DNA of 64,000 nucleotides from Halovenus aranensis. Lineage in GTDB: Archaea > Halobacteriota > Halobacteria > Halobacteriales > Haloarculaceae. The stretch is taken from positions 1-64,000 of the forward strand of contig NZ_FNFC01000008.1 in the NCBI RefSeq assembly GCF_900100385.1. The letters are read 5' to 3'. Positions within the stretch are counted from its first letter, which is position 1; each line of letters starts with the position of its first letter. The translations under genes and the position numbers were made by a program. This document shows positions 1 through 64,000 of the stretch, piece by piece. A model generated the notes under the pieces. It saw nothing but the letters and a program-made list of their open reading frames with translations. It was not told the DNA's origin and did not search any database.

Positions 1-141
1 CGCGACCTGCCCGAGCAGTTCACGTTCCAGACGTTCTGTGACTGGATTCGTCACGAACTGGAAGAAGAGTTGGCCCGGCGGTGGGAGATTGAAATGAACG
101 GTGTCGGCGTCCCCGACGCGTACGCCTCGGCCGCGGGCTGA
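1..141 (+). CDS. C-terminal fragment of an unidentified protein
   Basis: Frame 1 is open from the first base to a TGA at 139-141 and gives 46 residues, starting RDLPEQFTFQTF and ending DAYASAAG. The start lies outside the window. I do not recognise the family. Codon use is typical of a haloarchaeal gene, and a very strong hairpin overlaps the stop codon, which supports a real gene end. It probably belongs to the accessory element that also carries the genes to 4.5 kb, but it could be an unrelated chromosomal gene. Confidence 0.6.
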   Translation, partial: RDLPEQFTFQTFCDWIRHELEEELARRWEIEMNGVGVPDAYASAAG

Positions 142-157
142 CGGCCAGCCCGCGGCC
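129..157 (+). terminator. GC-rich hairpin at the end of the partial gene
   Basis: GGCCGCGGGCT (129-139) and AGCCCGCGGCC (147-157) are perfect 11-base inverted arms around a 7-base loop, and the stop codon lies at the arm/loop edge. No T-tract follows directly. It is likely a transcription terminator or 3'-end-stabilising hairpin between this gene and the leftward gene ending at 285. Confidence 0.5.
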
Positions 158-284
158 TCAGGTAAGCGAGTCGTCAGCAGCAGCACTCGTCAAAAACCGC
201 TTCAACAATCGTTCTCGTCACTGTCTCTGTTCAATTCAGACCGATGCTTCGATTCAGCCAGCTACCGTTCCGAGATTGAACGGC

Positions 285-680
285 TCATACCAACTCAACT
301 CGGCTTCCGAATTCTCGATTGGGAAGTACCGACTGTTCTCCATCATCGCTCGTCAGGCTCCCTCCAACGATTTCGAGAAGTGCGTTGTAGAAATCATATT
401 GCTTAACCAGTTTTCTGAACAGTTCTTTTTCATCCTCGTCAGATAGCCTTCCATAACCGATTCGCTTGCCTTCTGTCGTTGGTTTGTAGCCGTTCTCTGC
501 TTTCTCAAACAATCCGAGCCGAACAGCGGCTTCCAGAGTTCTGCTGAAAGTGCTACCTTGAAGATCTTCCACTCCTTCTTCTAATTCGTCCTTGTCCGTC
601 TCTGAGACATCACGTAACTCCTCACAGAGTAGTTTGATATTGTCGATTGTTGCATCGTAGGGTGGCTTCTCATAGCTCAT
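285..680 (-). CDS. winged-helix-like accessory protein, function unknown
   Basis: This is 131 residues starting [15 protein letters not shown] chose the ATG at 680 rather than the upstream in-frame one at 773 because the added 31 residues are basic and non-conserved-looking. The centre ([29 protein letters not shown], split here as [19 protein letters not shown] then [10 protein letters not shown]) has the helix, wing and TxxG pattern of a winged helix. The gene is more AT-rich than the chromosome around it, as expected of mobile DNA. A DNA-binding role is inferred, not shown. Confidence 0.6.
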
Positions 681-836
681 ACTGGAGTTGTGACACACCC
701 CGCCGTAATAAAATCCAGTTGAACGGGTTACAAGTGGTGTGGTCACTACTCGCTGGTTACTCACCAAGCCCAATGGGTTATTTATAAACTATCGTTCAAT
801 TAGAGTCCAATCATCAGAAAAACGCTCTACTTGTAG

Positions 837-995
837 CTATGCCTCGGTAACTTCTAATACCTCCCAAAGTGCCTCACATTCGGGGCAAACAGCGGCTTCA
901 ATTTCGGAATAATCGTCCTTGGTATCTCCGTTATTCGGAATTGAGTGTTCTTCGAATGATGCCACGGTCTCTCCACAATCAGGACAAGTTACCAT
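837..995 (-). CDS. 52-residue zinc-ribbon microprotein
   Basis: ATG at 995 to TAG at 837 gives a 52-residue protein with two CPxC knuckles: CPDC near residue 4 and CPEC near residue 38. This is the standard four-cysteine zinc-ribbon spacing. The linker is acidic (GDTKDDYSEIEAA). The start is preceded by an AT-rich stretch (about 1000-1045) that could hold the promoter. Many haloarchaeal viruses and plasmids encode such small zinc proteins; a role in nucleic-acid or protein binding is plausible. The local AT-richness matches the neighbouring accessory gene. Confidence 0.6.
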   Translation of the reverse strand: MVTCPDCGETVASFEEHSIPNNGDTKDDYSEIEAAVCPECEALWEVLEVTEA

Positions 996-1069
996 ACTTG
1001 ATAATACCAACTCCTTACATATAGTATTTGTATTTGTTTTTAATGTCTCAGATTAACCTATGCCGTAAT

Positions 1070-1366
1070 TTATTCTTTGAGAACTCGATCAGCAGTCGGT
1101 GTCGGCTGATGCCCCACGTCCAAATTCCCACGCAGATACCGCTGCCCTGCGTCAGCCAGCTCGAAGGACTCCACACCGACACAAAACACAAGGCCAGCGT
1201 ACCGAAGCATCGCCAGCCGCTCCTCGACGTGGCCGGGCGACACACTGTTGAACGCTTCGCGAGCTATCAGGCCGGGCGAGGCCATACCTTCGTCTCGCAG
1301 AAACTCAAGAATGCGGTCGTCTTCGCGTTTCATCCAGTGGGCGCTTTGTCTATCAGCTTGTGACAT
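1070..1366 (-). CDS. PhiH1-repressor-like winged-helix protein
   Basis: This 98-residue protein has the pattern WMKREDDRILEFL, then an HTH (GLIAREAFNSVSPGHVEERLAML), a wing (GLVFCVGVESFELADAG) and a RYLRGNLD tail. This resembles the small winged-helix repressors named after haloarchaeal phage PhiH1, which are abundant in proviruses and plasmids. It lies 9 bases downstream of the similar gene at 1376-1705, so the two are probably co-transcribed leftward. A repressor role over the divergent integrase operon is inferred from layout. Confidence 0.7.
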   Translation of the reverse strand: MSQADRQSAHWMKREDDRILEFLRDEGMASPGLIAREAFNSVSPGHVEERLAMLRYAGLVFCVGVESFELADAGQRYLRGNLDVGHQPTPTADRVLKE

Positions 1367-1375
1367 GGAGGGAAG

Positions 1376-1705
1376 TTAGGGCGATTCGGGGGAGCTGGGA
1401 GACGAGACACCATCGTTTTCGTCGTCGCTCTGGGGGACTCTGTCGGGCTCGTTCTCGTAGGTGCTTATCTTGCCGTCGAGATAGCCCTCACCGCGGTCTG
1501 TGAGGATATAGACGCCATCACCGACCGGTCTGAGAAGGCCATGTTCGGCGAGTTTCTGACACCGTCGAGAAACTGTAGAGCGCGACACTCGAACGTGGTC
1601 GTTCTTTGCTAACTCTGAGACCTTACACAGATTGTCGTCGTCATTCCTACAAATCTCTAAGATACGGTCGTCCCATAGAGTCATCCATTCGCCAGATTTC
1701 CTCAT
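1376..1705 (-). CDS. PhiH1-repressor-like winged-helix protein
   Basis: This 109-residue protein has the family opening GEWMTLWDDRILEI, an HTH (KVSELAKNDHVRVSRSTVSRR), and a wing ending in LTDRGEGYLDG. The family start is at 1705 (MRKSGEWM); an internal ATG at 1684 would remove the conserved GEW. The tail is rich in D, S and P. It is divergent from the integrase operon starting at 1912, with about 200 bp of shared regulatory DNA between them, the usual arrangement of an immunity or lysogeny repressor. Confidence 0.75.
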   Translation of the reverse strand: MRKSGEWMTLWDDRILEICRNDDDNLCKVSELAKNDHVRVSRSTVSRRCQKLAEHGLLRPVGDGVYILTDRGEGYLDGKISTYENEPDRVPQSDDENDGVSSPSSPESP

Positions 1706-1790
1706 TATGTGTACTATCTAAACAATTAGTTGTATACCCAATGGATATAGCTCTATTCGGAAGGTTGTCTTTTTCCAAACTACCATTGCA

Positions 1791-1797
1791 TTTATGA
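1791..1797 (+). promoter_or_regulatory. TATA box for the integrase operon leader
   Basis: TTTATGA at 1791-1797 is a haloarchaeal TATA-like element. Transcription would be expected to begin about 25 bases downstream, near 1818-1823, just where the first arm of the folded leader begins. The call is based on spacing and base composition only. Confidence 0.45.
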
Positions 1798-1822
1798 AAT
1801 AGTAGCTCATCACTACGACATA

Positions 1823-1900
1823 GGAACCACGCAAACGGCCCGCTAGTAAGTGGGTCAATTCGGGCCTGTGCTACAACACAGGCCCTGAGAAGGTGGTTCC
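1823..1900 (+). ncRNA. structured leader RNA (three-way junction) upstream of the integrase operon
   Basis: Outer arms GGAACCAC (1823-1830) and GTGGTTCC (1893-1900) pair perfectly. They enclose a 9-bp perfect hairpin, GGGCCTGTG (1862-1870) with CACAGGCCC (1877-1885), and a weaker hairpin GGCCC/GGGTC (about 1837-1857, one G-U pair). The fold sits between a TATA box and the ATG at 1912. It could be an attenuator, a protein-binding leader, a small RNA, or, at DNA level, an operator. It is tRNA-sized, but lacks a T-arm and does not fit a tRNA. Confidence 0.5.
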
Positions 1901-1911
1901 GTGGTGTCGAG

Positions 1912-2283
1912 ATGACGGAACCTGAAACCAACGAGGGAGGTACGACGGCCTCCCTCGGCGAGAATGAGGAATCGCAGACAAATAAATTCGACTGGGACGA
2001 CCTCTCTTACGTCACGTCGTCCCGGTATCGCGGTCTCGCGCTGGCCGCGCTCAACGACCGGCCCGCGACGCCGTCGGACATCGCTGAGGCCGCCGACGTT
2101 GGCATCGCTCACGTCTCCCGCGCACTCCAGGGGCTTCGAGAGCGCGGTCTCGTGAAGCTACTCGTCAGCGACGACACCCGGAAAGGACGCTACTACGGGA
2201 TTACCACCCGTGGCCGGCGCGTCTTCAAGGAGGCATCGGACGGTGACACACCCCACCCGGACGCAGAGGGTGGTGCGGCGTGA
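1912..2283 (+). CDS. MarR/ArsR-like winged-helix regulator
   Basis: This 123-residue protein has a disordered acidic N-terminus (to about residue 30), then an HTH (RPATPSDIAEAADVGIAHVSR, shown only in part: ATPSDIAEAADVGIAHVS), recognition helix ALQGLRERGLVKLL, and a wing around RKGRYYGITTRGRRV. It is the first gene of a rightward chain of overlapping genes that ends with the integrase. The next gene's GTG overlaps its TGA. It is likely a transcription regulator of the element. Confidence 0.7.
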   Translation: MTEPETNEGGTTASLGENEESQTNKFDWDDLSYVTSSRYRGLALAALNDRPATPSDIAEAADVGIAHVSRALQGLRERGLVKLLVSDDTRKGRYYGITTRGRRVFKEASDGDTPHPDAEGGAA

Positions 2284-2471
2284 TCTGGGACTATCCGGTT
2301 CTGGCGTTCGTCATCGGTCTGTTCGTCGGGCTGGTTGGCGGCGCTCTGACGGTCTATTCGACGGCCTACTACGCTGGGTTGGGTGCAGGCATCCAGGACA
2401 GCACTGGCGAAGATACCCCCTCGAAACCCGAGGAGAGGGGAACAACCGTCGAAGACCACGGAGAGGCGTGA
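2280..2471 (+). CDS. small single-span membrane protein
   Basis: This is 63 residues starting from GTG at 2280, which overlaps the previous stop, implying translational coupling. Residues 4-30 form one hydrophobic, glycine-rich segment (PVLAFVIGLFVGLVGGALTV); the rest is a hydrophilic acidic tail. It has no signal-cleavage or catalytic motif. Comparable tiny membrane proteins occur in haloarchaeal plasmids and viruses. Function unknown. Confidence 0.6.
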   Translation: MIWDYPVLAFVIGLFVGLVGGALTVYSTAYYAGLGAGIQDSTGEDTPSKPEERGTTVEDHGEA

Positions 2472-2497
2472 AACTGAACCAATACACAGTGATTACA

Positions 2498-2845
2498 ATG
2501 TCCGAAACTGAATCCGCGGGGACTGCCCGCAACGACACTGACGAATCGCCCAATCAGAAACGCCTCGCCGACCTGAGCGCCTTCCAGCGGGATATTCTCT
2601 GGGCGCTGTCGCACTACGGCCCGATGAAGGGGCTGGCTATCAAGGCCCGCCTGCAGGACTACTACGGCGAGAACATCAACCACGGCCAACTCTACCCGAA
2701 TCTCGACGAGCTGGTCGACCGCGACCTCGTCGACAAGGGCAAACAGGACCAGCGCACGAACGAGTACACGCTCACGGCCGACGGCAAGCAGGCGCTTTCC
2801 CGCCGGCGGACGTGGACTGAAACCGCGGAAGTCGTCCAAGCATGA
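2498..2845 (+). CDS. PadR-family transcriptional regulator
   Basis: This 115-residue protein starts at ATG 2498 (MSETES). It has the PadR pattern: LSAFQRDILWALSHYGPMKG, then an HTH around LAIKARLQDYYGENINHGQLY, then PNLDELVDRDLVDKG and the wing TNEYTLTADGKQAL. PadR proteins are small winged-helix repressors. The gene follows the membrane protein by 26 bases, and its stop overlaps the next gene (ATGA). Confidence 0.8.
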   Translation: MSETESAGTARNDTDESPNQKRLADLSAFQRDILWALSHYGPMKGLAIKARLQDYYGENINHGQLYPNLDELVDRDLVDKGKQDQRTNEYTLTADGKQALSRRRTWTETAEVVQA

Positions 2846-2997
2846 GCACTGACAAGCTTGTGTTGTGCGCGACCGACGGGGAGGCCGCTGAGTTGGTCAG
2901 CGGCGTCATTACAAGCGCCGAGCCAGGGCTGACGGATGACGAACTGGCCGAGTTGAGCGCTGTCGTCGACTATCTCCAAGGTGATGACGATGCGTAA
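2842..2997 (+). CDS. 51-residue acidic protein in the integrase operon
   Basis: ATG 2842 overlaps the stop of the PadR gene and the ORF closes with TAA at 2995-2997. The product begins MSTDKLVLCATDGEAAELV and ends YLQGDDDA. It is too short for confident family assignment. The overlap at both ends (the next gene starts at 2990) argues that it is translated. Function unknown. Confidence 0.55.
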   Translation: MSTDKLVLCATDGEAAELVSGVITSAEPGLTDDELAELSAVVDYLQGDDDA

Positions 2998-3310
2998 GGA
3001 CCCCGAGCGTCTCGCGCCGGCGCACGACCCGGCCCTCGTTCAGTTCCGCGACGGCGAAGTGCTACTCGTCGCCCACCAGTACGCCCTCGATAACGGCTGG
3101 CTGCGCTGTCTCACTTGGGACGGGAAGCGTCCGAAGTTCCCGCCCGAGCGCATCGAGCGCGTCGAGCCTGTCGAGACGACGCGCGTCTCTGACGGGGACC
3201 GCTCTTGGCAGGAACTCGACGACGCCGAGCTGCGCGAGCGAGCCCGCGAGTTGGCCAGCCTCGATGAATGTAACCGGCGCGCCGTCGCAGACGGGGGTGA
3301 GCGTCCGTGA
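2990..3310 (+). CDS. conserved accessory protein, unknown function
   Basis: This 106-residue protein starts at ATG 2990 (MRKDPERLAPAHDP); ATG 2984 and GTG 2981 are alternatives in the same frame. An N-terminal beta-rich part (VQFRDGEVLLVAHQYALDN, then WLRCLTWDGKRPKFPPERIE) resembles a small barrel, followed by a charged helix (ELDDAELRERARELASL). It overlaps both neighbours, so it is part of the coupled operon. I do not recognise it. Confidence 0.55.
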   Translation: MRKDPERLAPAHDPALVQFRDGEVLLVAHQYALDNGWLRCLTWDGKRPKFPPERIERVEPVETTRVSDGDRSWQELDDAELRERARELASLDECNRRAVADGGERP

Positions 3311-3462
3311 GCATGACCTGTATCGAGACTGTCGCCGACGAGTTTTACCGCTGTGAACTGTGCGGGAAGACGGGCGACACGCCCAGCGAGATTAAGCACG
3401 TCGACGCCTGTCCAGAGAGTGGGTCAGACTCCCACCCGCATGCGGGGGGTAGTAAGCCGTGA
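3307..3462 (+). CDS. 51-residue zinc-binding-like microprotein before the integrase
   Basis: GTG 3307 overlaps the previous stop, and TGA 3460-3462 overlaps the integrase GTG. The sequence has CELCGKTG (C-x2-C), and then H and C in KHVDACPES, a plausible C2HC zinc site. A small protein translated just before and coupled to the integrase could assist recombination, for example as an excisionase, but it has no recognisable HTH; that role is only inference from position. Confidence 0.55.
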   Translation: MSMTCIETVADEFYRCELCGKTGDTPSEIKHVDACPESGSDSHPHAGGSKP

Positions 3463-4526
3463 GCCGACAGCGCCCTTCTCCCGAGGAACTCACACCCCGC
3501 GAGGCTCGGGACCGCTACCTGCGTCGACGGCGCCCGGACGCTTCGGACCGAAGCATCAGTACGTGGGAGTACCGGCTGAAGCTCTTTACCGAGTGGTGTG
3601 ATTCGATAGGGATTCGTAACGTCGGTGACCTCCAGCGCTACGACATTGACGAGTTCTATGAACTCCGCAGTTCGGAGATTGCGCCCGCGACCCTCGAAGG
3701 GGAGATGTGGACGTTCAAGATGTTCATGCGGTTCCTCGAAGACATCGGCGCGGTCGACGAGGGATTGGCCGACGCTGTCCGTATCCCCGACCTCGACGAG
3801 GAGGACCGGACGAACGACACAAAGCTTCACACAGACGCTGCGCTGGCGCTGTTGCGGTACTACCGGAACTCACCGAAACACTACGGGTCACGGTTGCATG
3901 CGTTCTTCGAGCTGGCGTGGGTGACGGGTGCCCGACAGGGCGGGATTCGAGCGCTGGACTTGCAGGATTGCGACCTCGACGGTTCACCCTACGTCGAGTT
4001 CAGACACCGGCCAGAGACGGATACGCCGCTGAAGAACAAGATTCGAGGTGAGAGGCCGGTCGCCTTGCCGGAGCCGACTGCGACGGCGCTGAAGGCGTAT
4101 ATCGACAACGAGCGCCACGACGTTCGAGACGAGTTCGGCCGCCAGCCGTTGCTGGCATGCACTAACGGCCGACCGGTGACGAACACGATGCGGACGTGGT
4201 CGTATATTGCGACCCAGCCCTGTTTGCACAGCGAGTGTCCACACGGGAAGTCGCGCGAGTCCTGCGAGTGGGTCGACGTGCATCACGGCAGTAAGTGTCC
4301 GTCGAGCCGGTCGCCTCACCCGATTCGTACGGGCGCGATTACCTACCTACTCAACGCCGGCTGGCCGCCGGAAGACGTGGCCGAACGGGTCAATTCGAGC
4401 GTCGAGACGATTGAACAGCACTACGACAAAGCCGACCCCGAGGAGCGACGGCGACGGCTTCGGGACCGGATGGAAGACCGCAGACGTAGTCTCGTCGTCA
4501 ACACGGAGTTCAACCATGATTCGTAA
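3459..4526 (+). CDS. int: tyrosine recombinase / integrase (SNJ2-like)
   Basis: This 355-residue protein has an N-terminal SAM-like core-binding domain (about 1-115; STWEYRLKLFTEWCDSIG) and a C-terminal catalytic domain. Catalytic residues visible are the first Arg in TGARQGGIRALDL, the HxxR of SPHPIRTGAITYLL, and the Tyr of IEQHYDKADP. A cysteine/histidine insert precedes the HxxR (CLHSECPHGK ... CEWVDVHHGSKCPSS) and is typical of the integrases of SNJ2-type pleolipoviral and related haloarchaeal elements. It starts at GTG 3459 overlapping the upstream gene. It marks the probable right end of the accessory element. Confidence 0.9.
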   Translation: MSRQRPSPEELTPREARDRYLRRRRPDASDRSISTWEYRLKLFTEWCDSIGIRNVGDLQRYDIDEFYELRSSEIAPATLEGEMWTFKMFMRFLEDIGAVDEGLADAVRIPDLDEEDRTNDTKLHTDAALALLRYYRNSPKHYGSRLHAFFELAWVTGARQGGIRALDLQDCDLDGSPYVEFRHRPETDTPLKNKIRGERPVALPEPTATALKAYIDNERHDVRDEFGRQPLLACTNGRPVTNTMRTWSYIATQPCLHSECPHGKSRESCEWVDVHHGSKCPSSRSPHPIRTGAITYLLNAGWPPEDVAERVNSSVETIEQHYDKADPEERRRRLRDRMEDRRRSLVVNTEFNHDS

Positions 4527-4764
4527 CCAGAACGGTCAGACAAACCGAGGAGTAGAGGCACAGAAGCGGGTACTCAGCGGCGTTTCTTACACTCTCGGCC
4601 AGCGCACTACCACTTCTCCGAGTTGATTCATTCAACAGCGCGGAGCTTGTCGTATGCGATACGCGTCCGTCTCCTCGGGTTGTGACAGGAGGACAGCCGA
4701 ACCGTTCTGTCGGACAGTCTACGTAGTCGCAGGGTCTTTATTACGGACTCTCGAAAGGGGGGGT
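4527..4764. other. probable element/chromosome boundary; no gene seen
   Basis: This is 238 bases between the integrase and the next chromosomal gene. I looked for a tRNA or a tRNA 3' fragment that would serve as attR and found none on either strand. A short palindrome CGTATGCGATACG lies near 4651-4663. A TATA-like CTTTATTA near 4735-4742 lies about 27 bases before the next ATG and probably drives it as a leaderless mRNA. The exact junction cannot be placed without the other end. Confidence 0.4.
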
Positions 4765-5049
4765 ATGGCACCAGAAACGACGAAAGTCAGTATCGAGATG
4801 GACGGCGACAGCGACGAGTTCGAGGTCCCGCGTGCGCTGACAGAGGCGCTGAGCGAGGACGAGGAAACCTCCGCAGAGGTCGTCGGGAACCTCGCCCTGC
4901 TGGGGCTGGCACAGCAGGCACACGGTATTGTTCACCACGGCCACGGCGACGTGGGCGAAACGCTCGAAGCCGCAGAGGAGGCGACACTGGACGAATTCGA
5001 GGAGCGCTTTGGCCAGAGCTTCCAGGAAATGACCGGCCACAGCCACTAG
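4765..5049 (+). CDS. small acidic conserved haloarchaeal protein
   Basis: This is 94 residues from ATG 4765 (MAPETTKVSIEMDGD); the in-frame upstream extension to 4654 is basic and unlikely. It is strongly acidic. The middle contains NLALLGLAQQAHGIVHHGHGD, a His-rich turn, and the end has HSH. The last four bases overlap the convergent arfC gene. No enzymatic motif is seen. It is probably a haloarchaea-specific domain of unknown function, and the first chromosomal gene after the element. Confidence 0.7.
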   Translation: MAPETTKVSIEMDGDSDEFEVPRALTEALSEDEETSAEVVGNLALLGLAQQAHGIVHHGHGDVGETLEAAEEATLDEFEERFGQSFQEMTGHSH

Positions 5050-5711
5050 GACGGCACGTCGTACTCCAAGACGACGCCCGAATCGACACGCTCGACACCG
5101 TCGAGTTCGAGCTGTGGAAAGTCCTCGATGAACCCGTCACCGTCGGCCAGCGTCGGCGCGTCGCGGCCGCCGATGACGAGTGACCCAACAAACACGGAGA
5201 GGCGGTCGACCAGTCCGTTCTCGAACAGCGAGAAGATGATCTCGCCGCCGCCTTCGACGAACAGACGCTCGATGCCGTGAGACTCGAGTTCCTCGAACGC
5301 GCCCGGGAGGTCTGCCCTGTTCTCGCCGGTCGCGATGACGGTCGCACCCTGTTCTTCCATCTGGGCGACAAAATCCGAGGGAGCCGCCTCACTGACGAGC
5401 AGGTACGTCTCCGCGCTGTCGTCTAGAATTGTCGCATCCGGCGGCGTCCGGATGTGTGAGTCGGCGACGATACGAGCAGGGCTCTCATCTCGTCCCTGCT
5501 CACGGCGACTCTCGCGTCGGGCAGCACTGTCGATAGTCAACGAGGGGTCGTCGGCCAGAATCGTCCCGACACCGACCATGACGCCGTCGCTCTCGGCGCG
5601 CAGGCGGTCCACGCGGTCGAAATCGTCGTCGCCGCTGATAGCAATCTGCTCGCGCCGTCGTGTGGAGAGCTTCCCGTCGGCGCTGATTGCGGCGTTCACT
5701 CTGACGTGCAT
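5046..5711 (-). CDS. arfC: 2,5-diamino-6-ribosylamino-pyrimidinone 5'-phosphate reductase
   Basis: This 221-residue RibD-C/DHFR-fold enzyme starts at ATG 5711 (MHVRVNAAISADGKLS). Family signatures are the N-terminal NAAISADGK, the GVGTILADDPSL motif for substrate/NADPH binding, and FVEGGGEI near residue 170. It reduces the ribosyl-aminopyrimidine after GTP cyclohydrolase III in archaeal riboflavin and F420 synthesis, matching the cof genes elsewhere in the window. It is a stand-alone reductase without the deaminase domain of bacterial RibD. It is about 50 bases downstream of aCPSF1 on the same strand. Confidence 0.88.
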   Translation of the reverse strand: MHVRVNAAISADGKLSTRRREQIAISGDDDFDRVDRLRAESDGVMVGVGTILADDPSLTIDSAARRESRREQGRDESPARIVADSHIRTPPDATILDDSAETYLLVSEAAPSDFVAQMEEQGATVIATGENRADLPGAFEELESHGIERLFVEGGGEIIFSLFENGLVDRLSVFVGSLVIGGRDAPTLADGDGFIEDFPQLELDGVERVDSGVVLEYDVPS

Positions 5712-5764
5712 ACCGCACTCTCCGTGGCTCTGGACAAAAAGGCGTCTTTTCTGGCTCGACCCAC

Positions 5765-7684
5765 TCAGATAAATCTGAACGTCTCCAAGTTCTTCGGCGC
5801 GAAGGTCCGCATGTTGAACTCGTGGTACAGCGCCGAGGAGAGGTCCTGTGTCGAGCGCTCGTCGCCGTGGACACAGAGAACCTTCTCGGGGCGGGGGTTC
5901 ATCGTGCGCACGAAATTCTCCAAGCCCTGCCGGTCGGCGTGGCCCGAGAAGCCGTCGACGGTCTCGACATCCATATCGAGCGTCAGCGAGCTTCCACGGC
6001 CACCTCGACCGCCGATTGGGACCTCCCGTCGACCGTTCTGGATACGGCTCCCGAGCGTGCCTTCGGCCTGGTAGCCGACGAAGACGAGCGTCGAGTCCGC
6101 TTCGGAGCCGAGGTGTTCGAGCCAAGACATGATGGGTCCGCCTTCCATCATCCCCGAGGTCGAGAGGACGATACAGGGGCCGTCGTCGGCGACCTCCTGG
6201 CGCTCGTCTTCGCCGCCGTCGATGTGGTTGAACTGCTCGGCGAGGAACGGATTCGAATCGTCGTGGAAGATGCGTTCCCGGAGGTCGTCACGCAAGTACT
6301 CGGGATAGGTGGTGTGAATCGCCGTCGCCTCCCAGATCATGCCGTCGAGATGGACCGGGACCGTCGGGAGTTCGCCCTCGCGCATGGCCTCTTCGAGGAC
6401 GAGCATGATCTCCTGGGACCGCCCCACCGCGAAGGCGGGAATCACTACTTTCCCGTCGCGCTCGAGGGTGTTCTTGATGACGTGTTTCAGCTTCCGCTCG
6501 GAGTCTTCCTGGTCTGTCTGGTAGTCGTTGCGGCCGCCGTAGGTCGACTCTAGGACGAGCGTCTCGACTCGTGGGAAGTCGTTGACCGCACCGTTGAACA
6601 GCCGGGTGTCGTCGTAGTGGATGTCCCCCGAGAACGCGACGTTGTAGAGACCGTCGCCGATGTGGAAATGCGAGACCGAGGAGCCGAGAATGTGGCCGGC
6701 GTTGTGGAACGTGAGCTTGATATCGGGTGCAATGTCGGTCACGTCCCCGTATTCGAGTGGGATAGTGTGTTTGATTGCCTCCCGGACCATCTCGGATTCG
6801 TAGGGCGGCGCACGCCCCTCTTTGGCAGCGACATCGAGGTAGTCGAGCGTCAGCAGCCCCATCAGGTCCCGCGTCGGCTCGGTCGTGTAAATCGGGCCGT
6901 CGTAGCCGTATTTAAACAAGAGTGGAATGAGCGCCGAGTGGTCGAGGTGGGCGTGTGTCAGGACGACCGCATCGAGCGAGTTCGCACCAGAGCCAAGCGC
7001 CTCGGGGACCTGGAGGTAGGGGACCTCGTCTTCGGAGCCGGGCTTGTCACCACAGTCGATGAGAACGCGGGTTTCGGGCGTCGAGAGGATGAAAGATGCC
7101 CGTCCGACCTCGCGACAGCAGCCGAGCGTGGTGATACGGACCCACTGGTCGTCGGACATCTCCTCGCGGTGAATCTGTCTCCCGATGCGTTCGAGAATAT
7201 CCCGGCGCTCGTTTCGTTCCTGCTTGAGGAAGTTGCGGACGTTCTTGACCGTCGAGGATTCGATTGGCGGCGTTCGGACGACCTCCGGTGTCCAGCCAGT
7301 CTCCTGTGTAATCTCGCGCAGCGTCGTTCCGTGGCGGCCGATAACCATTCCCGGCTTCTCGGCTTCGATAACGACCTCGCCCGTGTCGATGTGGAAGTCG
7401 AGGTCAGTCACGCCGGCTTCGTCGGGGATAACATCGAGGACCTGGTCGCGTGCCTCCTCGGCTCGCGACAGCGAAGCAGGGTCAGGGCGGACAGTAATAC
7501 GCTTGCGGAGTTGTGAGGCGAGTTGCCGCACGAGGTCGCCGTCACTCGCAAACCGCTTGGGGTCTCGCGTGTAGATGACCAGCTCCGGTCCTTCGTAGCG
7601 GACCTCGGTGATGGTGATATCGTTCGGTACCTCGTCTTCTATCGTCGTCTGTAACTCTTCGAGTTGGTTTTCTACCGTGCTCAT
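5765..7684 (-). CDS. aCPSF1, archaeal KH-domain beta-CASP ribonuclease
   Basis: This 639-residue protein is full length for the family. N-terminal KH domains (about 1-150; KPGMVIGRHGTTLREI) precede a metallo-beta-lactamase core (about 180 on; THAHLDHS, zinc ligands; FHNAGHILGSS; FSGDIHYDD) with a beta-CASP insertion (ESTYGGR, VGRSQE) and C-terminal GFSGHADRQGL and CVHGD. The family cleaves RNA 3' ends and drives transcription termination at U-tracts in archaea. Start ATG at 7684 begins MSTVENQLEEL. It is a housekeeping gene with a 194-base upstream region containing an AT-rich promoter-like patch. Confidence 0.95.
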   Translation of the reverse strand: MSTVENQLEELQTTIEDEVPNDITITEVRYEGPELVIYTRDPKRFASDGDLVRQLASQLRKRITVRPDPASLSRAEEARDQVLDVIPDEAGVTDLDFHIDTGEVVIEAEKPGMVIGRHGTTLREITQETGWTPEVVRTPPIESSTVKNVRNFLKQERNERRDILERIGRQIHREEMSDDQWVRITTLGCCREVGRASFILSTPETRVLIDCGDKPGSEDEVPYLQVPEALGSGANSLDAVVLTHAHLDHSALIPLLFKYGYDGPIYTTEPTRDLMGLLTLDYLDVAAKEGRAPPYESEMVREAIKHTIPLEYGDVTDIAPDIKLTFHNAGHILGSSVSHFHIGDGLYNVAFSGDIHYDDTRLFNGAVNDFPRVETLVLESTYGGRNDYQTDQEDSERKLKHVIKNTLERDGKVVIPAFAVGRSQEIMLVLEEAMREGELPTVPVHLDGMIWEATAIHTTYPEYLRDDLRERIFHDDSNPFLAEQFNHIDGGEDERQEVADDGPCIVLSTSGMMEGGPIMSWLEHLGSEADSTLVFVGYQAEGTLGSRIQNGRREVPIGGRGGRGSSLTLDMDVETVDGFSGHADRQGLENFVRTMNPRPEKVLCVHGDERSTQDLSSALYHEFNMRTFAPKNLETFRFI

Positions 7685-7706
7685 AGCTCAGAAATGCCTG
7701 CTAGCC

Positions 7707-7720
7707 GGTGCAGTTGCACC
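7707..7720. promoter_or_regulatory. inverted repeat upstream of aCPSF1
   Basis: GGTGCA-GT-TGCACC is a perfect 6-base inverted repeat about 23 bases upstream of the aCPSF1 start. A TTTTAAAA patch at 7837-7844 could be a distal TATA element, which would give a leader of about 120 bases containing the repeat. An operator or RNA hairpin role is possible. It may be chance in so short a site. Confidence 0.25.
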
Positions 7721-7878
7721 ACGTTGTTGGATTCAGTAGGTGGACGAATCATCGTGAACGGTCACTTCACATGTAACAGCTGTATCCGGACGAACTGCCC
7801 GGAAAACCGCTCTTACTTGGCTCTAAACACTCATAGTTTTAAAACCTTCGCAAGTACGTTCGAACCGACCTATCGCAC

Positions 7879-9033
7879 TCAGAGAGTGTGCGCTTCGGTG
7901 TTCGACTGGAGGGTCTGCAAGAACGACTCGTAGTCGGTGCCGCCCGTACCCGCCGAGTCACCGGTCATCCGTCTGATGTACGCCATCGTCTGCCCGAAGT
8001 GAACGGTCCTGAACTCGGCAACTGCCTCGACACAGTCGTTGTACGCCGCCTGTATCTCTCCCTCGGCCTGTGTCACATACGGCCGAACCTCGGGCCCGCG
8101 TTCGAAACTGTCGACGACCGCGAGATGCTCATCGGGCATATAGGTCCGAAGCGCGTCCAGATGACTTGTCAGGCCGGTCGCGCCGTGGTCGATGCCGAGT
8201 GCTGCATCAACCGACGGGAGGACGAGACTCTGTGCGCCCGACCCTCCCCGGTGGTGTTGTGGCTCCCCGTCAAGTTCGTCGACACCCTCGTAGACGATGC
8301 CGTCGAAGCCGTCGTAGTACGGCCGGAACTCCCGAGCGAACGTCTCGGGGTCGTTGTGTTCGTGCATCCGGTTCATGATGCCGGTCTGGCGTGTCACTGA
8401 CTCGTGTATCGTCTCTAAGGCATCTAGAACAACTGCCCTCTCGTCGTTTCGAACTCCTTCGTGGAGACGGCGACAGGCCGCCAGCCCCGGTCCAGCGGCC
8501 GCCTCGATTGCGATGTGGACGGTGACAAACCACCGCTCGTCACGATGAGTGGTAAAGTCGACGAGGGTGTCCAGGTTCGTCAACTCGAGTCCGTCCGCCT
8601 CTGTCTCGCGCCTGAAGTTGTGTAGACAGAGCACGTCGTAGGCGAGCATCGGCTCACGGTCCAGGCGTTGTGAGCACTCATACAGCGGCACCGCCACACC
8701 CGTCGGGATGTGGTCTACCGGGTCGTTTCCGATGTCGTGGACGTACGCGCTCGCGAGGAAACCAGAGACCAGACAGAGCCGCCTACACTCCCGCGGGCTC
8801 AACGACTGAACCACACCGTCTGGGGCCGACAACGCGGCCACTGCAGGCCTGAGTTCACTGCCGTCCAGTAGCGCGGGTAACTCCCGCGCCAGTTCGTCCA
8901 TCTGGTTCAGGTACGCGCTCACCTCGGGGTTGTGCTCGGCCGTATCGAAAGACTCCAACGGGTCCGTCTCGGGCAGGAATCCCTGCCCCCCAGAGACGAC
9001 CGCGTCGCCAGAGTTGCTCCTCTGTGAGTTCAT
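7879..9033 (-). CDS. indoleamine 2,3-dioxygenase family protein
   Basis: This 384-residue protein matches the eukaryotic/bacterial IDO family along its length: EIAAAS-like helix IAIEAAAGP, MNRMHEHNDPETFAREFRPYY, GGSGAQSL, LRTYMPDEH, EAVAEFRTVHFGQ (the His is the expected haem ligand) and the C-terminal GTGGTDYESFLQTLQSNTE. It opens the indole ring of L-tryptophan to N-formylkynurenine with haem and O2. By hand alignment, human IDO1 F226 and R231 are kept, F227 is Ala, and S167 appears to be His. Start ATG 9033 was chosen over 9072 (hydrophobic extension). It is divergent from kynureninase. Confidence 0.88.
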   Translation of the reverse strand: MNSQRSNSGDAVVSGGQGFLPETDPLESFDTAEHNPEVSAYLNQMDELARELPALLDGSELRPAVAALSAPDGVVQSLSPRECRRLCLVSGFLASAYVHDIGNDPVDHIPTGVAVPLYECSQRLDREPMLAYDVLCLHNFRRETEADGLELTNLDTLVDFTTHRDERWFVTVHIAIEAAAGPGLAACRRLHEGVRNDERAVVLDALETIHESVTRQTGIMNRMHEHNDPETFAREFRPYYDGFDGIVYEGVDELDGEPQHHRGGSGAQSLVLPSVDAALGIDHGATGLTSHLDALRTYMPDEHLAVVDSFERGPEVRPYVTQAEGEIQAAYNDCVEAVAEFRTVHFGQTMAYIRRMTGDSAGTGGTDYESFLQTLQSNTEAHTL

Positions 9034-9176
9034 TACCCTTGGTTTAACCGCGACCACTATGAAAGTAATCATAAATCTTACATTAGTCTGTACAACAGTG
9101 AGCAGACGTGGCGACTATCGGATGAGAGTGGGAGATACGGGCCAGCCTGTGTCTCTCCAGAGCCGGTAATTTCCTG

Positions 9177-9200
9177 TACCCCCAGAGAGAACAGGGGGTA
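9177..9200. promoter_or_regulatory. inverted repeat touching the kynureninase start codon
   Basis: TACCCCC (9177-9183) and GGGGGTA (9194-9200) are perfect 7-base arms separated by 10 bases; the last A is the A of the kynU ATG. An alternative pairing, CCTGT/ACAGG, overlaps it. In RNA it would form a hairpin hiding the start; in DNA it is a plausible repressor site. Which one applies is not decided by the sequence. Confidence 0.4.
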
Positions 9201-10504
9201 TGGACGACGGTACATCTGCAGACGAGACAGTCCGAGACCGTGGCGTTGAGCAAGCGCGCCGTCGGGACGACAAAGACCAGTTGCGTGAGTTCGCCGCCCG
9301 CTTTGAGACACCGGACGACCTCTATCTGGACGGGAACTCGCTTGGACCGATTTCCGACAGCGCCGAACAGCGACTAGACGAGGCGGTCGAGCAGTGGCGA
9401 GAGTTCGGCATCAAGGGATGGTCAAGCGCCGAACCGCCGTGGTTTTGGTACGGCGAGCGGCTGGGCGAACAGCTTGCGCCGCTGCTGGGAGCTAGTCCCG
9501 AGGAGTGTGTCGCGACGGGGACGACGACGACAAATATCCACACCCTTATTGGCACGTTCCTCGACAAGCTCGACGACAGGACGGGAATTCTCGTCAACGA
9601 GCTCGACTTTCCGACCGACCACTACGCGATTCGCGCCCAACTCCGACAGCGCGGGCTGGACCCCGACGAGAACCTGCACCTTGTCGAAAGCCGCGACGGC
9701 CGGACCATCGAGACAGAGGACGTCGTCGCTGCGATGGACGAACACGAGGTCGGTATCGTGTTCATGCCCTCTGTACTCTACCGGAGCGGCCAGCTGTTCG
9801 ATATCGAGACGATCACCCGTGAGGCCCACGAGCGCGACATCTACGCCGGGTTCGACCTCGCGCACTCGGTCGGTGTCGTTTCACATCAGCTCGCGACCCA
9901 CGATGTCGACTTCGCCGTCTGGTGTAGCTACAAGTATCTCAACGGCGGCCCCGGCGCTGTCGGCGGGCTCTACGTGAACGAACGCCACTTCGGCACTACC
10001 CCTGCCCTGGCGGGCTGGTGGGGCCACGAGAAAGAGACCCAGTTCGATATGGACCTCGAATTTACCCCGGCCGAGTCGGCCGGTGCCTGGCAGATTAGCG
10101 CGGTTCCGTTGTTCAGTTCGGCACCGCTTTTGGGTGCGCTAGAGCTTCATCACGAGGCCGGTATCGACGCTATCAGGGAGAAGTCGGTCGATTTGACCTC
10201 GTATCTGATTTCGCTGGTCGACGAGGAACTGTCGGCGTACGGATGCGAGGTCGGGACGCCGCGAGACCCGGACCGGCGCGGCGGTCACGTCGCTATCGAA
10301 CACCCAGATGCCTACCGCATCAGCCAGGCTCTCAGAGACCGCGGTGCAGTCGTCGACTTCCGCCAGCCAGACGTGATTCGTGTCTGCCCCTCACCGCTGT
10401 ATGTCGGCTTCGAGGAAGTCTGGGAGTTCAGCCAGCTAACGGCCGACATAATCGAGGACGACATTTACCAGTCCTACGACGCCGACCCCTCGGGCGTCAC
10501 GTGA
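9200..10504 (+). CDS. kynU: kynureninase
   Basis: This 434-residue PLP-dependent fold-type I enzyme has YLDGNSLGP near residue 40, ATGTTTTNIHTLIGTF for the phosphate-binding part, NELDFPTDHYA, GFDLAHSVG (the Asp that pairs with the PLP ring nitrogen), and SYKYLNGGPG with the Schiff-base lysine near 240. It also has LAGWWGHE, conserved in kynureninases. It hydrolyses kynurenine to anthranilate and alanine. Next to the IDO homologue it completes a tryptophan-degrading step pair; a formamidase is not visible nearby. Confidence 0.93.
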   Translation: MDDGTSADETVRDRGVEQARRRDDKDQLREFAARFETPDDLYLDGNSLGPISDSAEQRLDEAVEQWREFGIKGWSSAEPPWFWYGERLGEQLAPLLGASPEECVATGTTTTNIHTLIGTFLDKLDDRTGILVNELDFPTDHYAIRAQLRQRGLDPDENLHLVESRDGRTIETEDVVAAMDEHEVGIVFMPSVLYRSGQLFDIETITREAHERDIYAGFDLAHSVGVVSHQLATHDVDFAVWCSYKYLNGGPGAVGGLYVNERHFGTTPALAGWWGHEKETQFDMDLEFTPAESAGAWQISAVPLFSSAPLLGALELHHEAGIDAIREKSVDLTSYLISLVDEELSAYGCEVGTPRDPDRRGGHVAIEHPDAYRISQALRDRGAVVDFRQPDVIRVCPSPLYVGFEEVWEFSQLTADIIEDDIYQSYDADPSGVT

Positions 10505-10544
10505 CCGACGGAAGATTCTCGGTTCTGGCACCGGTTGGTACGGT

Positions 10545-11021
10545 ATGCATCTGACACCTGAGGCGGTCGCCCACGAGTACGAGTGGGTGGCCGGCCGAGT
10601 TAACCGGATTGTTCCGCTCGTCAACGAGGTTCGTTCAGACCTGGGCGACTGCTTTGGAACGACGGTCGACACAATCACACACACACAGTACCACGACGCA
10701 GTTGACGAGGTGTTCGCCGACGGGGACCGTGCAGTAAACGTCGCTGCCCTGGTGCGGTTGCTCCGCGACCTCGATGTCGAGGGCGACTACCCCGGATTCA
10801 TCGTCGACGAACTACTCGGACGAGAGCTCGCGGGGATGATTGCGGGCACCCAGCCGTTTCGACTGCTGGGCGAAGCCACCTTCCACTACGCAGATGTTCA
10901 CGTTCACGCGGGCGAGCGGGCGGGCACCGACGACCTCGATGCGGCGCTCGCGGCGGGGTTTCAGACACGTCTGCCCGGCTGGGACTGGACCGAAAGCGAG
11001 AGCCCGTTCCGGGTCGCCTGA
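10545..11021 (+). CDS. conserved haloarchaeal protein downstream of kynU
   Basis: This 158-residue protein from ATG 10545 starts 40 bases after kynU on the same strand. It is mostly alpha-helical (LTPEAVAHEYEWVAGRVNRIV; shown in part: EAVAHEYEWVAGRVNRIV), with a later GRELAGMIAGTQPFRLLGEA and a His cluster FHYADVHVHAGE that could bind metal. I do not recognise the family. Co-transcription with kynU is plausible but there is no overlap to prove it. Confidence 0.7.
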   Translation: MHLTPEAVAHEYEWVAGRVNRIVPLVNEVRSDLGDCFGTTVDTITHTQYHDAVDEVFADGDRAVNVAALVRLLRDLDVEGDYPGFIVDELLGRELAGMIAGTQPFRLLGEATFHYADVHVHAGERAGTDDLDAALAAGFQTRLPGWDWTESESPFRVA

Positions 11022-11096
11022 TACTGAGTTGTTCCCGGACTGACTAATCAGTCACTTTCAGAACATTCAGTACCCCCGAGCCAAATCTCGGTAGTA

Positions 11097-12749
11097 GTGA
11101 CCGACGAGTCCCCGACAGACTCTCCCTGTACCTCCACAGACGATTCGTCTGACCAGAACGGTCGGCTGGTGGCCGACGGCGGCGGGACAGACGACCCCAG
11201 CAGTGCGTCCGAGCAGGGCGATAGCGACGGTGACGGCCCACGAGAGTCGATAACCGAGGGAAGCCTGGTTCGCCCACTGTTTCACCTTGCCTGGCCGATT
11301 GTGACTATTCAACTCCTCCAGGTCACCTACAACATCGCGGACACCCTCTACCTGGGGCGTCTCTCTTCGGAGGCGGTCGGAGCGCTCAGCCTGGCGTTTC
11401 CGCTAATTTTCCTCATGATTGCGGTCGCCGGCGGGTTCACGACGGCTGGCGCTATTCTGGTCGCACAGTACACCGGAGCCGAGGGAGAGACATCCGCGGG
11501 CAAGGTCGTCGGCCAGACAGTCTCAGTGGTCAGCGTCCTCTCGGTCGTCATCGGTGCCGTAGGCTACCTCTATACGCGACCTGCCCTCAAACTGCTTCCC
11601 AGTGACCCAGATACGTCGGCCCAGGTCATTCCGCTCGCGGCCGATTACATGGAAGTCATCTTCATCGGGATTCCGATGATGTTTGGCTTCTTCGTGTTCT
11701 CGGCGCTGATGCGCGGGTACGGCGACACGAAGACGCCGATGTACATCATGGTGGTCTCGGTCGTCGGAAATATCGCGCTGGACCCGTTTTTCATCTTCGG
11801 GTTCGAGAACAACCCCCTGCTGGGCGCAGTCAACGCGACCGGCGTCGAATCGACGCTTTTGTCTGCCACCGGCTTCACCGGTTGGGGTATCGAGGGGGCG
11901 GCGGCCGCGACAATTCTCTCGCGAGCGGTTGCCACTGTCATCGGGATGTACCTGCTCTTCGGGACAGACATCGGCCCCGACGTGTCTGTCTCGGACCTCG
12001 CGCCCGATTTCGGATTCATCGAGGACATCGTTCGGCTGGGGCTGCCCAGCATGGTCGAGCAGTCGATGAGTGCGCTCGCACTAATTGCACTGACTGGCAT
12101 CGTCGTCACCTTCGCCCCGGCGGTCGTGACCGCATACGGCCTGGGCAACCGCATCATTTCGCTTGTCTTTCTGCCTGCGATGGGGCTGGGACGGGCAATC
12201 GACACGATGGTCGGCCAGAATCTCGGCGCTGACAGGGAGCAACGAGCCGCAAAGTCGGTCTACCTCGCCGCCGCGACAGCAGCGGGTGTGATGTTGACCG
12301 TGGCCGTGGTGAGTGTCGTCTTTACCAAGCCGATTGTGAGCGTCTTCCTCGGTGACGTCGAGCGCGCGGCGGAAGTCATCTCTTTCGGCGTCGACTACCT
12401 GCGGATTCGCTCGGTCGAGTTTGCCTTCATCGGTATCACGCAGGTGCTTCTGGGCGCGTTCCGTGGGGCCGGGAACACCAAGACGGCAATGGTCATCTCG
12501 ATTTGCACTCTCTGGGTTGGCCGTGTCGGGACAGTCTCGCTGCTCGTGTTCGGCCTCGGATGGGGCGCGACCGGCGTCTGGGTCGGGATGGCAGCCGGCA
12601 ACACCTTCGGGGCCGCCGTCGCAGTGCCGTGGTTCCTCCGTGGCACCTGGAAAGAGAAGTACATCGACGACGAGGAGACAGCCCCGACAGAGCCCACAGC
12701 ACCGAGCGCCGTCTCCGGAGACGGCCCATCGGAACCGGTCGAAGACTGA
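11097..12749 (+). CDS. MATE-family efflux transporter
   Basis: This 550-residue protein starts from GTG 11097. A disordered acidic N-terminus (about 60 residues) precedes twelve predicted membrane segments in two MatE repeats: LFHLAWPIVTIQLLQVTYNI with ADTLYLGRLSSEAVGALSLAF, and the second repeat opening LGLPSMVEQSMSALALIAL. The motif GRAIDTMVGQNLGA is typical. It exports organic cations or drugs by H+ or Na+ antiport in the cytoplasmic membrane. A short hairpin CCGAG/CTCGG lies just upstream (about 11078-11093). The C-terminal tail is acidic and Pro/Glu-rich. Confidence 0.92.
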   Translation: MTDESPTDSPCTSTDDSSDQNGRLVADGGGTDDPSSASEQGDSDGDGPRESITEGSLVRPLFHLAWPIVTIQLLQVTYNIADTLYLGRLSSEAVGALSLAFPLIFLMIAVAGGFTTAGAILVAQYTGAEGETSAGKVVGQTVSVVSVLSVVIGAVGYLYTRPALKLLPSDPDTSAQVIPLAADYMEVIFIGIPMMFGFFVFSALMRGYGDTKTPMYIMVVSVVGNIALDPFFIFGFENNPLLGAVNATGVESTLLSATGFTGWGIEGAAAATILSRAVATVIGMYLLFGTDIGPDVSVSDLAPDFGFIEDIVRLGLPSMVEQSMSALALIALTGIVVTFAPAVVTAYGLGNRIISLVFLPAMGLGRAIDTMVGQNLGADREQRAAKSVYLAAATAAGVMLTVAVVSVVFTKPIVSVFLGDVERAAEVISFGVDYLRIRSVEFAFIGITQVLLGAFRGAGNTKTAMVISICTLWVGRVGTVSLLVFGLGWGATGVWVGMAAGNTFGAAVAVPWFLRGTWKEKYIDDEETAPTEPTAPSAVSGDGPSEPVED

Positions 12750-12793
12750 GCACCAGACCGAGAGAATCAAAGCCTGGCGACCGAACCGTCGCT

Positions 12794-12982
12794 ATGGCCA
12801 AGACACAGCCGGACGACAGTGAAGCCTTCGCACACCTCCGGCAACTGGACCACTGGACGTTTCTGGTCGCCTTTGGGCTCGTGACTGTGAACGTCTTCCT
12901 GAATTCACGAGCCGTGAGTGCGGTCGCCGCGGCGCTGCTTGCGGTTGCATTCTGTTATGACCTCTGGGAGTTCTACCGTTAG
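12794..12982 (+). CDS. two-span small membrane protein
   Basis: This 62-residue protein from ATG 12794 (MAKTQPDDSEAF) has hydrophobic segments WTFLVAFGLVTVNVFLN and VSAVAAALLAVAFCYDLW. It is 44 bases downstream of the MATE gene. No catalytic motif is seen. It is likely a haloarchaea-specific membrane protein; function unknown. Confidence 0.65.
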   Translation: MAKTQPDDSEAFAHLRQLDHWTFLVAFGLVTVNVFLNSRAVSAVAAALLAVAFCYDLWEFYR

Positions 12983-13023
12983 ACCGGAGAAGCGCTTTTG
13001 AATACGTGGCACGAAACTCCCCC

Positions 13024-13239
13024 GTGAACGCAATCGACCTGCGGGGATGCGAGAGCTGTGCCGACGTGGTCCAGCAGTATCCGCTGTTCGCCGGCGTTGT
13101 CAGCGTCGTGATAGGCGGCGGAACTTACGCCGGTCTCTCCGCGGTGATGTACGGGCGAATCAACCCGGTCGAGGTCGGTCTGTTCGCCGTTATTTTCAGT
13201 GTCTGTTACGTCGGTGTGCGATACGGTCTCTCCACGTAG
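13024..13239 (+). CDS. small membrane protein with N-terminal CxxC
   Basis: This is 71 residues from GTG 13024 (MNAIDLRGCESCADVVQQY). GTG 13006 is an alternative, but a TATA-like element near 12992 would make 13024 the leaderless start. CESC near residues 9-12 could bind metal or form a disulphide. Two hydrophobic segments follow (FAGVVSVVIGGGTYAGLSAV and VGLFAVIFSVCYVGV). It ends one base before the convergent hydrolase gene. Confidence 0.6.
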   Translation: MNAIDLRGCESCADVVQQYPLFAGVVSVVIGGGTYAGLSAVMYGRINPVEVGLFAVIFSVCYVGVRYGLST

Positions 13240-14526
13240 CTACACCCGAAGCCGCTCGAACGTCTCTATCGCTTTCGGCCAGTACTCTCGTTCTGCCCGT
13301 GCGTATCCAGTCTGCGAGCCGCCCATCACGAACTGCTTCGTTTGCGTGCGGTTCGCCGTCGGCATGTAGGGGTGGGTAATCGCATGACCCGCGTCCTCGT
13401 AGACCAGGTGTTCGTAGACACAACCGTGGCGGTCCAGGCGGTCTGCCGCGATGCCCTGCAGCGTTACCGAATCCCACATGCTGTCGTCGCCACCGGAGAC
13501 GAGCAACACCTCGCCGTCGATTGATTCGACTCTGATTGTGGCTCGGTCGATGTCGGCCTGGCTTGCCTCGCGGTACGACGCACTGTATGCCGGTTCGAGT
13601 TCCATCGGCGGTGTCTCATCCCAGACAGACCGGTCGTCGGCGTACGGGACATACGGTACGGCCTCCTCGGCCGACCACGAGGAACGCTTCGCTGTTTGCC
13701 CCTGCGAGAATCCCTGCCAGACGACGCCGCTCCCGTTGACCGAGACGACCGGGCCGACGGTATCGAGGCGTGCGCCCGCGAGAAGCGCGTACTCACCGCC
13801 CTTCGAGGCACCCCAGACGCCGACGCGCGACCCCTCGACGCGAGGGTCATCGAGCAACCAATTAGCCCCTGCCTCAGCAAACGCGAGTGGCACGTCGACG
13901 AGTTCATGAGGCAGTATCTCGTGACGGCCACGCCAGTCGAAGTAATGGAGCGCCAGCACCACGAACCCGTGTGAGGCGAGCAATCGCGCGGTAGCATGGG
14001 CAGGCTGACCGTCGGACCCATGCAGTGCAATGACCGCCGGATTCTGGCCCTCACCCGGCGGGTAGTAGACCGTCCCGACGAACTCGTCGCTGTCGACCTC
14101 GCGTGTGCTACCCCCACTATCACCGAACTTTCGGCGGACGGTCGTCGACCCGAGCTTCGTGCCGTCGGCGTCGACGGTGACCGTTATCTCCTCACCGTCG
14201 CCTCTCGGCGGTGCGTAGCGTGCCTGGTCGTCTGAGGGGGTTGCCTGCTGTAATAACGCGGCGACTCCTCTGGCGTTGCCGCTTCCCGAAATGGGGCCGT
14301 CGCCGAGGCTGAGCGTGCCGTCAGCCACCGGATACGAGTCGGTCGCTGTCCACTCGGTCCCGTCTGCGTCGACGAGGGAAGCAGTGATGTTGACAGCCGA
14401 GACCGGAGTATTCTCGATTTCGAGTCGGAACGGACTGTCGACTGTAACTGTCGCCGGGTGAGAGAACTCCATCGTCGCTGCCGAGACCTCACGTGTGTCT
14501 GTCGCGTCGTTTTGAGGGTCTGCCAT
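13240..14526 (-). CDS. BAAT/acyl-CoA thioesterase-family alpha/beta hydrolase
   Basis: This 428-residue protein has an N-terminal immunoglobulin-like BAAT domain (about 20-150; PATVTVDSPFRLEIENTPVS) and a C-terminal alpha/beta hydrolase domain. The latter has PAVIALHGSDG, the nucleophile elbow GVWGASKGGEYAL (Ser), the acid in GGDDSMWDS and the His in EDAGHAITHPY. Family members hydrolyse or transfer acyl groups from CoA thioesters; animal enzymes use Cys, here the nucleophile is Ser. Substrate unknown. The start is MADPQ at 14526; an ATG two codons upstream is possible. Confidence 0.82.
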   Translation of the reverse strand: MADPQNDATDTREVSAATMEFSHPATVTVDSPFRLEIENTPVSAVNITASLVDADGTEWTATDSYPVADGTLSLGDGPISGSGNARGVAALLQQATPSDDQARYAPPRGDGEEITVTVDADGTKLGSTTVRRKFGDSGGSTREVDSDEFVGTVYYPPGEGQNPAVIALHGSDGQPAHATARLLASHGFVVLALHYFDWRGRHEILPHELVDVPLAFAEAGANWLLDDPRVEGSRVGVWGASKGGEYALLAGARLDTVGPVVSVNGSGVVWQGFSQGQTAKRSSWSAEEAVPYVPYADDRSVWDETPPMELEPAYSASYREASQADIDRATIRVESIDGEVLLVSGGDDSMWDSVTLQGIAADRLDRHGCVYEHLVYEDAGHAITHPYMPTANRTQTKQFVMGGSQTGYARAEREYWPKAIETFERLRV

Positions 14527-14715
14527 ACGCACGACGACGTTACGCCTGTCCGGAGATAAGTGTATGGAGAATTATATTTTGGTACGCGACGCTAGAGAAG
14601 ATTGTTTTGGTATGGAAGCACACATATCAGTCGATGTGACGTGAGCGACAGCAGGTTGCAGGACCGAAACGGCCGCGAGCGATAGGCCAATGTGTGTCCA
14701 CAGCGTGCTTTCGAT

Positions 14716-15600
14716 ATGGACAGCGACAGGAACGTCGACGACATCGCGGCGAGTTTCGGTGCGCTGTCGAATCCACTCAGGGTCCGGATACTACTGGCGC
14801 TGACAGAGACGCGCCGGGCAGACTGGGACCACGAGGGCATGAGCTACAGTGACCTCCGGGCGGCGGTCGCGGCCGAAGACGGCGGGCGGTTCAACTATCA
14901 TCTCGACGAACTCCGCGGCCAGTTCGTCCGTGGCAAGGACGGTCACTACTGGCTGACCTCTGCGGGGTCGCGCGTCGTCGATGAAATCTATGCCGGGACG
15001 TTCTCGGGGTCGCCCGGGGGCATTTCGGGGCCAGTAGGCCGTTCCTGTCCAGAGGACGGCAAGCCGCTGGAAGCGACGTTCGAGGACGGCGTACTCTCGG
15101 TCTCGTGCCCGGAGCATGGCACGGTTTTCGACATGTGGCTCCGGTTCGGCGCGGGCGCGGACCGGGACCTCGAGGAGTTGTTCGCGTGGGCGAACCGCCG
15201 CGGCCTGTGGTATCTGGAATCCGTCTCCTGGGATGTCTGCCCACACTGTGCCGGCCAGTTCGGCGAAGCGACCTTTCGCCCCGCCGGGGGCGACGACTCC
15301 ACCGACACAGCTGGGTCTGTCATCGTCGATATGACGTGTGACAGTTGTGCTATCTCCTTTGGGATTCCGGCCCATCAGTACGCGCTCACGAGGCCGCCGA
15401 CAATCGCGTTTCTCCACGACCACGGTATCGACTACCGGTCACTCGCTGTCGAGTACGGCGCTGCCGAGTGGGCACACGAGACAACCCGAACCGACAGCGG
15501 TGTGCTGGTGTGTTTCACCGTCGACGGCGAGCGCCTCGAACTCGAACTCGGCCAGTCGCTGGAGACCCAGTCGTACCGTCGGGACTCCGCCAGGGCATAG
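14716..15600 (+). CDS. ArsR-like HTH regulator with zinc-ribbon C-terminus
   Basis: This 294-residue protein starts MDSDRNVDDIA. An N-terminal winged helix (about 8-95; FGALSNPLRVRILLALTE, then GGRFNYHLDELRGQFV) is followed by a cysteine-rich part with CPEDGKPLEA, CPEHG, CPHCAGQFG and CDSCAISFG, implying one or two zinc sites. Its closest relative in the window is the protein at 42940-43818 with the same architecture. It is likely a transcription regulator; ligand and target are unknown. The upstream region has an AT-rich ATTATATTTT element near 14571. Confidence 0.78.
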   Translation: MDSDRNVDDIAASFGALSNPLRVRILLALTETRRADWDHEGMSYSDLRAAVAAEDGGRFNYHLDELRGQFVRGKDGHYWLTSAGSRVVDEIYAGTFSGSPGGISGPVGRSCPEDGKPLEATFEDGVLSVSCPEHGTVFDMWLRFGAGADRDLEELFAWANRRGLWYLESVSWDVCPHCAGQFGEATFRPAGGDDSTDTAGSVIVDMTCDSCAISFGIPAHQYALTRPPTIAFLHDHGIDYRSLAVEYGAAEWAHETTRTDSGVLVCFTVDGERLELELGQSLETQSYRRDSARA

Positions 15601-16554
15601 TCACAGAAACGAATCCAGACCAGACTGTCGACGCGTACGGCCAGGCGGGTCGGGTTCCCATGGCGACCGCTGTGCGCGGATTTCGTCGGTGTCGAGGGCT
15701 GGCGGCTCACCGGAACAGTAGCCGGCACAGTCGGGGCCACACTCCGTAGCCGGGCGGACGGTCTTTGCTTTCCAGGAACAGTACGGCAAGCCAGCGTCGT
15801 CGGGGGCAATCTGTGTACAACCGGGGAGGTCGTAGGTCCGCCACCCCTTCCCGTAGGCACGCTCGGCGACGCGCCGCCGCGCGCGCTCGATTGCATCGGC
15901 CGACGCGACCCGAATTTCCGTCCGCGTGCTGCTCCGGTCGAGGATTTCGATACCCGGCCTGTCAGTCGGGAGTTGCTCTGGTTCCCGGAGTACCTCGCGG
16001 TCGCCGGTCTCGGGGTCGAACCGCCAGATACCGACCTCCGGTGGGATGCGGTTCCGGTGAGCGCCGGTCACGTAGGATTCGGTCGCCAGTACCGCTTTGT
16101 CGACCATCCCGAGGTTCACGTCGGTGAGAAGTTGTGTCTCGAGGTCGCCCGGCCGACCGAGGTCGGGTTTGTTCTCGATGCCGACGATAGTGTCGAACCA
16201 GTCCGGGTATCGCGTCGCCTGCCTGACGTAGGTCCGGCCGTTGCGGCGCTCGCGTTCGAAGAAGCCGACATCCACCGCCCGCTCGACGACCTGTTCGGCC
16301 GTGTCCGGGTGACAGTCGAAGACATCTTTCCAGTATCGAGCGGTGCCCGGACCGGCGTCGCTCTCGATTGCCAGTGTCGGAATCGACTCGGGAGTGATTG
16401 CGGTGCGCTCGTCGAACTCCGGGCCGGGTTCCACGCAGACGAGGTCCATGACTCGTCGACCGTGGACCTGAGTACCGAGTTGACGGCTGAATACGCGCCG
16501 CTTTCCCGATTCGAGGTGTGCACACAGCGCCAGTTCGAAGGCGAACTCCTGCAC
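15601..16554 (-). CDS. uncharacterised protein with PD-(D/E)XK nuclease-like and Cys-cluster features
   Basis: This 317-residue protein resembles the halobacterial family I remember as DUF5787. An N-terminal helix FELALCAHLE is followed by GRRVMDLVCVEPG, a winged-helix-like insert, then FDTIVGIENKPDLGRPGDL with an ExK, and TQLLTDVNLGMVDKAVLAT. This order (helix Glu, strand Asp, ExK, helix Gln, strand) fits the PD-(D/E)XK core. A C-terminal cluster, CTQI...YCSW...ECGPDCAGYC, plus the N-terminal Cys recalls Cas4/AddB-type Fe-S nucleases. Function is inferred only. It ends on the base after the converging regulator gene and heads away from 16587. Confidence 0.6.
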   Translation of the reverse strand: MQEFAFELALCAHLESGKRRVFSRQLGTQVHGRRVMDLVCVEPGPEFDERTAITPESIPTLAIESDAGPGTARYWKDVFDCHPDTAEQVVERAVDVGFFERERRNGRTYVRQATRYPDWFDTIVGIENKPDLGRPGDLETQLLTDVNLGMVDKAVLATESYVTGAHRNRIPPEVGIWRFDPETGDREVLREPEQLPTDRPGIEILDRSSTRTEIRVASADAIERARRRVAERAYGKGWRTYDLPGCTQIAPDDAGLPYCSWKAKTVRPATECGPDCAGYCSGEPPALDTDEIRAQRSPWEPDPPGRTRRQSGLDSFL

Positions 16555-16586
16555 GGGGACTCGTTTGGGTTCCGGCGTGATAGCCG

Positions 16587-16952
16587 TTATGACGGTTCGC
16601 CCCGAGTACTCGCGACTGTCGCGGCGAGACAGTCCACCGCCTGCTTGACGGCGGCGACGCTCTCGATGGTGAGCGTCTGTTCCCGGACGCCGATACCGCG
16701 ACCGGCGGTCGGTTGCTCCCAGGTCCCCTCGGTCCGGCGGAGTTCGACGGCCTCTGGCAAGAGAACAGCCACTGCGACCGCCTCACCGTCGAGAGTGACG
16801 GTGTAGGCTTCGGTCCCCGCGGGAGACGGCTCTGCATCCGGGTCCGCGTCGGCAACATCGACGCGGCTCAACAGGTCACCGTCCAGTCCTGTCAACTCGG
16901 AGGCGAGAAACTGTCCGATTCGCTTGCCGTCCGTGATAGTGTTCTCGACCAT
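16587..16952 (-). CDS. small conserved haloarchaeal protein
   Basis: This 121-residue acidic protein starts MVENTITDGKRIGQFLASEL. A helical N-terminus is followed by a beta part (AYTVTLDGEAVAVAVLLP) and GRGIGVREQTLTIESVAAVK. No known motif is seen. It is between the nuclease-like gene (32 bases away) and the DUF2240-like gene on the same strand, so it may share their transcript. Function unknown. Confidence 0.65.
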   Translation of the reverse strand: MVENTITDGKRIGQFLASELTGLDGDLLSRVDVADADPDAEPSPAGTEAYTVTLDGEAVAVAVLLPEAVELRRTEGTWEQPTAGRGIGVREQTLTIESVAAVKQAVDCLAATVASTRGEPS

Positions 16953-17009
16953 GCGCAGCTTTGGTGTCTCTATCCCGGCGTGGCATACAAAGCTGCCGTC
17001 TCGGAACGT

Positions 17010-17459
17010 CTACTCTGCGGCCAGCTCTCGCCTGGCTCGGTCGGCCAGCTCCGAGACTTCGATGCCGTTTCTGTGTGCATAGAGGACAGCGGCAGCTTCG
17101 ACCGAGACAGCAAGCTCTGCCTGTAACTCGTTGATGTCTGCCACTGCAGTCTGTTTCTCGATGCCGTGTTCGACGACAGTACCGAGCACTCGCTCGAAGG
17201 TCGTCCGTTGCTGGAGGACGCTGTCGTCAGGTTCGAACGTCTCGTCGACGTCGACAGCACTGAGCTCGAAGGCGACGAGCACGTCGTCGTCCTTGCGTTC
17301 GAGCAGTCCCTCCGTGGTCGCAACGTCGACCAGTCGGGTGGCCTGGTCCGGCGAGAACCAGTCCCTATCGAGCGAGAGCGCGACGATAAATTCGCTCTCA
17401 GACATCTGCTCGACCCCGCGCTGGCGAAACGGAGCAGCCACCGCCCGGCGAAGACTCAT
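17010..17459 (-). CDS. DUF2240-like archaeal protein
   Basis: This 149-residue protein resembles the archaeal DUF2240 family: SLRRAVAAPFRQRGVEQMSE, WFSPDQATRLVDVATTEGLL with E, then a beta part and a C-terminal helical part VEAAAVLYAHRNGIEVSELAD. The first half has a winged-helix look (DQATRLVDVATTEGLLER). The start at 17459 keeps the conserved N-terminal helix; ATG 17405 is an alternative. It is divergent from rS8e. Function unknown; a link to nucleic acid processing is speculation from family context. Confidence 0.7.
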   Translation of the reverse strand: MSLRRAVAAPFRQRGVEQMSESEFIVALSLDRDWFSPDQATRLVDVATTEGLLERKDDDVLVAFELSAVDVDETFEPDDSVLQQRTTFERVLGTVVEHGIEKQTAVADINELQAELAVSVEAAAVLYAHRNGIEVSELADRARRELAAE

Positions 17460-17555
17460 TGGTCGAAGACGGCGGGCCCGATGCGCCTAAATGTTCGGAC
17501 TTTCGGTACGGCTCGATTCGAGGGGTTGAAGTACGGGCTTCCCGATGGTTGCGAT

Positions 17556-17927
17556 ATGAAAGACCAGGGACGCTCGACACGGCGTCGTACAGGTGGCCGA
17601 CGACGGCCCAAACGAGACAAGCGCAAACACGAACTTGGCTCAGAGCCGACCGAGACGCAGGTCGGCGAGTCCAAGCTGAAGACGGTCGATGCCCGAGGCG
17701 GCACCACGAAGGTCCGCGCCATCACGGCCGACACCGTGAGCATCGCAACCGACGACGGCGTCGTCGCCGCCGACGTGACGAACGTCGTCGAGAATCCGGC
17801 AGACCCGAACTACGCTCGCCGGAACATCATCACCCGCGGTGCCGTCATCGAGACGAGCGAGGGGACGGCCCGAGTCACGTCTCGCCCCGGCCAGGACGGG
17901 CAGATTAACGCCGTTCTCGAAGAGTAA
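17556..17927 (+). CDS. rps8e: 30S ribosomal protein eS8
   Basis: This 123-residue protein has the archaeal S8e pattern: the basic opening MKDQGRSTRRRTGGRRRP then KRDKRKHELG, GESKLKTVDARGGTTKVRAI, and PNYARRNIITRGAVIET. It is a component of the small ribosomal subunit. Start ATG 17556 fits the family length. It ends 3 bases before the convergent PhoU-like gene. It is the only clearly basic N-terminus in this neighbourhood. Confidence 0.96.
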   Translation: MKDQGRSTRRRTGGRRRPKRDKRKHELGSEPTETQVGESKLKTVDARGGTTKVRAITADTVSIATDDGVVAADVTNVVENPADPNYARRNIITRGAVIETSEGTARVTSRPGQDGQINAVLEE

Positions 17928-17929
17928 CC

Positions 17930-18928
17930 TCAGGGTTCCGGCGCTGCTTTCTGAAGTGCGCTCTCGGCGATGTTCGTCCCGTAGTCTGCGGTCCGGGACA
18001 GCGAGTCTACCACCAGACCGAGGACCTGTGCAAGCTGTGGGTCGAACTCGTGAATCTCTTTGTCGACCTCACGCACCAGTGACTCGATGGCGTCGACATC
18101 CCGTCGCGCTCGCCTGACGAGTTCGAGAGCGGCGTCCGAGTCCTCACTTAGTAGCGCCTCCATCGCCGTTTCCGGGACCTCAGACACTTCCTCGTGGAGG
18201 TCACGGAGCGGTTGGGCCGCCGGCTCCGGAATCTCGCCGACTTCGAGAGCGAGTTCAGCGATTTTCGTCGCGTGGTCTGCGATACGTTCGAGTTGACGAG
18301 CGCTCGACTGCAGGTCGAAGCAGGTTTCGCGTGAGAAACCGACCTCGTTTGCGGCAGTCGGGTTCCGCAACACCGACCGAAACACCCGCGAGGTCATATA
18401 CCAGAGGCGGTCCACGTCGTCGTCGCGTTCCATCACGTCGTGTGCGAGTTCGTCGTCGTCCTCGACGAGTGCCTGAACGGCGTCGTTGAGCATCGTCAAT
18501 GAAACCAGCCGCATCCGGGTGACGGCGTTTTGCATCGACAGCTCTGAGGAGTCGAGCAGGTCTTGTAACACCATCTTCGTCGGCATCTCCTCGATGACTT
18601 CGAGGCCGACGAGGCCCTGAGTCGCATCACGAATCGTCCGTCGCTGGTCGGCTGTCATCCGGTCTGTGGTCAGTGTGATAACGTCGAACCCGCTGACGTA
18701 CATCGTCATCACGCCGCGGCGAAGTTCTTCTTCTGCGCTCAGGTCGGAAATGTCGAGTTTCCCTTCTGTACGTCCCTCTTCAGTCTGAGGAGTCAACAGC
18801 AACAGGTCTCCCTCTGAGTGAAATTCGACCGTCGAACCCGAGTTCACACCGTTTTCGGTGGCCCAGTCTTTCGGCAGCGACACCGTGTACGTCGACCCGC
18901 CGGTCACCTGAACTTTCCGCGTTTCCAT
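17930..18928 (-). CDS. PhoU-domain phosphate regulator with AbrB/SpoVT N-terminus
   Basis: This 332-residue protein from ATG 18928 (METRKVQVTGGS) has an AbrB/SpoVT-like swapped-hairpin domain (about 1-45; YTVSLPKDWATENGVNSGS). It is followed by PhoU helical bundles with acidic metal-binding repeats such as MERDDDVDRLWYMTSR and ERIADHATKIAE, and a last repeat with SRTADYGTNIAE. The fusion is common in archaea and links DNA binding with control of the phosphate transporter and phosphate response. No pst genes are nearby. An upstream TATA at 18944-18957 suggests a leaderless mRNA. Confidence 0.85.
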   Translation of the reverse strand: METRKVQVTGGSTYTVSLPKDWATENGVNSGSTVEFHSEGDLLLLTPQTEEGRTEGKLDISDLSAEEELRRGVMTMYVSGFDVITLTTDRMTADQRRTIRDATQGLVGLEVIEEMPTKMVLQDLLDSSELSMQNAVTRMRLVSLTMLNDAVQALVEDDDELAHDVMERDDDVDRLWYMTSRVFRSVLRNPTAANEVGFSRETCFDLQSSARQLERIADHATKIAELALEVGEIPEPAAQPLRDLHEEVSEVPETAMEALLSEDSDAALELVRRARRDVDAIESLVREVDKEIHEFDPQLAQVLGLVVDSLSRTADYGTNIAESALQKAAPEP

Positions 18929-18943
18929 ACTGCTTCTGCGACG

Positions 18944-18957
18944 TAAATATATATAAA
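18944..18957 (-). promoter_or_regulatory. TATA box of the PhoU-like gene
   Basis: On the minus strand TTTATATATATTTA lies about 20-30 bases before the ATG at 18928. This spacing fits a leaderless transcript, the common case in haloarchaea. A short palindrome CTGTCTGACAG lies further upstream near 18980 and could bind a regulator. Confidence 0.55.
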
Positions 18958-19169
18958 TTCTTTGCTCTATATACAGAATGCTGTCTGACAGTAATACATC
19001 CCAGTCTATTGACTGTTGTGCGGTAGTGTGACGTCTCACCGGAGTGACTTTCACAGCGAGTTCGGAGAGTCCAGTATCGGGTACCGGACCGGATTGTGAT
19101 TAATGTGTATTAGGACGTTGTCAGCATATGCACAGAACACTTATCACTGTATAATTGGACAGGCGTGGT

Positions 19170-19367
19170 ATGGCAGTCGACAACTGTGAAGCGTCGGGTG
19201 AACTGGAGCAGTTGGACGAGTACCCGGACCTGTGTCTGGACTGGGCGTACGACGAGGGGAGTTCGCCGACAACGCTCACACTGTTTGACCCCCGGGGCAG
19301 CCGTCTCGCCACCGCCTGGATTACGGTCGACGACGACACTGGGGTCAGTCTCGAGCAGGCACGGTAG
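19170..19367 (+). CDS. 65-residue acidic haloarchaeal protein
   Basis: From ATG 19170: MAVDNCEASGELEQL, then DLCLDWAYDEGSSPTTLTLF and ATAWITVDDDTGVSLEQAR. It has a small alpha/beta composition, strongly acidic. The sequence resembles short haloarchaeal domains of unknown function. It is 21 bases upstream of the TFB-like gene on the same strand, so possibly co-transcribed with it. Function unknown. Confidence 0.65.
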   Translation: MAVDNCEASGELEQLDEYPDLCLDWAYDEGSSPTTLTLFDPRGSRLATAWITVDDDTGVSLEQAR

Positions 19368-19388
19368 CTGCCGTGGGTAGGCACAACG

Positions 19389-20000
19389 ATGTCACCGGAC
19401 ACGAACGACCACGGAGAGGGAAGCGAGGGGGGCGGCGAGACGAATCCAACACAGAAACGACGGCTTCAACAGCGCCTTGATGTCTCTGAGGAGGTGTTGG
19501 CCGACGCGGTCGAGCTCTACCAGACGTTTCGGGACAGCGATGCCGAGGTCGTACACGACCGCGCTCTCCCGATTGCGGTGCTCTATATCGCTATCCGGCA
19601 AAACGGTGTCCCACGGCAGATAGACGAACTGGCTGAGGTGGCAAACGTCTCTCCTCGGCGCCTCTATCGGACGGCTCGCGCTGTCGGGGACACGCTCCAT
19701 CAGGGGATTCCACCGTCCGAGCCAGAGCTGTACGTCGGGCGCCTCGCAGACCAGTTCGACGTGGCCAGCGAAACCGAAACTGCCGCGCTCAGGGTGTTAG
19801 CCACAGCCAAGACGGACGGCTATCACGTCGGCCGCAAGCCGGCAGGAGTCGCGGCTGCTGCGTTGTATGCTGTGGCCGTCGCCGAAGACGAGAGGCCCGA
19901 CATCACACAGCGCGCCCTGAGTGAGGCGGCGGGCGTGCACATCAAGACGGTCCGGGAGAACTACAAGGAACTGCCGTCTATGTCTGAGCACAAAGCCTGA
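19389..20000 (+). CDS. TFB-like protein without zinc ribbon
   Basis: This 203-residue protein has two cyclin-like repeats of the TFB/TFIIB core: VLADAVELYQTFRDSDAEVV with PIAVLYIAIRQNGVPRQIDEL and VSPRRLYRTARAVG, then ALRVLATAKTDGYHVGRKPAGVAAAALY with ITQRALSEAAGVHIKTVRENY. The N-terminal zinc ribbon and B-reader of a normal TFB (about 100 residues) are absent; residues 1-30 are acidic and disordered. It could bind TBP-DNA without recruiting RNA polymerase in the usual way. A gene-specific or negative factor is inferred. Confidence 0.8.
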   Translation: MSPDTNDHGEGSEGGGETNPTQKRRLQQRLDVSEEVLADAVELYQTFRDSDAEVVHDRALPIAVLYIAIRQNGVPRQIDELAEVANVSPRRLYRTARAVGDTLHQGIPPSEPELYVGRLADQFDVASETETAALRVLATAKTDGYHVGRKPAGVAAAALYAVAVAEDERPDITQRALSEAAGVHIKTVRENYKELPSMSEHKA

Positions 20001-20004
20001 CGAG

Positions 20005-20802
20005 CTAGCTCAGCTCTTTTTCGAGTTCCCCTTTCGTCTGAAGCGTATCGAAGTCGTGGTCGGGACGGAGATTGACGAAATCAAGATACGCTTCGGCGTC
20101 GAGGAGCTGGTTGTCTGTGTAAAACTCACTTGCCGCGCGGACCGCCGTCTGTGCGCCGACGAGAGGCTGGAGCGCGGCGAGCGCGCAGGCGATGTCGTAC
20201 GCTCTGGCGTCTTCGATTGCCTGCTCGTTGACTTTTGTCGCGTCGATAAAGTATATCTCGTCGCGGATAACGAGCACGTTCTCGCCGCGCAGGTCGCCGT
20301 GTGCGATGCCAGCCTCGTGCATCATCGAGAGCGCCTCAAACACCGCCGGCAGCAGCGCCTCGACCGTGGCGGTGTCGAGCCTATCGAGGGGTTCGAACTC
20401 CTGGAGATACTCCAGCACGAGGACGCCGTACTCCTCGTACTCGAAGGCTTCGAGTGGCTCCGGGGCGTTGATACCGAGTTCGCGTATCCGCCGCGTCGCT
20501 TCGAGGTCGTGTTCTGCCATGCTGACCGGCGTCTCGAAGCGCTCGAAAAATCCTTCGCTCCGGCTGGTGAGCGCACCGAGATTCCGGCCGGCAGTCAACA
20601 GCGCGTGAACAAACGCGTTCTGTTCGGTAACGATTTTGACGAATAGCTGTTCGTTGACGACGCATGGAATCGACAGCCAGTTGTCCGAATCGAGCTGACG
20701 GACCGATTCGTAGGCCGTCCCCTGTCGCCTCGCAGCCTCCCTGGCGACTGCTTCGATATCTGTTTGGGGAATCTGTCCGCGAAGCAGCCGTCGGATAGCC
20801 AT
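20005..20802 (-). CDS. RIO-like atypical protein kinase
   Basis: This 265-residue protein has the kinase-like pieces LFVKIVTEQ (candidate ATP lysine), LEYLQEFEPLD (hinge), HGDLRGENVLV (catalytic loop) and YFIDATKVNE (DFG-like metal site). The N-lobe is short, as in RIO and related lipopolysaccharide-kinase-like families. It probably phosphorylates a protein or small molecule in the cytoplasm. It ends 4 bases beyond the convergent TFB-like gene. A complementary pair (GGACACCCGCCC / GGGCGTGTCC with a bulge) flanks its promoter region at about 20813-20872. Confidence 0.78.
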   Translation of the reverse strand: MAIRRLLRGQIPQTDIEAVAREAARRQGTAYESVRQLDSDNWLSIPCVVNEQLFVKIVTEQNAFVHALLTAGRNLGALTSRSEGFFERFETPVSMAEHDLEATRRIRELGINAPEPLEAFEYEEYGVLVLEYLQEFEPLDRLDTATVEALLPAVFEALSMMHEAGIAHGDLRGENVLVIRDEIYFIDATKVNEQAIEDARAYDIACALAALQPLVGAQTAVRAASEFYTDNQLLDAEAYLDFVNLRPDHDFDTLQTKGELEKELS

Positions 20803-20909
20803 AAACTACTGTGGGACACCCGCCCAAATAAATCGTTGCATCGGTACACACTCCCACGTCGTGGGCGTGTCCAGCAACTATATGCCCTCGCCACTGGAAA
20901 TGGACGGTG

Positions 20910-23024
20910 ATGGGTGAACTATCGACTCTGTTTGCCCCCGAGCGTGTTGCGGTCGTCGGTGCCTCCGAAAAAGAGGGGACCGTCGGCTACGCGATAACGA
21001 AGAATCTGCGCGACGATTTCGACGGAACCGTCGTCCCGGTCAACCCCAACAGGGACGACGTGCTCGGGTTGGACTGTTACGGAAGTGTCGGTGACGCCGG
21101 TGATGTCGATGTCGCGGTCGTGGTCGTCCCACCCACCGTCGTCCTCGATATCGTGCGCGAGGCCGCGGAGGCCGGCGTACGAAACGTCGTCGTCATCACC
21201 GCCGGGTTCGGGGAGTCCGGCGGTGAGGGGTCTGACCGCGAGCGCGACCTCGTCGAACTCGCAGAGGAGTACGACCTCAACCTCGTCGGGCCGAACTCGC
21301 TCGGCATCATGAGTACGGCCATCGACCTCAACGCAACGTTTGGACCACGAAACGCATCGCCCGGCAACATCTCCTTTATGAGTCAGTCGGGGGCGTTTAT
21401 CACGGCGGTACTCGACTGGGCCGCCGAACGTGACATCGGATTCAAAGACGTCGTCTCACTGGGGAACAAGGCAGTTCTCGACGAGAGCGACTTCGCCCGA
21501 GAGTGGGGTGACGACGACGGGACCGATGTCATCCTCGGATACCTGGAAGACATCACAGACGGCCAGGCGTTCATCGAGACAGCCAGGGAGGTCACACAGG
21601 AGACCCCGATGCTGGTCGTCAAGTCCGGGCGGACACAGGCCGGTGCGTCGGCAGCCGCCTCCCACACTGGCGCAATCGCAGGCAGTGACGCCGCCTACGA
21701 GACGGGACTCGACCAGGCCGGTGTGTTGCGCGTCGAGTCCGTACAGGAGCTGTTCGACTTCGCCGAGATTCTGGCCGGCCAGCCCCTACCCGACACCGAG
21801 GGCGTCGCCATCATCTCCAATGCCGGCGGGCCGGGCGTGATGGCGACCGACGCCGTCGGCGATTCGATGCTCTCGCTGGCCGATTTCACCGACGAGACCC
21901 TCGACCGGCTCCAGGAGTTCTTGCCTGAGGAAGCGAACATCTACAACCCGGTCGACATCATCGGCGACGCCCCGATAGAGCGATTCGAGGAAACTATCGA
22001 TATCGTGCTCGCCGACGACAACGTCGGCATGGCAATCGTCCTCTCGTGTCCGACAGCGACGCTGTCGTTCGAGGACCTCGCCGACGCGACAGTCGCCTTA
22101 CAGGCAGAACACGAGACACCAGTCGCGGCCACGCTGATGGGCGGCTCCTCGACCGAACTGCCGGCAGAGATGCTCAGCGACGCTGGTATCCCGACGTATT
22201 TCGACCCCGAGCGCGCTGTTGGTAGTCTCGAAGCGCTGTCGCGGTACGCCGAGATTCAGGACAGAGAGTATACAGAGCCCGAAACGTTCGACATCGACCG
22301 CGAGCGAATCACAGAGATACTCACCTCGGCCGTCGAGTCGGGTCGAACTCAACTCGGCGTCGAGTCGATGGAACTGCTCGACGCCTGTGGCATCGAGACG
22401 CCACCGGGTGGCGTCGTCGATAGTCCCCGCGAGGCCGAAGCGCTCGCCGGAGATATCGACGGCGACGTGGTGATGAAAATCGTCAGTCCCGACATCACAC
22501 ACAAGTCCGATATCGGCGGCGTCGAGGTCGGTGTTTCGACCGAGGAGATTGCGAGCACCTACGAAGACCTCGTCGTCCGGGCACGAAACTATCAGCCCGA
22601 CGCCGACATCGTCGGCGTCCAGATACAGGAGATGGTCGACCTCGACAGCGGCACCGAGACAATCGTCGGCGTCAACCGCGACCCGCAGTTCGGCCCGCTC
22701 GTGATGTTCGGGCTCGGCGGTATCTTCGTCGAGATTATGGAAGATACATCCTTCCGGGTCGCCCCTGTGACCGAAGTCGACGGGCAAGAGATGATAGACG
22801 AGGTTACCTCGTCACCACTGTTGTACGGTGCGCGTGGCCGAGAGCCGGCCGACGTACCGGCGCTGGTCGAGGTGATTCAACGAGTTTCACAGCTGGTCAC
22901 GGAGTTCCCGGCTATCACGGAACTGGATATCAATCCCGTCGTGGCAACCCCCGACGGCGCAGCGGCAATCGACCTTCGCCTCACGCTCGACGCTGAGGCA
23001 CTGCAGACACAGGAACAGCCATGA
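20910..23024 (+). CDS. acd: ADP-forming acyl/acetyl-CoA synthetase, fused alpha-beta
   Basis: This 704-residue protein has a CoA-binding Rossmann domain (1-130; ERVAVVGASEKEGTVGYA), succinyl-CoA ligase-like domains (GPNSLGIMSTAIDLNATFGP; SQSGAFITAVLDW), the phospho-His segment ASHTGAIAGSDAAYE near 250, and an ATP-grasp half (VMKIVSPDITHKSDIGGVEV; MVDLDSGTETIVGVN). It converts acyl-CoA, ADP and Pi to acid, CoA and ATP and is the main acetate-forming energy enzyme in haloarchaea. ATG 20910 is preferred over GTG 20907. It overlaps the next gene by ATGA. Confidence 0.93.
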   Translation: MGELSTLFAPERVAVVGASEKEGTVGYAITKNLRDDFDGTVVPVNPNRDDVLGLDCYGSVGDAGDVDVAVVVVPPTVVLDIVREAAEAGVRNVVVITAGFGESGGEGSDRERDLVELAEEYDLNLVGPNSLGIMSTAIDLNATFGPRNASPGNISFMSQSGAFITAVLDWAAERDIGFKDVVSLGNKAVLDESDFAREWGDDDGTDVILGYLEDITDGQAFIETAREVTQETPMLVVKSGRTQAGASAAASHTGAIAGSDAAYETGLDQAGVLRVESVQELFDFAEILAGQPLPDTEGVAIISNAGGPGVMATDAVGDSMLSLADFTDETLDRLQEFLPEEANIYNPVDIIGDAPIERFEETIDIVLADDNVGMAIVLSCPTATLSFEDLADATVALQAEHETPVAATLMGGSSTELPAEMLSDAGIPTYFDPERAVGSLEALSRYAEIQDREYTEPETFDIDRERITEILTSAVESGRTQLGVESMELLDACGIETPPGGVVDSPREAEALAGDIDGDVVMKIVSPDITHKSDIGGVEVGVSTEEIASTYEDLVVRARNYQPDADIVGVQIQEMVDLDSGTETIVGVNRDPQFGPLVMFGLGGIFVEIMEDTSFRVAPVTEVDGQEMIDEVTSSPLLYGARGREPADVPALVEVIQRVSQLVTEFPAITELDINPVVATPDGAAAIDLRLTLDAEALQTQEQP

Positions 23025-24085
23025 GTACGCTACTGGTCACATCGACGGACGACGGCACAGGCAAGACTGCAATCACTGTCGCGCTGGCGAAACGCCTCCA
23101 AAACGGCGGCGCGAGCGTCGGCTACATGAAGCCGAAGGGGACGAGACTCGAAAGTGCGGTCGGGAAGACTCGCGACGAGGACCCGATGCTCGCCCGCGAG
23201 TTGCTCGGTCTGGACGCGCAGATGCACACGATGGAGCCCGTGGTGTACTCGCCGACGTTCGTCCACGAGGCGATTCGCGGGCGGGAAGACGCCGATGCGC
23301 TCCGCGAGCGTGTCGAAGAAGCCTTCGCGGAACTCTCGGCTGACACCGACCACATGGTACTCGAAGGCGGCGGGCGGATTTCCACCGGCGGTATCGTCGG
23401 CCTCACAGATGTCGACGTGGCAGAAGTTCTGGACGCCGATGTCTTGCTCGTGAGCAGCTACGACCGACCCGAAGATGTCGACGACATACTGGCCGCCGCC
23501 GATACCATCGGTGACCGGCTGGCTGGTGTCCTGTTCAACGGCGTCTCGCCCGGCGACTTGGACGAACTCACTGAAGACGTGATGCCGTTTCTCGACAGTC
23601 ACGACGTCCAGAGCGTCGGCGTCGTCCCACACGACGAGGTACTCGCTGGCGTCACTGTCGACGAACTCGCCAGCCAAATCGGCGCGGAGTATCTGACGCC
23701 CGACGTTTCTGCCGACGTTCGCATCGAACGCTTCTCCGTTGGTGCGATGGGAAGCGAGGCCGCCCTCAAGCAGTTCCGTCGGCTCCGGAACGCCGCAGTC
23801 ATCACCGGCGGCGACCGCTCGGACGTACAGACTGCCGCACTGCAGGCGTCTGGCGTCTCCTGTCTGATACTCACCGGCGGCTATCGCCCATCACAGGCGG
23901 TGCTTGGTGAGGCCGCCGACCAGGGCGTTCCGGTGTTGCTCGTCGAAACCGACACTCGTGCGACAATCGACCGCACGGAGGCACGACTCCGCTCGGGTCG
24001 GACACAGCGCCCCGAGACAGTCGAACGAATGGTCGACCTGCTCGCAGAGAGCGTCGACCTCGAAACGCTCTTTGACGGCGTCTGA
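23021..24085 (+). CDS. P-loop/DRTGG protein related to phosphotransacetylase N-domain
   Basis: This 354-residue protein has an N-terminal BioD/CobQ-like P-loop domain (STDDGTGKTAITVALAKRL; LEGGGRISTGGIVGL; LLVSSYDRPEDV) and a C-terminal DRTGG domain (about 220-330; VITGGDRSDVQTAAL, ILTGGYRPSQAVL). The same pair of domains forms the regulatory N-terminal half of long bacterial phosphotransacetylases; the catalytic PTA domain is absent. Translational coupling to acd (ATGA) suggests a regulator or sensor of acetyl-CoA metabolism. That role is inference. Confidence 0.8.
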   Translation: MSTLLVTSTDDGTGKTAITVALAKRLQNGGASVGYMKPKGTRLESAVGKTRDEDPMLARELLGLDAQMHTMEPVVYSPTFVHEAIRGREDADALRERVEEAFAELSADTDHMVLEGGGRISTGGIVGLTDVDVAEVLDADVLLVSSYDRPEDVDDILAAADTIGDRLAGVLFNGVSPGDLDELTEDVMPFLDSHDVQSVGVVPHDEVLAGVTVDELASQIGAEYLTPDVSADVRIERFSVGAMGSEAALKQFRRLRNAAVITGGDRSDVQTAALQASGVSCLILTGGYRPSQAVLGEAADQGVPVLLVETDTRATIDRTEARLRSGRTQRPETVERMVDLLAESVDLETLFDGV

Positions 24086-24157
24086 GTGCCGATACACTGG
24101 AGAATCAGGTCTGAAAACGCCAGACACACTTATTTTCCCGGAGACACTAGAAGCGAT

Positions 24158-24203
24158 GGAGCCATCTGGCTCCGTAGTGTCACACGCTGGGGGTGGCTCC
24201 CCC
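24158..24203. terminator. twin GC-rich hairpins between convergent acd operon and ahcY
   Basis: GGAGCC-ATCT-GGCTCC (24158-24173) and GGGGG-TGGCT-CCCCC (24189-24203) are adjacent perfect hairpins in the 168-base convergent gap, after a T-rich TTATTTTCCC patch. They share the TGGCTCC core. They probably act as a two-way terminator, or are a small repeat. Confidence 0.45.
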
Positions 24204-24253
24204 ATCCCCACATTCCCCACGTGCTCAACTGCCCGCCAGCCACAGCGCCGGCG

Positions 24254-25528
24254 TTACGTGCCGTGCTGCCAGCTGTCCATGTACTCCTCTTGTGTATCGC
24301 TGAGCGAGTCTGTCTCGATGCCCTCGGCTTCGAGTTTGATTTCGGCGACCTCGCGGTCTAGCTCGTCAGGAACCTCGTGGACGCCAGCCCCGTACTCGTC
24401 GCTGTTCTGGACGATTTCACGAGCACAGACGGCCTGGACGCCGAAGCTCTGGTCCATCACTTCGACCGGATGGCCCATCGAGACGGGCGTCGCCAGGTTG
24501 ACCAGCCGTCCCTCCGCGAGGACGTTCAGCCGGCGACCGTCTGCCATCTCGTAGGCTTGGACGCCGTCGCGTGCCTCGTAGGTGTCGACAGCGTTCGCTT
24601 CGAGTGCCTCTAGGTCGACCTCCACGTCGAAGTGACCGGCGTTGGCGAGCAAGACCCCGTCGCTCATTGCCTCGAAGTGGTCCTCGACGATGACATCGCG
24701 GTTCCCCGTGGTCGTGATGAACACGTCGCCTTCGCTGGCGGCGTCAGCCATCGGCATCACGTCGTACCCCTCCATGTGTGCTTCCAGCGCGCGGCGGGGT
24801 TCGACCTCGGTGACGATGACGTCGGCGTTTTGCCCGCTTGCCTTCTTGGCGACGCCTTTCCCGCAGTCGCCGTAGCCGGCGACGACGACCGTCTTCCCGG
24901 CCCACGAGAGGTTGGTTGTCATCGCGATAGACGCGAGCGAGGACTCGCCCGTGCCGTGGACGTTGTCGAACAGCCGCTTCATCGGCGTGTCGTTGACCGC
25001 AAACATCGGATACTCCAGCGCGTCGTCGTCGTCCATCGCCCGCAGGCGGTGGACGCCAGTCGTCGTCTCCTCGCAGCCGCCGACGATAGTGTCGATGAGT
25101 TCGGGATAGTCCTCGTGGATAGCGAAAACGAGGTCGCCGCCGTCGTCGACGGTCACCGTCGGCTCGTGGTCGATGACCGCTTCCATTGCCTCGTAGTACT
25201 CCTCGTCGTCGACCCCGCGCTTGGCGTAGGAAGTAACGCCGTCGACGGCGTCGAGCGCTACGCTCACGTCGTCGTGTGTCGAGAGGGGATTGCAGCCGGT
25301 GATGGCGACTTCGGCCCCGCCGACGGCGAGGACCTCGGCGAGGATTGCGGTCTTCGCCTCGACGTGCATCGCCATCCCGATTCGCTCGCCCGCGAAGGGC
25401 TGGTTCTGCTCGAAGGACTCGCGCAGGGAGTCGAGAATCGGCATATGCTGGCGTGCCCACTCCATTTTCCGCTGGCCGCTTTCGAGTAGCTCGTCGGTGT
25501 CGAGTTGCTCGCTGATGGGTGCTGTCAT
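24254..25528 (-). CDS. ahcY: adenosylhomocysteinase
   Basis: This 424-residue protein has family signatures all present: HVEAKTAILAEVLAVGGAEV, GCNPLSTHDDVSVAL, NDTPMKRLFDNVHGTGES, the NAD-binding GKTVVVAGYGDCGKGVAKKA, VTEVEPRRALEAHM and TTTGNRDVI. It hydrolyses S-adenosylhomocysteine to adenosine and homocysteine using tightly bound NAD. The C-terminus (MDSWQHGT) is short, as in archaeal forms. The amidohydrolase 108 bases upstream on the same strand acts on related nucleosides, so the pair likely handles SAH and adenosine salvage. Confidence 0.96.
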   Translation of the reverse strand: MTAPISEQLDTDELLESGQRKMEWARQHMPILDSLRESFEQNQPFAGERIGMAMHVEAKTAILAEVLAVGGAEVAITGCNPLSTHDDVSVALDAVDGVTSYAKRGVDDEEYYEAMEAVIDHEPTVTVDDGGDLVFAIHEDYPELIDTIVGGCEETTTGVHRLRAMDDDDALEYPMFAVNDTPMKRLFDNVHGTGESSLASIAMTTNLSWAGKTVVVAGYGDCGKGVAKKASGQNADVIVTEVEPRRALEAHMEGYDVMPMADAASEGDVFITTTGNRDVIVEDHFEAMSDGVLLANAGHFDVEVDLEALEANAVDTYEARDGVQAYEMADGRRLNVLAEGRLVNLATPVSMGHPVEVMDQSFGVQAVCAREIVQNSDEYGAGVHEVPDELDREVAEIKLEAEGIETDSLSDTQEEYMDSWQHGT

Positions 25529-25636
25529 ACCCGTTAGTTGGGCGATGCGGTCAAAACACTGGCGGACCTGTCCTGCAATCGAAGGCCCCGATATCGACGT
25601 GTCACTGGCCTGTCGTCTGTGGATTCGACCACCTCG

Positions 25637-26935
25637 TCAGGCGTCCGCGCGCTCGATAAGTGCCTCGGCGTGGTCGCTGGCCGCTTGCGTGACCGCATCG
25701 AGGTCCATCGTCTGTAGCTCGCGGTCTTCCATCAGCACCTGGCCGTCACAGACGGTGTGACACACGTCGCTGCCCTTGACCGCGTATGTGAGGTGACTGA
25801 CCAAGTCGTGGGCAGGGGTCAGGTGTTCGGCCTCGAGGTCGACGACGGCGAGGTCGGCGTTCGCGCCCGCCTCGATACGACCGCTCTCGAAACCGAGCGC
25901 GTCGGCGCTGCCCTGTGTCGCTATCTCGACGACGGCCTCGGCGGGCACTGCGCTCGCGTCCATCGTCGCTAGCTTGCCGACCATCGCGGCGTCACGCATC
26001 TCGTCGAACATGTCGAGGTCGTTGTTCGAGGCCGCGCCGTCGGTGCCAAGCCCCACGGTGACGCCGGCGTCGAGCAGTGACTGCACCGGGGCCATCCCGC
26101 TTGCGAGTTTCATGTTCGAGGCCGGGCAGTGGATGACCGCGGTCCCGGTGTCGGCGAGCAACGCCTGTTCGCGGTCGTCGACGTGGACGCCGTGGGCGAT
26201 AAACGAGTCCTCGCCGAGTACGCCGAGGTCGTCGGCATACGCCAGGGGTCGCTTGTCGTGGTCCTCGACGATTGGCTCGACTTCGTTTGTCGTCTCGTTT
26301 GCGTGGACGTGGACCGGAATCCCCTCCTCGCGGGCGATGGGGATGTACTCCTCGTAGAAGGACTCACCGACGGTCGTCAGGCTGTGTGGATTGAACATCG
26401 TCTGGACGCGACCGTCGCCGTAGCCGTCGTACTCCCGGGCGAAAGCGAGCCCCCGTTCGAAGTCCTCGTGGGCTTCGCCCTCGTCTTTGCCGACGGTAAT
26501 ACAGCCACTGCCGAGCATCGCCCGGAGGCCGCTCTCGGCGACAACGTCGGCGACTTCCTCCATGAAGAAGTACATGTCCGCGAAAGCAGTCGTCCCGGTG
26601 CGAATCATCTCTGCGATGCCGAGTCGAGTGCCAGCGCGAACGTCCTCGGCGGTGAGTTCGGCCTCGACGGGCCAGATGTCTTCCTGGAGCCAGGCGTCGA
26701 GTGCCTTGTCGTCGGCGTGGCCACGGAACAGCGTCATCGCTACGTGCGTGTGTGCGTTCACGAGCCCCGGAATCACCAGCCCGCCGCTGGCGTCGAGGTA
26801 CTCGTCGCCGTCGAGTTCACCGGGTTCTTCGACTGCCAGAATCTCGCCAGCCTCGGTATCGACGAGAACGTCCGCCGTTTCGACAGCCATCTCGGGAGTG
26901 AGTACCTGTCCGCCACCGATAGTGAGTGTGGGCAT
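25637..26935 (-). CDS. amidohydrolase, SAH/methylthioadenosine (5'-deoxyadenosine) deaminase type
   Basis: This 432-residue TIM-barrel metal hydrolase has GLVNAHTHVAMTLFRGHADD, the metal/substrate motifs VHVHANETTNE, FIAHGVHVDD, IHCPASNMKLASG, and LGTDGAASNNDLDMF, followed by the C-terminal urease-like beta piece. This set is the MTA/SAH deaminase group, also active on 5'-deoxyadenosine in archaea. It would convert SAH to S-inosylhomocysteine, offering an alternative to ahcY, its neighbour. The precise substrate cannot be told from sequence. Confidence 0.88.
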   Translation of the reverse strand: MPTLTIGGGQVLTPEMAVETADVLVDTEAGEILAVEEPGELDGDEYLDASGGLVIPGLVNAHTHVAMTLFRGHADDKALDAWLQEDIWPVEAELTAEDVRAGTRLGIAEMIRTGTTAFADMYFFMEEVADVVAESGLRAMLGSGCITVGKDEGEAHEDFERGLAFAREYDGYGDGRVQTMFNPHSLTTVGESFYEEYIPIAREEGIPVHVHANETTNEVEPIVEDHDKRPLAYADDLGVLGEDSFIAHGVHVDDREQALLADTGTAVIHCPASNMKLASGMAPVQSLLDAGVTVGLGTDGAASNNDLDMFDEMRDAAMVGKLATMDASAVPAEAVVEIATQGSADALGFESGRIEAGANADLAVVDLEAEHLTPAHDLVSHLTYAVKGSDVCHTVCDGQVLMEDRELQTMDLDAVTQAASDHAEALIERADA

Positions 26936-26985
26936 GTCTATTTCTGGCTGGCCCGACGACTATAGCTCCTGTCTTTCTGCCAGCG

Positions 26986-28059
26986 CTAGACCGGGAGGGT
27001 ACTCAGGAGCGTCGTGACGAACGCAGCGGCTTCTCCGCCACTCGGCCCGAGGAAGACGACACTGAGAATGACCGAGTTGTGTAGCCCGTGCAGGAGTGAC
27101 ACCACGACGAGATTGCCGGTGTATTCGTACATCGCGCCGAGAACGAGCGCCGGGACGAAGAGGATGCCGACGGTCGTCGCCATCGCCACCGGGTCGCCGC
27201 CCGACAGCGCGACGACGTGGACAGAGGCGAACACCGCCGCGGCAATGAGAATCGCCGGAGCCGCAGAGAGGCGCTCACGGAGCCGGTTCTGGACGATACC
27301 GCGATAGAGAAACTCCTCGCAGGGGCCGACGACGACGAACATAAACGCCACCCCTGCCGCGAGGACGGCCGGATTCGTCGCCCCCTCGGTGAACTGGGAG
27401 GCACCCTCGTTCTGTGCCGGTTCGGGGAGAAACGCCTGGACGACCAGACTCACGACGATGACCATCACGAAAATCGCCAGCCAGCCAAGCAGGACCAGCC
27501 CGAGTTCGCGAATCGAGGGTCGCCGAATCCCGAGATACGACTGAATATCGGCTCTGGTGTAGCCACGGCGCTGGAGATACCGGACACCGAGCCCCATGAA
27601 TCCCAGATACTGGCCGACTGCCGTCGCGACCGCGAGCGTCGCGGTCTCGGGAACCTGGAAGGCGAAGAGAACGAGACTGCTCAGTGCCGAAAACACGACG
27701 AGCAATAGGACGCCGAGAATGCCAAGACCAGCGGCCACCCCGACCGTTCGCAGCGTCGAATCGGTCGACGGCGGCTCACCTCGGTCTTCGACGCCGACTC
27801 GTGGAGCGCTGTAGTCGCGCTCGGTCGACTGGTCGCGAACGGGACCGGCGTCGGCAGGTCTCGCTGTTGTCGCCCCAGTCTCGCCTCTCGTGTCCCGGAA
27901 CGAGCGGTCGTCAGAGGCCGTCGCCGGCCCCGACCGCTCGCCCGGAAACTCCCTGTCTTTCGTCTCGGCACCACAGTACGTACAGTACTCCGAGTCCCTG
28001 TCTATCAACTCACCACAGGACGTACAGTACCGTTTTCCGGGGCCCGCAGGGTTTCCCAT
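26986..28059 (-). CDS. CPBP-family intramembrane metalloprotease with N-terminal zinc ribbon
   Basis: This 357-residue protein from ATG 28059 (MGNPAGPGKRYCTSCG) has a double zinc knuckle (CTSCG, CTYCG) within the first 30 residues, then about 80 charged disordered residues and roughly eight membrane segments. The CPBP/Rce1 motifs are VVVGPCEEFLYRGIVQNRL (EExxxR), FASVHV and HGLHNSV. The family includes CaaX-processing proteases and bacteriocin self-immunity proteins; substrate unknown. The cytoplasmic zinc ribbon is a common haloarchaeal addition. Confidence 0.85.
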   Translation of the reverse strand: MGNPAGPGKRYCTSCGELIDRDSEYCTYCGAETKDREFPGERSGPATASDDRSFRDTRGETGATTARPADAGPVRDQSTERDYSAPRVGVEDRGEPPSTDSTLRTVGVAAGLGILGVLLLVVFSALSSLVLFAFQVPETATLAVATAVGQYLGFMGLGVRYLQRRGYTRADIQSYLGIRRPSIRELGLVLLGWLAIFVMVIVVSLVVQAFLPEPAQNEGASQFTEGATNPAVLAAGVAFMFVVVGPCEEFLYRGIVQNRLRERLSAAPAILIAAAVFASVHVVALSGGDPVAMATTVGILFVPALVLGAMYEYTGNLVVVSLLHGLHNSVILSVVFLGPSGGEAAAFVTTLLSTLPV

Positions 28060-28155
28060 TCGGTCTACATTAGAGGCAGAAACAGATGAGTGTTTATATC
28101 GGTCACATCGTGCTGGCTTCGAAAAACAATTGCACCGTCGGCCGGTACGGGGGGT

Positions 28156-29001
28156 ATGCGCATTGCCGTACCCAACAAGGGGCGTCTTCACGAGCCTACT
28201 GTCGACCTGTTAGAGCGGGCAGGACTCCATCTTGTCGACGGTGCCGACCGAAAGCTGTACGCAAACACGGTCGACCCAGACGTGACCGTGCTGTTCGCTC
28301 GGACGAACGATATTCCCGAGTACGTCGCCGACGGTGCCGCCGACCTGGGTATCACCGGCTACGACCAGGTCTGTGAGTCCGCCGTCGACCTCGACGAGTT
28401 GCTCGACCTCGATTACGGGACCTGCCGTATCGTCCTCGCCGCTCCCGAGGAGAGCGCTATCTCGGCGACCAGCGACTTGGACGGTGGCACTGTTGCGACG
28501 GAGTTTCCCAACGTTACCCGTAATTTCTTCGAGGACGCGGGAGTCGATGTCGACATCGCCGAGGTCTCGGGGGCGACAGAACTCACGCCGCATGTCGACA
28601 TGGCGGATGCGATCGTCGACATCACCTCGACCGGGACGACCCTCCGGATGAACCGCCTCGAAGTTATCGACGACGTGCTGGAGTCCTCTGTGCGCCTGTT
28701 CGCTCGGCCCGACGTTGTCGACGACGAGAAGGTCGAACACGTCTCGACGGCCCTTTCCTCGGTCATCGCAGCGGACAATCAGCGGTATATCATGCTCAAC
28801 GCACCCGAGGACAACCTCGAGGCAGTCAAAGACGTTATTCCGGGGATGGGCGGGCCGACCGTCATGGATATCGCCGGCACAGACCAGGTCGCGGTTCACG
28901 CGGTCGTCGAGGAATCCAACGTCTTCGAGGCGATTACCGACCTCAAGTCGGTCGGCGCGACTGACATCCTCGTCACCGAAATCGAGCGGCTCGTCGAGTG
29001 A
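28156..29001 (+). CDS. hisG: ATP phosphoribosyltransferase, long form
   Basis: This 281-residue protein from ATG 28156 begins [19 protein letters not shown]. It has [28 protein letters not shown] (substrate site), [17 protein letters not shown] (PRPP-binding loop) and a C-terminal ACT-like regulatory domain ([20 protein letters not shown]) that binds histidine in the long form. It catalyses the first step of histidine synthesis. It is monocistronic or co-transcribed with the methylase 10 bases on. A TATA-like TTTATATC near 28095-28102 gives a leader of about 30 bases. Confidence 0.95.
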
Positions 29002-29011
29002 CCATCGGCCG

Positions 29012-30076
29012 ATGATAGACGATAACGGCGGCCTGGAGACGACACACACCGTCCATACAGCAGACGCTCGCGGCCTCGATGCTCTCGATTCGAACTCGGT
29101 CGACCTCGTCGTCACCTCGCCACCGTATCCGATGGTCGAGATGTGGGACGACCTGTTTGCCGACCTCGACCCCTCTGTCGGGGACTTCCTCGACGCCGGC
29201 AAGGGCGATGCCGCCTTCGACGCGATGCACGCCGTGCTCGACGGGGTCTGGGACGCGCTCGAACGAGTCGTCACACCGGGCGGTATCGTCTGTCTGAACG
29301 TCGGCGACGCCACCCGAACGGTCGACGGTCAGTTCAGCGTGTTCCCGAACCACGCCCGACTCATCGAAGCGATGAAACGGCGCGGATTCGAGCCACTGCC
29401 GGACGTGCTCTGGCACAAGCCGACAAACAGCGCGGCGAAGTTCATGGGGTCTGGGATGGTACCCCCAAACGCCTACGTCACGCTCGAACACGAGTACATC
29501 CTCGTCTTCCGGAACGGAAAACGGCGCTCGTTCGAGCCCGGTGCCGACCGCCGCTACGAGGCCGCCTACTTCTGGGAGGAACGCAACCGCTGGTTCACGG
29601 ACGTATGGACCGACGTTCGCGGCCGCCTGCAGGACCTCTCAGACGACAGTCTGCGCGAGCGTGCCGGAGCCTTCCCCTTCGAGATTCCCTACCGCCTCTG
29701 TAACATGTACTCCGTCTACGGCGACACGGTTCTCGACCCCTTCTGGGGGACCGGAACGACGACACTTGCGGCGATGGTCGCGGGCCGTAACTCGGTCGGA
29801 TACGAGCTTGACGAGCAGTTTCTCGACCATTTCCAGCAGCGGCTCTCGTCGCTCACCGATATCTCCAGGTCCGTCGTCCAGCAACGACTTACAGACCACC
29901 GGGAGTTCGTCCACGAGCGCACCCAGGACGGCGACCGGCCCGATTACGAGGCGATCCACTACGACTTTCGGGTCACGACGAGCCAGGAGCGTAACATCCG
30001 CTTGTACGAGGTCGCTGACGTGACCAGTGACGACCAGACGGGGTCGTACCGAGTCGACTATCGGCCCGCCGAATAG
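29012..30076 (+). CDS. zim: orphan DNA N4-cytosine/N6-adenine methyltransferase (CTAG-type)
   Basis: This 354-residue protein has motif IV at the N-terminus (VVTSPPYPMVEMWDDLF) and the AdoMet motif I later (VYGDTVLDPFWGTGTTTLAA), the permuted order of beta-class methylases; TSPPY favours N4-cytosine. No restriction endonuclease is adjacent. Haloarchaea carry a conserved orphan CTAG methylase of this kind, called zim in Halobacterium annotation; I assign it from the SPPYPMVEMWDD region and the lack of a partner, with moderate certainty about specificity. CTAG sites look scarce in this window. Confidence 0.8.
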   Translation: MIDDNGGLETTHTVHTADARGLDALDSNSVDLVVTSPPYPMVEMWDDLFADLDPSVGDFLDAGKGDAAFDAMHAVLDGVWDALERVVTPGGIVCLNVGDATRTVDGQFSVFPNHARLIEAMKRRGFEPLPDVLWHKPTNSAAKFMGSGMVPPNAYVTLEHEYILVFRNGKRRSFEPGADRRYEAAYFWEERNRWFTDVWTDVRGRLQDLSDDSLRERAGAFPFEIPYRLCNMYSVYGDTVLDPFWGTGTTTLAAMVAGRNSVGYELDEQFLDHFQQRLSSLTDISRSVVQQRLTDHREFVHERTQDGDRPDYEAIHYDFRVTTSQERNIRLYEVADVTSDDQTGSYRVDYRPAE

Positions 30077-30130
30077 CGGACCTCGCGGGCGCTATCGGGC
30101 GAGAAATGCTTCGAAATCGTCTGTGTGGCG

Positions 30131-30691
30131 TTACTCTAGCAGGCCCAGCTCTTCCAGCCGCGAGACGATTTTGTCGACGGCCTCTTTAGCGTCGTCAGGC
30201 TGCTTGCCGCCCGTGATGACGAGCTTTCCGGACCCAAACAGCAGGGCAACGACGTCCGGTTCGTCGAGCCGGTAGACCAGCCCAGGGAACTGCTCGGGCT
30301 CGTATTCGATTTTCTCTAACCCAAGGCCGATAGCGATGGCGTTGAGGTTGAGATTCCGACCCAAATCCGCCGAGGTGACGATATTCTGGACGATAATCTC
30401 GGGGTCGTCTTCGACCTGAATGTTGAGCTCACGCAGCTTGTCGAAGACGATACGTAGACTCTGGTGGACGTCGTCGGTGCTTTTGGCACCAGTACAGACG
30501 ATTTTGCCCGACCGGAAAATCAGAGCCGCCGACTTGGGCTCCTGGGTCCGGTAGACCAGCCCGGGGAACTGCTCGGGGTCGTAGTCCGCGCCCTCGAGGT
30601 CCATGGCCACACTCTGCAAGTCGAGTTCCTGCCCGATACCCGTCGAGGCGACGACGTTTTCGATATTGATTGTCTCCTTGGGGTCAACCAT
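30131..30691 (-). CDS. tbp: TATA-box-binding protein
   Basis: This 186-residue protein has two direct saddle repeats: NIENVVASTGIGQELDLQSV with EQFPGLVYRTQEPKSAALIF, SGKIVCTGAK; and VQNIVTSADLGRNLNLNAIA with FPGLVYRLDEPDVVALLF, SGKLVITGGK. The phenylalanine positions that kink DNA are in the expected places (conserved FPGLVYR). It recruits TFB and RNA polymerase at promoters. It ends in an acidic/Leu tail EELGLLE. Its own promoter has a TATA element 26 bases before the ATG plus a perfect palindrome. Confidence 0.97.
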   Translation of the reverse strand: MVDPKETINIENVVASTGIGQELDLQSVAMDLEGADYDPEQFPGLVYRTQEPKSAALIFRSGKIVCTGAKSTDDVHQSLRIVFDKLRELNIQVEDDPEIIVQNIVTSADLGRNLNLNAIAIGLGLEKIEYEPEQFPGLVYRLDEPDVVALLFGSGKLVITGGKQPDDAKEAVDKIVSRLEELGLLE

Positions 30692-30709
30692 ATCTCGACT
30701 TAAACGTCG

Positions 30710-30730
30710 TATTTAAACCTTATAAAGGTT
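30710..30730 (-). promoter_or_regulatory. tbp promoter: TATA box abutted by a perfect palindrome
   Basis: On the minus strand TTTAAATA begins about 26 bases upstream of the tbp ATG (leaderless spacing). The 15-base AACCTTTATAAGGTT (30716-30730), arms AACCTT/AAGGTT around a 3-base centre, overlaps the upstream edge of the TATA box and the BRE position. The other gene end nearby is rightward trmG10 starting at 30791, so the site could serve either gene. Confidence 0.55.
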
Positions 30731-30790
30731 CGTGAGTCGAGAGAGGTCGGCAACCGTTACGCTCAACTCACTCGGGGGGCCAGTACCACC

Positions 30791-31762
30791 GTGTACGTTC
30801 TCGAACTGGCGGGCCAGGACGACCGATTCGCGGCATACGAGGCGCGTTCGGGGGCCAGCGACGTGTCGATGCTCGCCCCTGGACTGGCGACTGCACGCGC
30901 CATCAGCGGTGTAGCGCAACTGGCCTTCACCCACCGGGCCGGCCGGCTTCTCGGGCGCGGTGACCCCACTGTCGAGGATGCGCGGGCGATATTGCGGGCC
31001 GCGCGGCTCGAGCGCGAGGGGTCTGTCGCCGTCCGTGCTGTCGACGTACGGAGCACTACCGGCGTCGACACACAGGCTGTCGAACGCGCACTGGGGAACA
31101 TTCTCGTCGAGCGCGGGTTCGCTGTCGACCTTGAGGACCCCGACCACGAGCTTCGCGCGTTGTTTTCGGCCGGTGACGCGGGGGCAGTCTGTGCGTTGGG
31201 CTGGCTCGCGGCCGAGAGTACTCGCGATTTCACCGCACGCAAACCGAGCGACCGCCCGTTCTTCCAGCCCGGCAGCATGGACCCGATGCTCGCCCGAGCG
31301 CTCGTCAACGTCGCGGGTGCCGGGCCAGATGCCCGCATCCTCGACCCGATGTGTGGAACTGGTGGGTTACTCATCGAGGCCGGATTGGTTGGCGCAGCCG
31401 TCGTCGGCGCTGACGTACAGCCCAAGATGCTCCGGGGCAGCGGCGAGAATCTCGCGGCGTTTCTCGACGGGGGCTGGGCGCTGGTTAGAGGGTCGGCCGA
31501 CGCGCTCGCGCTCACCGAGGACTCCGTCGATGGCGTCGTCTTTGATACGCCTTACGGCCGACAGTCGAAAATCGAGGGAGAACTGGAAACCCTCGTCGCG
31601 GACGCGCTCGGAGAGGCGCGCCGGGTCGCCCCCCGGTGTGTCGTCGTCGGCGACCGCTCCTGGGAGTCACAGGCTCGGTCGGCCGGCTGGACCGTCGACG
31701 CCGCCTTCGAGCGCCGTGTCCACAAGTCGCTCACGCGACACGTTCTTGTCCTCGTCGAGTGA
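30791..31762 (+). CDS. trmG10: tRNA (guanine10-N2)-dimethyltransferase
   Basis: This 323-residue protein from GTG 30791 has an N-terminal THUMP domain (about 1-150) and a Rossmann methyltransferase domain with PFFQPGSMDPMLARALVNVA, motif I ILDPMCGTGGLLIEAGLVGA, and motif IV FDTPYGRQSKIEG. The catalytic motif reads DTPY rather than the usual DPPY. It dimethylates G10 of tRNA through N2-methyl and N2,N2-dimethyl forms in archaea. It ends 1 base before the convergent sensor kinase gene. Confidence 0.9.
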   Translation: MYVLELAGQDDRFAAYEARSGASDVSMLAPGLATARAISGVAQLAFTHRAGRLLGRGDPTVEDARAILRAARLEREGSVAVRAVDVRSTTGVDTQAVERALGNILVERGFAVDLEDPDHELRALFSAGDAGAVCALGWLAAESTRDFTARKPSDRPFFQPGSMDPMLARALVNVAGAGPDARILDPMCGTGGLLIEAGLVGAAVVGADVQPKMLRGSGENLAAFLDGGWALVRGSADALALTEDSVDGVVFDTPYGRQSKIEGELETLVADALGEARRVAPRCVVVGDRSWESQARSAGWTVDAAFERRVHKSLTRHVLVLVE

Positions 31763-31763
31763 G

Positions 31764-33368
31764 TTACGCCGCCGTCTCGTCGGGCGGGTGGGCGCGTGGG
31801 AGCTCGATTTCGATGGCACACCCTGTCCCGCCGGTTTGTGGCACGTTGAGAGTACCGTCGTATCGGGAAGCAATCCAGTCGACGAGTCGGAGACCGATGC
31901 CGACGGTGTGATGGAGTTGCGTGATGTCGTGGTCCCCAGTGATAACCTCAGCCTCGGACTCGGGGATACCGTCGCCGTCGTCCTCGACGCGGACGACGAC
32001 GTATTCACCCGCCTCGACGACTGTTACCGTCGCCGTTGGCTCCGGACCAGCGTGGTCGACGACGTTCTGGAGGAGTTCGTCGATTGCCGTGCCAATTTCG
32101 GCACCACAGGCGGCATAGGCCGACTCCGGGGCAGAGATAGTCACTGATAGCGCCGGGTACGACTCCGCTATCGCCGTTGCCCGGTCGTGGACCACACGCG
32201 AGAGGTCAACCCGTGCGTCCTGCTCCGGCGGGTCGAGGAGCTGGTCGGTCGTCCGTGCCCTATCTGCGAGCTGGAGGAGCGTGTCCGTCGCGCGCCGTAT
32301 TTTCGTGGTCTCCGTCGAGACCGTCTCGTCGCCGGCGTCGAGTAGTTCCGTCTGGCTCCGTATCACGTTCAGCTTGTTTCGGAGGTTGTGTCTGAGGATG
32401 CGGTTGTGAACGAGCAGCATCTGTTCTCGTTGTGTGAGTGCCTCGCGCAACTCGGCCAGTGCCTGCTCGATTTGCTCCCACTCGTGTCCGCCACCCAGGT
32501 CGACGCGCTGGTCGTACTGACGCTGTTCGAGCGCGTTTAGCTGGCCGAGGACCTGGTTTATCTGGAGAATCTGCGCCCGGTAGACCCAACCGCCAAAGAT
32601 TGCAAGCGTCCCGAGGAGCACCAGCCCAACGACACCCTGGAAAACTGCAAGCTGTCGGGTCGAGGCGTCGATTGCGTCCTTGCTGTAGTGAGCTTTCACT
32701 GTCCAGTCCGCTACGTCGAGGGCGGCCTGTCTCGTAATCGTCTCTTTGTCCCCAGCAGTGCTATACAACATCAGGTCGTTCGACTCGACGGTCACCGACG
32801 CATCTACATCTTTGCTTGCCAGGACGCTGAACATCTTCGTGCTGTCGAGATGGTAGGCAGCGTTGATACTCCCGGCCGTCTCTCCGTCGACGGCCAGAGG
32901 GACACTCATCACGGCGATGCGGTTACCAGTGTCTGCAGTGAACGGTTCGCTGACGTAGTGTTCCCCGGCAAGCGCGCGTCTGACGTACGTCCTGTCGCTG
33001 ATATCGCTGCCCACCAGGTCGGTCTGTGGGCCGTCGTCGGTCACGAGTGCCCGTATCGTGCCTGTCTCGTCGACGACCGAAACGCCGTTGAACGACGTGG
33101 TTTCGACGAACGATTCGAGTATCGCGCGCTGGGCCTCTGAGCCGTGGTCGACGGCGTTCTCGTCGGTCGCGGCGAACTCGACGACCCGCCGTTGCTCGCG
33201 GAGTTCGTTGTCGAGGAAGGTCGCCATCTGCTCAGCCCTGTCCGTGACATCGGTCTCTGCGTTCTCGGTCACGTCAGACCGGTGTGCGGTAAACGTCGTC
33301 AACAGAACCCCACCGGAGACGAGGACGACAACCAGAAAGAGAATTGTGTACCGGTGGGCGAGTTTCAT
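31764..33368 (-). CDS. membrane sensor histidine kinase with dCache-like ectodomain
   Basis: This 534-residue protein has TM1 (about 8-26; TILFLVVVLVSGGVLLTTFT), an extracellular sensor (about 30-235; GSDISDRTYVRRALAGEHYV and GNRIAVMSVPLAVDGETAGS typical of Cache folds), TM2 (FQGVVGLVLLGTLAIFGGW), a coiled segment and a HisKA-like dimerisation helix HNRILRHNLRNKLNVI (phospho-His). The HATPase part has DELLQNVVDHAG, VEDDGDGIPE and GIGLRLVDW. It senses a small ligand outside the cell; no response regulator is adjacent. Ligand unknown. Confidence 0.88.
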   Translation of the reverse strand: MKLAHRYTILFLVVVLVSGGVLLTTFTAHRSDVTENAETDVTDRAEQMATFLDNELREQRRVVEFAATDENAVDHGSEAQRAILESFVETTSFNGVSVVDETGTIRALVTDDGPQTDLVGSDISDRTYVRRALAGEHYVSEPFTADTGNRIAVMSVPLAVDGETAGSINAAYHLDSTKMFSVLASKDVDASVTVESNDLMLYSTAGDKETITRQAALDVADWTVKAHYSKDAIDASTRQLAVFQGVVGLVLLGTLAIFGGWVYRAQILQINQVLGQLNALEQRQYDQRVDLGGGHEWEQIEQALAELREALTQREQMLLVHNRILRHNLRNKLNVIRSQTELLDAGDETVSTETTKIRRATDTLLQLADRARTTDQLLDPPEQDARVDLSRVVHDRATAIAESYPALSVTISAPESAYAACGAEIGTAIDELLQNVVDHAGPEPTATVTVVEAGEYVVVRVEDDGDGIPESEAEVITGDHDITQLHHTVGIGLRLVDWIASRYDGTLNVPQTGGTGCAIEIELPRAHPPDETAA

Positions 33369-33410
33369 ACCTGGCCGTACAACTCCGGGCTGTAAATCTG
33401 TAGGGGGTCG

Positions 33411-33962
33411 TTACTCCACCGCTGCAATCAGGTCCCAGAACCGCCCGGTGTCGCCTTCCATCTGCGAGAGAGTCTCCCGAACGTCTGCCTTGAGGTCTTC
33501 GTCGACAGCCCCAAGCACCATCCCTTCGCCTGGCTGCCCGTAAACGATACTCGCCCCGACCGGCGCGAGCATCACGGCTGGCAGGGCTGCGAGGTCCTCC
33601 TCGCCGTCAACCTCGATGAGCGTCGACCCCGACTCTGCTGTCGCTGCCGAGAGCGCACGAATCAACGCCTCGGTCACGGTCGCGGCCGGATTGGTGACGG
33701 TTGTCTCTCGGTCGAAGGGTTCGTTTGCGACCCGCCGGGCAATCGCCTCATCGACGCTGTCACGTTCTGTCCGCTCGTCGACGAGCGCGACTGTCGGTGT
33801 GTGGCCAGCCTCGATGAGGTGGTAGGTGACTACGTCGCCGACGCTGATAATCGGCTCCGAGGCGGCCGCAAGCAGCGCCGTGGCGTCGGTAAACACTGGC
33901 CCTAGCGGGTCTTTCATCTCCGCGCGAAGCGACGCCGGAAGTTCGAGGACAGCGTCTGTCAC
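33411..33962 (-). CDS. GTP-dependent dephospho-CoA kinase (DUF359)
   Basis: This 183-residue protein has the DUF359 pattern: LRAEMKDPLGPVFTD, IISVGDVVTYHLIEAGHTPTVA (GDVxT), VDERTERDSV, NPAATVTEALIRAL, LIEVDGEEDLAALPAVMLAP and VYGQPGEGMVLG. It phosphorylates dephospho-CoA using GTP, the last step of CoA synthesis in many archaea. It lies 1 base after spt4 in a conserved archaeal cluster with rpo7 and aIF2-gamma, so it is very likely co-transcribed. Confidence 0.9.
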   Translation of the reverse strand: MTDAVLELPASLRAEMKDPLGPVFTDATALLAAASEPIISVGDVVTYHLIEAGHTPTVALVDERTERDSVDEAIARRVANEPFDRETTVTNPAATVTEALIRALSAATAESGSTLIEVDGEEDLAALPAVMLAPVGASIVYGQPGEGMVLGAVDEDLKADVRETLSQMEGDTGRFWDLIAAVE

Positions 33963-33963
33963 G

Positions 33964-34161
33964 CTATCGGACCTTCAGCGCGTACGTGCCGGCTTCGGTG
34001 ACTTCCATCTCCTCGGCAATGGTGCTCTCCTCGGGATGACTGATGACGACGTAGCCGGCCCAGTCCTCGGTCAACGAGGTCGAGCCACAGCCGACACAGG
34101 CCTCGACCTCTTCGGTCTCCTGAACGCGGTGACAGTCCCGACAGACGAGTCGGTCGCCCAT
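33964..34161 (-). CDS. spt4: transcription elongation factor Spt4
   Basis: This 65-residue protein has the zinc site CRDCHRVQETEEVEACVGC (two CxxC pairs) and the GTYALKVR end. It pairs with Spt5 to keep RNA polymerase processive. Its ATG overlaps the rpo7 stop by one base, and it is the standard neighbour of rpo7 in archaea. Confidence 0.95.
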   Translation of the reverse strand: MGDRLVCRDCHRVQETEEVEACVGCGSTSLTEDWAGYVVISHPEESTIAEEMEVTEAGTYALKVR

Positions 34162-34739
34162 CAGTTATCACCCGCTTCGGCCTGGGACTGGCGCTTTTCA
34201 CGCTGCGCTTTCAGCCAGCCGTGTTTACCGAGGCCAATCTGTTTGGCCGTGAGGCCGATTTTGGAGTCGCGCGGATTCCGTTCGTCGATGCTCTTGGTGA
34301 CGATACGCGCGCGGACCGAGTCACCGGTCCCAAGCGTCTGATTCGACTCCCGCGAGGCGAGTTGCTGGTTCTCTTCGTCGTAGGCGAGATACTCCTCGGA
34401 AATCTGGGAGACGTGCAACAGCCCGTCCACGGGGCCGATGCCGACGAAAGCGCCGAAACTGACGACCTCGACGATTTCGCCGTCGACGACTTCCTGCATC
34501 TGTGGGTCAAACGTCAGCGCGTCGAACTCCGCCTCGTAGTAGACGCCGGGCTCGTTGTGCAAGACCGCACCCTCGCCGATGTCGCGAACGTCGATGACCG
34601 AGACGACGGAACCGACATCTTCGTCGACTCGTCCCTCAAGTTTGTCCTGTAGCAGTTTCTTCACGAGGTCCGGCGTGACATCCGCCAGATGCTCCGGTGG
34701 TACCTCGACCGTGTCGCGTAGTGTAACCCTCTTGTACAT
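34161..34739 (-). CDS. rpo7: RNA polymerase subunit Rpo7 (RpoE1)
   Basis: This 192-residue protein has an N-terminal RNP-like tip domain (MYKRVTLRDTVEVPPEHLAD; VVSVIDVRDIGEGAVLHNEP) and an S1/OB domain (VVDGEIVEVVSFGAFVGIGP and VDGLLHVSQI), with SKIGLTAKQIGLGK near the end. Together with Rpo4 it forms the stalk of archaeal RNA polymerase that aids open-complex formation and RNA exit. The polar C-terminal tail (residues about 175-192) is a haloarchaeal addition. Confidence 0.95.
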   Translation of the reverse strand: MYKRVTLRDTVEVPPEHLADVTPDLVKKLLQDKLEGRVDEDVGSVVSVIDVRDIGEGAVLHNEPGVYYEAEFDALTFDPQMQEVVDGEIVEVVSFGAFVGIGPVDGLLHVSQISEEYLAYDEENQQLASRESNQTLGTGDSVRARIVTKSIDERNPRDSKIGLTAKQIGLGKHGWLKAQREKRQSQAEAGDN

Positions 34740-34742
34740 AGA

Positions 34743-35123
34743 TTATGGTTGAGTGATAGCTAGTTTGTTCCGCCCCCGTAAACTAATTACTGGTATGCCC
34801 GCATCGAGCAGGCGTGTTCGGAGCGGCTGGTCGTTCGTCACGACGTGTGATACGTCGTCTGTCTGTGCGAGTTCGAGGACCGCATCGTCAGCGTAGGATG
34901 CGGTCGCCTCCCGAGGCTGACAGTAGTCGTCCGCGAGGTCGCGCCCGACGCGGGCGGCCGTGGCTTCCTCGCCACTCCCGGCGGCAAGGTCGTCCAACTC
35001 GGCAAGGACGGCCCGGGGCACGACACACGCTGGCCCGTCGAGTAAGCGGTCGAGTTCGTCCAGCAGCCTGACATCACATTCGACGGGCATCATGAGTGCG
35101 TTGGTATCGAGGACGACAGTCAC
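34743..35123 (-). CDS. PIN-domain protein of the Fcf1/Utp24-like group
   Basis: This 126-residue protein starts from GTG 35123, which overlaps the aIF2-gamma stop by 4 bases. PIN acidic residues are [11 protein letters not shown] (first Asp), [11 protein letters not shown] (Glu), [10 protein letters not shown] and [17 protein letters not shown] (last Asp). No antitoxin gene is present, and it sits in the conserved aIF2-gamma/rpo7 cluster, so it is probably an rRNA-processing endonuclease rather than a VapC toxin. Confidence 0.85.
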
Positions 35124-36352
35124 TGTAGCGTTCCGAAGCCGATGAGTCGCCAGCGTGCGCCGACGCGTCGGTTGATTGCGATTTTGACGCCCGGCTCGGC
35201 ACACACCGGCCGCTTGAGTTTGACATCACACTCGTCGCCACGCGCGCTGGTGACCGACCCCACCGTCGTCGCGGTTCCGACCGTCAGCATCAGCGGCTCT
35301 CCGGTCGAAATCTCGTCGATTTCGCCTTCGCCTTCCTCGCTACCGACGATGCGTTCGAGTAGCGTCACGTCCATGGTAAACGAGTCGTGTACGTCCGGGA
35401 GCGTTCCCGGCGGACCGGCAACGCGGCCGGCGAGTGCGTCGCCTTTCGTGATTGCCGGGTCGAGACCGGTGCCGACGCCGAGCAGGCCGCCGGGCGTCAC
35501 CTCGTCGACGGTGTCGTCGCCGGCCTGGAGTGAGCGGACCTCTGCCTCCACGGGGCGCCACTCTGTCTGGCCGCCTTCCTCGACCTCACGGCCGGGACGC
35601 AGTTCGAGCGTCTGACCTTCCTCTAGCTTCCCTTTCGAGAGCGTCCCGCCGAGGACGCCGCCTGTGAGTCCGTCCCACTCGGTTCCCGGGCGGTTGATAT
35701 CGAAGCTCCGGGCGACGAGCAGTTCGGGGTCGGCCTCCGGGTCGCGCTCGGGAGTCGGAATCTCCTCTTCGATCGTCTGGATGAGCAAGTCGAGATTGAC
35801 ATCCTGCTGGGCGCTCACCGGAACGATGGGTGCGTCCTCGGCAACGGTACCCTCGACGAACTCCTTTATCTGGTTGTAGTTCTCCTCGGCACCGTCGCGG
35901 TCTACTAGGTCGACTTTGTTCTGGGCAATGACGATGTTCTCGATGCCAATAATATCGAGCGCCATCAGATGTTCTTCAGTCTGTGCCTGTGGCACGTCTT
36001 CGCTCGCGGAAATCACCAGCACCGCGCCGTCCATGATAGACGCGCCCGAGAGCATCGTCGCCATCAGGGTCTCGTGCCCTGGCGCGTCGACGAACGAGAC
36101 CGTCCGCAGCACCTCGCTTTCGGTCCCGTCGGGACACTCCTCGTCGACGGTGTACCGCTGGGGTTCGTCCATATCAGGACACTGTCTGAACGTCGCATCA
36201 GCGTATCCGAGACGGATAGAAATCCCGCGTTTCATCTCCTCAGAGTGCTGGTCCGTCCACTGTCCGCTCAATGCCTGGACCAGCGTCGTCTTTCCGTGGT
36301 CGACGTGTCCAACGAGTCCGATGTTTACCTCCGGTTGCTTGTTCGCTGTCAT
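35120..36352 (-). CDS. eif2g: translation initiation factor aIF2 subunit gamma
   Basis: This 410-residue GTPase has G1 [16 protein letters not shown], switch-1 [16 protein letters not shown], a zinc-knuckle-like region ([17 protein letters not shown]), G3 [14 protein letters not shown]4 AQNKVDLV, and beta-barrel domains II and III ending LIGFGTLQ. It binds initiator Met-tRNA and GTP with the alpha and beta subunits. It is first in the leftward cluster followed by PIN, rpo7, spt4 and dephospho-CoA kinase. Confidence 0.96.
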
Positions 36353-36489
36353 CTCGGGAGTAATATGCGTGAAATTCGCTCTGTGGTACTGATAAACCTA
36401 CTGTTTCGAGTTCCCCCTCCCCGAAGAAAAATCGAGACTGTCCTCCCGTTAGACGGAGACGAACAATCGGCTGTGGACCCGGTTGTGAT

Positions 36490-37518
36490 TCAGACTGATT
36501 CGAACCGTTCGAGCGCCTCGCACAGCGATGGCGCGTCGAAGACTTCCCGCTGCATGTACGTGTTCGTTCCGGCGCAGTACATGTCCCTGCTCGCCTGGAC
36601 GACTTCGGCGTCGAGCGAAGCGGGGTCGCAGTTACACAGAGATTTCCAGTCGTCAACGCCCTCGGCGTTTGCCGCTGCTTTCGCGTCCCCGACGGCCTCG
36701 ACCCACTCCGGTTGGGTGCGCTTGTGGTACTGTCGGATGACCTCCTTCGAGACCTGTTTGCCGTCGTAAGAGAAGCGGTTCTCGTCGAAAGTGCCGACCA
36801 CGTCGGCGACACGAATCTCACCGTCGAGATACAGACATTCGATTTTCCCGTCTTCGTGTGTCAGTCCGGCATCCTCTGCCTGTTCGGTGACGATGCGGTT
36901 TACCGCTCTGGCGACCGATTCGAGGTCGTCGATACTCGCCTGTCCCGCTATCTCGTCGGCCTCCTCAGGCGTGAGATAACGGTCCTGTTCCTCGTATTTC
37001 GTCGAGAACTCCACGATAGCTTCCGGGAGGTCGACGGCCCCGTCGGGCCACGAGTCGAATGAGAGTCCGTGGTCGGACGGGTCGGTGCGCGTCCGGAGCG
37101 AGGAGCCGACCGGGACGCGGTTCCGGAAGACGATTTCGAGCGGAACGAGGTAGTTCGACCCCGCGTCGGCGTGGTATATGTCGTAATCGTAGCTACCCGC
37201 ACCGAATGGCAGGTCGGGCACCTGTGTCAGTTCGATAGCCATCTCACGGGGTGGCTCTCCCCGGGCGAGTGCGTCCGCAAGCGAGACGGTCTCTCCGTCG
37301 ACGACGACACCGTCGTAGTGTGTGGGGACGCCCTCTGCCTCCAGTAGTTCGAAGTTGAACGCCCCCATCGTACACAGCGAGGCCCCCTTGTCAGGAATCG
37401 TGTCCGGCATCTTCCCCCAGTCGAACACCGAATAATCGTCTGTAAACTCGAAAACCCCGCGCCCGAGCGACGATTGCGTTGCCTGGGCCTCAACCCGAAA
37501 GTTCTTGACGCTCGTCAT
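36490..37518 (-). CDS. purC: SAICAR synthetase (phosphoribosylaminoimidazole-succinocarboxamide synthase)
   Basis: This 342-residue protein from ATG 37518 ([17 protein letters not shown]) has the haloarchaeal form of Pur[54 protein letters not shown] and [19 protein letters not shown]. It joins aspartate to CAIR in purine synthesis using ATP. It is longer than the bacterial enzyme (about 240) through insertions and a C-terminal extension. It is divergent from bioB. Confidence 0.92.
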
Positions 37519-37618
37519 TGGCGACGGCTTCAATCCCCGCCGTTAAGATACTGACCTTTTCGCGTCCCGAGCGCGTGTCACCCGAACGCTTTTATCACCG
37601 ACAACCGACACAGACACT

Positions 37619-38731
37619 GTGGTTTACGAGACAGGAAACCGGACGGTAGACGACGCACTCGCCCGGCTGTTCGAGGGAGAGCGACTCGACAGACGGGACG
37701 GAATCGCCCTGATGGCCCAACCCGTCGACGAACTCGCGCTCGCGGCCGACGCGGTGCGCCAGGAGTTCGGTGACGGGACGGTCGACGCCTGTTCGATTGT
37801 CAACGCGAAAGCCGGCAACTGCGCCGAGGACTGTGGATTCTGTGCGCAGTCGGTCCACTTCGAGACGGGCATCGACAACTACGGCTTTCTCGGCCCAGAG
37901 AAAATCCTCGAAGCGGCAAAGCGCGCCGAGCGCGACGGTGCACAGCGGTTCGGCATCGTCGTCGCCGAGAAGGGAGTCTCCAAGAAACACCGCCCGGAGG
38001 AGTGGGAGGAAGTGCTCGAGGCAATCCGGCTGGTGCGCGACGAGACTGCAGTCGAGGTGGATGCCAGCCTCGGCATCCTCACCGAGGAGGAAGCCGAAAT
38101 TCTGGCAGAGGAAGGCCTCAACCACTACAATCACAACATCGAAACGTCGCCGCGATTTTTCCCCGAAATCGTCGAGACCCACAGCTTCGAGGACCGCGTT
38201 CACACGCTCGAGGTCGCGAAAGAGGCCGGGATGGACCTCTGTGCTGGCGTCATCCTCGGGATGGGTGAAACCCCGACGGACCGTGTCGACGCCGCCGTTG
38301 CACTCCAGGACATCGGCATCTCGTCGCTGCCGGTGAACATCCTCAATCCGGTCGCCGGGACTCCGCTCGGCGACGAACTCGGCGAGTCTGCCGACATCAC
38401 GACAGAAGAGATAATCAAGACAATCGCTGTCTACCGCCTCCTCCACCCGGAGGCCCGGGTTCGGCTCACCGGTGGCAGAGAGGCGAATCTGGACGCCGAC
38501 GAGCAACATCTTCCCTTCGAGGCGGGTGCCGACGGCATCCTGACGGGCGATTACCTCACTACCGAAGGACAGTCGCCGGGCGACGATATCGAGACGATTC
38601 AGCAGGCCGGGCTGGAGCCAAATCGGGCGGCAAACGAGTTCAACCCCGCAGCCGTCAAGTCACGAGAGGCCGACGACGACACCGTCGAAACTGCGGCTGG
38701 AACGGCCACCAGCAACGCAATCGAGAAGTAG
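37619..38731 (+). CDS. bioB: biotin synthase
   Basis: This 370-residue radical SAM protein has NAKAGNCAEDCGFCAQS (CxxxCxxC), GVSKKHRPEEWEEVLEAI, NHYNHNIETSPRFF, AGVILGMGETPTDRVDAA, and RVRLTGGREANL. It inserts sulphur into dethiobiotin. GTG start 37619 follows a TTTTAT element at 37590-37595 by about 27 bases, consistent with a leaderless mRNA. birA at 61.8 kb uses the product. The acidic C-terminal tail after about residue 345 is not conserved. Other bio genes are not in this window. Confidence 0.93.
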   Translation: MVYETGNRTVDDALARLFEGERLDRRDGIALMAQPVDELALAADAVRQEFGDGTVDACSIVNAKAGNCAEDCGFCAQSVHFETGIDNYGFLGPEKILEAAKRAERDGAQRFGIVVAEKGVSKKHRPEEWEEVLEAIRLVRDETAVEVDASLGILTEEEAEILAEEGLNHYNHNIETSPRFFPEIVETHSFEDRVHTLEVAKEAGMDLCAGVILGMGETPTDRVDAAVALQDIGISSLPVNILNPVAGTPLGDELGESADITTEEIIKTIAVYRLLHPEARVRLTGGREANLDADEQHLPFEAGADGILTGDYLTTEGQSPGDDIETIQQAGLEPNRAANEFNPAAVKSREADDDTVETAAGTATSNAIEK

Positions 38732-38844
38732 CCACGGGATACAGCTGTCTGAGCCCCGTCCAAATCGGGAGGTCGATACTGCTATGAATCTCGGCGTCCC
38801 AGCAGACAGAGAAGTACATCGTTGAGAGTCGCGTATGGGACGGA

Positions 38845-39084
38845 CTACTCGTCGTCGGGTGGCTGGACGATAATACCGACAAGTTTGCGTGCAGCGATGC
38901 CCGGCAAGTCGCCGGGTGTCGTAACGTACTGGTCGGCGACGAGCATGCCAACAGACAGAGCAAGCAGGCTGGCACCGACGACAAGATTACCTCCCAATAG
39001 AAGTCCTGCGCCGGCAAGCGCGGGCGGGATGACAGCCATAAGGATTGTCACGGAGCCGAGCATCTCCAGGATTCCCCACGACAT
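38845..39084 (-). CDS. small two-span membrane protein
   Basis: This 79-residue protein begins MSWGILEMLGSVTILMAVIP, with a second hydrophobic segment LLGGNLVVGASLLALSVGML and a tail ending QPPDDE. The repeated small-residue pattern is typical of short haloarchaeal membrane proteins. Flanking gaps of 113 and 162 bases show no other gene. Function unknown. Confidence 0.65.
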   Translation of the reverse strand: MSWGILEMLGSVTILMAVIPPALAGAGLLLGGNLVVGASLLALSVGMLVADQYVTTPGDLPGIAARKLVGIIVQPPDDE

Positions 39085-39246
39085 TTTCCTGTACTACCTG
39101 CGAGACGGACAAAAGCCACGCGGTCCTGTCCGTGTACTCGCCACCCCGGCAGAGATGCTGGGACAAGACTCGTCAGGTGCGGTCCACTGGCAGCCAGAGC
39201 CCGGTATCGAACTGCTTACTACAGGTCCCCATCTACACCCCGACAT

Positions 39247-40269
39247 ATGTCGGAGTGGCCACTTGTCGAAGTAGCAGTTATCGGCGCCGCGACGGCTGCA
39301 ATCTGGGTCGGGAGTGACTGGCTGGAGGGCGCAAGTTCCAAGCTCGCGACACATTACAACCTTCCGCCGGTCGTGCAGGGTGGCATTATCGCGGCCGTCG
39401 GGTCGAGCTTTCCGGAGCTTGCGAGCGTCGTCTTCGCGGCACTCGCCGGTTCGTTCGGCCTCGGCGCTGGCGGAATTGTCGGTTCCGCGATATTCAATAT
39501 CCTCGTCATCCCGGCGCTTGCGGTCGTTTTCAGTGGGTCGAGTATCAACGCGTCCCGGACGCTCGTTCACAAAGAGACGCTGTTTTATATGGTTTCTATC
39601 TTCGTGTTGTTCCTGACCTTTGCCATGTCTCTCATCTATAACCCGACGAATGGCTCGCTGAACGGCTCACTGAGCGGGACGTTGACCCGGCCGATGGTGC
39701 TGTTTCCACTTGGCGTCTACGGCCTCTATCTATTCATGCAGTGGCAGGATACGGCCGAGTACACCGGCAATATCGAGTCTAGTTCCATCTCACCGCTGAA
39801 ACAGTGGGGCTTGCTGGCGGCAGGACTGTTGATTATTCTCGTTGCGGTCGAGCGATTGGTCCACTCGGTAATCGTCATCGGTGATTTGGTCGGGACCCCC
39901 GATTTCCTGTGGGGGGCTGTCGTCGTCGCTGCCGCGACTAGTCTGCCCGACGCGCTCGTGAGCATCCAGGCCGCCGGCCGCGAACACGACGTGGCGAGCA
40001 TCGCGAACGTCCTCGGGTCGAACACGTTCGACCTGCTCGTCGTTATCCCGATAGGGGTTCTGCTGACCGGGTCTGCAGTTATCCAGTTCTCCGTGACTGC
40101 GCCGATGATGGGATGTCTCATCGCTGCGACCGGGCTGTTGTTCGTGACACTCCGAACGCATCTCGCCCTGACGCTGTACGAGGCCTATCTCCTGTTGGTC
40201 GCTTACGCCGCGTTCGTCCTCTGGGTGATGGCCGAAGCGCTGTCGGTTACGAACGTCATCCCGTCGTAA
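39247..40269 (+). CDS. sodium/calcium exchanger family membrane protein
   Basis: This 340-residue protein has about ten hydrophobic segments and the two alpha-repeats of the CaCA superfamily: GIIAAVGSSFPELASVVFAAL with GSAIFNILVIPAL, and GAVVVAAATSLPDALVSIQAA with ANVLGSNTFDLLVVIP. The acidic residues SSFPE and SLPD are the ion ligands. It would exchange Na+ or H+ for Ca2+ or another cation. No regulatory calcium-binding loop is evident. Confidence 0.88.
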   Translation: MSEWPLVEVAVIGAATAAIWVGSDWLEGASSKLATHYNLPPVVQGGIIAAVGSSFPELASVVFAALAGSFGLGAGGIVGSAIFNILVIPALAVVFSGSSINASRTLVHKETLFYMVSIFVLFLTFAMSLIYNPTNGSLNGSLSGTLTRPMVLFPLGVYGLYLFMQWQDTAEYTGNIESSSISPLKQWGLLAAGLLIILVAVERLVHSVIVIGDLVGTPDFLWGAVVVAAATSLPDALVSIQAAGREHDVASIANVLGSNTFDLLVVIPIGVLLTGSAVIQFSVTAPMMGCLIAATGLLFVTLRTHLALTLYEAYLLLVAYAAFVLWVMAEALSVTNVIPS

Positions 40270-41427
40270 TCAGGTCGTTCCCATCGACTCCGCAATCTGT
40301 ATCAGCGTCTCGCGGTCTGTCTGGAGGCTTGCAAACACCCGATACTGGGCGCCATCTGCCACCCACGTGAGTTGGTGGCTGCCCTCTGATACCGTCTCGT
40401 AGACACCGGTGACACCGCCAATCTGAACTCGTTCGCCCTCGGTGCTCAGCTCTGTTGTGTTGGTGTCTTTGCTCACCGAAAGTGGCGTCGTCTGCCCAAC
40501 GTTGTACTGCAGTCCGACGCGGACCTCGTCGGATTCCTCTCTCGTGATGAGATATGCGCTGTCGAACGTCGCATCGAGCGTCTCGAAGGACGGCTCCTCG
40601 ATATCGACCGGAGACTCCTTCGAGAGGGCCGCAATCGAGTCGAACTCCTGGTACTGTGGCGTCGCAACCTCTTTGACCGTCGCTCCCTCCGGTACCTCGA
40701 ATTCGAAGCGGTCGTCGTCGATACCCGGCTCGAAGGTGACATCAGTATACCGTAGCTCGAATGGGTCTTTGCCTTCGACTTTCTGTCGGAGAATGTACAT
40801 ATACTCCGTATCTATCCATAGCTCCATGCGCCTCGTGCCAGCCGTCGTGTCGTTCCCCGTCGATTTGTCCGTCTGCGTCCCGCCGCCGAGGATACCGCCT
40901 GCACTCGGGAAAAGCGGCGGAAGGATGCCGTTTCCATTCCCGTCGTTTTGCTCGGCCTGTCCGCCGATTACGACGTGATAGACAGCACGGCCCTGGTACT
41001 CTGTCTCTGTAATCTCTGTCACGTTTCGCTCCCGAAGTAACTCCTCGGTGGCATTAATCGAGTCCCGGAGGTGTATGCGGTTGGTCGGGTCCTCTCGGAC
41101 GCGGACGGTCTCTTCGCCGGCAGTGTAGCTCCAGATCTGTTCGCCGTCGTCGACTTGGACGAACTCGCCCGCGTCGGTTGTTCCCTCGAGCCGACTCAGC
41201 CCATCGTTGCGATACCAGACATCGTAGCTGTACTGGACCTGCTCGTCCTCGAATGTCGCATTGAACTCGATTGTGGCACTCAGCCCTGCTGGCGGCTCTG
41301 CGTTCTCGGCTTCGTCTATCAGGTCGCTCTCGGTGACGTCGTCGGAGAGTATCGTGGTACAGCCACCGAGGAAACAGAGGACGACCAGACAGAGGAAGGC
41401 GAGGTGCGTGCGTCGGGAACCAAACAT
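40270..41427 (-). CDS. secreted lipoprotein, LolA/DUF2092-like
   Basis: This 385-residue protein has a signal peptide with lipobox (LVVLCFLGGCTTILSDD; Cys at about 23), so it is anchored on the outside of the membrane. The body repeats beta segments such as YSYDVWYRNDGLSRLEGTT, RMELWIDTEYMYILRQKVEG and RYTDVTFEPGIDDDRFEFEV, the half-barrel pattern of LolA-like outer-surface proteins. The motif ATFEDEQVQYSYDVWYR opens the domain. It may bind lipids or other hydrophobic ligands; the substrate is unknown. Confidence 0.78.
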   Translation of the reverse strand: MFGSRRTHLAFLCLVVLCFLGGCTTILSDDVTESDLIDEAENAEPPAGLSATIEFNATFEDEQVQYSYDVWYRNDGLSRLEGTTDAGEFVQVDDGEQIWSYTAGEETVRVREDPTNRIHLRDSINATEELLRERNVTEITETEYQGRAVYHVVIGGQAEQNDGNGNGILPPLFPSAGGILGGGTQTDKSTGNDTTAGTRRMELWIDTEYMYILRQKVEGKDPFELRYTDVTFEPGIDDDRFEFEVPEGATVKEVATPQYQEFDSIAALSKESPVDIEEPSFETLDATFDSAYLITREESDEVRVGLQYNVGQTTPLSVSKDTNTTELSTEGERVQIGGVTGVYETVSEGSHQLTWVADGAQYRVFASLQTDRETLIQIAESMGTT

Positions 41428-41538
41428 ACCCCAATCTTGATAGCACAGAGTAAAAATACAACGGCTGCCGAATTCGGGATGGTGGCAGGTCTAACCGGAC
41501 CCGTCAGTGTTTAGGTCGCCCGTCTTCGACAGTTGACA

Positions 41539-42894
41539 ATGGCAGACGCCTCCGGCGGGGCACCGAACGTCCCTCGCGAGCGCTACGACTGGGAGATACG
41601 TCCTGAGACCGACCAGTCGTTCGAGAACGCACTCGCGAAGGCGCGCTCGGGGGACCGACTCACCGTCGACGACGGCATTGAACTCCTGACGACCGGTACC
41701 GGCGACCCGGGCATCGACCGACAGCGAAAGGAGTTAGTACTGGAGGCTGCTGACCGCCGCCGCGCCGAGATCGTCGGCGACGAGGTGACCTTCGTCGCGA
41801 ATCTCAACAACAACGTGACGACCGCGTGTAACACGGGGTGTCTGTTCTGTAACTTCAAAGACCGTTCTGACAAGTTCCTCGCCCAAAACGACGACGACCA
41901 CACCGGATTCACGAAGACGCCAGCCGAATCCCGGGCTATCGTCACCGAGGCAATCGAGACCGGCATCTACGAGGTGACATCCGTCAGTGGGCTCCATCCT
42001 GCGTTTGCTCTCGACGAGGAACACCGGGAGCGACTGGAGGCAAGCGAGCAGGGTGACCTGAACTACAAATCACCCACACGATACGAGAAAAATCCTGGGA
42101 CCTACTGTGCCCAGATGCGGGCGATGAGCGTCGACGATGTCCACCTCCACTCGATGACGCCCGAAGAGGCCTACCACGCCCGGCGAGGGACCGACTGGAG
42201 CTACGAAACGGTGTACGGTCGGCTGGCTGAGGCCGGCCTCGACAGCGTGCCCGGGACAGCGGCTGAGATTCTAGTCGACGAAGTTCGTGACGTCATCTGT
42301 CCCGGCAAAATTCGAAGCGACGAGTGGGTCGAGGCAATGGAGGCAGCGGCCGCTGTGGGCCTCCCGACGACCGCGACAATCATGTACGGCCACGTCGAAA
42401 ACGAGGCCCATCGGATTCACCACCTCGATACCATCAGAGAGTTACAGGGACGGACTGGTGCAATCACCGAGTTCGTCCCGCTCTCGTTCGTCCACCACGA
42501 GACGCCGTTGCACAATCGTGGCATGGTCGGCGGCGGTGCGAGCCGTGACGAAGACGAGCTGATGATTGCCGTCTCACGGCTCTATCTCGACAACATCGAG
42601 CATATCCAGTCGTCGTGGGTCAAATACGGCGACGAGCAGGGGCTGAAGATGCTCTCGTGTGGGGCCGACGATTTCATGGGGACGATTCTCTCCGAGGAAA
42701 TCACCAAACGCGCCGGCGGCACGTTTGGCGAGGCCCGCTCGTTTGCGACGTACGTCGAGATGATTTCTGCCATCGGGCGGACGCCGGTCGAGCGCTCGAC
42801 GGACTACGAGCAGCGCCGACGCATCGACCCCGATGACCCGCCCTTTGGTCCGCATTTGGGGCCCTGTGCCGACGGCTCGCCGCTGGTCGAGTAG
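41539..42894 (+). CDS. cofH: F0 synthase subunit CofH
   Basis: This 451-residue radical SAM protein has NVTTACNTGCLFCNFKDRSD (CxxxCxxC), EVTSVSGLHPAF, CAQMRAMSVDDVHLHSMTPE, TAAEILVDEVRDVICPGKIR and YGHVENEAHRIHHLD. With CofG it joins tyrosine and the riboflavin precursor 5-amino-6-ribitylaminouracil into F0, the deazaflavin of F420. It starts at ATG 41539; the longer family size is partly due to the charged N- and C-termini. cofG lies 0.9 kb on, on the other strand. Confidence 0.94.
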   Translation: MADASGGAPNVPRERYDWEIRPETDQSFENALAKARSGDRLTVDDGIELLTTGTGDPGIDRQRKELVLEAADRRRAEIVGDEVTFVANLNNNVTTACNTGCLFCNFKDRSDKFLAQNDDDHTGFTKTPAESRAIVTEAIETGIYEVTSVSGLHPAFALDEEHRERLEASEQGDLNYKSPTRYEKNPGTYCAQMRAMSVDDVHLHSMTPEEAYHARRGTDWSYETVYGRLAEAGLDSVPGTAAEILVDEVRDVICPGKIRSDEWVEAMEAAAAVGLPTTATIMYGHVENEAHRIHHLDTIRELQGRTGAITEFVPLSFVHHETPLHNRGMVGGGASRDEDELMIAVSRLYLDNIEHIQSSWVKYGDEQGLKMLSCGADDFMGTILSEEITKRAGGTFGEARSFATYVEMISAIGRTPVERSTDYEQRRRIDPDDPPFGPHLGPCADGSPLVE

Positions 42895-42939
42895 CGGCCG
42901 TCAGTTCTATACGCCCGACTGCGGTAGGCAAAAGCGCTG

Positions 42940-43818
42940 ATGATTTCGAGCGAGGAGACCGAGGAGGCGTTTACCGCACTCGCCGACTCGACCAGGCTGG
43001 CAATTCTCCGGACGCTCTGGGAGCAGGAAGACGGCGTGGCGACATTTACCGAGCTGCGGGAGGCACAGGACATGCGTGACTCCGGCCAGTTCAACTATCA
43101 CCTCGACCAGCTTACCGGCCGGTTCGTGGCAAAGACCGAGGCGGGCTATAAGCTCACGATTGCCGGTCAGCTCGTCTACGGGTCCGTGCTCTCGGGTGCC
43201 TACCGCAAAGAAGAGCCACTCGGTCCAGTCGAGCTATCGAACCCCTGTCCTGCCTGTGGCGGCGCTCGGACGCTGACCTACGCCGACGAGACGGTCGTCG
43301 TCGAGTGTGACTCCTGTGATATCGCGCCCAGCACGGGTGTTCCGCCGGGCGTTTTTGCCGGCTACGAGGCCGCCGAGATTCCCGCGGTCGCGAACAGCTA
43401 TTTCCGCACTATCGTCCAACAGGTCAACAACGGCTTTTGCTGGTACTGTGAAGGACAAACGGCCCCGACTGTCGTCGCAATGTGCGACCTCGTCGACGAG
43501 GAGTTCGAATATCCCGGCGACGGCACCGAGCTTCCTGTCGCACAGTATCGCTGTCGACGGTGTGACCATACGCATACGATAAACCTCGGCAACTGCCTGC
43601 TCGACCATCCCACTGTCGTCTCCTTTTATTACGACCACGGCATCAACGTCCACGAAACGTCGCTGTGGGAGTTTGCCACCTGGAACACCGACCGGACGCT
43701 GCTCCTCGATACAGACCCACTTCGTGCCCGGGTGAGTTACCACGCTGACGGCGAACGACTTGATGTCATCGTCGACGAGGGGTTGAGCGTCGTCGAGACA
43801 CACCGGACAGACGGGTGA
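42940..43818 (+). CDS. ArsR-like HTH regulator with zinc-ribbon C-terminus (paralogue of 14716-15600)
   Basis: This 292-residue protein has a winged helix (about 5-95; FTALADSTRLAILRTLWEQE; SGQFNYHLDQLTGRFV) followed by zinc sites CPACGGARTL, CDSCDIAPS, CWYCEGQT and CRRCDHTHTI. Architecture and spacing match the protein at 14716-15600. It stands between cofH and cofG, so a link to F420 or redox control is possible but only suggested by position. It starts 45 bases after cofH. Confidence 0.78.
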   Translation: MISSEETEEAFTALADSTRLAILRTLWEQEDGVATFTELREAQDMRDSGQFNYHLDQLTGRFVAKTEAGYKLTIAGQLVYGSVLSGAYRKEEPLGPVELSNPCPACGGARTLTYADETVVVECDSCDIAPSTGVPPGVFAGYEAAEIPAVANSYFRTIVQQVNNGFCWYCEGQTAPTVVAMCDLVDEEFEYPGDGTELPVAQYRCRRCDHTHTINLGNCLLDHPTVVSFYYDHGINVHETSLWEFATWNTDRTLLLDTDPLRARVSYHADGERLDVIVDEGLSVVETHRTDG

Positions 43819-43834
43819 GTACCCGCTGTGTGGC

Positions 43835-45025
43835 CTACGGTCGGGGCGTGTGAATCGGCTCACCGGAGAGAACCGTGCGATAGCGACGACCCGCCGGTGT
43901 CTCCGCTGTGAGTGCCTCCGTAATGCGAGTCGACAGCCAGTCTTCGCCGCCGGGACGACTTGCCGGCTCGGCGTCGAGTGACTCGGTTCTCAGGTCGGCA
44001 GGGAGATATCGCTCGTACACTGGGAGCCGCTCCCGAAGCGGGACGCCGGCCGTGTCGGCGATAGCTTCGAGTTCGTCGAGGGCCGGCCACGCGTAGTCGG
44101 GGTTGATGTGGTCGTCCGTGACCGGGGAGACACCGCCGAGGTCGTCGATACCACAGTCGACGACCGCTTCTGCCGGTGCGAGGTTCGGCGGGACCTGCAG
44201 CGACACCGACGGAGGGAGGGCGCGCCGTGCCATCGCGACAGTCCGTCGGAGTGTCTCGGTTGTCGGAGAGCCAGCCTGCCAGCGGTCGTTCTCGGCGACC
44301 GGCTGGACGATGACCTCCTGGATGTGGTCGTACTCTCGATGAAGGGCGGCAATTGCGAGGAGGCTTATTGCCCTGTCACGCCAGGTCTCGCCGATACCGA
44401 CCAGTATTCCGGTCGTAAACGGGACTCCGAGCTCGCCGGCAGTCTGGAGTGTCGCAAGCCGCTGTGCCGGAGATTTGGTCCGCGGGCCGCTGTGGGCCTG
44501 AACGTCTGCGGTCGTCTCTAGCATGACGCCCATGCTCGCGTTCAGGTCTGCGACGGCCGCCATCTGCTCACGGCTCTGGTCGCCGGGATTCGCGTGTGGG
44601 AGGAGTCCCTCTGAGAGAGCGATTTCACACGCCTCGCGCAGATAGGTGTGTATCGAGTCGTGTCCCAGCGATTCGAGTTGGTCGTATACCTCAGTGTACC
44701 GGTCGTCGGGGTCGTCGCCGAACGTGAACAGTGCCTCCGTACACCCGGCCTCTGCCCCTCTGGCGACGACCTCGCGTACCTCTTCAGGGGAAAGGAGAGT
44801 CGCCTCGCCAGGCGGGTCGAAGTACGTGCAGTAGGTACACGTGTATCGACACGCCGTCGTCAGTGGGATGAAGACGTTCCGCGCAAAGGAGAGGTGGTCC
44901 GCTGGCTCGACGTCCGCAGGCTTGACGGCCAGCAGTCGCTCGATTGACTCGCCCTCGATGACGAGCTGTCCGCCGTTTGCGACCTGAAGGATGGCCCCTG
45001 TGGCGGTGCTGTCCCGGCTAGTCAC
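43835..45025 (-). CDS. cofG: F0 synthase subunit CofG
   Basis: This 396-residue radical SAM protein starts from GTG 45025. Signatures are NVFIPLTTACRYTCTYCTYF (CxxxCxxC), TEALFTFGDDPDDRY, THGWLPRF-like region replaced by ICTYLREACEIAL variant IHTYLREACEIALSEGLLPH, MGVMLETTADVQ, and PFTTGILVGIGET. It acts with CofH in F0 synthesis. The reading frame stays open upstream to 45421, but that extension has unlikely composition and covers the candidate small RNA. cofC is the next gene upstream on the same strand. Confidence 0.93.
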   Translation of the reverse strand: MTSRDSTATGAILQVANGGQLVIEGESIERLLAVKPADVEPADHLSFARNVFIPLTTACRYTCTYCTYFDPPGEATLLSPEEVREVVARGAEAGCTEALFTFGDDPDDRYTEVYDQLESLGHDSIHTYLREACEIALSEGLLPHANPGDQSREQMAAVADLNASMGVMLETTADVQAHSGPRTKSPAQRLATLQTAGELGVPFTTGILVGIGETWRDRAISLLAIAALHREYDHIQEVIVQPVAENDRWQAGSPTTETLRRTVAMARRALPPSVSLQVPPNLAPAEAVVDCGIDDLGGVSPVTDDHINPDYAWPALDELEAIADTAGVPLRERLPVYERYLPADLRTESLDAEPASRPGGEDWLSTRITEALTAETPAGRRYRTVLSGEPIHTPRP

Positions 45026-45081
45026 TACTACGAGTGAAGATACGAGCGGGCAAAAGCGTTCAGATATGTCTCCAGACAGGT

Positions 45082-45200
45082 AAAAACGAGGAAGCCAGCC
45101 ATGGGTCAGGGCCAGCTTCCGTGCCAAGAGCGGTGGAGCTGGCACAGTGGCGGGTGCGCGGCGCGAGTCACGTACCCAGTCGCACGGGTCGGCCCGTGCA
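45082..45200 (-). ncRNA. candidate small RNA or structured leader between cofC and cofG
   Basis: The minus strand shows a TATA-like ATTTTTATGC (45230-45221), then four hairpins. GCACGGG-CCGA-CCCGTGC spans 45199-45182. A second stem is built on GGGT/ACCC. The third is GTGCCA/TGGCAC (45145-45140 with 45126-45121). The fourth is an 11-bp stem, GGAAGC... with ...GCTTCC (45120-45090, two G-U pairs), followed by TTTTT (45086-45082). A promoter, stacked hairpins and terminator in 120 bases fit an independent small RNA. A cofC terminator plus cofG leader is the main alternative. Confidence 0.5.
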
Positions 45201-45266
45201 TGCCAGAGTACAACGTACCGGCATAAAAATCCTTGTCGACCTGTCTCTCTGTAGACACTGGCCGAC

Positions 45267-45899
45267 TCAGGTGCCGTCACTCTCGGTGCCAGTCCGCGCA
45301 ATTGTCGCCCGCCCTTCTCGTGTTTCGAGCCGGAATCCGGCATCGTCGAGCCACGTTGTGGCGGTGCGGTCGTTGTGTAACAACACTTCGACCAGGTCTG
45401 TCGGGTCGTCGATATCGACACCCAGTCGGTAGGAGTCTACGACCTGTAGGTTCGCTCCGACCGCCGTCGCGGCTTCCCGATGGTCACGGACTGACGTACC
45501 GTGATAATCTACCTCGAACTCTGCGTGCCTGACGACGAGGGCGTTCGTCCCACCGCCGAGTCCCGGCGCGATGACGACATCGCCGGCGGTCCCAAACAGC
45601 GCATCGAGTGTGTCGGCCGTCGCCAGCGCCAGGTCGGACATCACGACACCGACAGGGAGCGCTCGCTCGTCGAGTGCGTCGTTGACAGCCGTCGTGAGCG
45701 GTCGCTCGTCGACGGTTACCGAGGCCCGACAGTCGACTTGGGCCGTCGAGAGAACCGTCGGCTCGTGGCCCGTCTCCTCGATTGCGTCTAGCACGTCAGC
45801 GAGCATGGCGCGAGCGAACGTCTGTCGCTCGCCGTCGTCGAGAACGTCTGCAAGGCGTGATTTCGGCTGTCGTGCGTCGAACGGAACGAGAACGTGCAT
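45267..45899 (-). CDS. cofC: 2-phospho-L-lactate guanylyltransferase CofC
   Basis: This 210-residue nucleotidyltransferase has MHVLVPFDARQPKSRLADVL (nucleotide loop with KSRL), VMSDLALATADTLDAL (metal-binding Asp), VVIAPGLGGGTNALVVR and FEVDYHGTSVRDHREAA. It activates 2-phospholactate (or phosphoenolpyruvate) with GTP in the F420 tail pathway. Its start is 3 bases after the membrane protein gene's stop in a leftward series cetZ, membrane protein, cofC, cofG, suggesting one transcript. Confidence 0.93.
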   Translation of the reverse strand: MHVLVPFDARQPKSRLADVLDDGERQTFARAMLADVLDAIEETGHEPTVLSTAQVDCRASVTVDERPLTTAVNDALDERALPVGVVMSDLALATADTLDALFGTAGDVVIAPGLGGGTNALVVRHAEFEVDYHGTSVRDHREAATAVGANLQVVDSYRLGVDIDDPTDLVEVLLHNDRTATTWLDDAGFRLETREGRATIARTGTESDGT

Positions 45900-45902
45900 C
45901 CA

Positions 45903-46631
45903 CTACCGGAGCTTGCTTCTGTCCTCTTGGCGCTGCTGGTAGGCGTAGTAGCCACCGCCGGCTATCAGAAGCACCGCCAGGGCCGCGCCACCGAACAGGA
46001 GGTACTGCTGAAGCTGCTGTTCACCTTCTGCGTCGTCTTGTGCTTGCTGGGCCAGGTCGACAGCATTGTCGAAGTTCTCGGAGTTGTAGGCGCTAATCGC
46101 GTTGTCGAGTGAACTCTGGGAGTCGACGGCGTCACTCGCGTCATCGATGGCGTTCCTGGCTTCCCGGCTTGCTTCAGTGTACCGGTGTGCCCGCCACTCG
46201 TTGAGCGATGGGCCGCCTGCCTGCTCGACTTGGAGGACCTGATACTCTTCTTCCTCCATATTCTCGTAGCTGTACGTCGAGATTTCGGGAACAGTTCCCT
46301 CGACTTCGATTGTGACCGTGTTGATGCCGTCTTCGCTACTGACCTGGAGTTCGCTCGAATCGGAGCGGGCGACCTCCTCGCCGGAGACATCATTGGCGAT
46401 AATCTGCCAGCTTGCATCCTCGAGGTCGGTGTTACCGGCGACAGTCCACTCGTTGGGCTGGTCTTCGAACACGTCGGTCATCTCGACCTGGAAACTGACC
46501 GTTTCGCCAACCTGCGTCGCCTCGGGGTCGTCCGCCGAGAACGACACCGCCGCCGCTGTCCCGACCGCGCCGAGCGCGACGACGAGCAATACCACTGCTG
46601 CAACCGCCTTAGAAGAGCGGATCCAACTCAT
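45903..46631 (-). CDS. secreted, C-terminally anchored membrane protein next to cetZ
   Basis: This 242-residue protein from ATG 46631 (MSWIRSSKAVAAV); ATG 46640 also fits. It has an N-terminal signal peptide (VVLLVVALGAVGTAAAVSF), an extracellular beta-rich part (to about 145) and a helical part with heptad-like Ala/Asp (ARNAIDDASDAVDSQSSLD). A C-terminal transmembrane helix follows (YLLFGGAALAVLLIAGGGYY) with a basic tail. It overlaps the cetZ end by about 22 bases, so translation is coupled. A role at the cell surface linked to shape is inferred from this coupling. Confidence 0.78.
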   Translation of the reverse strand: MSWIRSSKAVAAVVLLVVALGAVGTAAAVSFSADDPEATQVGETVSFQVEMTDVFEDQPNEWTVAGNTDLEDASWQIIANDVSGEEVARSDSSELQVSSEDGINTVTIEVEGTVPEISTYSYENMEEEEYQVLQVEQAGGPSLNEWRAHRYTEASREARNAIDDASDAVDSQSSLDNAISAYNSENFDNAVDLAQQAQDDAEGEQQLQQYLLFGGAALAVLLIAGGGYYAYQQRQEDRSKLR

Positions 46632-47781
46632 CTTCGTCATCTTCGACGAGGGCCTCTAAATTTTCTTCGCTCTCTTGTTGAATCTCGTCGATGTTCTCCT
46701 GGGCCTCGATGGCCACCTGCTGGAGTTCTTTGATGCGGGGAACGTTGTGGACCCCTGACAGCAAGACGGCGGCAGCCACGCTCGGTTCGTCGAGCGGGTA
46801 GTCACCGCCACGGACCTCCATGCTCCCGGTCTGTTCTTCGAGCCACTTCCGCCCGCGCTCGATTCCCTTTCTGTTGAGGTGGTTCGGCGGGCCAGAAACG
46901 ACCAGCAGCGCGCTCTCGGAGCCTTCGATTTCACACGGCAGTGTGAGACGGCCGAGCGCGGCTTTGCGAACCAGCGAGGTGATTCGATTCGTCGTGTTTG
47001 CCGTCTCCATGTCGTCGTCGTCACCGCCTTTGAACCGTGAGAGGAGTCCCCCCGAGTCGTACTCTTCGACAGCTTCGGCGTCGTAGCCGACAGTCGAGAC
47101 GCCGCCGCCTTCGAGCGTGTTGATAATCTCGGAGGAGTCGACGACGCTCTCGGCGACGTTGTCGTCGGCCGATATCTCGCCCGCGCCAAAGAGCACGCCG
47201 AACCGACGGACGATTTCGTCGTTTATCTCTTCGTACCCGCCTTCTACTGACTCACCGGTCTTTCGCCAGGCGTCGTTGTCGAAGACCAGCAGATTGTCGA
47301 CTTCTCGGACGAACGTCTGGAACGACCGGGCCGCGTTGAGCGTGTAGATGCCGCCCTCGTCGCCGCCAGGGAGGATGCCCAGCCCGTACACCGGCTCAGT
47401 GTAGATGCGCTTGAGGTGTTTCGCCAGGACCGGCGACCCGCCCGACCCGGTACCACCACCCAGACCCGCGACGATGAGGAAGGCGTCGATTTCGTGGACC
47501 GGAATGGAGTCGATGGCACCCTGAATCTCGTCGATATCTTCCTCCGCAATCTCCGCGCCGAGTTCGTTGTCCGCGCCAACACCGTGACCTTTGACCCGCG
47601 CCTGCCCGATGAGCACCCTGTTTTCCTCGGGGATGTTTTCGAGGCCTAGAAGGTCCGCCTTCGCCGTGTTGACGGCGATTGCGGACTGGACGATGCCGCT
47701 TCCAGTGCGGGCATCGTACTCCAGGAACTTATCGACAATTTTCCCGCCCGCCTGTCCGAAACCGATCATCGCCAATTTCAT
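46609..47781 (-). CDS. cetZ: tubulin/FtsZ-superfamily GTPase CetZ
   Basis: This 390-residue protein begins MKLAMIGFGQAGGKIVDKF, typical of CetZ, and has the tubulin signature AGLGGGTGSGGSPVLAKHLK near residue 110, LGILPGGDEGGIYTL, AVNTAKADLLGL and the T7 region NRITSLVRKAALGRL. The acidic C-terminus (EDDEDELDPLF) is characteristic. CetZ proteins control haloarchaeal cell shape and motility rather than division. Start ATG 47781 is supported by the GFGQAGG alignment. It precedes the membrane protein and cofC on one strand. Confidence 0.95.
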   Translation of the reverse strand: MKLAMIGFGQAGGKIVDKFLEYDARTGSGIVQSAIAVNTAKADLLGLENIPEENRVLIGQARVKGHGVGADNELGAEIAEEDIDEIQGAIDSIPVHEIDAFLIVAGLGGGTGSGGSPVLAKHLKRIYTEPVYGLGILPGGDEGGIYTLNAARSFQTFVREVDNLLVFDNDAWRKTGESVEGGYEEINDEIVRRFGVLFGAGEISADDNVAESVVDSSEIINTLEGGGVSTVGYDAEAVEEYDSGGLLSRFKGGDDDDMETANTTNRITSLVRKAALGRLTLPCEIEGSESALLVVSGPPNHLNRKGIERGRKWLEEQTGSMEVRGGDYPLDEPSVAAAVLLSGVHNVPRIKELQQVAIEAQENIDEIQQESEENLEALVEDDEDELDPLF

Positions 47782-47930
47782 AGTTCTCTTTAAAAGATTC
47801 TGTACCAACGCGCCAATAAGTGTTTTGCCCATCTCTCCCCGGCTATCGTGTCACGGAGCTAAGAATCGGCAGACGTAGTCTTCTCTCGCGATTCGAGCCG
47901 AAAGCCGCGAAAACCGTGTGCGACACGTTT

Positions 47931-49238
47931 CTACTCGTCTGATTGGCCTGTCTGGTCGTCCGCTGTGGCGGTATCGCCCTGTTCGTCGCTCGCGCTCTGG
48001 TCTAATCCGTACAGCCGCCCTGCCGCCAGCCCGACCAACAGGAGAGTTCCGTACACACCGGGCTGAAGCAACACCGCCTGTGACCGGTCGAACAGATGGA
48101 TAGCCGCCCGAGTTCCGTAGGTCTGGAAATGGACCAACAACACCCCGAGGACGGGGACCCAGGGCAGACCGTCGTTGCGGTCGAGTTCCTCCGAGAGCAA
48201 CAGTACTGCGGGCAAGAGCAACACCACGAGGTCGTGGGTGTACGCACGCGGGGCAAACAGCGGTATCACGGCGACACCGAGCGCAAACGTGAGCGTCGAC
48301 CCGTGGGGGTTGTGGCGTCTTCGGAGTGTCAGACCGATAACGGCGAGAACGCCGGCCACGATGGCGACGGGTATCCACGCGTCGGGAAGGGAGAGGCCGA
48401 CCCGCTCTATGGTCTGGTCGAGCAGGAACAGCGGCCGATAGTAGGCCGTCTGCCACTCTGCCGGTGGAAGCTGGTCGGTTCCCCAGCCTTTTCCCCACGT
48501 CAAGACGTCAAGATACAGGTCGTGGGTGTCGAGGCCGAAGACGACCAGCGAGGAGACGAGCAGGCCGATGCCCGTCACGACGCCGCCAGCGAACCGCCGG
48601 CCGTTCCGTAACAGATGGGCGCCAGCGGTGGCATAGAACAGCTTGACACCGCCCGCGAGGGCCGTAAACAGGCCGCTCAGGTACGCGCTCGCGGCGTGCC
48701 CGCGCTGTCCGCGTTCGTGAGTATAAAAGGCAAAACACAGGAGGGCTGCGAGCAGGGTCGAGACCTGGCCCCACTTGAAGTCCCAGAGCGCCGGATGGAA
48801 GCCAAACAGTCCGAAAAAGAGCACGATTCGTTCCGGAACGGTCAGGCTGTAGCCGAGTTCCGCGACGACAGCCTCGATACCGACATACAGCAAAAACAGC
48901 GAGAAGACGCCGAACAACACTGGTCCGGTCTCGAAGCCAAGCTTGGCAAACGGGTAAAACAGTGGCAGGACATACGGCGGGTAGAGATAGCTTCCGTGGA
49001 AGCCGCCGTCCTCGTTCCGGGTGTAGATTGGAGCATCGCCGCTCACCCAGTTGTCGACTGCTCCGGCGTACGCCCCGAAGTCGTTGAACCCGTAGTCGGT
49101 GACGTGAACGAGCTCGTACCGCGCGAGAAGCGCATCGACGACCGGCCAGACGACGACGATAGCGACGGTCACGATACAGAGGGCGACAAACAGCGGCTGC
49201 TCTCGTCTGCGCTCCCAGAGCTCTCGTGACAGTGACAT
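47931..49238 (-). CDS. DUF2029/GT87-family membrane glycosyltransferase-like protein
   Basis: This 435-residue protein from ATG 49238 (MSLSRELWERRR) has about ten membrane segments, an extracellular acidic motif near the N-terminus (TDYGFNDFGAYAGAVDNW) and YLYPPYVLPLFYPF. It also has LWDFKWGQVSTLLAALLCF and LPPAEWQTAYYRPLFLLD, as in GT87 enzymes that use polyprenyl-phosphate sugars (mannosyl- or arabinosyltransferases of the cell surface). Donor and acceptor are unknown. It is a likely partner of surface glycosylation. The upstream gap contains nothing else. Confidence 0.8.
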   Translation of the reverse strand: MSLSRELWERRREQPLFVALCIVTVAIVVVWPVVDALLARYELVHVTDYGFNDFGAYAGAVDNWVSGDAPIYTRNEDGGFHGSYLYPPYVLPLFYPFAKLGFETGPVLFGVFSLFLLYVGIEAVVAELGYSLTVPERIVLFFGLFGFHPALWDFKWGQVSTLLAALLCFAFYTHERGQRGHAASAYLSGLFTALAGGVKLFYATAGAHLLRNGRRFAGGVVTGIGLLVSSLVVFGLDTHDLYLDVLTWGKGWGTDQLPPAEWQTAYYRPLFLLDQTIERVGLSLPDAWIPVAIVAGVLAVIGLTLRRRHNPHGSTLTFALGVAVIPLFAPRAYTHDLVVLLLPAVLLLSEELDRNDGLPWVPVLGVLLVHFQTYGTRAAIHLFDRSQAVLLQPGVYGTLLLVGLAAGRLYGLDQSASDEQGDTATADDQTGQSDE

Positions 49239-49284
49239 TACGCCGCAGAACGACCGACTGTGGTATATGTTTAGTGGTCGACAG

Positions 49285-50163
49285 TCAGCCGTCGACGCCG
49301 AGGTACTCCCCGACCGTGACCAGGTCAGATGTCGCGTATCCGAAGGCGTCGACGTCGTTGTCGGCGGTCGTGTTGTCGAACTGCAACGAGCGGTACTGGT
49401 CGCGACCCATCGGGAAGCCTGGGATTGCGCCGGCAATACTCAGACCCACTTCGGCAAGTCCCATCGGAACTGGAAGGACGGTGACTGACTCGCGGACCAG
49501 TTTGGCGAGTTCGGCAAGCGTCAACTGCTCTGGGCCGCCGATTTCGTAGGTCTCGTTCAGGTGCTGGTCGTCTTCGATGGTCTCAGCCAGGATTGACGCC
49601 ATGTCCTCGACGTAGATTGGCTGAAAGCGCGTGCTCCCGCCACCCGGCAGAGGAGCGACAACCGGCGGCGTGAGCTTCTTCGTGAAACTCAGGAACTGTC
49701 CCCCATCGCCAAACACGACCGAGGGTCGGAAGATAGTCCAGTCGAGCGCCGACTCGGTGACCACGTTCTCGGCGCGGCCTTTGGACCGGATGTAGTGTGT
49801 GTCTCCCGCTGGGTCTGCACCGAGCGCACTCAACTGGACGAAGTGGTCGATGCCGGCCTCGGTGCTTGCACGCACACAGTTCTCAGTACCACCGAGGTGG
49901 ACCCGCTCGTGCATCTCGTTGCCGCCCTTTGGCTCGAACAGCGGCGACAGGGCGACCAGATTGTACACCACGTCCCGTCCCTCGAACGCATCCACAATCG
50001 AGTCATACGCTGTCACGTCGCCTCGGACGGTGTCGACCCCGTCCGGCAGAACGCTCTCGTCGGGACTGCGTGCGAGGACTGTGACCTCCTGGCCACGCTC
50101 GAGGAGTCGTTCACAGAGGTACTGACCGATGAAGCCGGTGCCGCCGGCTACGAGTACATTCAT
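49285..50163 (-). CDS. NAD(P)-binding atypical SDR / NDUFA9-like protein
   Basis: This 292-residue protein begins MNVLVAGGTGFIGQYLCERL (GGTGFIG), has VRGDVTAYDSIVDAFEGRDVV, VQLSALGADPAGDTHYIRSKG (YxxxK-like) and WTIFRPSVVFGDG, and ends with a substrate domain (VYVEDMASILAETI-like region IYVEDMASI). It belongs to the extended/atypical short-chain dehydrogenases that include complex I NDUFA9 and NmrA-like proteins. Substrate unknown; it is divergent from the aldehyde dehydrogenase, with which it may share a regulatory region. Confidence 0.82.
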   Translation of the reverse strand: MNVLVAGGTGFIGQYLCERLLERGQEVTVLARSPDESVLPDGVDTVRGDVTAYDSIVDAFEGRDVVYNLVALSPLFEPKGGNEMHERVHLGGTENCVRASTEAGIDHFVQLSALGADPAGDTHYIRSKGRAENVVTESALDWTIFRPSVVFGDGGQFLSFTKKLTPPVVAPLPGGGSTRFQPIYVEDMASILAETIEDDQHLNETYEIGGPEQLTLAELAKLVRESVTVLPVPMGLAEVGLSIAGAIPGFPMGRDQYRSLQFDNTTADNDVDAFGYATSDLVTVGEYLGVDG

Positions 50164-50275
50164 ACGTGTTTCTCGGGCTGGAGCGGGCATAAATCCATAC
50201 GGTCGGTGCGGCGGGATGCTGCCTGCCGTCAGGTGCACAATTACTAAGCCGGACGGTACACGAGTGTACGAGACG

Positions 50276-51637
50276 ATGGAAGCAGTCAACCCAGCGACCG
50301 GCGAAACCGTGGCGACCTACGAGGAACACGGTGACAAAGAGGTCGAACAGTGCCTCGCGATGGCACAGGAGACCTTCGAGGAATGGCGCGAGCGGCCCAT
50401 CCGCGAACGCGAGGAACTGCTGGCAAACGCAGCCGACGTGCTTCGGGAGAACAAGGAGAGATACGGCGAGATAATGACGAAAGAGATGGGCAAACCCATC
50501 TCCGAAGCTGTCGCGGAGGTCGAGAAATGCGCCTGGGCGTGTGACCATTACGCGGAGAACGCAGGAGCGTACCTCGACAGCGAGCAACACCCATCGCCAC
50601 CAGGCACCGCAGTCAGCACCGTTCACGACCCGCTCGGGCCGATTCTCGCCGTGATGCCCTGGAATTTCCCGTTCTGGCAGGTCATCCGATTCGCGGCCCC
50701 GTACCTGACTGCCGGTAACGTTGGACTGCTCAAACACGCCTCGAACGTACCGGGCTGTGCTGTCGCGTTGCAGGAGGTCTTCGAGAAGGCCGGCTACCCC
50801 GACGGCGTCTTCCAGACGCTGCTGGTGGGGTCAGAAACCGTCGACGACGTACTCGCCGACGACCGCGTCAAGGCCGCAACACTGACTGGGAGCGGTCCTG
50901 CAGGGCGAGCCGTCGCCGAAACCGCCGGCCGTCACCTGAAAAAGACCGTTCTCGAACTCGGCGGGAGCGACCCGTTCATCGTCCTCGACGACGCCGATAT
51001 CGACGCCGCCGTCGAGACGGGCGTGCTGGCGCGCACGCAGAACGGCGGCCAGTCCTGTATCGCCGCCAAGCGATTCATCGTCCACGAGGCGGTCTACGAC
51101 GAGTACGTCGACCGACTCGTCTCGGCGTTCGAGTCGCTGACCGTCGGCGACCCGATGGACGAGAAAACAGATGTCGGTGCACAGGCAGACCCCGACCTGA
51201 TGGCCGAGCTACACGACCAGGTTCAGGCGAGCGTCGGCGCCGGCGCGACCTGTCTCACCGGCGGCGAGCCGCTCGACCGAGACGGTGCCTTCTACCCCCC
51301 GACAGTGCTGGCTGACGTTCCCGAGGGCTGTCCCGCCGACAGCGAGGAGACGTTCGGCCCGGTCGCAGCGGTCTACGAGGTCCCAAACGAGACCGAAGCA
51401 ATCGAGAAGGCAAACGACACGCAGTACGGGCTCGGTGCGAGCCTCTGGACGGACGACCGCGACCGTGGCCGTCGACTCGCCCGACAGGTCGAGGCAGGCT
51501 GTGTCTACATCAACGAGATGACGAAATCGGACCCACGGGTCCCGTTCGGTGGTATCAACGACGCCGGCTACGGGAGAGAGCTCTCCGAGGCTGGAATCAA
51601 GGAGTTCGTCAACCGCAAGACAGTCTGGACGCAGTAA
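50276..51637 (+). CDS. NAD(P)-dependent aldehyde dehydrogenase, succinate-semialdehyde type
   Basis: This 453-residue protein from ATG 50276 ([17 protein letters not shown]) has the ALDH parts [51 protein letters not shown] (Glu base), [13 protein letters not shown] (catalytic Cys) and [13 protein letters not shown]. It resembles GabD/succinate-semialdehyde dehydrogenases; substrate specificity is not certain from sequence. The converging MFS gene ends 10 bases beyond. Confidence 0.88.
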
Positions 51638-51647
51638 CACACCGCCG

Positions 51648-52841
51648 CTACTCACTCACTAACAGCCCCACGGCCACCAGCGTCGCCGTCCCGAGCGTTG
51701 CAAACAACATGAGGAACGCGACCGCAAATCCTGTCCTGTCGGCGACGAATCCGACCGCCGCTGGCGCGACCGCTCCTGCACCCATTAGCGCAGACCGGAC
51801 TGCGCCGATTCCCCCACCCGCCAACGAGTCGGGAAGTAGTGCTTCGAGATACAGTCCACGGACCGGCCGGAAGCCGTGACTACCGAGACCGAATCCGACG
51901 ACACCGAAGGCCCCGAGTATCGGGACGCCCGCGACCGCTGTGTCGACGGCAACCGCAGTGACCAGCAGCCCCAGTGAGACCGTCGCCAGAGTCAGCGTGA
52001 CTGCAACCACCGACAGACGACCGACTCTATCGGCCAGTTCGCCCGTCGCGACCTGAACCACGCTGACGACAAAGAGTACGCTATAGAGCAGGCTCGCGGC
52101 TGTCGGGCCGACATCGACGGCCGCGTCGAGATACAGCGGGAGAAAGGCAACGACGCCGTTGTAGGCAAACGAGAAGCCGAGCGTGACGGCGACGAAGGCG
52201 ACGAACCGCCTGTCGGCAAAGGGCTTCGTGTACGCTCGAACCCCCGGCGTCGTGTGCCCGGTCGAGTCCGTGGCCTGTGGCACTCGGAGAGCCATGGCGG
52301 TACCGAGTGCGAGCCCGCTGAGTGCAGCCGAGCCGAAGATACTCCGCCAGCCGACCCCGACCGCGAGCACACCAGCGACCGCGACAGGCGCAACGACGCC
52401 GCCGAAGGTCCCGAACGAGTCGAAGATACCGAGCGTCCGGCCCGTTCGCGCAGGGTAGGTTCGTGCCAGTAGCGTGATTGCGACGGTCTTGTGTGCGCCG
52501 GTTCCGGCACCCATCACAACCATCGCCGCGACGAGCAGGGCGAAGGGCCCGCCGAGAGTGACAACCCCTGCACCCAGTGCAGTCGTCACGGCACCGCCAG
52601 CAATGACGCGAACTGCGTCGAACCGGTCTGCCAGCAGGCCGGACGGCAACTGCATGACTGCGTAGACGAGCAGGAAGCCGGTAAAGGCCGCACCGACCTC
52701 TGTGTTAGAGACACTGAAGGTCAGTTTCAGCTGGTCGAACAGCGGCGGAAATGCGTATCTGACACCCTTCGCGAGAAACCAGATGCCCGCGACGAGCGCC
52801 AGCACGTCGTAGCTGCCCAGCACGGACCGGCCTCGGAACAT
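51648..52841 (-). CDS. major facilitator superfamily transporter
   Basis: This 397-residue protein from ATG 52841 (GTG 52847 also possible) has twelve predicted membrane segments, with the motif-A region LLADRFDAVRVIAGG in loop 2-3 and a repeat in the second half (GELADRVGRLSVVAV). The N-terminal half opens VLALVAGIWFLAKGVRYAF. Substrate unknown; small-molecule or drug efflux is likely. No regulator is adjacent. Confidence 0.85.
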   Translation of the reverse strand: MFRGRSVLGSYDVLALVAGIWFLAKGVRYAFPPLFDQLKLTFSVSNTEVGAAFTGFLLVYAVMQLPSGLLADRFDAVRVIAGGAVTTALGAGVVTLGGPFALLVAAMVVMGAGTGAHKTVAITLLARTYPARTGRTLGIFDSFGTFGGVVAPVAVAGVLAVGVGWRSIFGSAALSGLALGTAMALRVPQATDSTGHTTPGVRAYTKPFADRRFVAFVAVTLGFSFAYNGVVAFLPLYLDAAVDVGPTAASLLYSVLFVVSVVQVATGELADRVGRLSVVAVTLTLATVSLGLLVTAVAVDTAVAGVPILGAFGVVGFGLGSHGFRPVRGLYLEALLPDSLAGGGIGAVRSALMGAGAVAPAAVGFVADRTGFAVAFLMLFATLGTATLVAVGLLVSE

Positions 52842-52880
52842 AACCACCGGAGGTAACGTGAGGTTCGGGTTTGAAGCTTG

Positions 52881-53993
52881 TCACTGGAACCGCGATAGCT
52901 CTGTCTGTGTGGCGGCCTCGCTGTCCCCCGAGAGGACATACGGGAGAAGGATAGTGACAGCGTTGATTGCCAGAATCAGGAGTATCGGCATGAGAAAGAG
53001 TCCGTAGAATCCGAACAGGACCGGGCCCACGACGTAGGCAATCATCAGGAGACCGCTGTGTGTTGCCTCGCCGCTGAACTGCGCTCGAATGAACAGGTCC
53101 GGGATGAAATCGAGGACGATAGCGCTGTAGACAAAAAGCACGCCGACCGGCCAGACGAGTGTCGGCTCCCCGGCGAGCCAGGCGTTTACCGCCAAACCAC
53201 CCACCAACGGGACGTAGACGAGTTTGATGCCGATGACCGGAATCAGCGTGCCGACGCCGATGAGCGTTCCCGCCAGTGCTGGAAACGGGACAGTTACCAC
53301 ATCGGGGACGAGGAGGTTGTACCCGAGAAACGAGACGATAGCGATAATTCCGGTAACGAAGATGTTTGCGATGTTTCCAAACAGCGTGCTGGACAGCTCC
53401 GTGTCGACCTCTGTGAGATACGTCCTGAGGACTCTGTCACGGTCGTATGTCTCGAGGAACCACTCCCTGATTCGGCCACCGTCAACGAGCATATAATAGA
53501 CTGCGATGACGATAAGAATCAACTGGAGAAAGAGCCCGCTGACGGTGCTCGTCACCTCGAACAGCAGGTTTGCGACGACATCTAAGGACGGAAGTGCCGT
53601 CACATCCGCGAGACTCTCTTCAAGTGAACTCAGGTCGAACGAGCCGATACGCAGGTCGGCCTCGACGTCGTTCTGTACGCCCTCAAGGATGTCGGTATCG
53701 GCGATATAGTTCTGTGCTTCCAGGACGACAATCGCGGCAGTATACCCGATGAGGACAAGAAACGGGACACCGAAGGCGACGAGTGAGAGAAGCGCCCTGG
53801 CCGGTTTCGGAAGGCCGAATCGGTCGAACGTCCGGTAGATTGGGCGGACGGCATAGTAGAGGAACACGGCGAACACAAGTGTCGGGAGAAACGCCACGCC
53901 AACGTACGCAAGCACACCGAAGAGGATGAGAACAGCAAGTCCGATACTGCCGCGCCAGGCGAGTTCGCGGGTCAGTTCCATCGTTGTCGGCAT
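52881..53993 (-). CDS. AI-2E/PerM-family membrane transporter
   Basis: This 370-residue protein has paired N-terminal membrane helices (GLAVLILFGVLAYVGVAFLP), a soluble-like centre (about 80-170), and C-terminal helices with the family piece VGTLIPVIGIKLVYVPLV and AYVVGPVLFGFYGLFLMPI. The family exports small molecules; bacterial members act on autoinducer-2 or Na+/H+. The inverted repeat 54018-54036 lies 25 bases upstream of the start. Confidence 0.82.
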   Translation of the reverse strand: MPTTMELTRELAWRGSIGLAVLILFGVLAYVGVAFLPTLVFAVFLYYAVRPIYRTFDRFGLPKPARALLSLVAFGVPFLVLIGYTAAIVVLEAQNYIADTDILEGVQNDVEADLRIGSFDLSSLEESLADVTALPSLDVVANLLFEVTSTVSGLFLQLILIVIAVYYMLVDGGRIREWFLETYDRDRVLRTYLTEVDTELSSTLFGNIANIFVTGIIAIVSFLGYNLLVPDVVTVPFPALAGTLIGVGTLIPVIGIKLVYVPLVGGLAVNAWLAGEPTLVWPVGVLFVYSAIVLDFIPDLFIRAQFSGEATHSGLLMIAYVVGPVLFGFYGLFLMPILLILAINAVTILLPYVLSGDSEAATQTELSRFQ

Positions 53994-54017
53994 ACTCTTG
54001 TCGGATATTTCACTGTA

Positions 54018-54036
54018 CCGGTCTCGTTCAGACCGG
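54018..54036. promoter_or_regulatory. inverted repeat between the permease and sod
   Basis: CCGGTCT (54018-54024) and AGACCGG (54030-54036) are perfect 7-base arms around CGTTC. The site is 25 bases upstream of the leftward AI-2E permease and 195 bases before sod. It is a plausible operator for the permease or a shared regulator site. Confidence 0.4.
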
Positions 54037-54207
54037 ACTCACGACGCAATCAGAACCACAACAGGGGGTGCGAGGACTGTGGGAGGCGTGTTTCGAGCAG
54101 CCTGGCGCTGTCCCCGAAATGCCCGAAATTTCGTATAAGAGACCCTACGTAAATGAATTTCAGCGAGTTTTGTTCCGGCTTCTCAACCTTTTAGTGGATA
54201 CCAGTCA

Positions 54208-54224
54208 ATTGTACAATCTGGAGG
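54208..54224 (+). promoter_or_regulatory. sod leader: palindrome and Shine-Dalgarno
   Basis: ATTGTACAAT (54208-54217) is a perfect 10-base palindrome just before TGGAGGA, whose GGAGG (54220-54224) is a textbook ribosome-binding site 6 bases from the ATG at 54231. A clear Shine-Dalgarno is unusual here, where most genes look leaderless. A TATA-like CTTTTAG is near 54188. Confidence 0.55.
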
Positions 54225-54230
54225 AACATC

Positions 54231-54842
54231 ATGTCAGAACATTCCAACCCGGAACTGCCCGAACTGCCCTACGAGTACGACGCGCTGGAGCCACACATCT
54301 CCGAACAGGTCGTCACCTGGCATCACGACACCCATCATCAGGGGTACGTGAACGGCCTCGACTCTGCCGAGGAGACCCTGGCCGAGAACCGTGAGGACGG
54401 TGACTTCGGCTCCAGCGGCTCCGCGATGCGCGACGTAACCCACAACGGCTGTGGCCACTACCTCCACACGCTGTTCTGGGAGAACATGCACCCCGACGGG
54501 GGCGGCGAGCCCGAGGGCGAACTCCGTGACCGTATCGAAGAAGACTTCGGCTCCTACGAGGGCTGGAAAGGCGAGTTCGAGGCCGCTGCCGGTGCCGCAG
54601 GCGGCTGGGCGCTGCTCGTCTACGACCCCGTCGCGAAACAGCTTCGCAACGTCGTGGTCGACAAACACGACCAAGGTGCGCTCTGGGGCGCACACCCAGT
54701 TCTGGCTCTCGACGTGTGGGAACACTCCTACTACTACGATTACGGGCCGGACCGCGGCGAGTTCATCGACAACTTCTTCGAGGTTGTCAACTGGGACAAG
54801 GCCGCCGAAGAGTACGAGACCTGCCTCGCTCACTTCGAGTAA
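54231..54842 (+). CDS. sod: superoxide dismutase (Mn/Fe)
   Basis: This 203-residue protein has the Fe/Mn SOD pieces LPYEYDALEPHISEQVVTWHHDTHHQGYVN (shown in parts: EQVVTWHHDTHHQGYVNG), NGCGHYLHTLFWENM (metal His), AAAGAAGGWALLVYDPV, and DVWEHSYYYDYG (metal Asp and His). The four metal ligands are in place. It removes superoxide in the cytoplasm. It has its own SD site. Confidence 0.96.
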   Translation: MSEHSNPELPELPYEYDALEPHISEQVVTWHHDTHHQGYVNGLDSAEETLAENREDGDFGSSGSAMRDVTHNGCGHYLHTLFWENMHPDGGGEPEGELRDRIEEDFGSYEGWKGEFEAAAGAAGGWALLVYDPVAKQLRNVVVDKHDQGALWGAHPVLALDVWEHSYYYDYGPDRGEFIDNFFEVVNWDKAAEEYETCLAHFE

Positions 54843-54846
54843 CGCG

Positions 54847-55908
54847 TCACTCGTTGTTCGCGTTCACCGCGCAGGCGTCAGGGGCGACGGTGACATTCGA
54901 GAACTCGAACCGTGCCCCGCCGCTTTGACTCTCCGTGACCGAGAGGTCCCAGTTGTGTGCGTCGGTGATGTTGTCGACGATGGCGAGACCGAGGCCGGTG
55001 CCGCTGTCGCTTCCGGTCTCTCCCGGTTCGCGGAAGCGTCCGCGTTTCGCGTCGGGAATACCTGGGCCGTCGTCTTCGATGAAGAAGCCGTCTGACAGTT
55101 CACCGACGGTGACACGCACGTCGGGGCCGCCGTGGTCGATGGCGTTGCGAAAGAGATTCTCGAACACGTGTAACAGCGCGTCCGGGTTCGCCTCGATTGC
55201 GGCAGTCGTCTCGACATGGAGTGTCGCTGTGTCGGTGTCGACGTGTTCCCAGCACTGCTCGGCAAGTTCGTCGAGTTCGACCGCCGAGACCTCGCCCACC
55301 GCGTCTCCCTGGCTGGCGACGACGAGGACGCCGGTGATGATATCTTGCATCCGGTGAAGCGCCTGCTGTGTGCTTTCGAGATGCGGGTCAAGTCCGGGGT
55401 CGTCGTTTAGCTCGCTGACTGCGTTCGTCCGCCCGATAGCGACATCGAGCGGGTTCCGGAGGTCGTGCGAGACGAGACTCGCGAACTTGTCCAACTTCTC
55501 GGCCTCGTGTTCCATGGCGGCCTCGCTCGCCTCGTGAAACAGCACCAGCGACCCGTCTACGTCGGCGGGCGCGGTGACTGAGACGGTGTACCGTGTTCCT
55601 GTAGCGGATTCGGCGGTGCCGCCGCCGTCGGTCACCTGCTGGTAGAGGTCGGGATGGTCAGAAAGAGCAGCGTCGAGCGATGCCCCCGTGGGGTCGGAGC
55701 CGGTCAGTTGCTGGAAGGCATCGTTCGAGTACCCGATGATTTCCTCGGAGTCGTAGTACGCTATCGGTTCCGTGGTGACAGTTAGGAGTCGCTTTAGGTC
55801 GTCGTCCTCGCGGGAAGACACGGTTAATTTCAGCCACGCCAGGAGACCGCCCAGCGTGGCACAGACCCCAAAGAGCACACCAAGCAACCCCCAGACTGCA
55901 CCATCCAT
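54847..55908 (-). CDS. PAS-containing histidine kinase
   Basis: This 353-residue protein from ATG 55908 (MDGAVWGLLGVLFGVC) has a single N-terminal membrane helix, then a PAS domain (about 45-140; TEPIAYYDSEEIIGYSNDAF) and a HisKA domain with phospho-His in FASLVSHDLRNPLDVAI. The HATPase part has FENLFRNAIDHGG, IEDDGPGIPDAKRG and GTGLGLAIVDNITD. No response regulator is adjacent. The signal is unknown. Confidence 0.9.
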   Translation of the reverse strand: MDGAVWGLLGVLFGVCATLGGLLAWLKLTVSSREDDDLKRLLTVTTEPIAYYDSEEIIGYSNDAFQQLTGSDPTGASLDAALSDHPDLYQQVTDGGGTAESATGTRYTVSVTAPADVDGSLVLFHEASEAAMEHEAEKLDKFASLVSHDLRNPLDVAIGRTNAVSELNDDPGLDPHLESTQQALHRMQDIITGVLVVASQGDAVGEVSAVELDELAEQCWEHVDTDTATLHVETTAAIEANPDALLHVFENLFRNAIDHGGPDVRVTVGELSDGFFIEDDGPGIPDAKRGRFREPGETGSDSGTGLGLAIVDNITDAHNWDLSVTESQSGGARFEFSNVTVAPDACAVNANNE

Positions 55909-56028
55909 TGGAGTCACCTTAGAGATTCCACCTGTTATGTTCGGAGCCAACTTAGTAAGGTATTCGGACTGAGACGGACGCTGTCCCGGGACCGATGTGT
56001 TTACACAGCGGTCGAGAGTACGGTCGGT

Positions 56029-56298
56029 ATGCCGATTCACAGAGAGGAGGTCGACGACCTCCGTCCGCTCGAATTTCGAGAGCCAGCAGAAGTGCTAGAG
56101 ACAGACAAGCTGTACACCATCTACGAGATTGCCCGGCTGTTGCAAGGGCTCGACGTGAACGCAGAACTCGACGTCGAGACCGAAAACGTCCTGCTGGACT
56201 GGGCGATTCCCTGGATGATGACTCACACAGAAGAGTTCGTCTTCGCCGAGCCACGCGATGACTCCGAGCCGGGTTACTACGGTCTCGCGACCGAGTGA
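56029..56298 (+). CDS. small acidic haloarchaeal protein
   Basis: This 89-residue protein begins MPIHREEVDDLRPLEFREP and has ETDKLYTIYEIARLLQGLDV, with a helical centre and an acidic end FAEPRDDSEPGYYGLATE. It belongs to a family of haloarchaeal proteins of unknown function. It ends 1 base before the convergent MBL-fold gene. No motif suggests an activity. Confidence 0.65.
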   Translation: MPIHREEVDDLRPLEFREPAEVLETDKLYTIYEIARLLQGLDVNAELDVETENVLLDWAIPWMMTHTEEFVFAEPRDDSEPGYYGLATE

Positions 56299-56299
56299 C

Positions 56300-56878
56300 T
56301 CACCCCATCTTCGCCGCCTGGAGCGCGAGTTCGACGTCCGTATAGGGGTTTGTAGTGACGCTTGGCCCGTGGCCAGTGTGTAGTTCAGCGAGAGTCTCGT
56401 CGATTCGTCCGAGGACGCGCTCGACGCTCTCGATAAGGGCAGTCCGGTCACCTTCTTCGAGGTCGGTTCGTCCGAACCCGCCGTTAGCAAAGACCAGGTC
56501 ACCCGCGAACAGGACCCCGGCATCAGCGCTGTAGAGACAGAGGTGGTCGTCCTTGTGACCGGGCGTATGCAGTGCCTCGTAATCGTGGTCGCCGAGCTGG
56601 ACGTTCCCACCGTCGCCGAGTTCGTGGTCCACGCCGGGCTGGTCGGTGTCGTACCCCCAGACGTCGACCCCGAACGCGTCGACGACCGCACCGAGGTTGC
56701 CGACGTGGTCTGGATGAGTATGTGTCAGGACGACAGCGTCGATATCGTCGGTGTATTCGGTAACCCGCTCGACGACATCGAACTCGTTGCCGACATCGAC
56801 GAGGACAGTTCGCTCGCCGGTGACGAGGAAGGTGTTGCTCGTGAATCCAGCGGCTGTCGCGGCAAGGTTCTGAATCAT
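56300..56878 (-). CDS. metallo-beta-lactamase-fold hydrolase
   Basis: This 192-residue protein has the HxHxDH motif THTHPDHVGNLGAVVDAFG, then EALHTPGHKDDHLCLYSADA, FAGDLVFANGGFGRTDLEEG and HTGHGPSV. It resembles small glyoxalase II-like or lactonase-like hydrolases with two zinc ions. It is the last gene of the leftward group from 60.7 kb, 37 bases after the lipoprotein gene; whether they share a function is unclear. Confidence 0.85.
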   Translation of the reverse strand: MIQNLAATAAGFTSNTFLVTGERTVLVDVGNEFDVVERVTEYTDDIDAVVLTHTHPDHVGNLGAVVDAFGVDVWGYDTDQPGVDHELGDGGNVQLGDHDYEALHTPGHKDDHLCLYSADAGVLFAGDLVFANGGFGRTDLEEGDRTALIESVERVLGRIDETLAELHTGHGPSVTTNPYTDVELALQAAKMG

Positions 56879-56915
56879 AGGTGGGGTTACGCGGGCCGTG
56901 GTTTGGATATGTCGG

Positions 56916-57455
56916 TTACTCCTCCGGGGGATTGCCGACGACAGTTGTCAGCGGCGGTGTCGTCCAGACGCGTTCCTCGTCGTTCGAGAGATGAAAGAGC
57001 AGTTTACCCCTCCCGGTGCTGGTCCCGTGGAAGTTCAGCGTCGAACCGAGCACTTCGACTTCGAGCATGTCCGCTGGCGTGTCTTCGGTCCGCGTGATTT
57101 CGAGGTGGAACTGTTCGTCCTCGCCGAGCGGTATCACCTCGTCGTCGGCGTTGTAAACGCGCGCCTCAACCGGCCGGTAGCCGTCGAGTGGCACTTCGAA
57201 GGCCACAAAGTGCCAGTGACTGAAGTCCTCGTGGTAGTGGACCTCGGCGACCCGATTGTCGGTGTCGGGCTCGTACAGCCGAATCGGGAAATACGAGCGC
57301 AGCGTCTCGCCGCCGAGCTGTCTCGCTTCCTCTACTTCTTCGGGCGTCGCTGTCGGCTCCTCGCCGGAACCACCGCCGGTACAGCCCGCCAGCCCGGCAA
57401 CACTGGCCCCGCCAAGCCCCGCGAGAAATGCCCGTCTGCTGGTGCCGTCGCTCAT
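56916..57455 (-). CDS. Tat-type lipoprotein, His-rich, possible metal carrier
   Basis: This 179-residue protein has a twin-arginine signal with lipobox (SRRAFLAGLGGASVAGLAGC; Cys near 25). The mature part has a His cluster HYHEDFSHWHFVAFEVP and later FHLEITRTEDTPADMLEVEV, GSTLNFHGTSTGRGKLLFHL, i.e. several His and Met positions suited to binding a metal. It overlaps the next upstream gene by 4 bases (ATGA). I do not recognise the family; metal binding is inferred from composition and neighbours. Confidence 0.65.
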   Translation of the reverse strand: MSDGTSRRAFLAGLGGASVAGLAGCTGGGSGEEPTATPEEVEEARQLGGETLRSYFPIRLYEPDTDNRVAEVHYHEDFSHWHFVAFEVPLDGYRPVEARVYNADDEVIPLGEDEQFHLEITRTEDTPADMLEVEVLGSTLNFHGTSTGRGKLLFHLSNDEERVWTTPPLTTVVGNPPEE

Positions 57456-58603
57456 TGTGGCACCTCTATCTCCATGGGCGGCATGTCGAGAAACGCAGTC
57501 TCGTATCCCTGATGTCTGGCGACCTGTGGCGGCCCATCGACCGCGAGTTCGAGGCTATCTCCCGGCGAGAGAGAGCCAGTCAGACCGTAGTGATGGCCGA
57601 CATCGCTGTCCAGCGTCTGGACTAACTCTCCCTCGAGTGCTCCTGAGACAGAAAGCGCCATGTCCGCCAGTGGGATGCGGTTGTACGGTGTCCGGGGTGA
57701 GACGAGTAGGTAGCCACCGTCGCTCAGGTGTGTGTCGGTCAGATAGCGGACGACAAACGTCGCATCGCCACTCGTCGGTTCCCCGAGAGAACGGCCGGGA
57801 TAGCCATCGGGCGGTCGAACCGCGTTCCCGCCACTCGTCTCGTCTCCGCCGGAACCGTGACCCATCATCGGCTCTAATGCGTCGCGTTCGCCCCACCGGC
57901 TTTCGTCGAGGAACTCTACACCATCGACGATTTCACGCTGGAAGTCACGGTCGAAATCGAAGCCGAACGAGACAGTTCGTCTGGTATCGAATCGGTCGGC
58001 GAACTCTCCAGTTCGTCGAACCGTCATCGGGGAGAGGTCGACCTCGACGGTGTAGCTGCCCGGTTCGCGAATCGGGATGTTGTCGCCGAAGTGAAACCCC
58101 ATCGTCTGTGAAATCATCGGCCACGGCGAGAGTGTCTCCCTGACCTGGCCGTCTCGGAGAATCCGCACCTGGGCCCCGACATCGGCCGGGAGTACGGCGC
58201 CGGTCTCGCTGTCCCGGACCGAGAACATCAGATGGAGGCCCTGCACGTTCGGGCGGACGAGTTCGGGGTCTGTGCCAGTCACCAGCCAGAACCGATGTGG
58301 GTAGCTGAGCATCGGCGCGACAGTGTACGGCCCCGACTCGACGGTATCGAGATGGGTCATCGACGTGCGGTGGGTCGGCAGGTAGACCGCGTCGGGCGGG
58401 TCACTCACCCGCGGCGTCTGTGGGACGTTCTCAGAATCGGTCACCTCCGGCGGTTCGGGCGTGCTCTCGGTGGGCTCGTCGTTCGACTCCTCGCCGCCGA
58501 GGCAACCGGCCAGGCCAGCGGTCACTGTCCCGGCAGTCGCCACGAGGAGGCGTCTCCGCGAGGTGCTGTGCGTTCGGTCGACTGGAGTATCGTCTCGTGT
58601 CAT
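57452..58603 (-). CDS. Tat-type lipoprotein, possible Tp34/P19-like metal-binding protein
   Basis: This 383-residue protein has a twin-arginine signal and lipobox (STSRRRLLVATAGTVTAGLAGC). Two beta-rich domains follow: about 75-195 (DTVESGPYTVAPMLSYPHRF; DNIPIREPGSYTVEVDLSPM), then about 240-383 (YLTDTHLSDGGYLLVSPR; GHHYGLTGSLSPGDSLELAV). A Met/His stretch PMMGHGSGG lies between. The architecture recalls the P19/Tp34 iron- and copper-binding proteins but the match is weak. It is coupled with the previous gene and the DyP-like gene. Confidence 0.6.
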   Translation of the reverse strand: MTRDDTPVDRTHSTSRRRLLVATAGTVTAGLAGCLGGEESNDEPTESTPEPPEVTDSENVPQTPRVSDPPDAVYLPTHRTSMTHLDTVESGPYTVAPMLSYPHRFWLVTGTDPELVRPNVQGLHLMFSVRDSETGAVLPADVGAQVRILRDGQVRETLSPWPMISQTMGFHFGDNIPIREPGSYTVEVDLSPMTVRRTGEFADRFDTRRTVSFGFDFDRDFQREIVDGVEFLDESRWGERDALEPMMGHGSGGDETSGGNAVRPPDGYPGRSLGEPTSGDATFVVRYLTDTHLSDGGYLLVSPRTPYNRIPLADMALSVSGALEGELVQTLDSDVGHHYGLTGSLSPGDSLELAVDGPPQVARHQGYETAFLDMPPMEIEVPQ

Positions 58604-58606
58604 AAT

Positions 58607-59851
58607 TCAGGCCGTCGGAAGTGCCCGCTTCTCCCGGGGTGGGACGAGGAAGTTCCCTCGGCGGCGGACGAAGATATACTGCAGGATACCGTTGTTCAGG
58701 CGCTGGCCGACCCCTTCGCCCGCGATGTCTTCGCCGGCCATCGCCCGTCGAGCGCGAACGAAGTCCCCGATTTGGCGCTGGTGAGCCAGAAAGTGCACAC
58801 CCGGCTGGTCGCCGTCGACGGTGTTGAAATCCCGCCGGAGCAGGGGCGGTGTCCCGTCGTCGTCGCGGGCCCGCGCCGTCTTCTGTGCGTGGCCGACCGT
58901 CCCGAACTCTCGGGCGTCTTCGGCCGTATCGTCGGCTATCTCGCCAGCCACACCGGTCGACGCGCCGAGGCGCTCACCGACCGAGCCGACCCGCTCCTCT
59001 TTGGCGTGGTCTGGACTGAACAGCTTGGCGACCCGCTGGAAGTGGTTGTCCTGTTCGAACCAGGTGCGAAGCTGGAGCGTCAGCGACTCGACGTGGGTCG
59101 TCGTTCCGCCGGCGTACGGTCCCTCAGATATCGTGACGCGGGACTCGGGGGCCTGACTCTCGGCGAATCCCGACCGAAAGCCCATGAAAAACGGCGCCTC
59201 GTCAGGCACTGATTCGGGGACGCCGGGCATATCGGTGTGGTCTGCCGGCAGTCCCGCGCCGACGAATCCGGTCCGGCGTGGCTCCCCGCGCTCGAAGACG
59301 CCTTCGAAAGTGGCCTCCATCTCGGTGTCGTTCGGGGTGACCTCGCCGAACAGCGCCTCCTCGGCTTCGAGGACGACGTTGGCGTTGTCACTCGCAAGGT
59401 GGACGAGCGAATCGAAGTCGTCGAACTCCGGGGACTCGATTGTGGTCAGGGCCTCAGGTTCAGGTAGCGGCGGGTCTGTGCCGACTGTCTCGAAATACGA
59501 CGGGGAGTATCCCATCGTGAACAACAGGCCGTCGTTGTCGTATGCGTATGCCGACTCCAGGGACCGCAGTGCGGACTCGACCTGTGCTCTGCTGTCGTCG
59601 TCGACGTCGGCGGTCAGTTCCAGGGCGAGGAGTACGTGATGTTCTGGATTTTGCGGATTTCCGTCGTCGTCTGTCGCGAGCGCATCGTTCCAGGCGTGCT
59701 GGCGCTGCGGCCGCGCGTCGGGGTCACCTGTCGGGACGGGAGAGTCGCCCGAGCTGTCGAGACAGGCCGACAGTGCGGCCGTCCCACCGGCGGCCACCAG
59801 CGCCCGAAGGTAGTCCCGGCGTGAGAGCTCTGACGAGTCTGGCAGGTCCAT
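58607..59851 (-). CDS. DyP-type peroxidase homologue, Tat-exported, altered GXXDG motif
   Basis: This 414-residue protein has a twin-arginine signal (LSRRDYLRALVAAGGTAALSAC; a lipobox Cys). It matches the EfeB/DyP fold by the C-terminal haem segment (TVGHAQKTARARDDDGTPPL with candidate proximal His; RRDFNTVDGDQPGVHFLAHQ; FVRARRAM). The region normally GFKDG reads MGFRSGFAES, with Ser in place of the catalytic Asp. It may therefore not be a normal peroxidase; a structural haem or iron-binding role is possible. The adjacent lipoproteins and permease suggest metal acquisition. Confidence 0.7.
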   Translation of the reverse strand: MDLPDSSELSRRDYLRALVAAGGTAALSACLDSSGDSPVPTGDPDARPQRQHAWNDALATDDDGNPQNPEHHVLLALELTADVDDDSRAQVESALRSLESAYAYDNDGLLFTMGYSPSYFETVGTDPPLPEPEALTTIESPEFDDFDSLVHLASDNANVVLEAEEALFGEVTPNDTEMEATFEGVFERGEPRRTGFVGAGLPADHTDMPGVPESVPDEAPFFMGFRSGFAESQAPESRVTISEGPYAGGTTTHVESLTLQLRTWFEQDNHFQRVAKLFSPDHAKEERVGSVGERLGASTGVAGEIADDTAEDAREFGTVGHAQKTARARDDDGTPPLLRRDFNTVDGDQPGVHFLAHQRQIGDFVRARRAMAGEDIAGEGVGQRLNNGILQYIFVRRRGNFLVPPREKRALPTA

Positions 59852-59908
59852 GAAAGTAACATACGAACTCCATCGGTTTTCAGGTTGTGGTGTGACAGTC
59901 GAACGCGC

Positions 59909-60715
59909 CTAGTGGCCGCCCATCTCCAGGGGATTCCAGAACGGGAACATCGGATGCGGGATGTGATAACCGAGACTCATCAGCCCGTGGGCAAATAGCA
60001 CGTAGCCGAGTGCGACGAAGGCGACGCCGAGCACCCGGTGAAGCCGCCGGCGGTGAGCGGCGTCGACGCTGTCGATGAGTGTCCCGTAGACGAACACCGC
60101 GGGGATAGTGCCGACGCCGAGGGCACCAAGGGCGACGCCACCGGCGAGCGGTGACCCACTCGCGAAGGCATAGAGATACGCCGGATACAGAATCGGACAC
60201 GGCAACAGACCGTGTAACGCACCGAGCCCCATGATTCCCGGGCCGCCAGCCAGGCGTTCGACCCAGCCCGTCAGCCAGGCGCTGACGCGTTCTGTCCCCG
60301 GCAACGTGAGTCCGAAGGTCGTGCGCCCGGCCACGTAGTAGAGCCCCATGACGACGACACCGATACCGATACCGACGCCGACGACGCCCCGGACGAGGCT
60401 GGCAATCGTCGTCACTTCGTCGACACTCACGTAAAGCAAGCCACCGAGTGCGCCCATCACCGCGCCCAACAGTGCATAGCTCACCGCCCGGCCGACGTTG
60501 AACAGGGCGTGCTGGCGAACCTCGTACAGCGTCAGATGTGCGCCGCGTCGACTGCTGCCGACGGTCTGTGTACCGCCGTCGGCGCGCGTCGAATCCATGT
60601 TACTGGCGTAGATGGTAACAAGCGGCCCACACATGCCGATACAGTGGGCACCGCCGAGCGCCCCGATGGTGAGAAACAGGACCACGTCCACCGACAGCAC
60701 CGATGAGAACACCAT
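59909..60715 (-). CDS. SafE/UreH-like membrane protein
   Basis: This 268-residue protein from ATG 60715 (MVFSSVLSVDVVLFLT) has six or so membrane segments and the family motifs GALGGAHCIGMCGPLVTI in the first helix and GLLPCPILYPAYLYAF in a later one (paired Cys, as in DsbD/CcdA-like thiol or metal transporters). TauE/SafE labels cover related folds. It could move metal or reducing equivalents across the membrane. It is the first gene of the leftward cassette to 56.9 kb. Confidence 0.78.
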   Translation of the reverse strand: MVFSSVLSVDVVLFLTIGALGGAHCIGMCGPLVTIYASNMDSTRADGGTQTVGSSRRGAHLTLYEVRQHALFNVGRAVSYALLGAVMGALGGLLYVSVDEVTTIASLVRGVVGVGIGIGVVVMGLYYVAGRTTFGLTLPGTERVSAWLTGWVERLAGGPGIMGLGALHGLLPCPILYPAYLYAFASGSPLAGGVALGALGVGTIPAVFVYGTLIDSVDAAHRRRLHRVLGVAFVALGYVLFAHGLMSLGYHIPHPMFPFWNPLEMGGH

Positions 60716-60806
60716 GCCAACGCTTGCGTGTGGCCGTACTAAGCCTCGTTGGTGCAATTGTCGGACGGTCGGTGGGACTAATACCGCCGGGCCACGAGTT
60801 CCGACT

Positions 60807-61823
60807 ATGTTGTTTGAGGGGACTATCCTCCGCGGGGAGACCTTCGAGCCCGTGGAAGGGCGCGTCGTCGTCGAGGACGGGACAATCACCGACATCGAGG
60901 AGGCGACCGCCCGGAGTTCGGACATCATTCTACCCGCGTTCGTCAACGCACACACCCACATCGGCGACTCTATCGCCAAGGAGGCCGGCGAGGGGCTGAC
61001 GCTTCCGGAGTTAGTCGCACCGCCGGACGGTCTCAAACACCGGCTACTCAGACAGGCTTCGGCCGAGGAGAAGACAGCGGCGATGGCCGACACGCTCGAA
61101 TACATGCAACAGGCTGGGACGGCCGCATTCGTCGAGTTCCGGGAGGGTGGCGTCGCCGGCGTCGAACTGCTCACCGACTTGCTCGAAGACCATCCCGTGA
61201 CCGGTGTCGTTCTCGGTCGGGAGTCGACAGCGGCAATGGAGGCGAGTGACGGATTCGGAGCCAGCGGCGCGGGCGACGGCGAGTTCGCCAGCGAGCGCAG
61301 TGCTACCAGAGAGGCCGATAAACTGTTCGGCATCCACGCCGGCGAGGTCGACAGTAGCGATATCAACCCGGCGCTCGACCTCGGCCCTGACTTTCTGGTC
61401 CACATGGTGCACGCGGAGGACCTTCACCTCGAACGCATCGCAGACAGCGAGATGCCGGTCGTGGTCTGTCCGCGCTCGAACGCGGCCACGGGCGTTGGCC
61501 TGCCGCCGGTCCGTGACCTCCTCGACAGAACGACGGTCGCGCTCGGGACCGACAACGTCTTTCTCAACAGCCCCTCGATGTTCCGTGAGATGGCTTTCGT
61601 CGAGAAAATCGCAGATGTCTCCAGCCGCGAAGTGCTCTCGATGGCGACGAGAAACGGTGCCGAGATCGCGGGACTGGACTGTGGCTGTATCGAGGCGGGC
61701 CGACCCGCGGCACTGCTGGTGGTAGACGGCGACTCGCCAAATCTATCGGGTGCGACCGACCCCGTGCGCGCAGTAGTCCGTCGCGCCAGCGTCCAAGACG
61801 TAACAGAAGTCGTCTACCCCTGA
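60807..61823 (+). CDS. amidohydrolase, cytosine-deaminase/chlorohydrolase-like
   Basis: This 338-residue protein from ATG 60807 is a shorter relative of the amidohydrolase at 25.6 kb. Motifs are LPAFVNAHTHIGDS, FGIHAGEVDSS, HMVHAEDLHLERI, VVCPRSNAATG and VALGTDNVFLN. The metal His and Asp ligands are present. Substrate unknown; probably a purine or pyrimidine derivative. It ends 1 base before birA, which is convergent. Confidence 0.82.
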   Translation: MLFEGTILRGETFEPVEGRVVVEDGTITDIEEATARSSDIILPAFVNAHTHIGDSIAKEAGEGLTLPELVAPPDGLKHRLLRQASAEEKTAAMADTLEYMQQAGTAAFVEFREGGVAGVELLTDLLEDHPVTGVVLGRESTAAMEASDGFGASGAGDGEFASERSATREADKLFGIHAGEVDSSDINPALDLGPDFLVHMVHAEDLHLERIADSEMPVVVCPRSNAATGVGLPPVRDLLDRTTVALGTDNVFLNSPSMFREMAFVEKIADVSSREVLSMATRNGAEIAGLDCGCIEAGRPAALLVVDGDSPNLSGATDPVRAVVRRASVQDVTEVVYP

Positions 61824-61824
61824 T

Positions 61825-62748
61825 TTACTCGGGACGGAGGTGTTCGCAGTCGCCGACAGTCACCCGCCGTCTGCCGTTCTCAGTGTCGACGAGCAACGCA
61901 CCGGGGGACTCGATATCGACGGCTTCGCCGACGACCGGACCGTCCGGCGTGTCGACGCTTACGCGACGGCCGAGCGTGCCCGAGCGCGCTCGCCACTCGG
62001 GGAGAATCTTGTCGCGGTCGTCGAGCAAGTCCGCCATCGATTCGAGCAGCGTCTGAACGACCGCCCGGCGCTCGACCTCACCACACAGCGCCTGCAGACT
62101 CGTCGCCCGGTCCTCTGGAAGCGCGTCGGCGTCGACGTTTGCGTTGATGCCGATGCCGACGACGAGCCACGAGATGCTGTCGGCCTCTCCTTCCATCTCT
62201 GTCAGAATGCCCGAGACTTTCTTGCCGTCGACGAGCACGTCGTTTGGCCACTTGATTGTCGGCTCGACGCCGGCAGACCCGACCGCCTCCGCAGTCGCGA
62301 CGGCTGCGGCCATCGTGACCAGCGGGGCGTGTGTCGTCGGCAGCGTCGGACGGAGCAACAGAGAAAGCCAGATGCCGCCGCTGGGGGAGGCCCACTCGCG
62401 TTCGAGTCGTCCACGGCCACCAGTCTGTTCGTCCGCGACGACGACCACATTCTCCGCACCCTCCGTCGCAAGCTCTCGGGCGCGCTGGTTCGTACTCCCG
62501 ACTGAGTTGTGGTACTCGATTTCGTACGGCGCCTCCAGCCCAAACTCAATTGCTGGCGCGCCGTAGGCGGGGATGGCTTCGAGTTCGTATCCCGCGGAGC
62601 CGCCCGTGACTTCGAACCCTGCGTCCCTGAGCGCCTCGATGTGTTTCCAGACCGCTGCGCGCGTGATATCCAACTCGTCGGCGAGTGCGGGTCCGGTCCG
62701 TGGGCCCTCTGACAGCGCGTCGAGAATCTGCCCTCGGGTGGCTTGCAT
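61825..62748 (-). CDS. birA: bifunctional biotin-protein ligase/repressor BirA
   Basis: This 307-residue protein from ATG 62748 (MQATRGQILDALSEGPRTG) has an N-terminal HTH (DELDITRAAVWKHIEALRDA) and a ligase domain with the biotinyl-AMP loop TGGRGRLEREW, WPNDVLVDGKKVSGIL and the C-terminal SH3-like piece (GEAVDIESPGALLVD). It attaches biotin to the carboxylase and may repress biotin genes such as bioB. The initiation ATG was chosen to begin just before the HTH; the frame remains open upstream to 62841. Confidence 0.92.
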   Translation of the reverse strand: MQATRGQILDALSEGPRTGPALADELDITRAAVWKHIEALRDAGFEVTGGSAGYELEAIPAYGAPAIEFGLEAPYEIEYHNSVGSTNQRARELATEGAENVVVVADEQTGGRGRLEREWASPSGGIWLSLLLRPTLPTTHAPLVTMAAAVATAEAVGSAGVEPTIKWPNDVLVDGKKVSGILTEMEGEADSISWLVVGIGINANVDADALPEDRATSLQALCGEVERRAVVQTLLESMADLLDDRDKILPEWRARSGTLGRRVSVDTPDGPVVGEAVDIESPGALLVDTENGRRRVTVGDCEHLRPE

Positions 62749-62820
62749 ACTACGCAGGTTGCAATTCCGCCCACATGTGGGTTTGGGTCGGGGCCAACGG
62801 ACGGCAAACTTTGGGCAAGA

Positions 62821-62828
62821 TTTATATA
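62821..62828 (+). promoter_or_regulatory. TATA box of the small acidic protein gene
   Basis: TTTATATA at 62821-62828 lies 27-35 bases before ATG 62856, giving a leader of about 9 bases or none. It is one of the clearest promoter-like elements in the window. Confidence 0.6.
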
Positions 62829-62855
62829 GTAGTTCAAACATAGATTTAGGTAACT

Positions 62856-63053
62856 ATGGCGACGAACACAGACACCCTCAGAGACCTCTACCTGGACGTC
62901 GCCGGCGAAGAGACGATTACCGAACAACAGCGCGACCAGTTCTCTCACGACCCAATCGAGGACGACGAAGTGGCTACCGTCTCCGCTGCCGTCGAGGACG
63001 GACTCGACGGCGCGGTAGACGGTGCCGAAGTTGAGTTCGAGTCTGTACAGTGA
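62856..63053 (+). CDS. 65-residue acidic protein
   Basis: From ATG 62856: MATNTDTLRDLYLDVAGEE, then TITEQQRDQFSHDPIEDDE and AVEDGLDGAVDGAEVEFESV. It is very acidic with two short helices. It has a strong TATA element before it and a hairpin terminator after it, so it is probably a highly expressed single gene. No family is recognised. Function unknown. Confidence 0.7.
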   Translation: MATNTDTLRDLYLDVAGEETITEQQRDQFSHDPIEDDEVATVSAAVEDGLDGAVDGAEVEFESVQ

Positions 63054-63069
63054 CTCCCGCCGGTTCTGT

Positions 63070-63084
63070 CGAGAGGCTCTCTCG
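63070..63084 (+). terminator. hairpin after the small acidic gene
   Basis: CGAGAG-GCT-CTCTCG (63070-63084) is a perfect 6-bp hairpin, and flanking CCGCCG/GGCGG could extend it. It lies 17 bases after the stop at 63053. No T-run follows. Confidence 0.45.
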
Positions 63085-63191
63085 GCGGTCACTGTCGGGT
63101 TACCGGAGAGGGATTGTCCCCTCGCTCCGAAGAAAGTTTCACACAGATACCGACTGAGAGAACCGAGACCGAGCGGCGCTCGCCCGGCAGT

Positions 63192-63308
63192 CTGATAGTG
63201 ATTATTGCGGTAGTTTTCGTGACCACGTGACAGGAATCGTCGTGTCACATCCCGTGACCTCCGTCTGCTGTTACCACGGCGATAACGACTCGCAATAATC
63301 ACTATCAG
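63192..63308. repeat. 18-bp perfect inverted repeat pair flanking 81 bases (MITE-like)
   Basis: CTGATAGTGATTATTGCG (63192-63209) returns as its exact reverse complement at 63291-63308. Beyond the perfect arms the inner edges stay partly complementary (GTTTTCG with CGATAACG). The whole is 117 bases and has GTGAC/GTCAC-type repeats inside. The right arm covers the stop codon of the rhodopsin gene (63305-63307). No target-site duplication was seen. It is MITE-like in form, or a long RNA hairpin. Confidence 0.5.
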
Positions 63309-64000
63309 TCGTCGGCTACTGTCATTTCGTCGGTGTCGATGGTGCGGTCGGTCTCAGCGTCATCGGCGCTAACCGGGTCGACCGCGAAGCAGGCGCGTTC
63401 GCTGTAGACGAAATAGACGTACGGCGTCTTCGCAACCAGGTCGATGTACGCGATTATCATCGCAGTCCCGACCGCAGAGATGTATTCGAAACCAGCCGGG
63501 CTGGCAATCCACAACACCGGATAGGCGAGCCACAGCAGGCCGACGTGGTTTTGCAAGATTTTGAACAGGCGGTACCGCTCCCGGTTCTCGCGTGCAAACC
63601 GGGGGAAGACGAGGTAGAGGACCCCGAGTAAGACGACGTGAAAGCCGCCGGAAACCGCGAAGCCGACCCACGTCGCGATTCCCGTCGCCAGTGTCGCGCC
63701 GAGTCCGACGGCAATCATCAGCGCGTCTGCGCCGGCGACGGCAGCAATCCATTTCCGCGGCGCACCGGCGACGTATCCCACGTAGCCGACCAGAAGCGGC
63801 GTCGTCACGAGCCAGTCGAGGTACCGGAATAGGTAGACCTCAGTGTCGCCGACTTCGACGATGCCGATATTGAGCGTCATCAAGACGTACGATAGCCCAG
63901 CGAAGCTAGGGATGACCAAGAGCCAGGCGAACTTTCCACGGTCGGAATCGACCCGAGAGCTACGCATCATCGCGAGTACGACGCCGACCCCAGCGAGCAG
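63305..64000 (-). CDS. sopI: sensory rhodopsin I (5' end outside the window)
   Basis: A partial CDS: the frame remains open to the right edge, where LLAGVGVVLA is the end of helix A. Motifs are FRYLDWLVTTPLLVGYVGYV (counter-ion Asp kept; the position of the bacteriorhodopsin proton donor D96 is Tyr), GADALMIAVGLGA, ILQNHVGLLWLAYPVLW (SRI His) and YIDLVAKTPYVYFVY (retinal Lys). These match SRI rather than the proton pump or SRII. It would signal through HtrI, which is expected upstream, outside the window. The right arm of an inverted repeat overlaps its stop. Confidence 0.88.
   Translation of the reverse strand: MLAGVGVVLAMMRSSRVDSDRGKFAWLLVIPSFAGLSYVLMTLNIGIVEVGDTEVYLFRYLDWLVTTPLLVGYVGYVAGAPRKWIAAVAGADALMIAVGLGATLATGIATWVGFAVSGGFHVVLLGVLYLVFPRFARENRERYRLFKILQNHVGLLWLAYPVLWIASPAGFEYISAVGTAMIIAYIDLVAKTPYVYFVYSERACFAVDPVSADDAETDRTIDTDEMTVADD

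Follow-up and report, generated by a model that had tools for sequence, protein, structure and literature searches.

NucS/EndoMS is an archaeal RecB-family nuclease with a C-terminal PCNA-binding motif (PIP box), and its interaction with PCNA directs the enzyme (PMC4929162, PMC7776575). Cas4 and AddB bind a 4Fe-4S cluster through one N-terminal and three C-terminal Cys residues, and in 3L0A, the structure of a related nuclease, the corresponding Cys4 site is filled by zinc (PMC3466216). MmcB has been described as a PD-(D/E)XK endonuclease, with a link to resistance against mitomycin C and cisplatin (PMC9578287). Within the haloarchaea, the Haloferax PIP consensus is QxxLxxFx and the Hef protein of H. 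volcanii bears a PIP box (PMC7776575); in the PIP motifs of Haloferax polymerases, the second aromatic residue is reported to be replaced by a smaller one (PMC3504372). The PCNA interactome itself has been described by a reviewer as incompletely known (PMC4929162).

The window analyzed here, a 64,000-nucleotide stretch of the Halovenus aranensis genome (contig NZ_FNFC01000008.1), encodes a 317-amino acid protein on the minus strand (15601..16554), with a GTG start at 16554, a position shared by its orthologs, and a stop codon at 15601-15603. An initial annotation had delimited this ORF without stating its strand, assigned it to DUF5787, and read it as a PD-(D/E)XK nuclease with a possible Fe-S cluster. 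The ORF is real and the family assignment is correct: the DUF5787 profile (PF19100) matches the protein, hereafter DUF5787-A or A, at E=6.9e-98 and 328 bits against a curated cut-off of 25. A paralog in the same genome, DUF5787-B or B, likewise scores above the cut-off. No match to A was found among NCBIfam or PADLOC models, a PHROGs search returned nothing useful, and a literature search for DUF5787 found no paper naming the family. Pfam profiles compared with 125 members (E up to 10) gave no match to a PD-(D/E)XK family, Cas4, or MmcB; weak similarity to PF23601 (DUF7140) was present in 15 of the 125 aligned members (best E = 0.0014). PDB sequences searched with the family alignment profile yielded nothing beyond chance matches to CDGSH Fe-S proteins (E 0.5-0.8), which were set aside.

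The AlphaFold2 model of A (mean pLDDT 94.3, pTM 0.90) is composed, in order, of helix a1 (residues 3-15; 16510..16548), strands at 21-27 and 35-43, the second of which carries D37 (16444..16446), the winged-helix elements of an insert (residues 83-112; 16219..16308), a strand at 120-128 with the ExK motif E127-N128-K129 (16168..16176), a helix at 138-148 that contains Q141 (16132..16134), and a strand at 153-158, all encoded on the minus strand. The last residues of the model are of low confidence (about 51), as expected for a free peptide. Paralog B, modeled with its own sequence as query, displays the same element order (pLDDT 88.4), and the core order of the PD-(D/E)XK fold, abb(D)-b(ExK)-a(Q)-b, is present in both models. 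Every motif quoted in the initial annotation was found: RRVMDLV (D37), GIENKPD (E127/K129), TQLLTDV (Q141), DKAVLAT, the N-terminal C11, and ECGPDCAGYC.

Structural comparisons with Foldseek point in the same direction, through matches that are all weak by E-value (best 0.0013) and superpositions that are often partial and of high rmsd. Three of the top four matches of A among viral models are phage DNA-repair proteins, two of them MmcB (E = 0.0013-0.017, prob 0.97-1.00). Against the PDB, A retrieved AF2093 first (E = 0.018, two chains) and Cas4 SSO0001 third (0.08), and B retrieved the Type IIS enzyme PaqCI first and second (E 0.03), with BbvCI, BamHI, and EcoRV lower; solved PD-(D/E)XK members are among the top PDB matches of both paralogs, but at the weak E-values of 0.03-0.08. 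The AF2093 entry, 2ph7, is an uncharacterized Archaeoglobus fulgidus structure and could itself be a nuclease with the fold of A. Over 36 residues, the insert of A superposes on MecI at 1.5-1.7 A (prob up to 0.96), and the DNA-binding domain of Fur matches the insert of the B model.

Conservation was assessed in an alignment of 125 homologs that covers both paralog groups, with identity down to about 31%. E127, Q141, C246, C259, C272, and C276 each occur in 125 of 125 rows; the near-invariant E7 and E15 of helix a1, and D37, the predicted first catalytic acid, occur in all rows having sequence at those positions; and K129 occurs in 124 of 125. A conserved D and (D/E)-x-K are therefore present across the family and, because they are kept among homologs this divergent, the residue pattern is not chance. 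The one exception at K129 is an A-group protein (L167:5083-6051, genome G165) with a natural ExN (IENNPDL) replacing ExK and an intact PIP box, which could be an inactive or altered enzyme. Two other A-group proteins, L163 and L165, lie on very long branches and retain the C-terminal motif and all four C-terminal Cys residues. Overall, the AlphaFold2 models of A and B, the Foldseek matches, and residue conservation support what was initially annotated, namely a PD-(D/E)XK fold that has its active-site residues in the order of that fold and carries a winged-helix insert. That annotation had named a different fold, or loss of the Asp, ExK, and Cys residues among homologs, as grounds for abandoning it; neither occurred. 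It is very likely that DUF5787-A has the PD-(D/E)XK fold and likely that it is catalytic.

Beyond the predicted catalytic core, the four invariant Cys residues, C246-x12-C259-x12-C272-x3-C276 (15727..15819, minus strand), constitute a predicted metal site, Fe-S or Zn, in which the C246-C259 spacing differs among homologs. C11 in helix a1 is Cys in 77 of 89 close A orthologs and 20 of 20 B proteins, and Ala or Ser in the other 12 A orthologs, all of which retain the four C-terminal Cys. C11 is therefore no obligate ligand, and the C-terminal residues are the better candidates to bind metal. C280, a fifth Cys near the C-terminus, is unconserved (2 of 89 in its alignment column). The Cys residues conserved across the alignment are thus the four at the C-terminus, joined in most members by an optional N-terminal Cys, and not the one N-terminal and three C-terminal Cys of Cas4 and AddB. 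Since zinc occupies the Cys4 site of 3L0A, the metal of DUF5787-A could be either Fe-S or Zn.

The most informative feature of DUF5787-A, and the main new finding here, is one that the initial annotation missed: a predicted PIP box, QSGLDSFL, that forms the last eight residues of the protein (310-317; 15604..15627, minus strand). A regular expression for QxxLxx[FYW] in the last 14 residues matched 122 of 122 A proteins, a set that includes near-identical relatives and 84 members below 85% identity to each other. None of the 50 B proteins matched, and the background, defined as other ORFs of at least 150 amino acids in the same DNA, gave 20 matches among 4707 (0.4%). FEN1 and PolB are among the 20, as is one A member that the start-site filter had overlooked. 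FEN1 and PolB of the H. aranensis genome end alike, in QTGLGDWA and QTGLGQYT, respectively. A genome-wide search with the DNA pattern for QxGLDxF gave 7 matches versus 0 for the reversed control, among them DUF5787-A and a protein with QAGLDAF that we take, by eye from its sequence, to be a Hef-like helicase-nuclease. The A group thus carries, conserved among its orthologs, the QxxLxxF-type C-terminal motif of PCNA clients. The tail of B is instead rich in Arg/Lys, with a median of 7.5 in the last 20 residues versus 4 in A.

Of 59 related genomes searched at the protein level, 54 had matches, usually in two places each, one close (44-85% identical) and one distant (32-40%). Across 295 genomes of the phylum, the Pfam profile scored above cut-off in 52, all of one order and nearly all with two matches; outside that order there was nothing above cut-off and one sub-threshold match (G274). 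The latter was rejected as false, because the protein reads to us as a methionyl-tRNA synthetase that bears Cys knuckles. DUF5787 is missing from some genomes of the same order, at least one of which (G044) is rated 98% complete. The surveyed complete haloarchaea harbor A, with the PIP box, and B, without it, in one copy each, and a tree of 127 representatives splits cleanly into these two groups with support of 100. In H. aranensis, the B copy (G000:C10:13625-14563; L111:5533-6573), a constant second paralog overlooked by the initial annotation, has the same active-site and Cys4 residues as A. The family is also present in the genetic model Haloferax volcanii, where a profile match served as control. 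Phage records contained no relatives and plasmid records contained one (Natronorubrum bangense). With one A and one B per genome and so little trace on mobile elements, the pair appears to stem from an old duplication and to have been retained for housekeeping rather than for defense.

Gene neighborhoods were considered as a clue to function and set aside, since they name no pathway. The neighbors are mostly not replication or repair genes. In the window, a 121-amino acid gene without a Pfam match (16587-16952) and a DUF2240 gene (17010-17459) lie upstream of DUF5787-A on the same minus strand, adjoining ribosomal S8e; this DUF2240-X-DUF5787 order recurs in 5 of 117 usable A loci, close relatives only. 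Elsewhere, across many lineages, A is close to genes that we recognized by eye as putative aIF2-gamma and RNA polymerase subunit E'. A NUDIX hydrolase gene is upstream of B on the same strand in 32 of 43 loci. The convergent neighbor of A in the window (14692-15600, plus strand) encodes a helix-turn-helix protein that has several Cys pairs and contains DUF7347 and DUF7351 domains, and a similar gene occurs at varying positions in the flanks of about 30 A loci. Further upstream, a minus-strand gene (17930-19054) encodes a PhoU-domain protein with an N-terminal MazE/AbrB-like domain.

We propose, with good though not full confidence, that PCNA recruits DUF5787-A and that the protein is a DNA nuclease of the PD-(D/E)XK superfamily that depends on divalent metal, probably an unrecognized clamp-guided nuclease of DNA repair or replication. 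In the mechanism we infer from the model and the conserved residues, the tail QxxLxx[FYW]x would dock in the PCNA pocket and bring the enzyme to DNA that has just been replicated or repaired; the winged-helix insert, which lies between the D37 and ExK strands, and the C-terminal Cys4 metal module would grip the DNA; and E7/E15, D37, E127, and K129 would bind Mg2+ and cut the phosphodiester bond. The substrate would most likely be a flap, branched, mismatched, or cross-linked intermediate. B retains the active-site residues and the Cys4 module, but where A has its PIP box the tail of B is Arg-rich, so B probably performs a related job off the clamp. The genome of H. aranensis also encodes FEN1, a NucS homolog, and Cas4, so DUF5787-A is no simple substitute for any of them. 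Counting against this reading are the weak E-values and often partial, high-rmsd superpositions of the Foldseek matches, the lack of a profile link to Cas4, NucS, or a PD-(D/E)XK Pfam family, gene neighborhoods in which replication and repair genes are few, and the single ExN ortholog.

Three other readings share parts of this evidence. The first, which follows the likeness to Cas4 and AddB drawn in the initial annotation, is an end-resecting exonuclease of the Cas4/AddB/Dna2 type, in which a 4Fe-4S "iron staple" ties one N-terminal to three C-terminal Cys. Cas4 SSO0001 is indeed the third PDB match of A, C11 sits in helix a1 and is Cys in most A and all B proteins, and, as in Cas4, the region after the last long helix is rich in Cys; the four conserved Cys stand, and their metal may still be Fe-S. 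The rest of the comparison is not supported. C11 is dispensable, being replaced in 12 of 89 A orthologs while all four C-terminal Cys stay; the spacing is C-x12-C-x12-C-x3-C rather than CxxCx5C; hhalign against 20 archaeal Cas4 proteins gave Prob 0.1, and none of the 125 members matched a Cas4 Pfam profile; and the same genome has a separate Cas4. We regard an iron-staple exonuclease as unlikely.

It is a little harder still to favor a PCNA-binding structural or regulatory protein in which the PD-(D/E)XK core binds DNA or scaffolds a nuclease partner without cutting. DNA binding might need no more than the winged-helix insert and the Cys4 module, and one member does have ExN, but E7, E15, D37, E127, K129, and Q141 are kept together in both paralog groups, which is unexpected for a dead enzyme. 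A restriction- or defense-type nuclease, to which the matches of the B model to PaqCI and other restriction enzymes might point, is very improbable given that almost all haloarchaea have both genes in single copy, with no PADLOC or phage match and one plasmid match, no defense neighborhood, and the presence of a PIP box.

Taking the clamp-recruited nuclease as the preferred reading, we extend it, at somewhat better than even confidence, to the pair as a whole. A and B would form a haloarchaea-specific nuclease pair and a separate PD-(D/E)XK family, in which a core interrupted by a winged helix is closed by a Cys4 module. A would be clamp-tethered at forks or in PCNA-coupled repair (e.g., flap, mismatch, or cross-link incision), B would work off the clamp, and the two would make a core but unrecognized contribution to genome maintenance in haloarchaea. 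Almost all haloarchaea have the pair, and the family is present in H. volcanii, yet our literature search found no paper that names it. The conserved clamp-binding motif turns a gene of unknown function into a testable candidate for the PCNA interactome, and clamp-bound and clamp-free paralogs with the same predicted active site offer a clean test of how PCNA tethering affects a nuclease.

Compared with known systems, DUF5787 resembles Cas4 and AddB in its predicted PD-(D/E)XK order, in the Q of the helix after ExK, and in four conserved Cys that are mostly C-terminal. DUF5787-A departs from them in its dispensable N-terminal Cys, the different spacing of its four C-terminal Cys, its winged-helix insert, its PIP box, and the absence of profile similarity. 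MmcB-like proteins are the best fold match of A among viral models, weakly so (E about 1e-3, TM up to 0.27 on the query), and the likeness is one of fold only, as no MmcB Pfam match was found in the 125 members. NreA, a PCNA-dependent archaeal DNA repair factor, also has a C-terminal PIP box, and some Nre proteins have a Cys4 metal site; unlike DUF5787-A, NreA is about 400 amino acids long and has no known biochemical activity, and haloarchaeal NreA lacks the Cys4 domain (PMC4929162). The Pfam matches of the 125 members contain no sequence link between DUF5787 and NreA.

Finally, NucS/EndoMS (PF01939) has the PD-(D/E)XK (RecB-like) core and C-terminal PIP box that are predicted for DUF5787-A. 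An hhalign comparison of DUF5787 with NucS gave Prob 0.4 outside the catalytic region and thus no profile similarity; the model of A has no N-terminal OB/Sm-like domain; and A has the winged-helix insert and Cys4 module that set it apart from NucS/EndoMS, a homolog of which is encoded in the same genome. On the best-supported account, DUF5787-A would be functionally like NucS/EndoMS but of a separate family.
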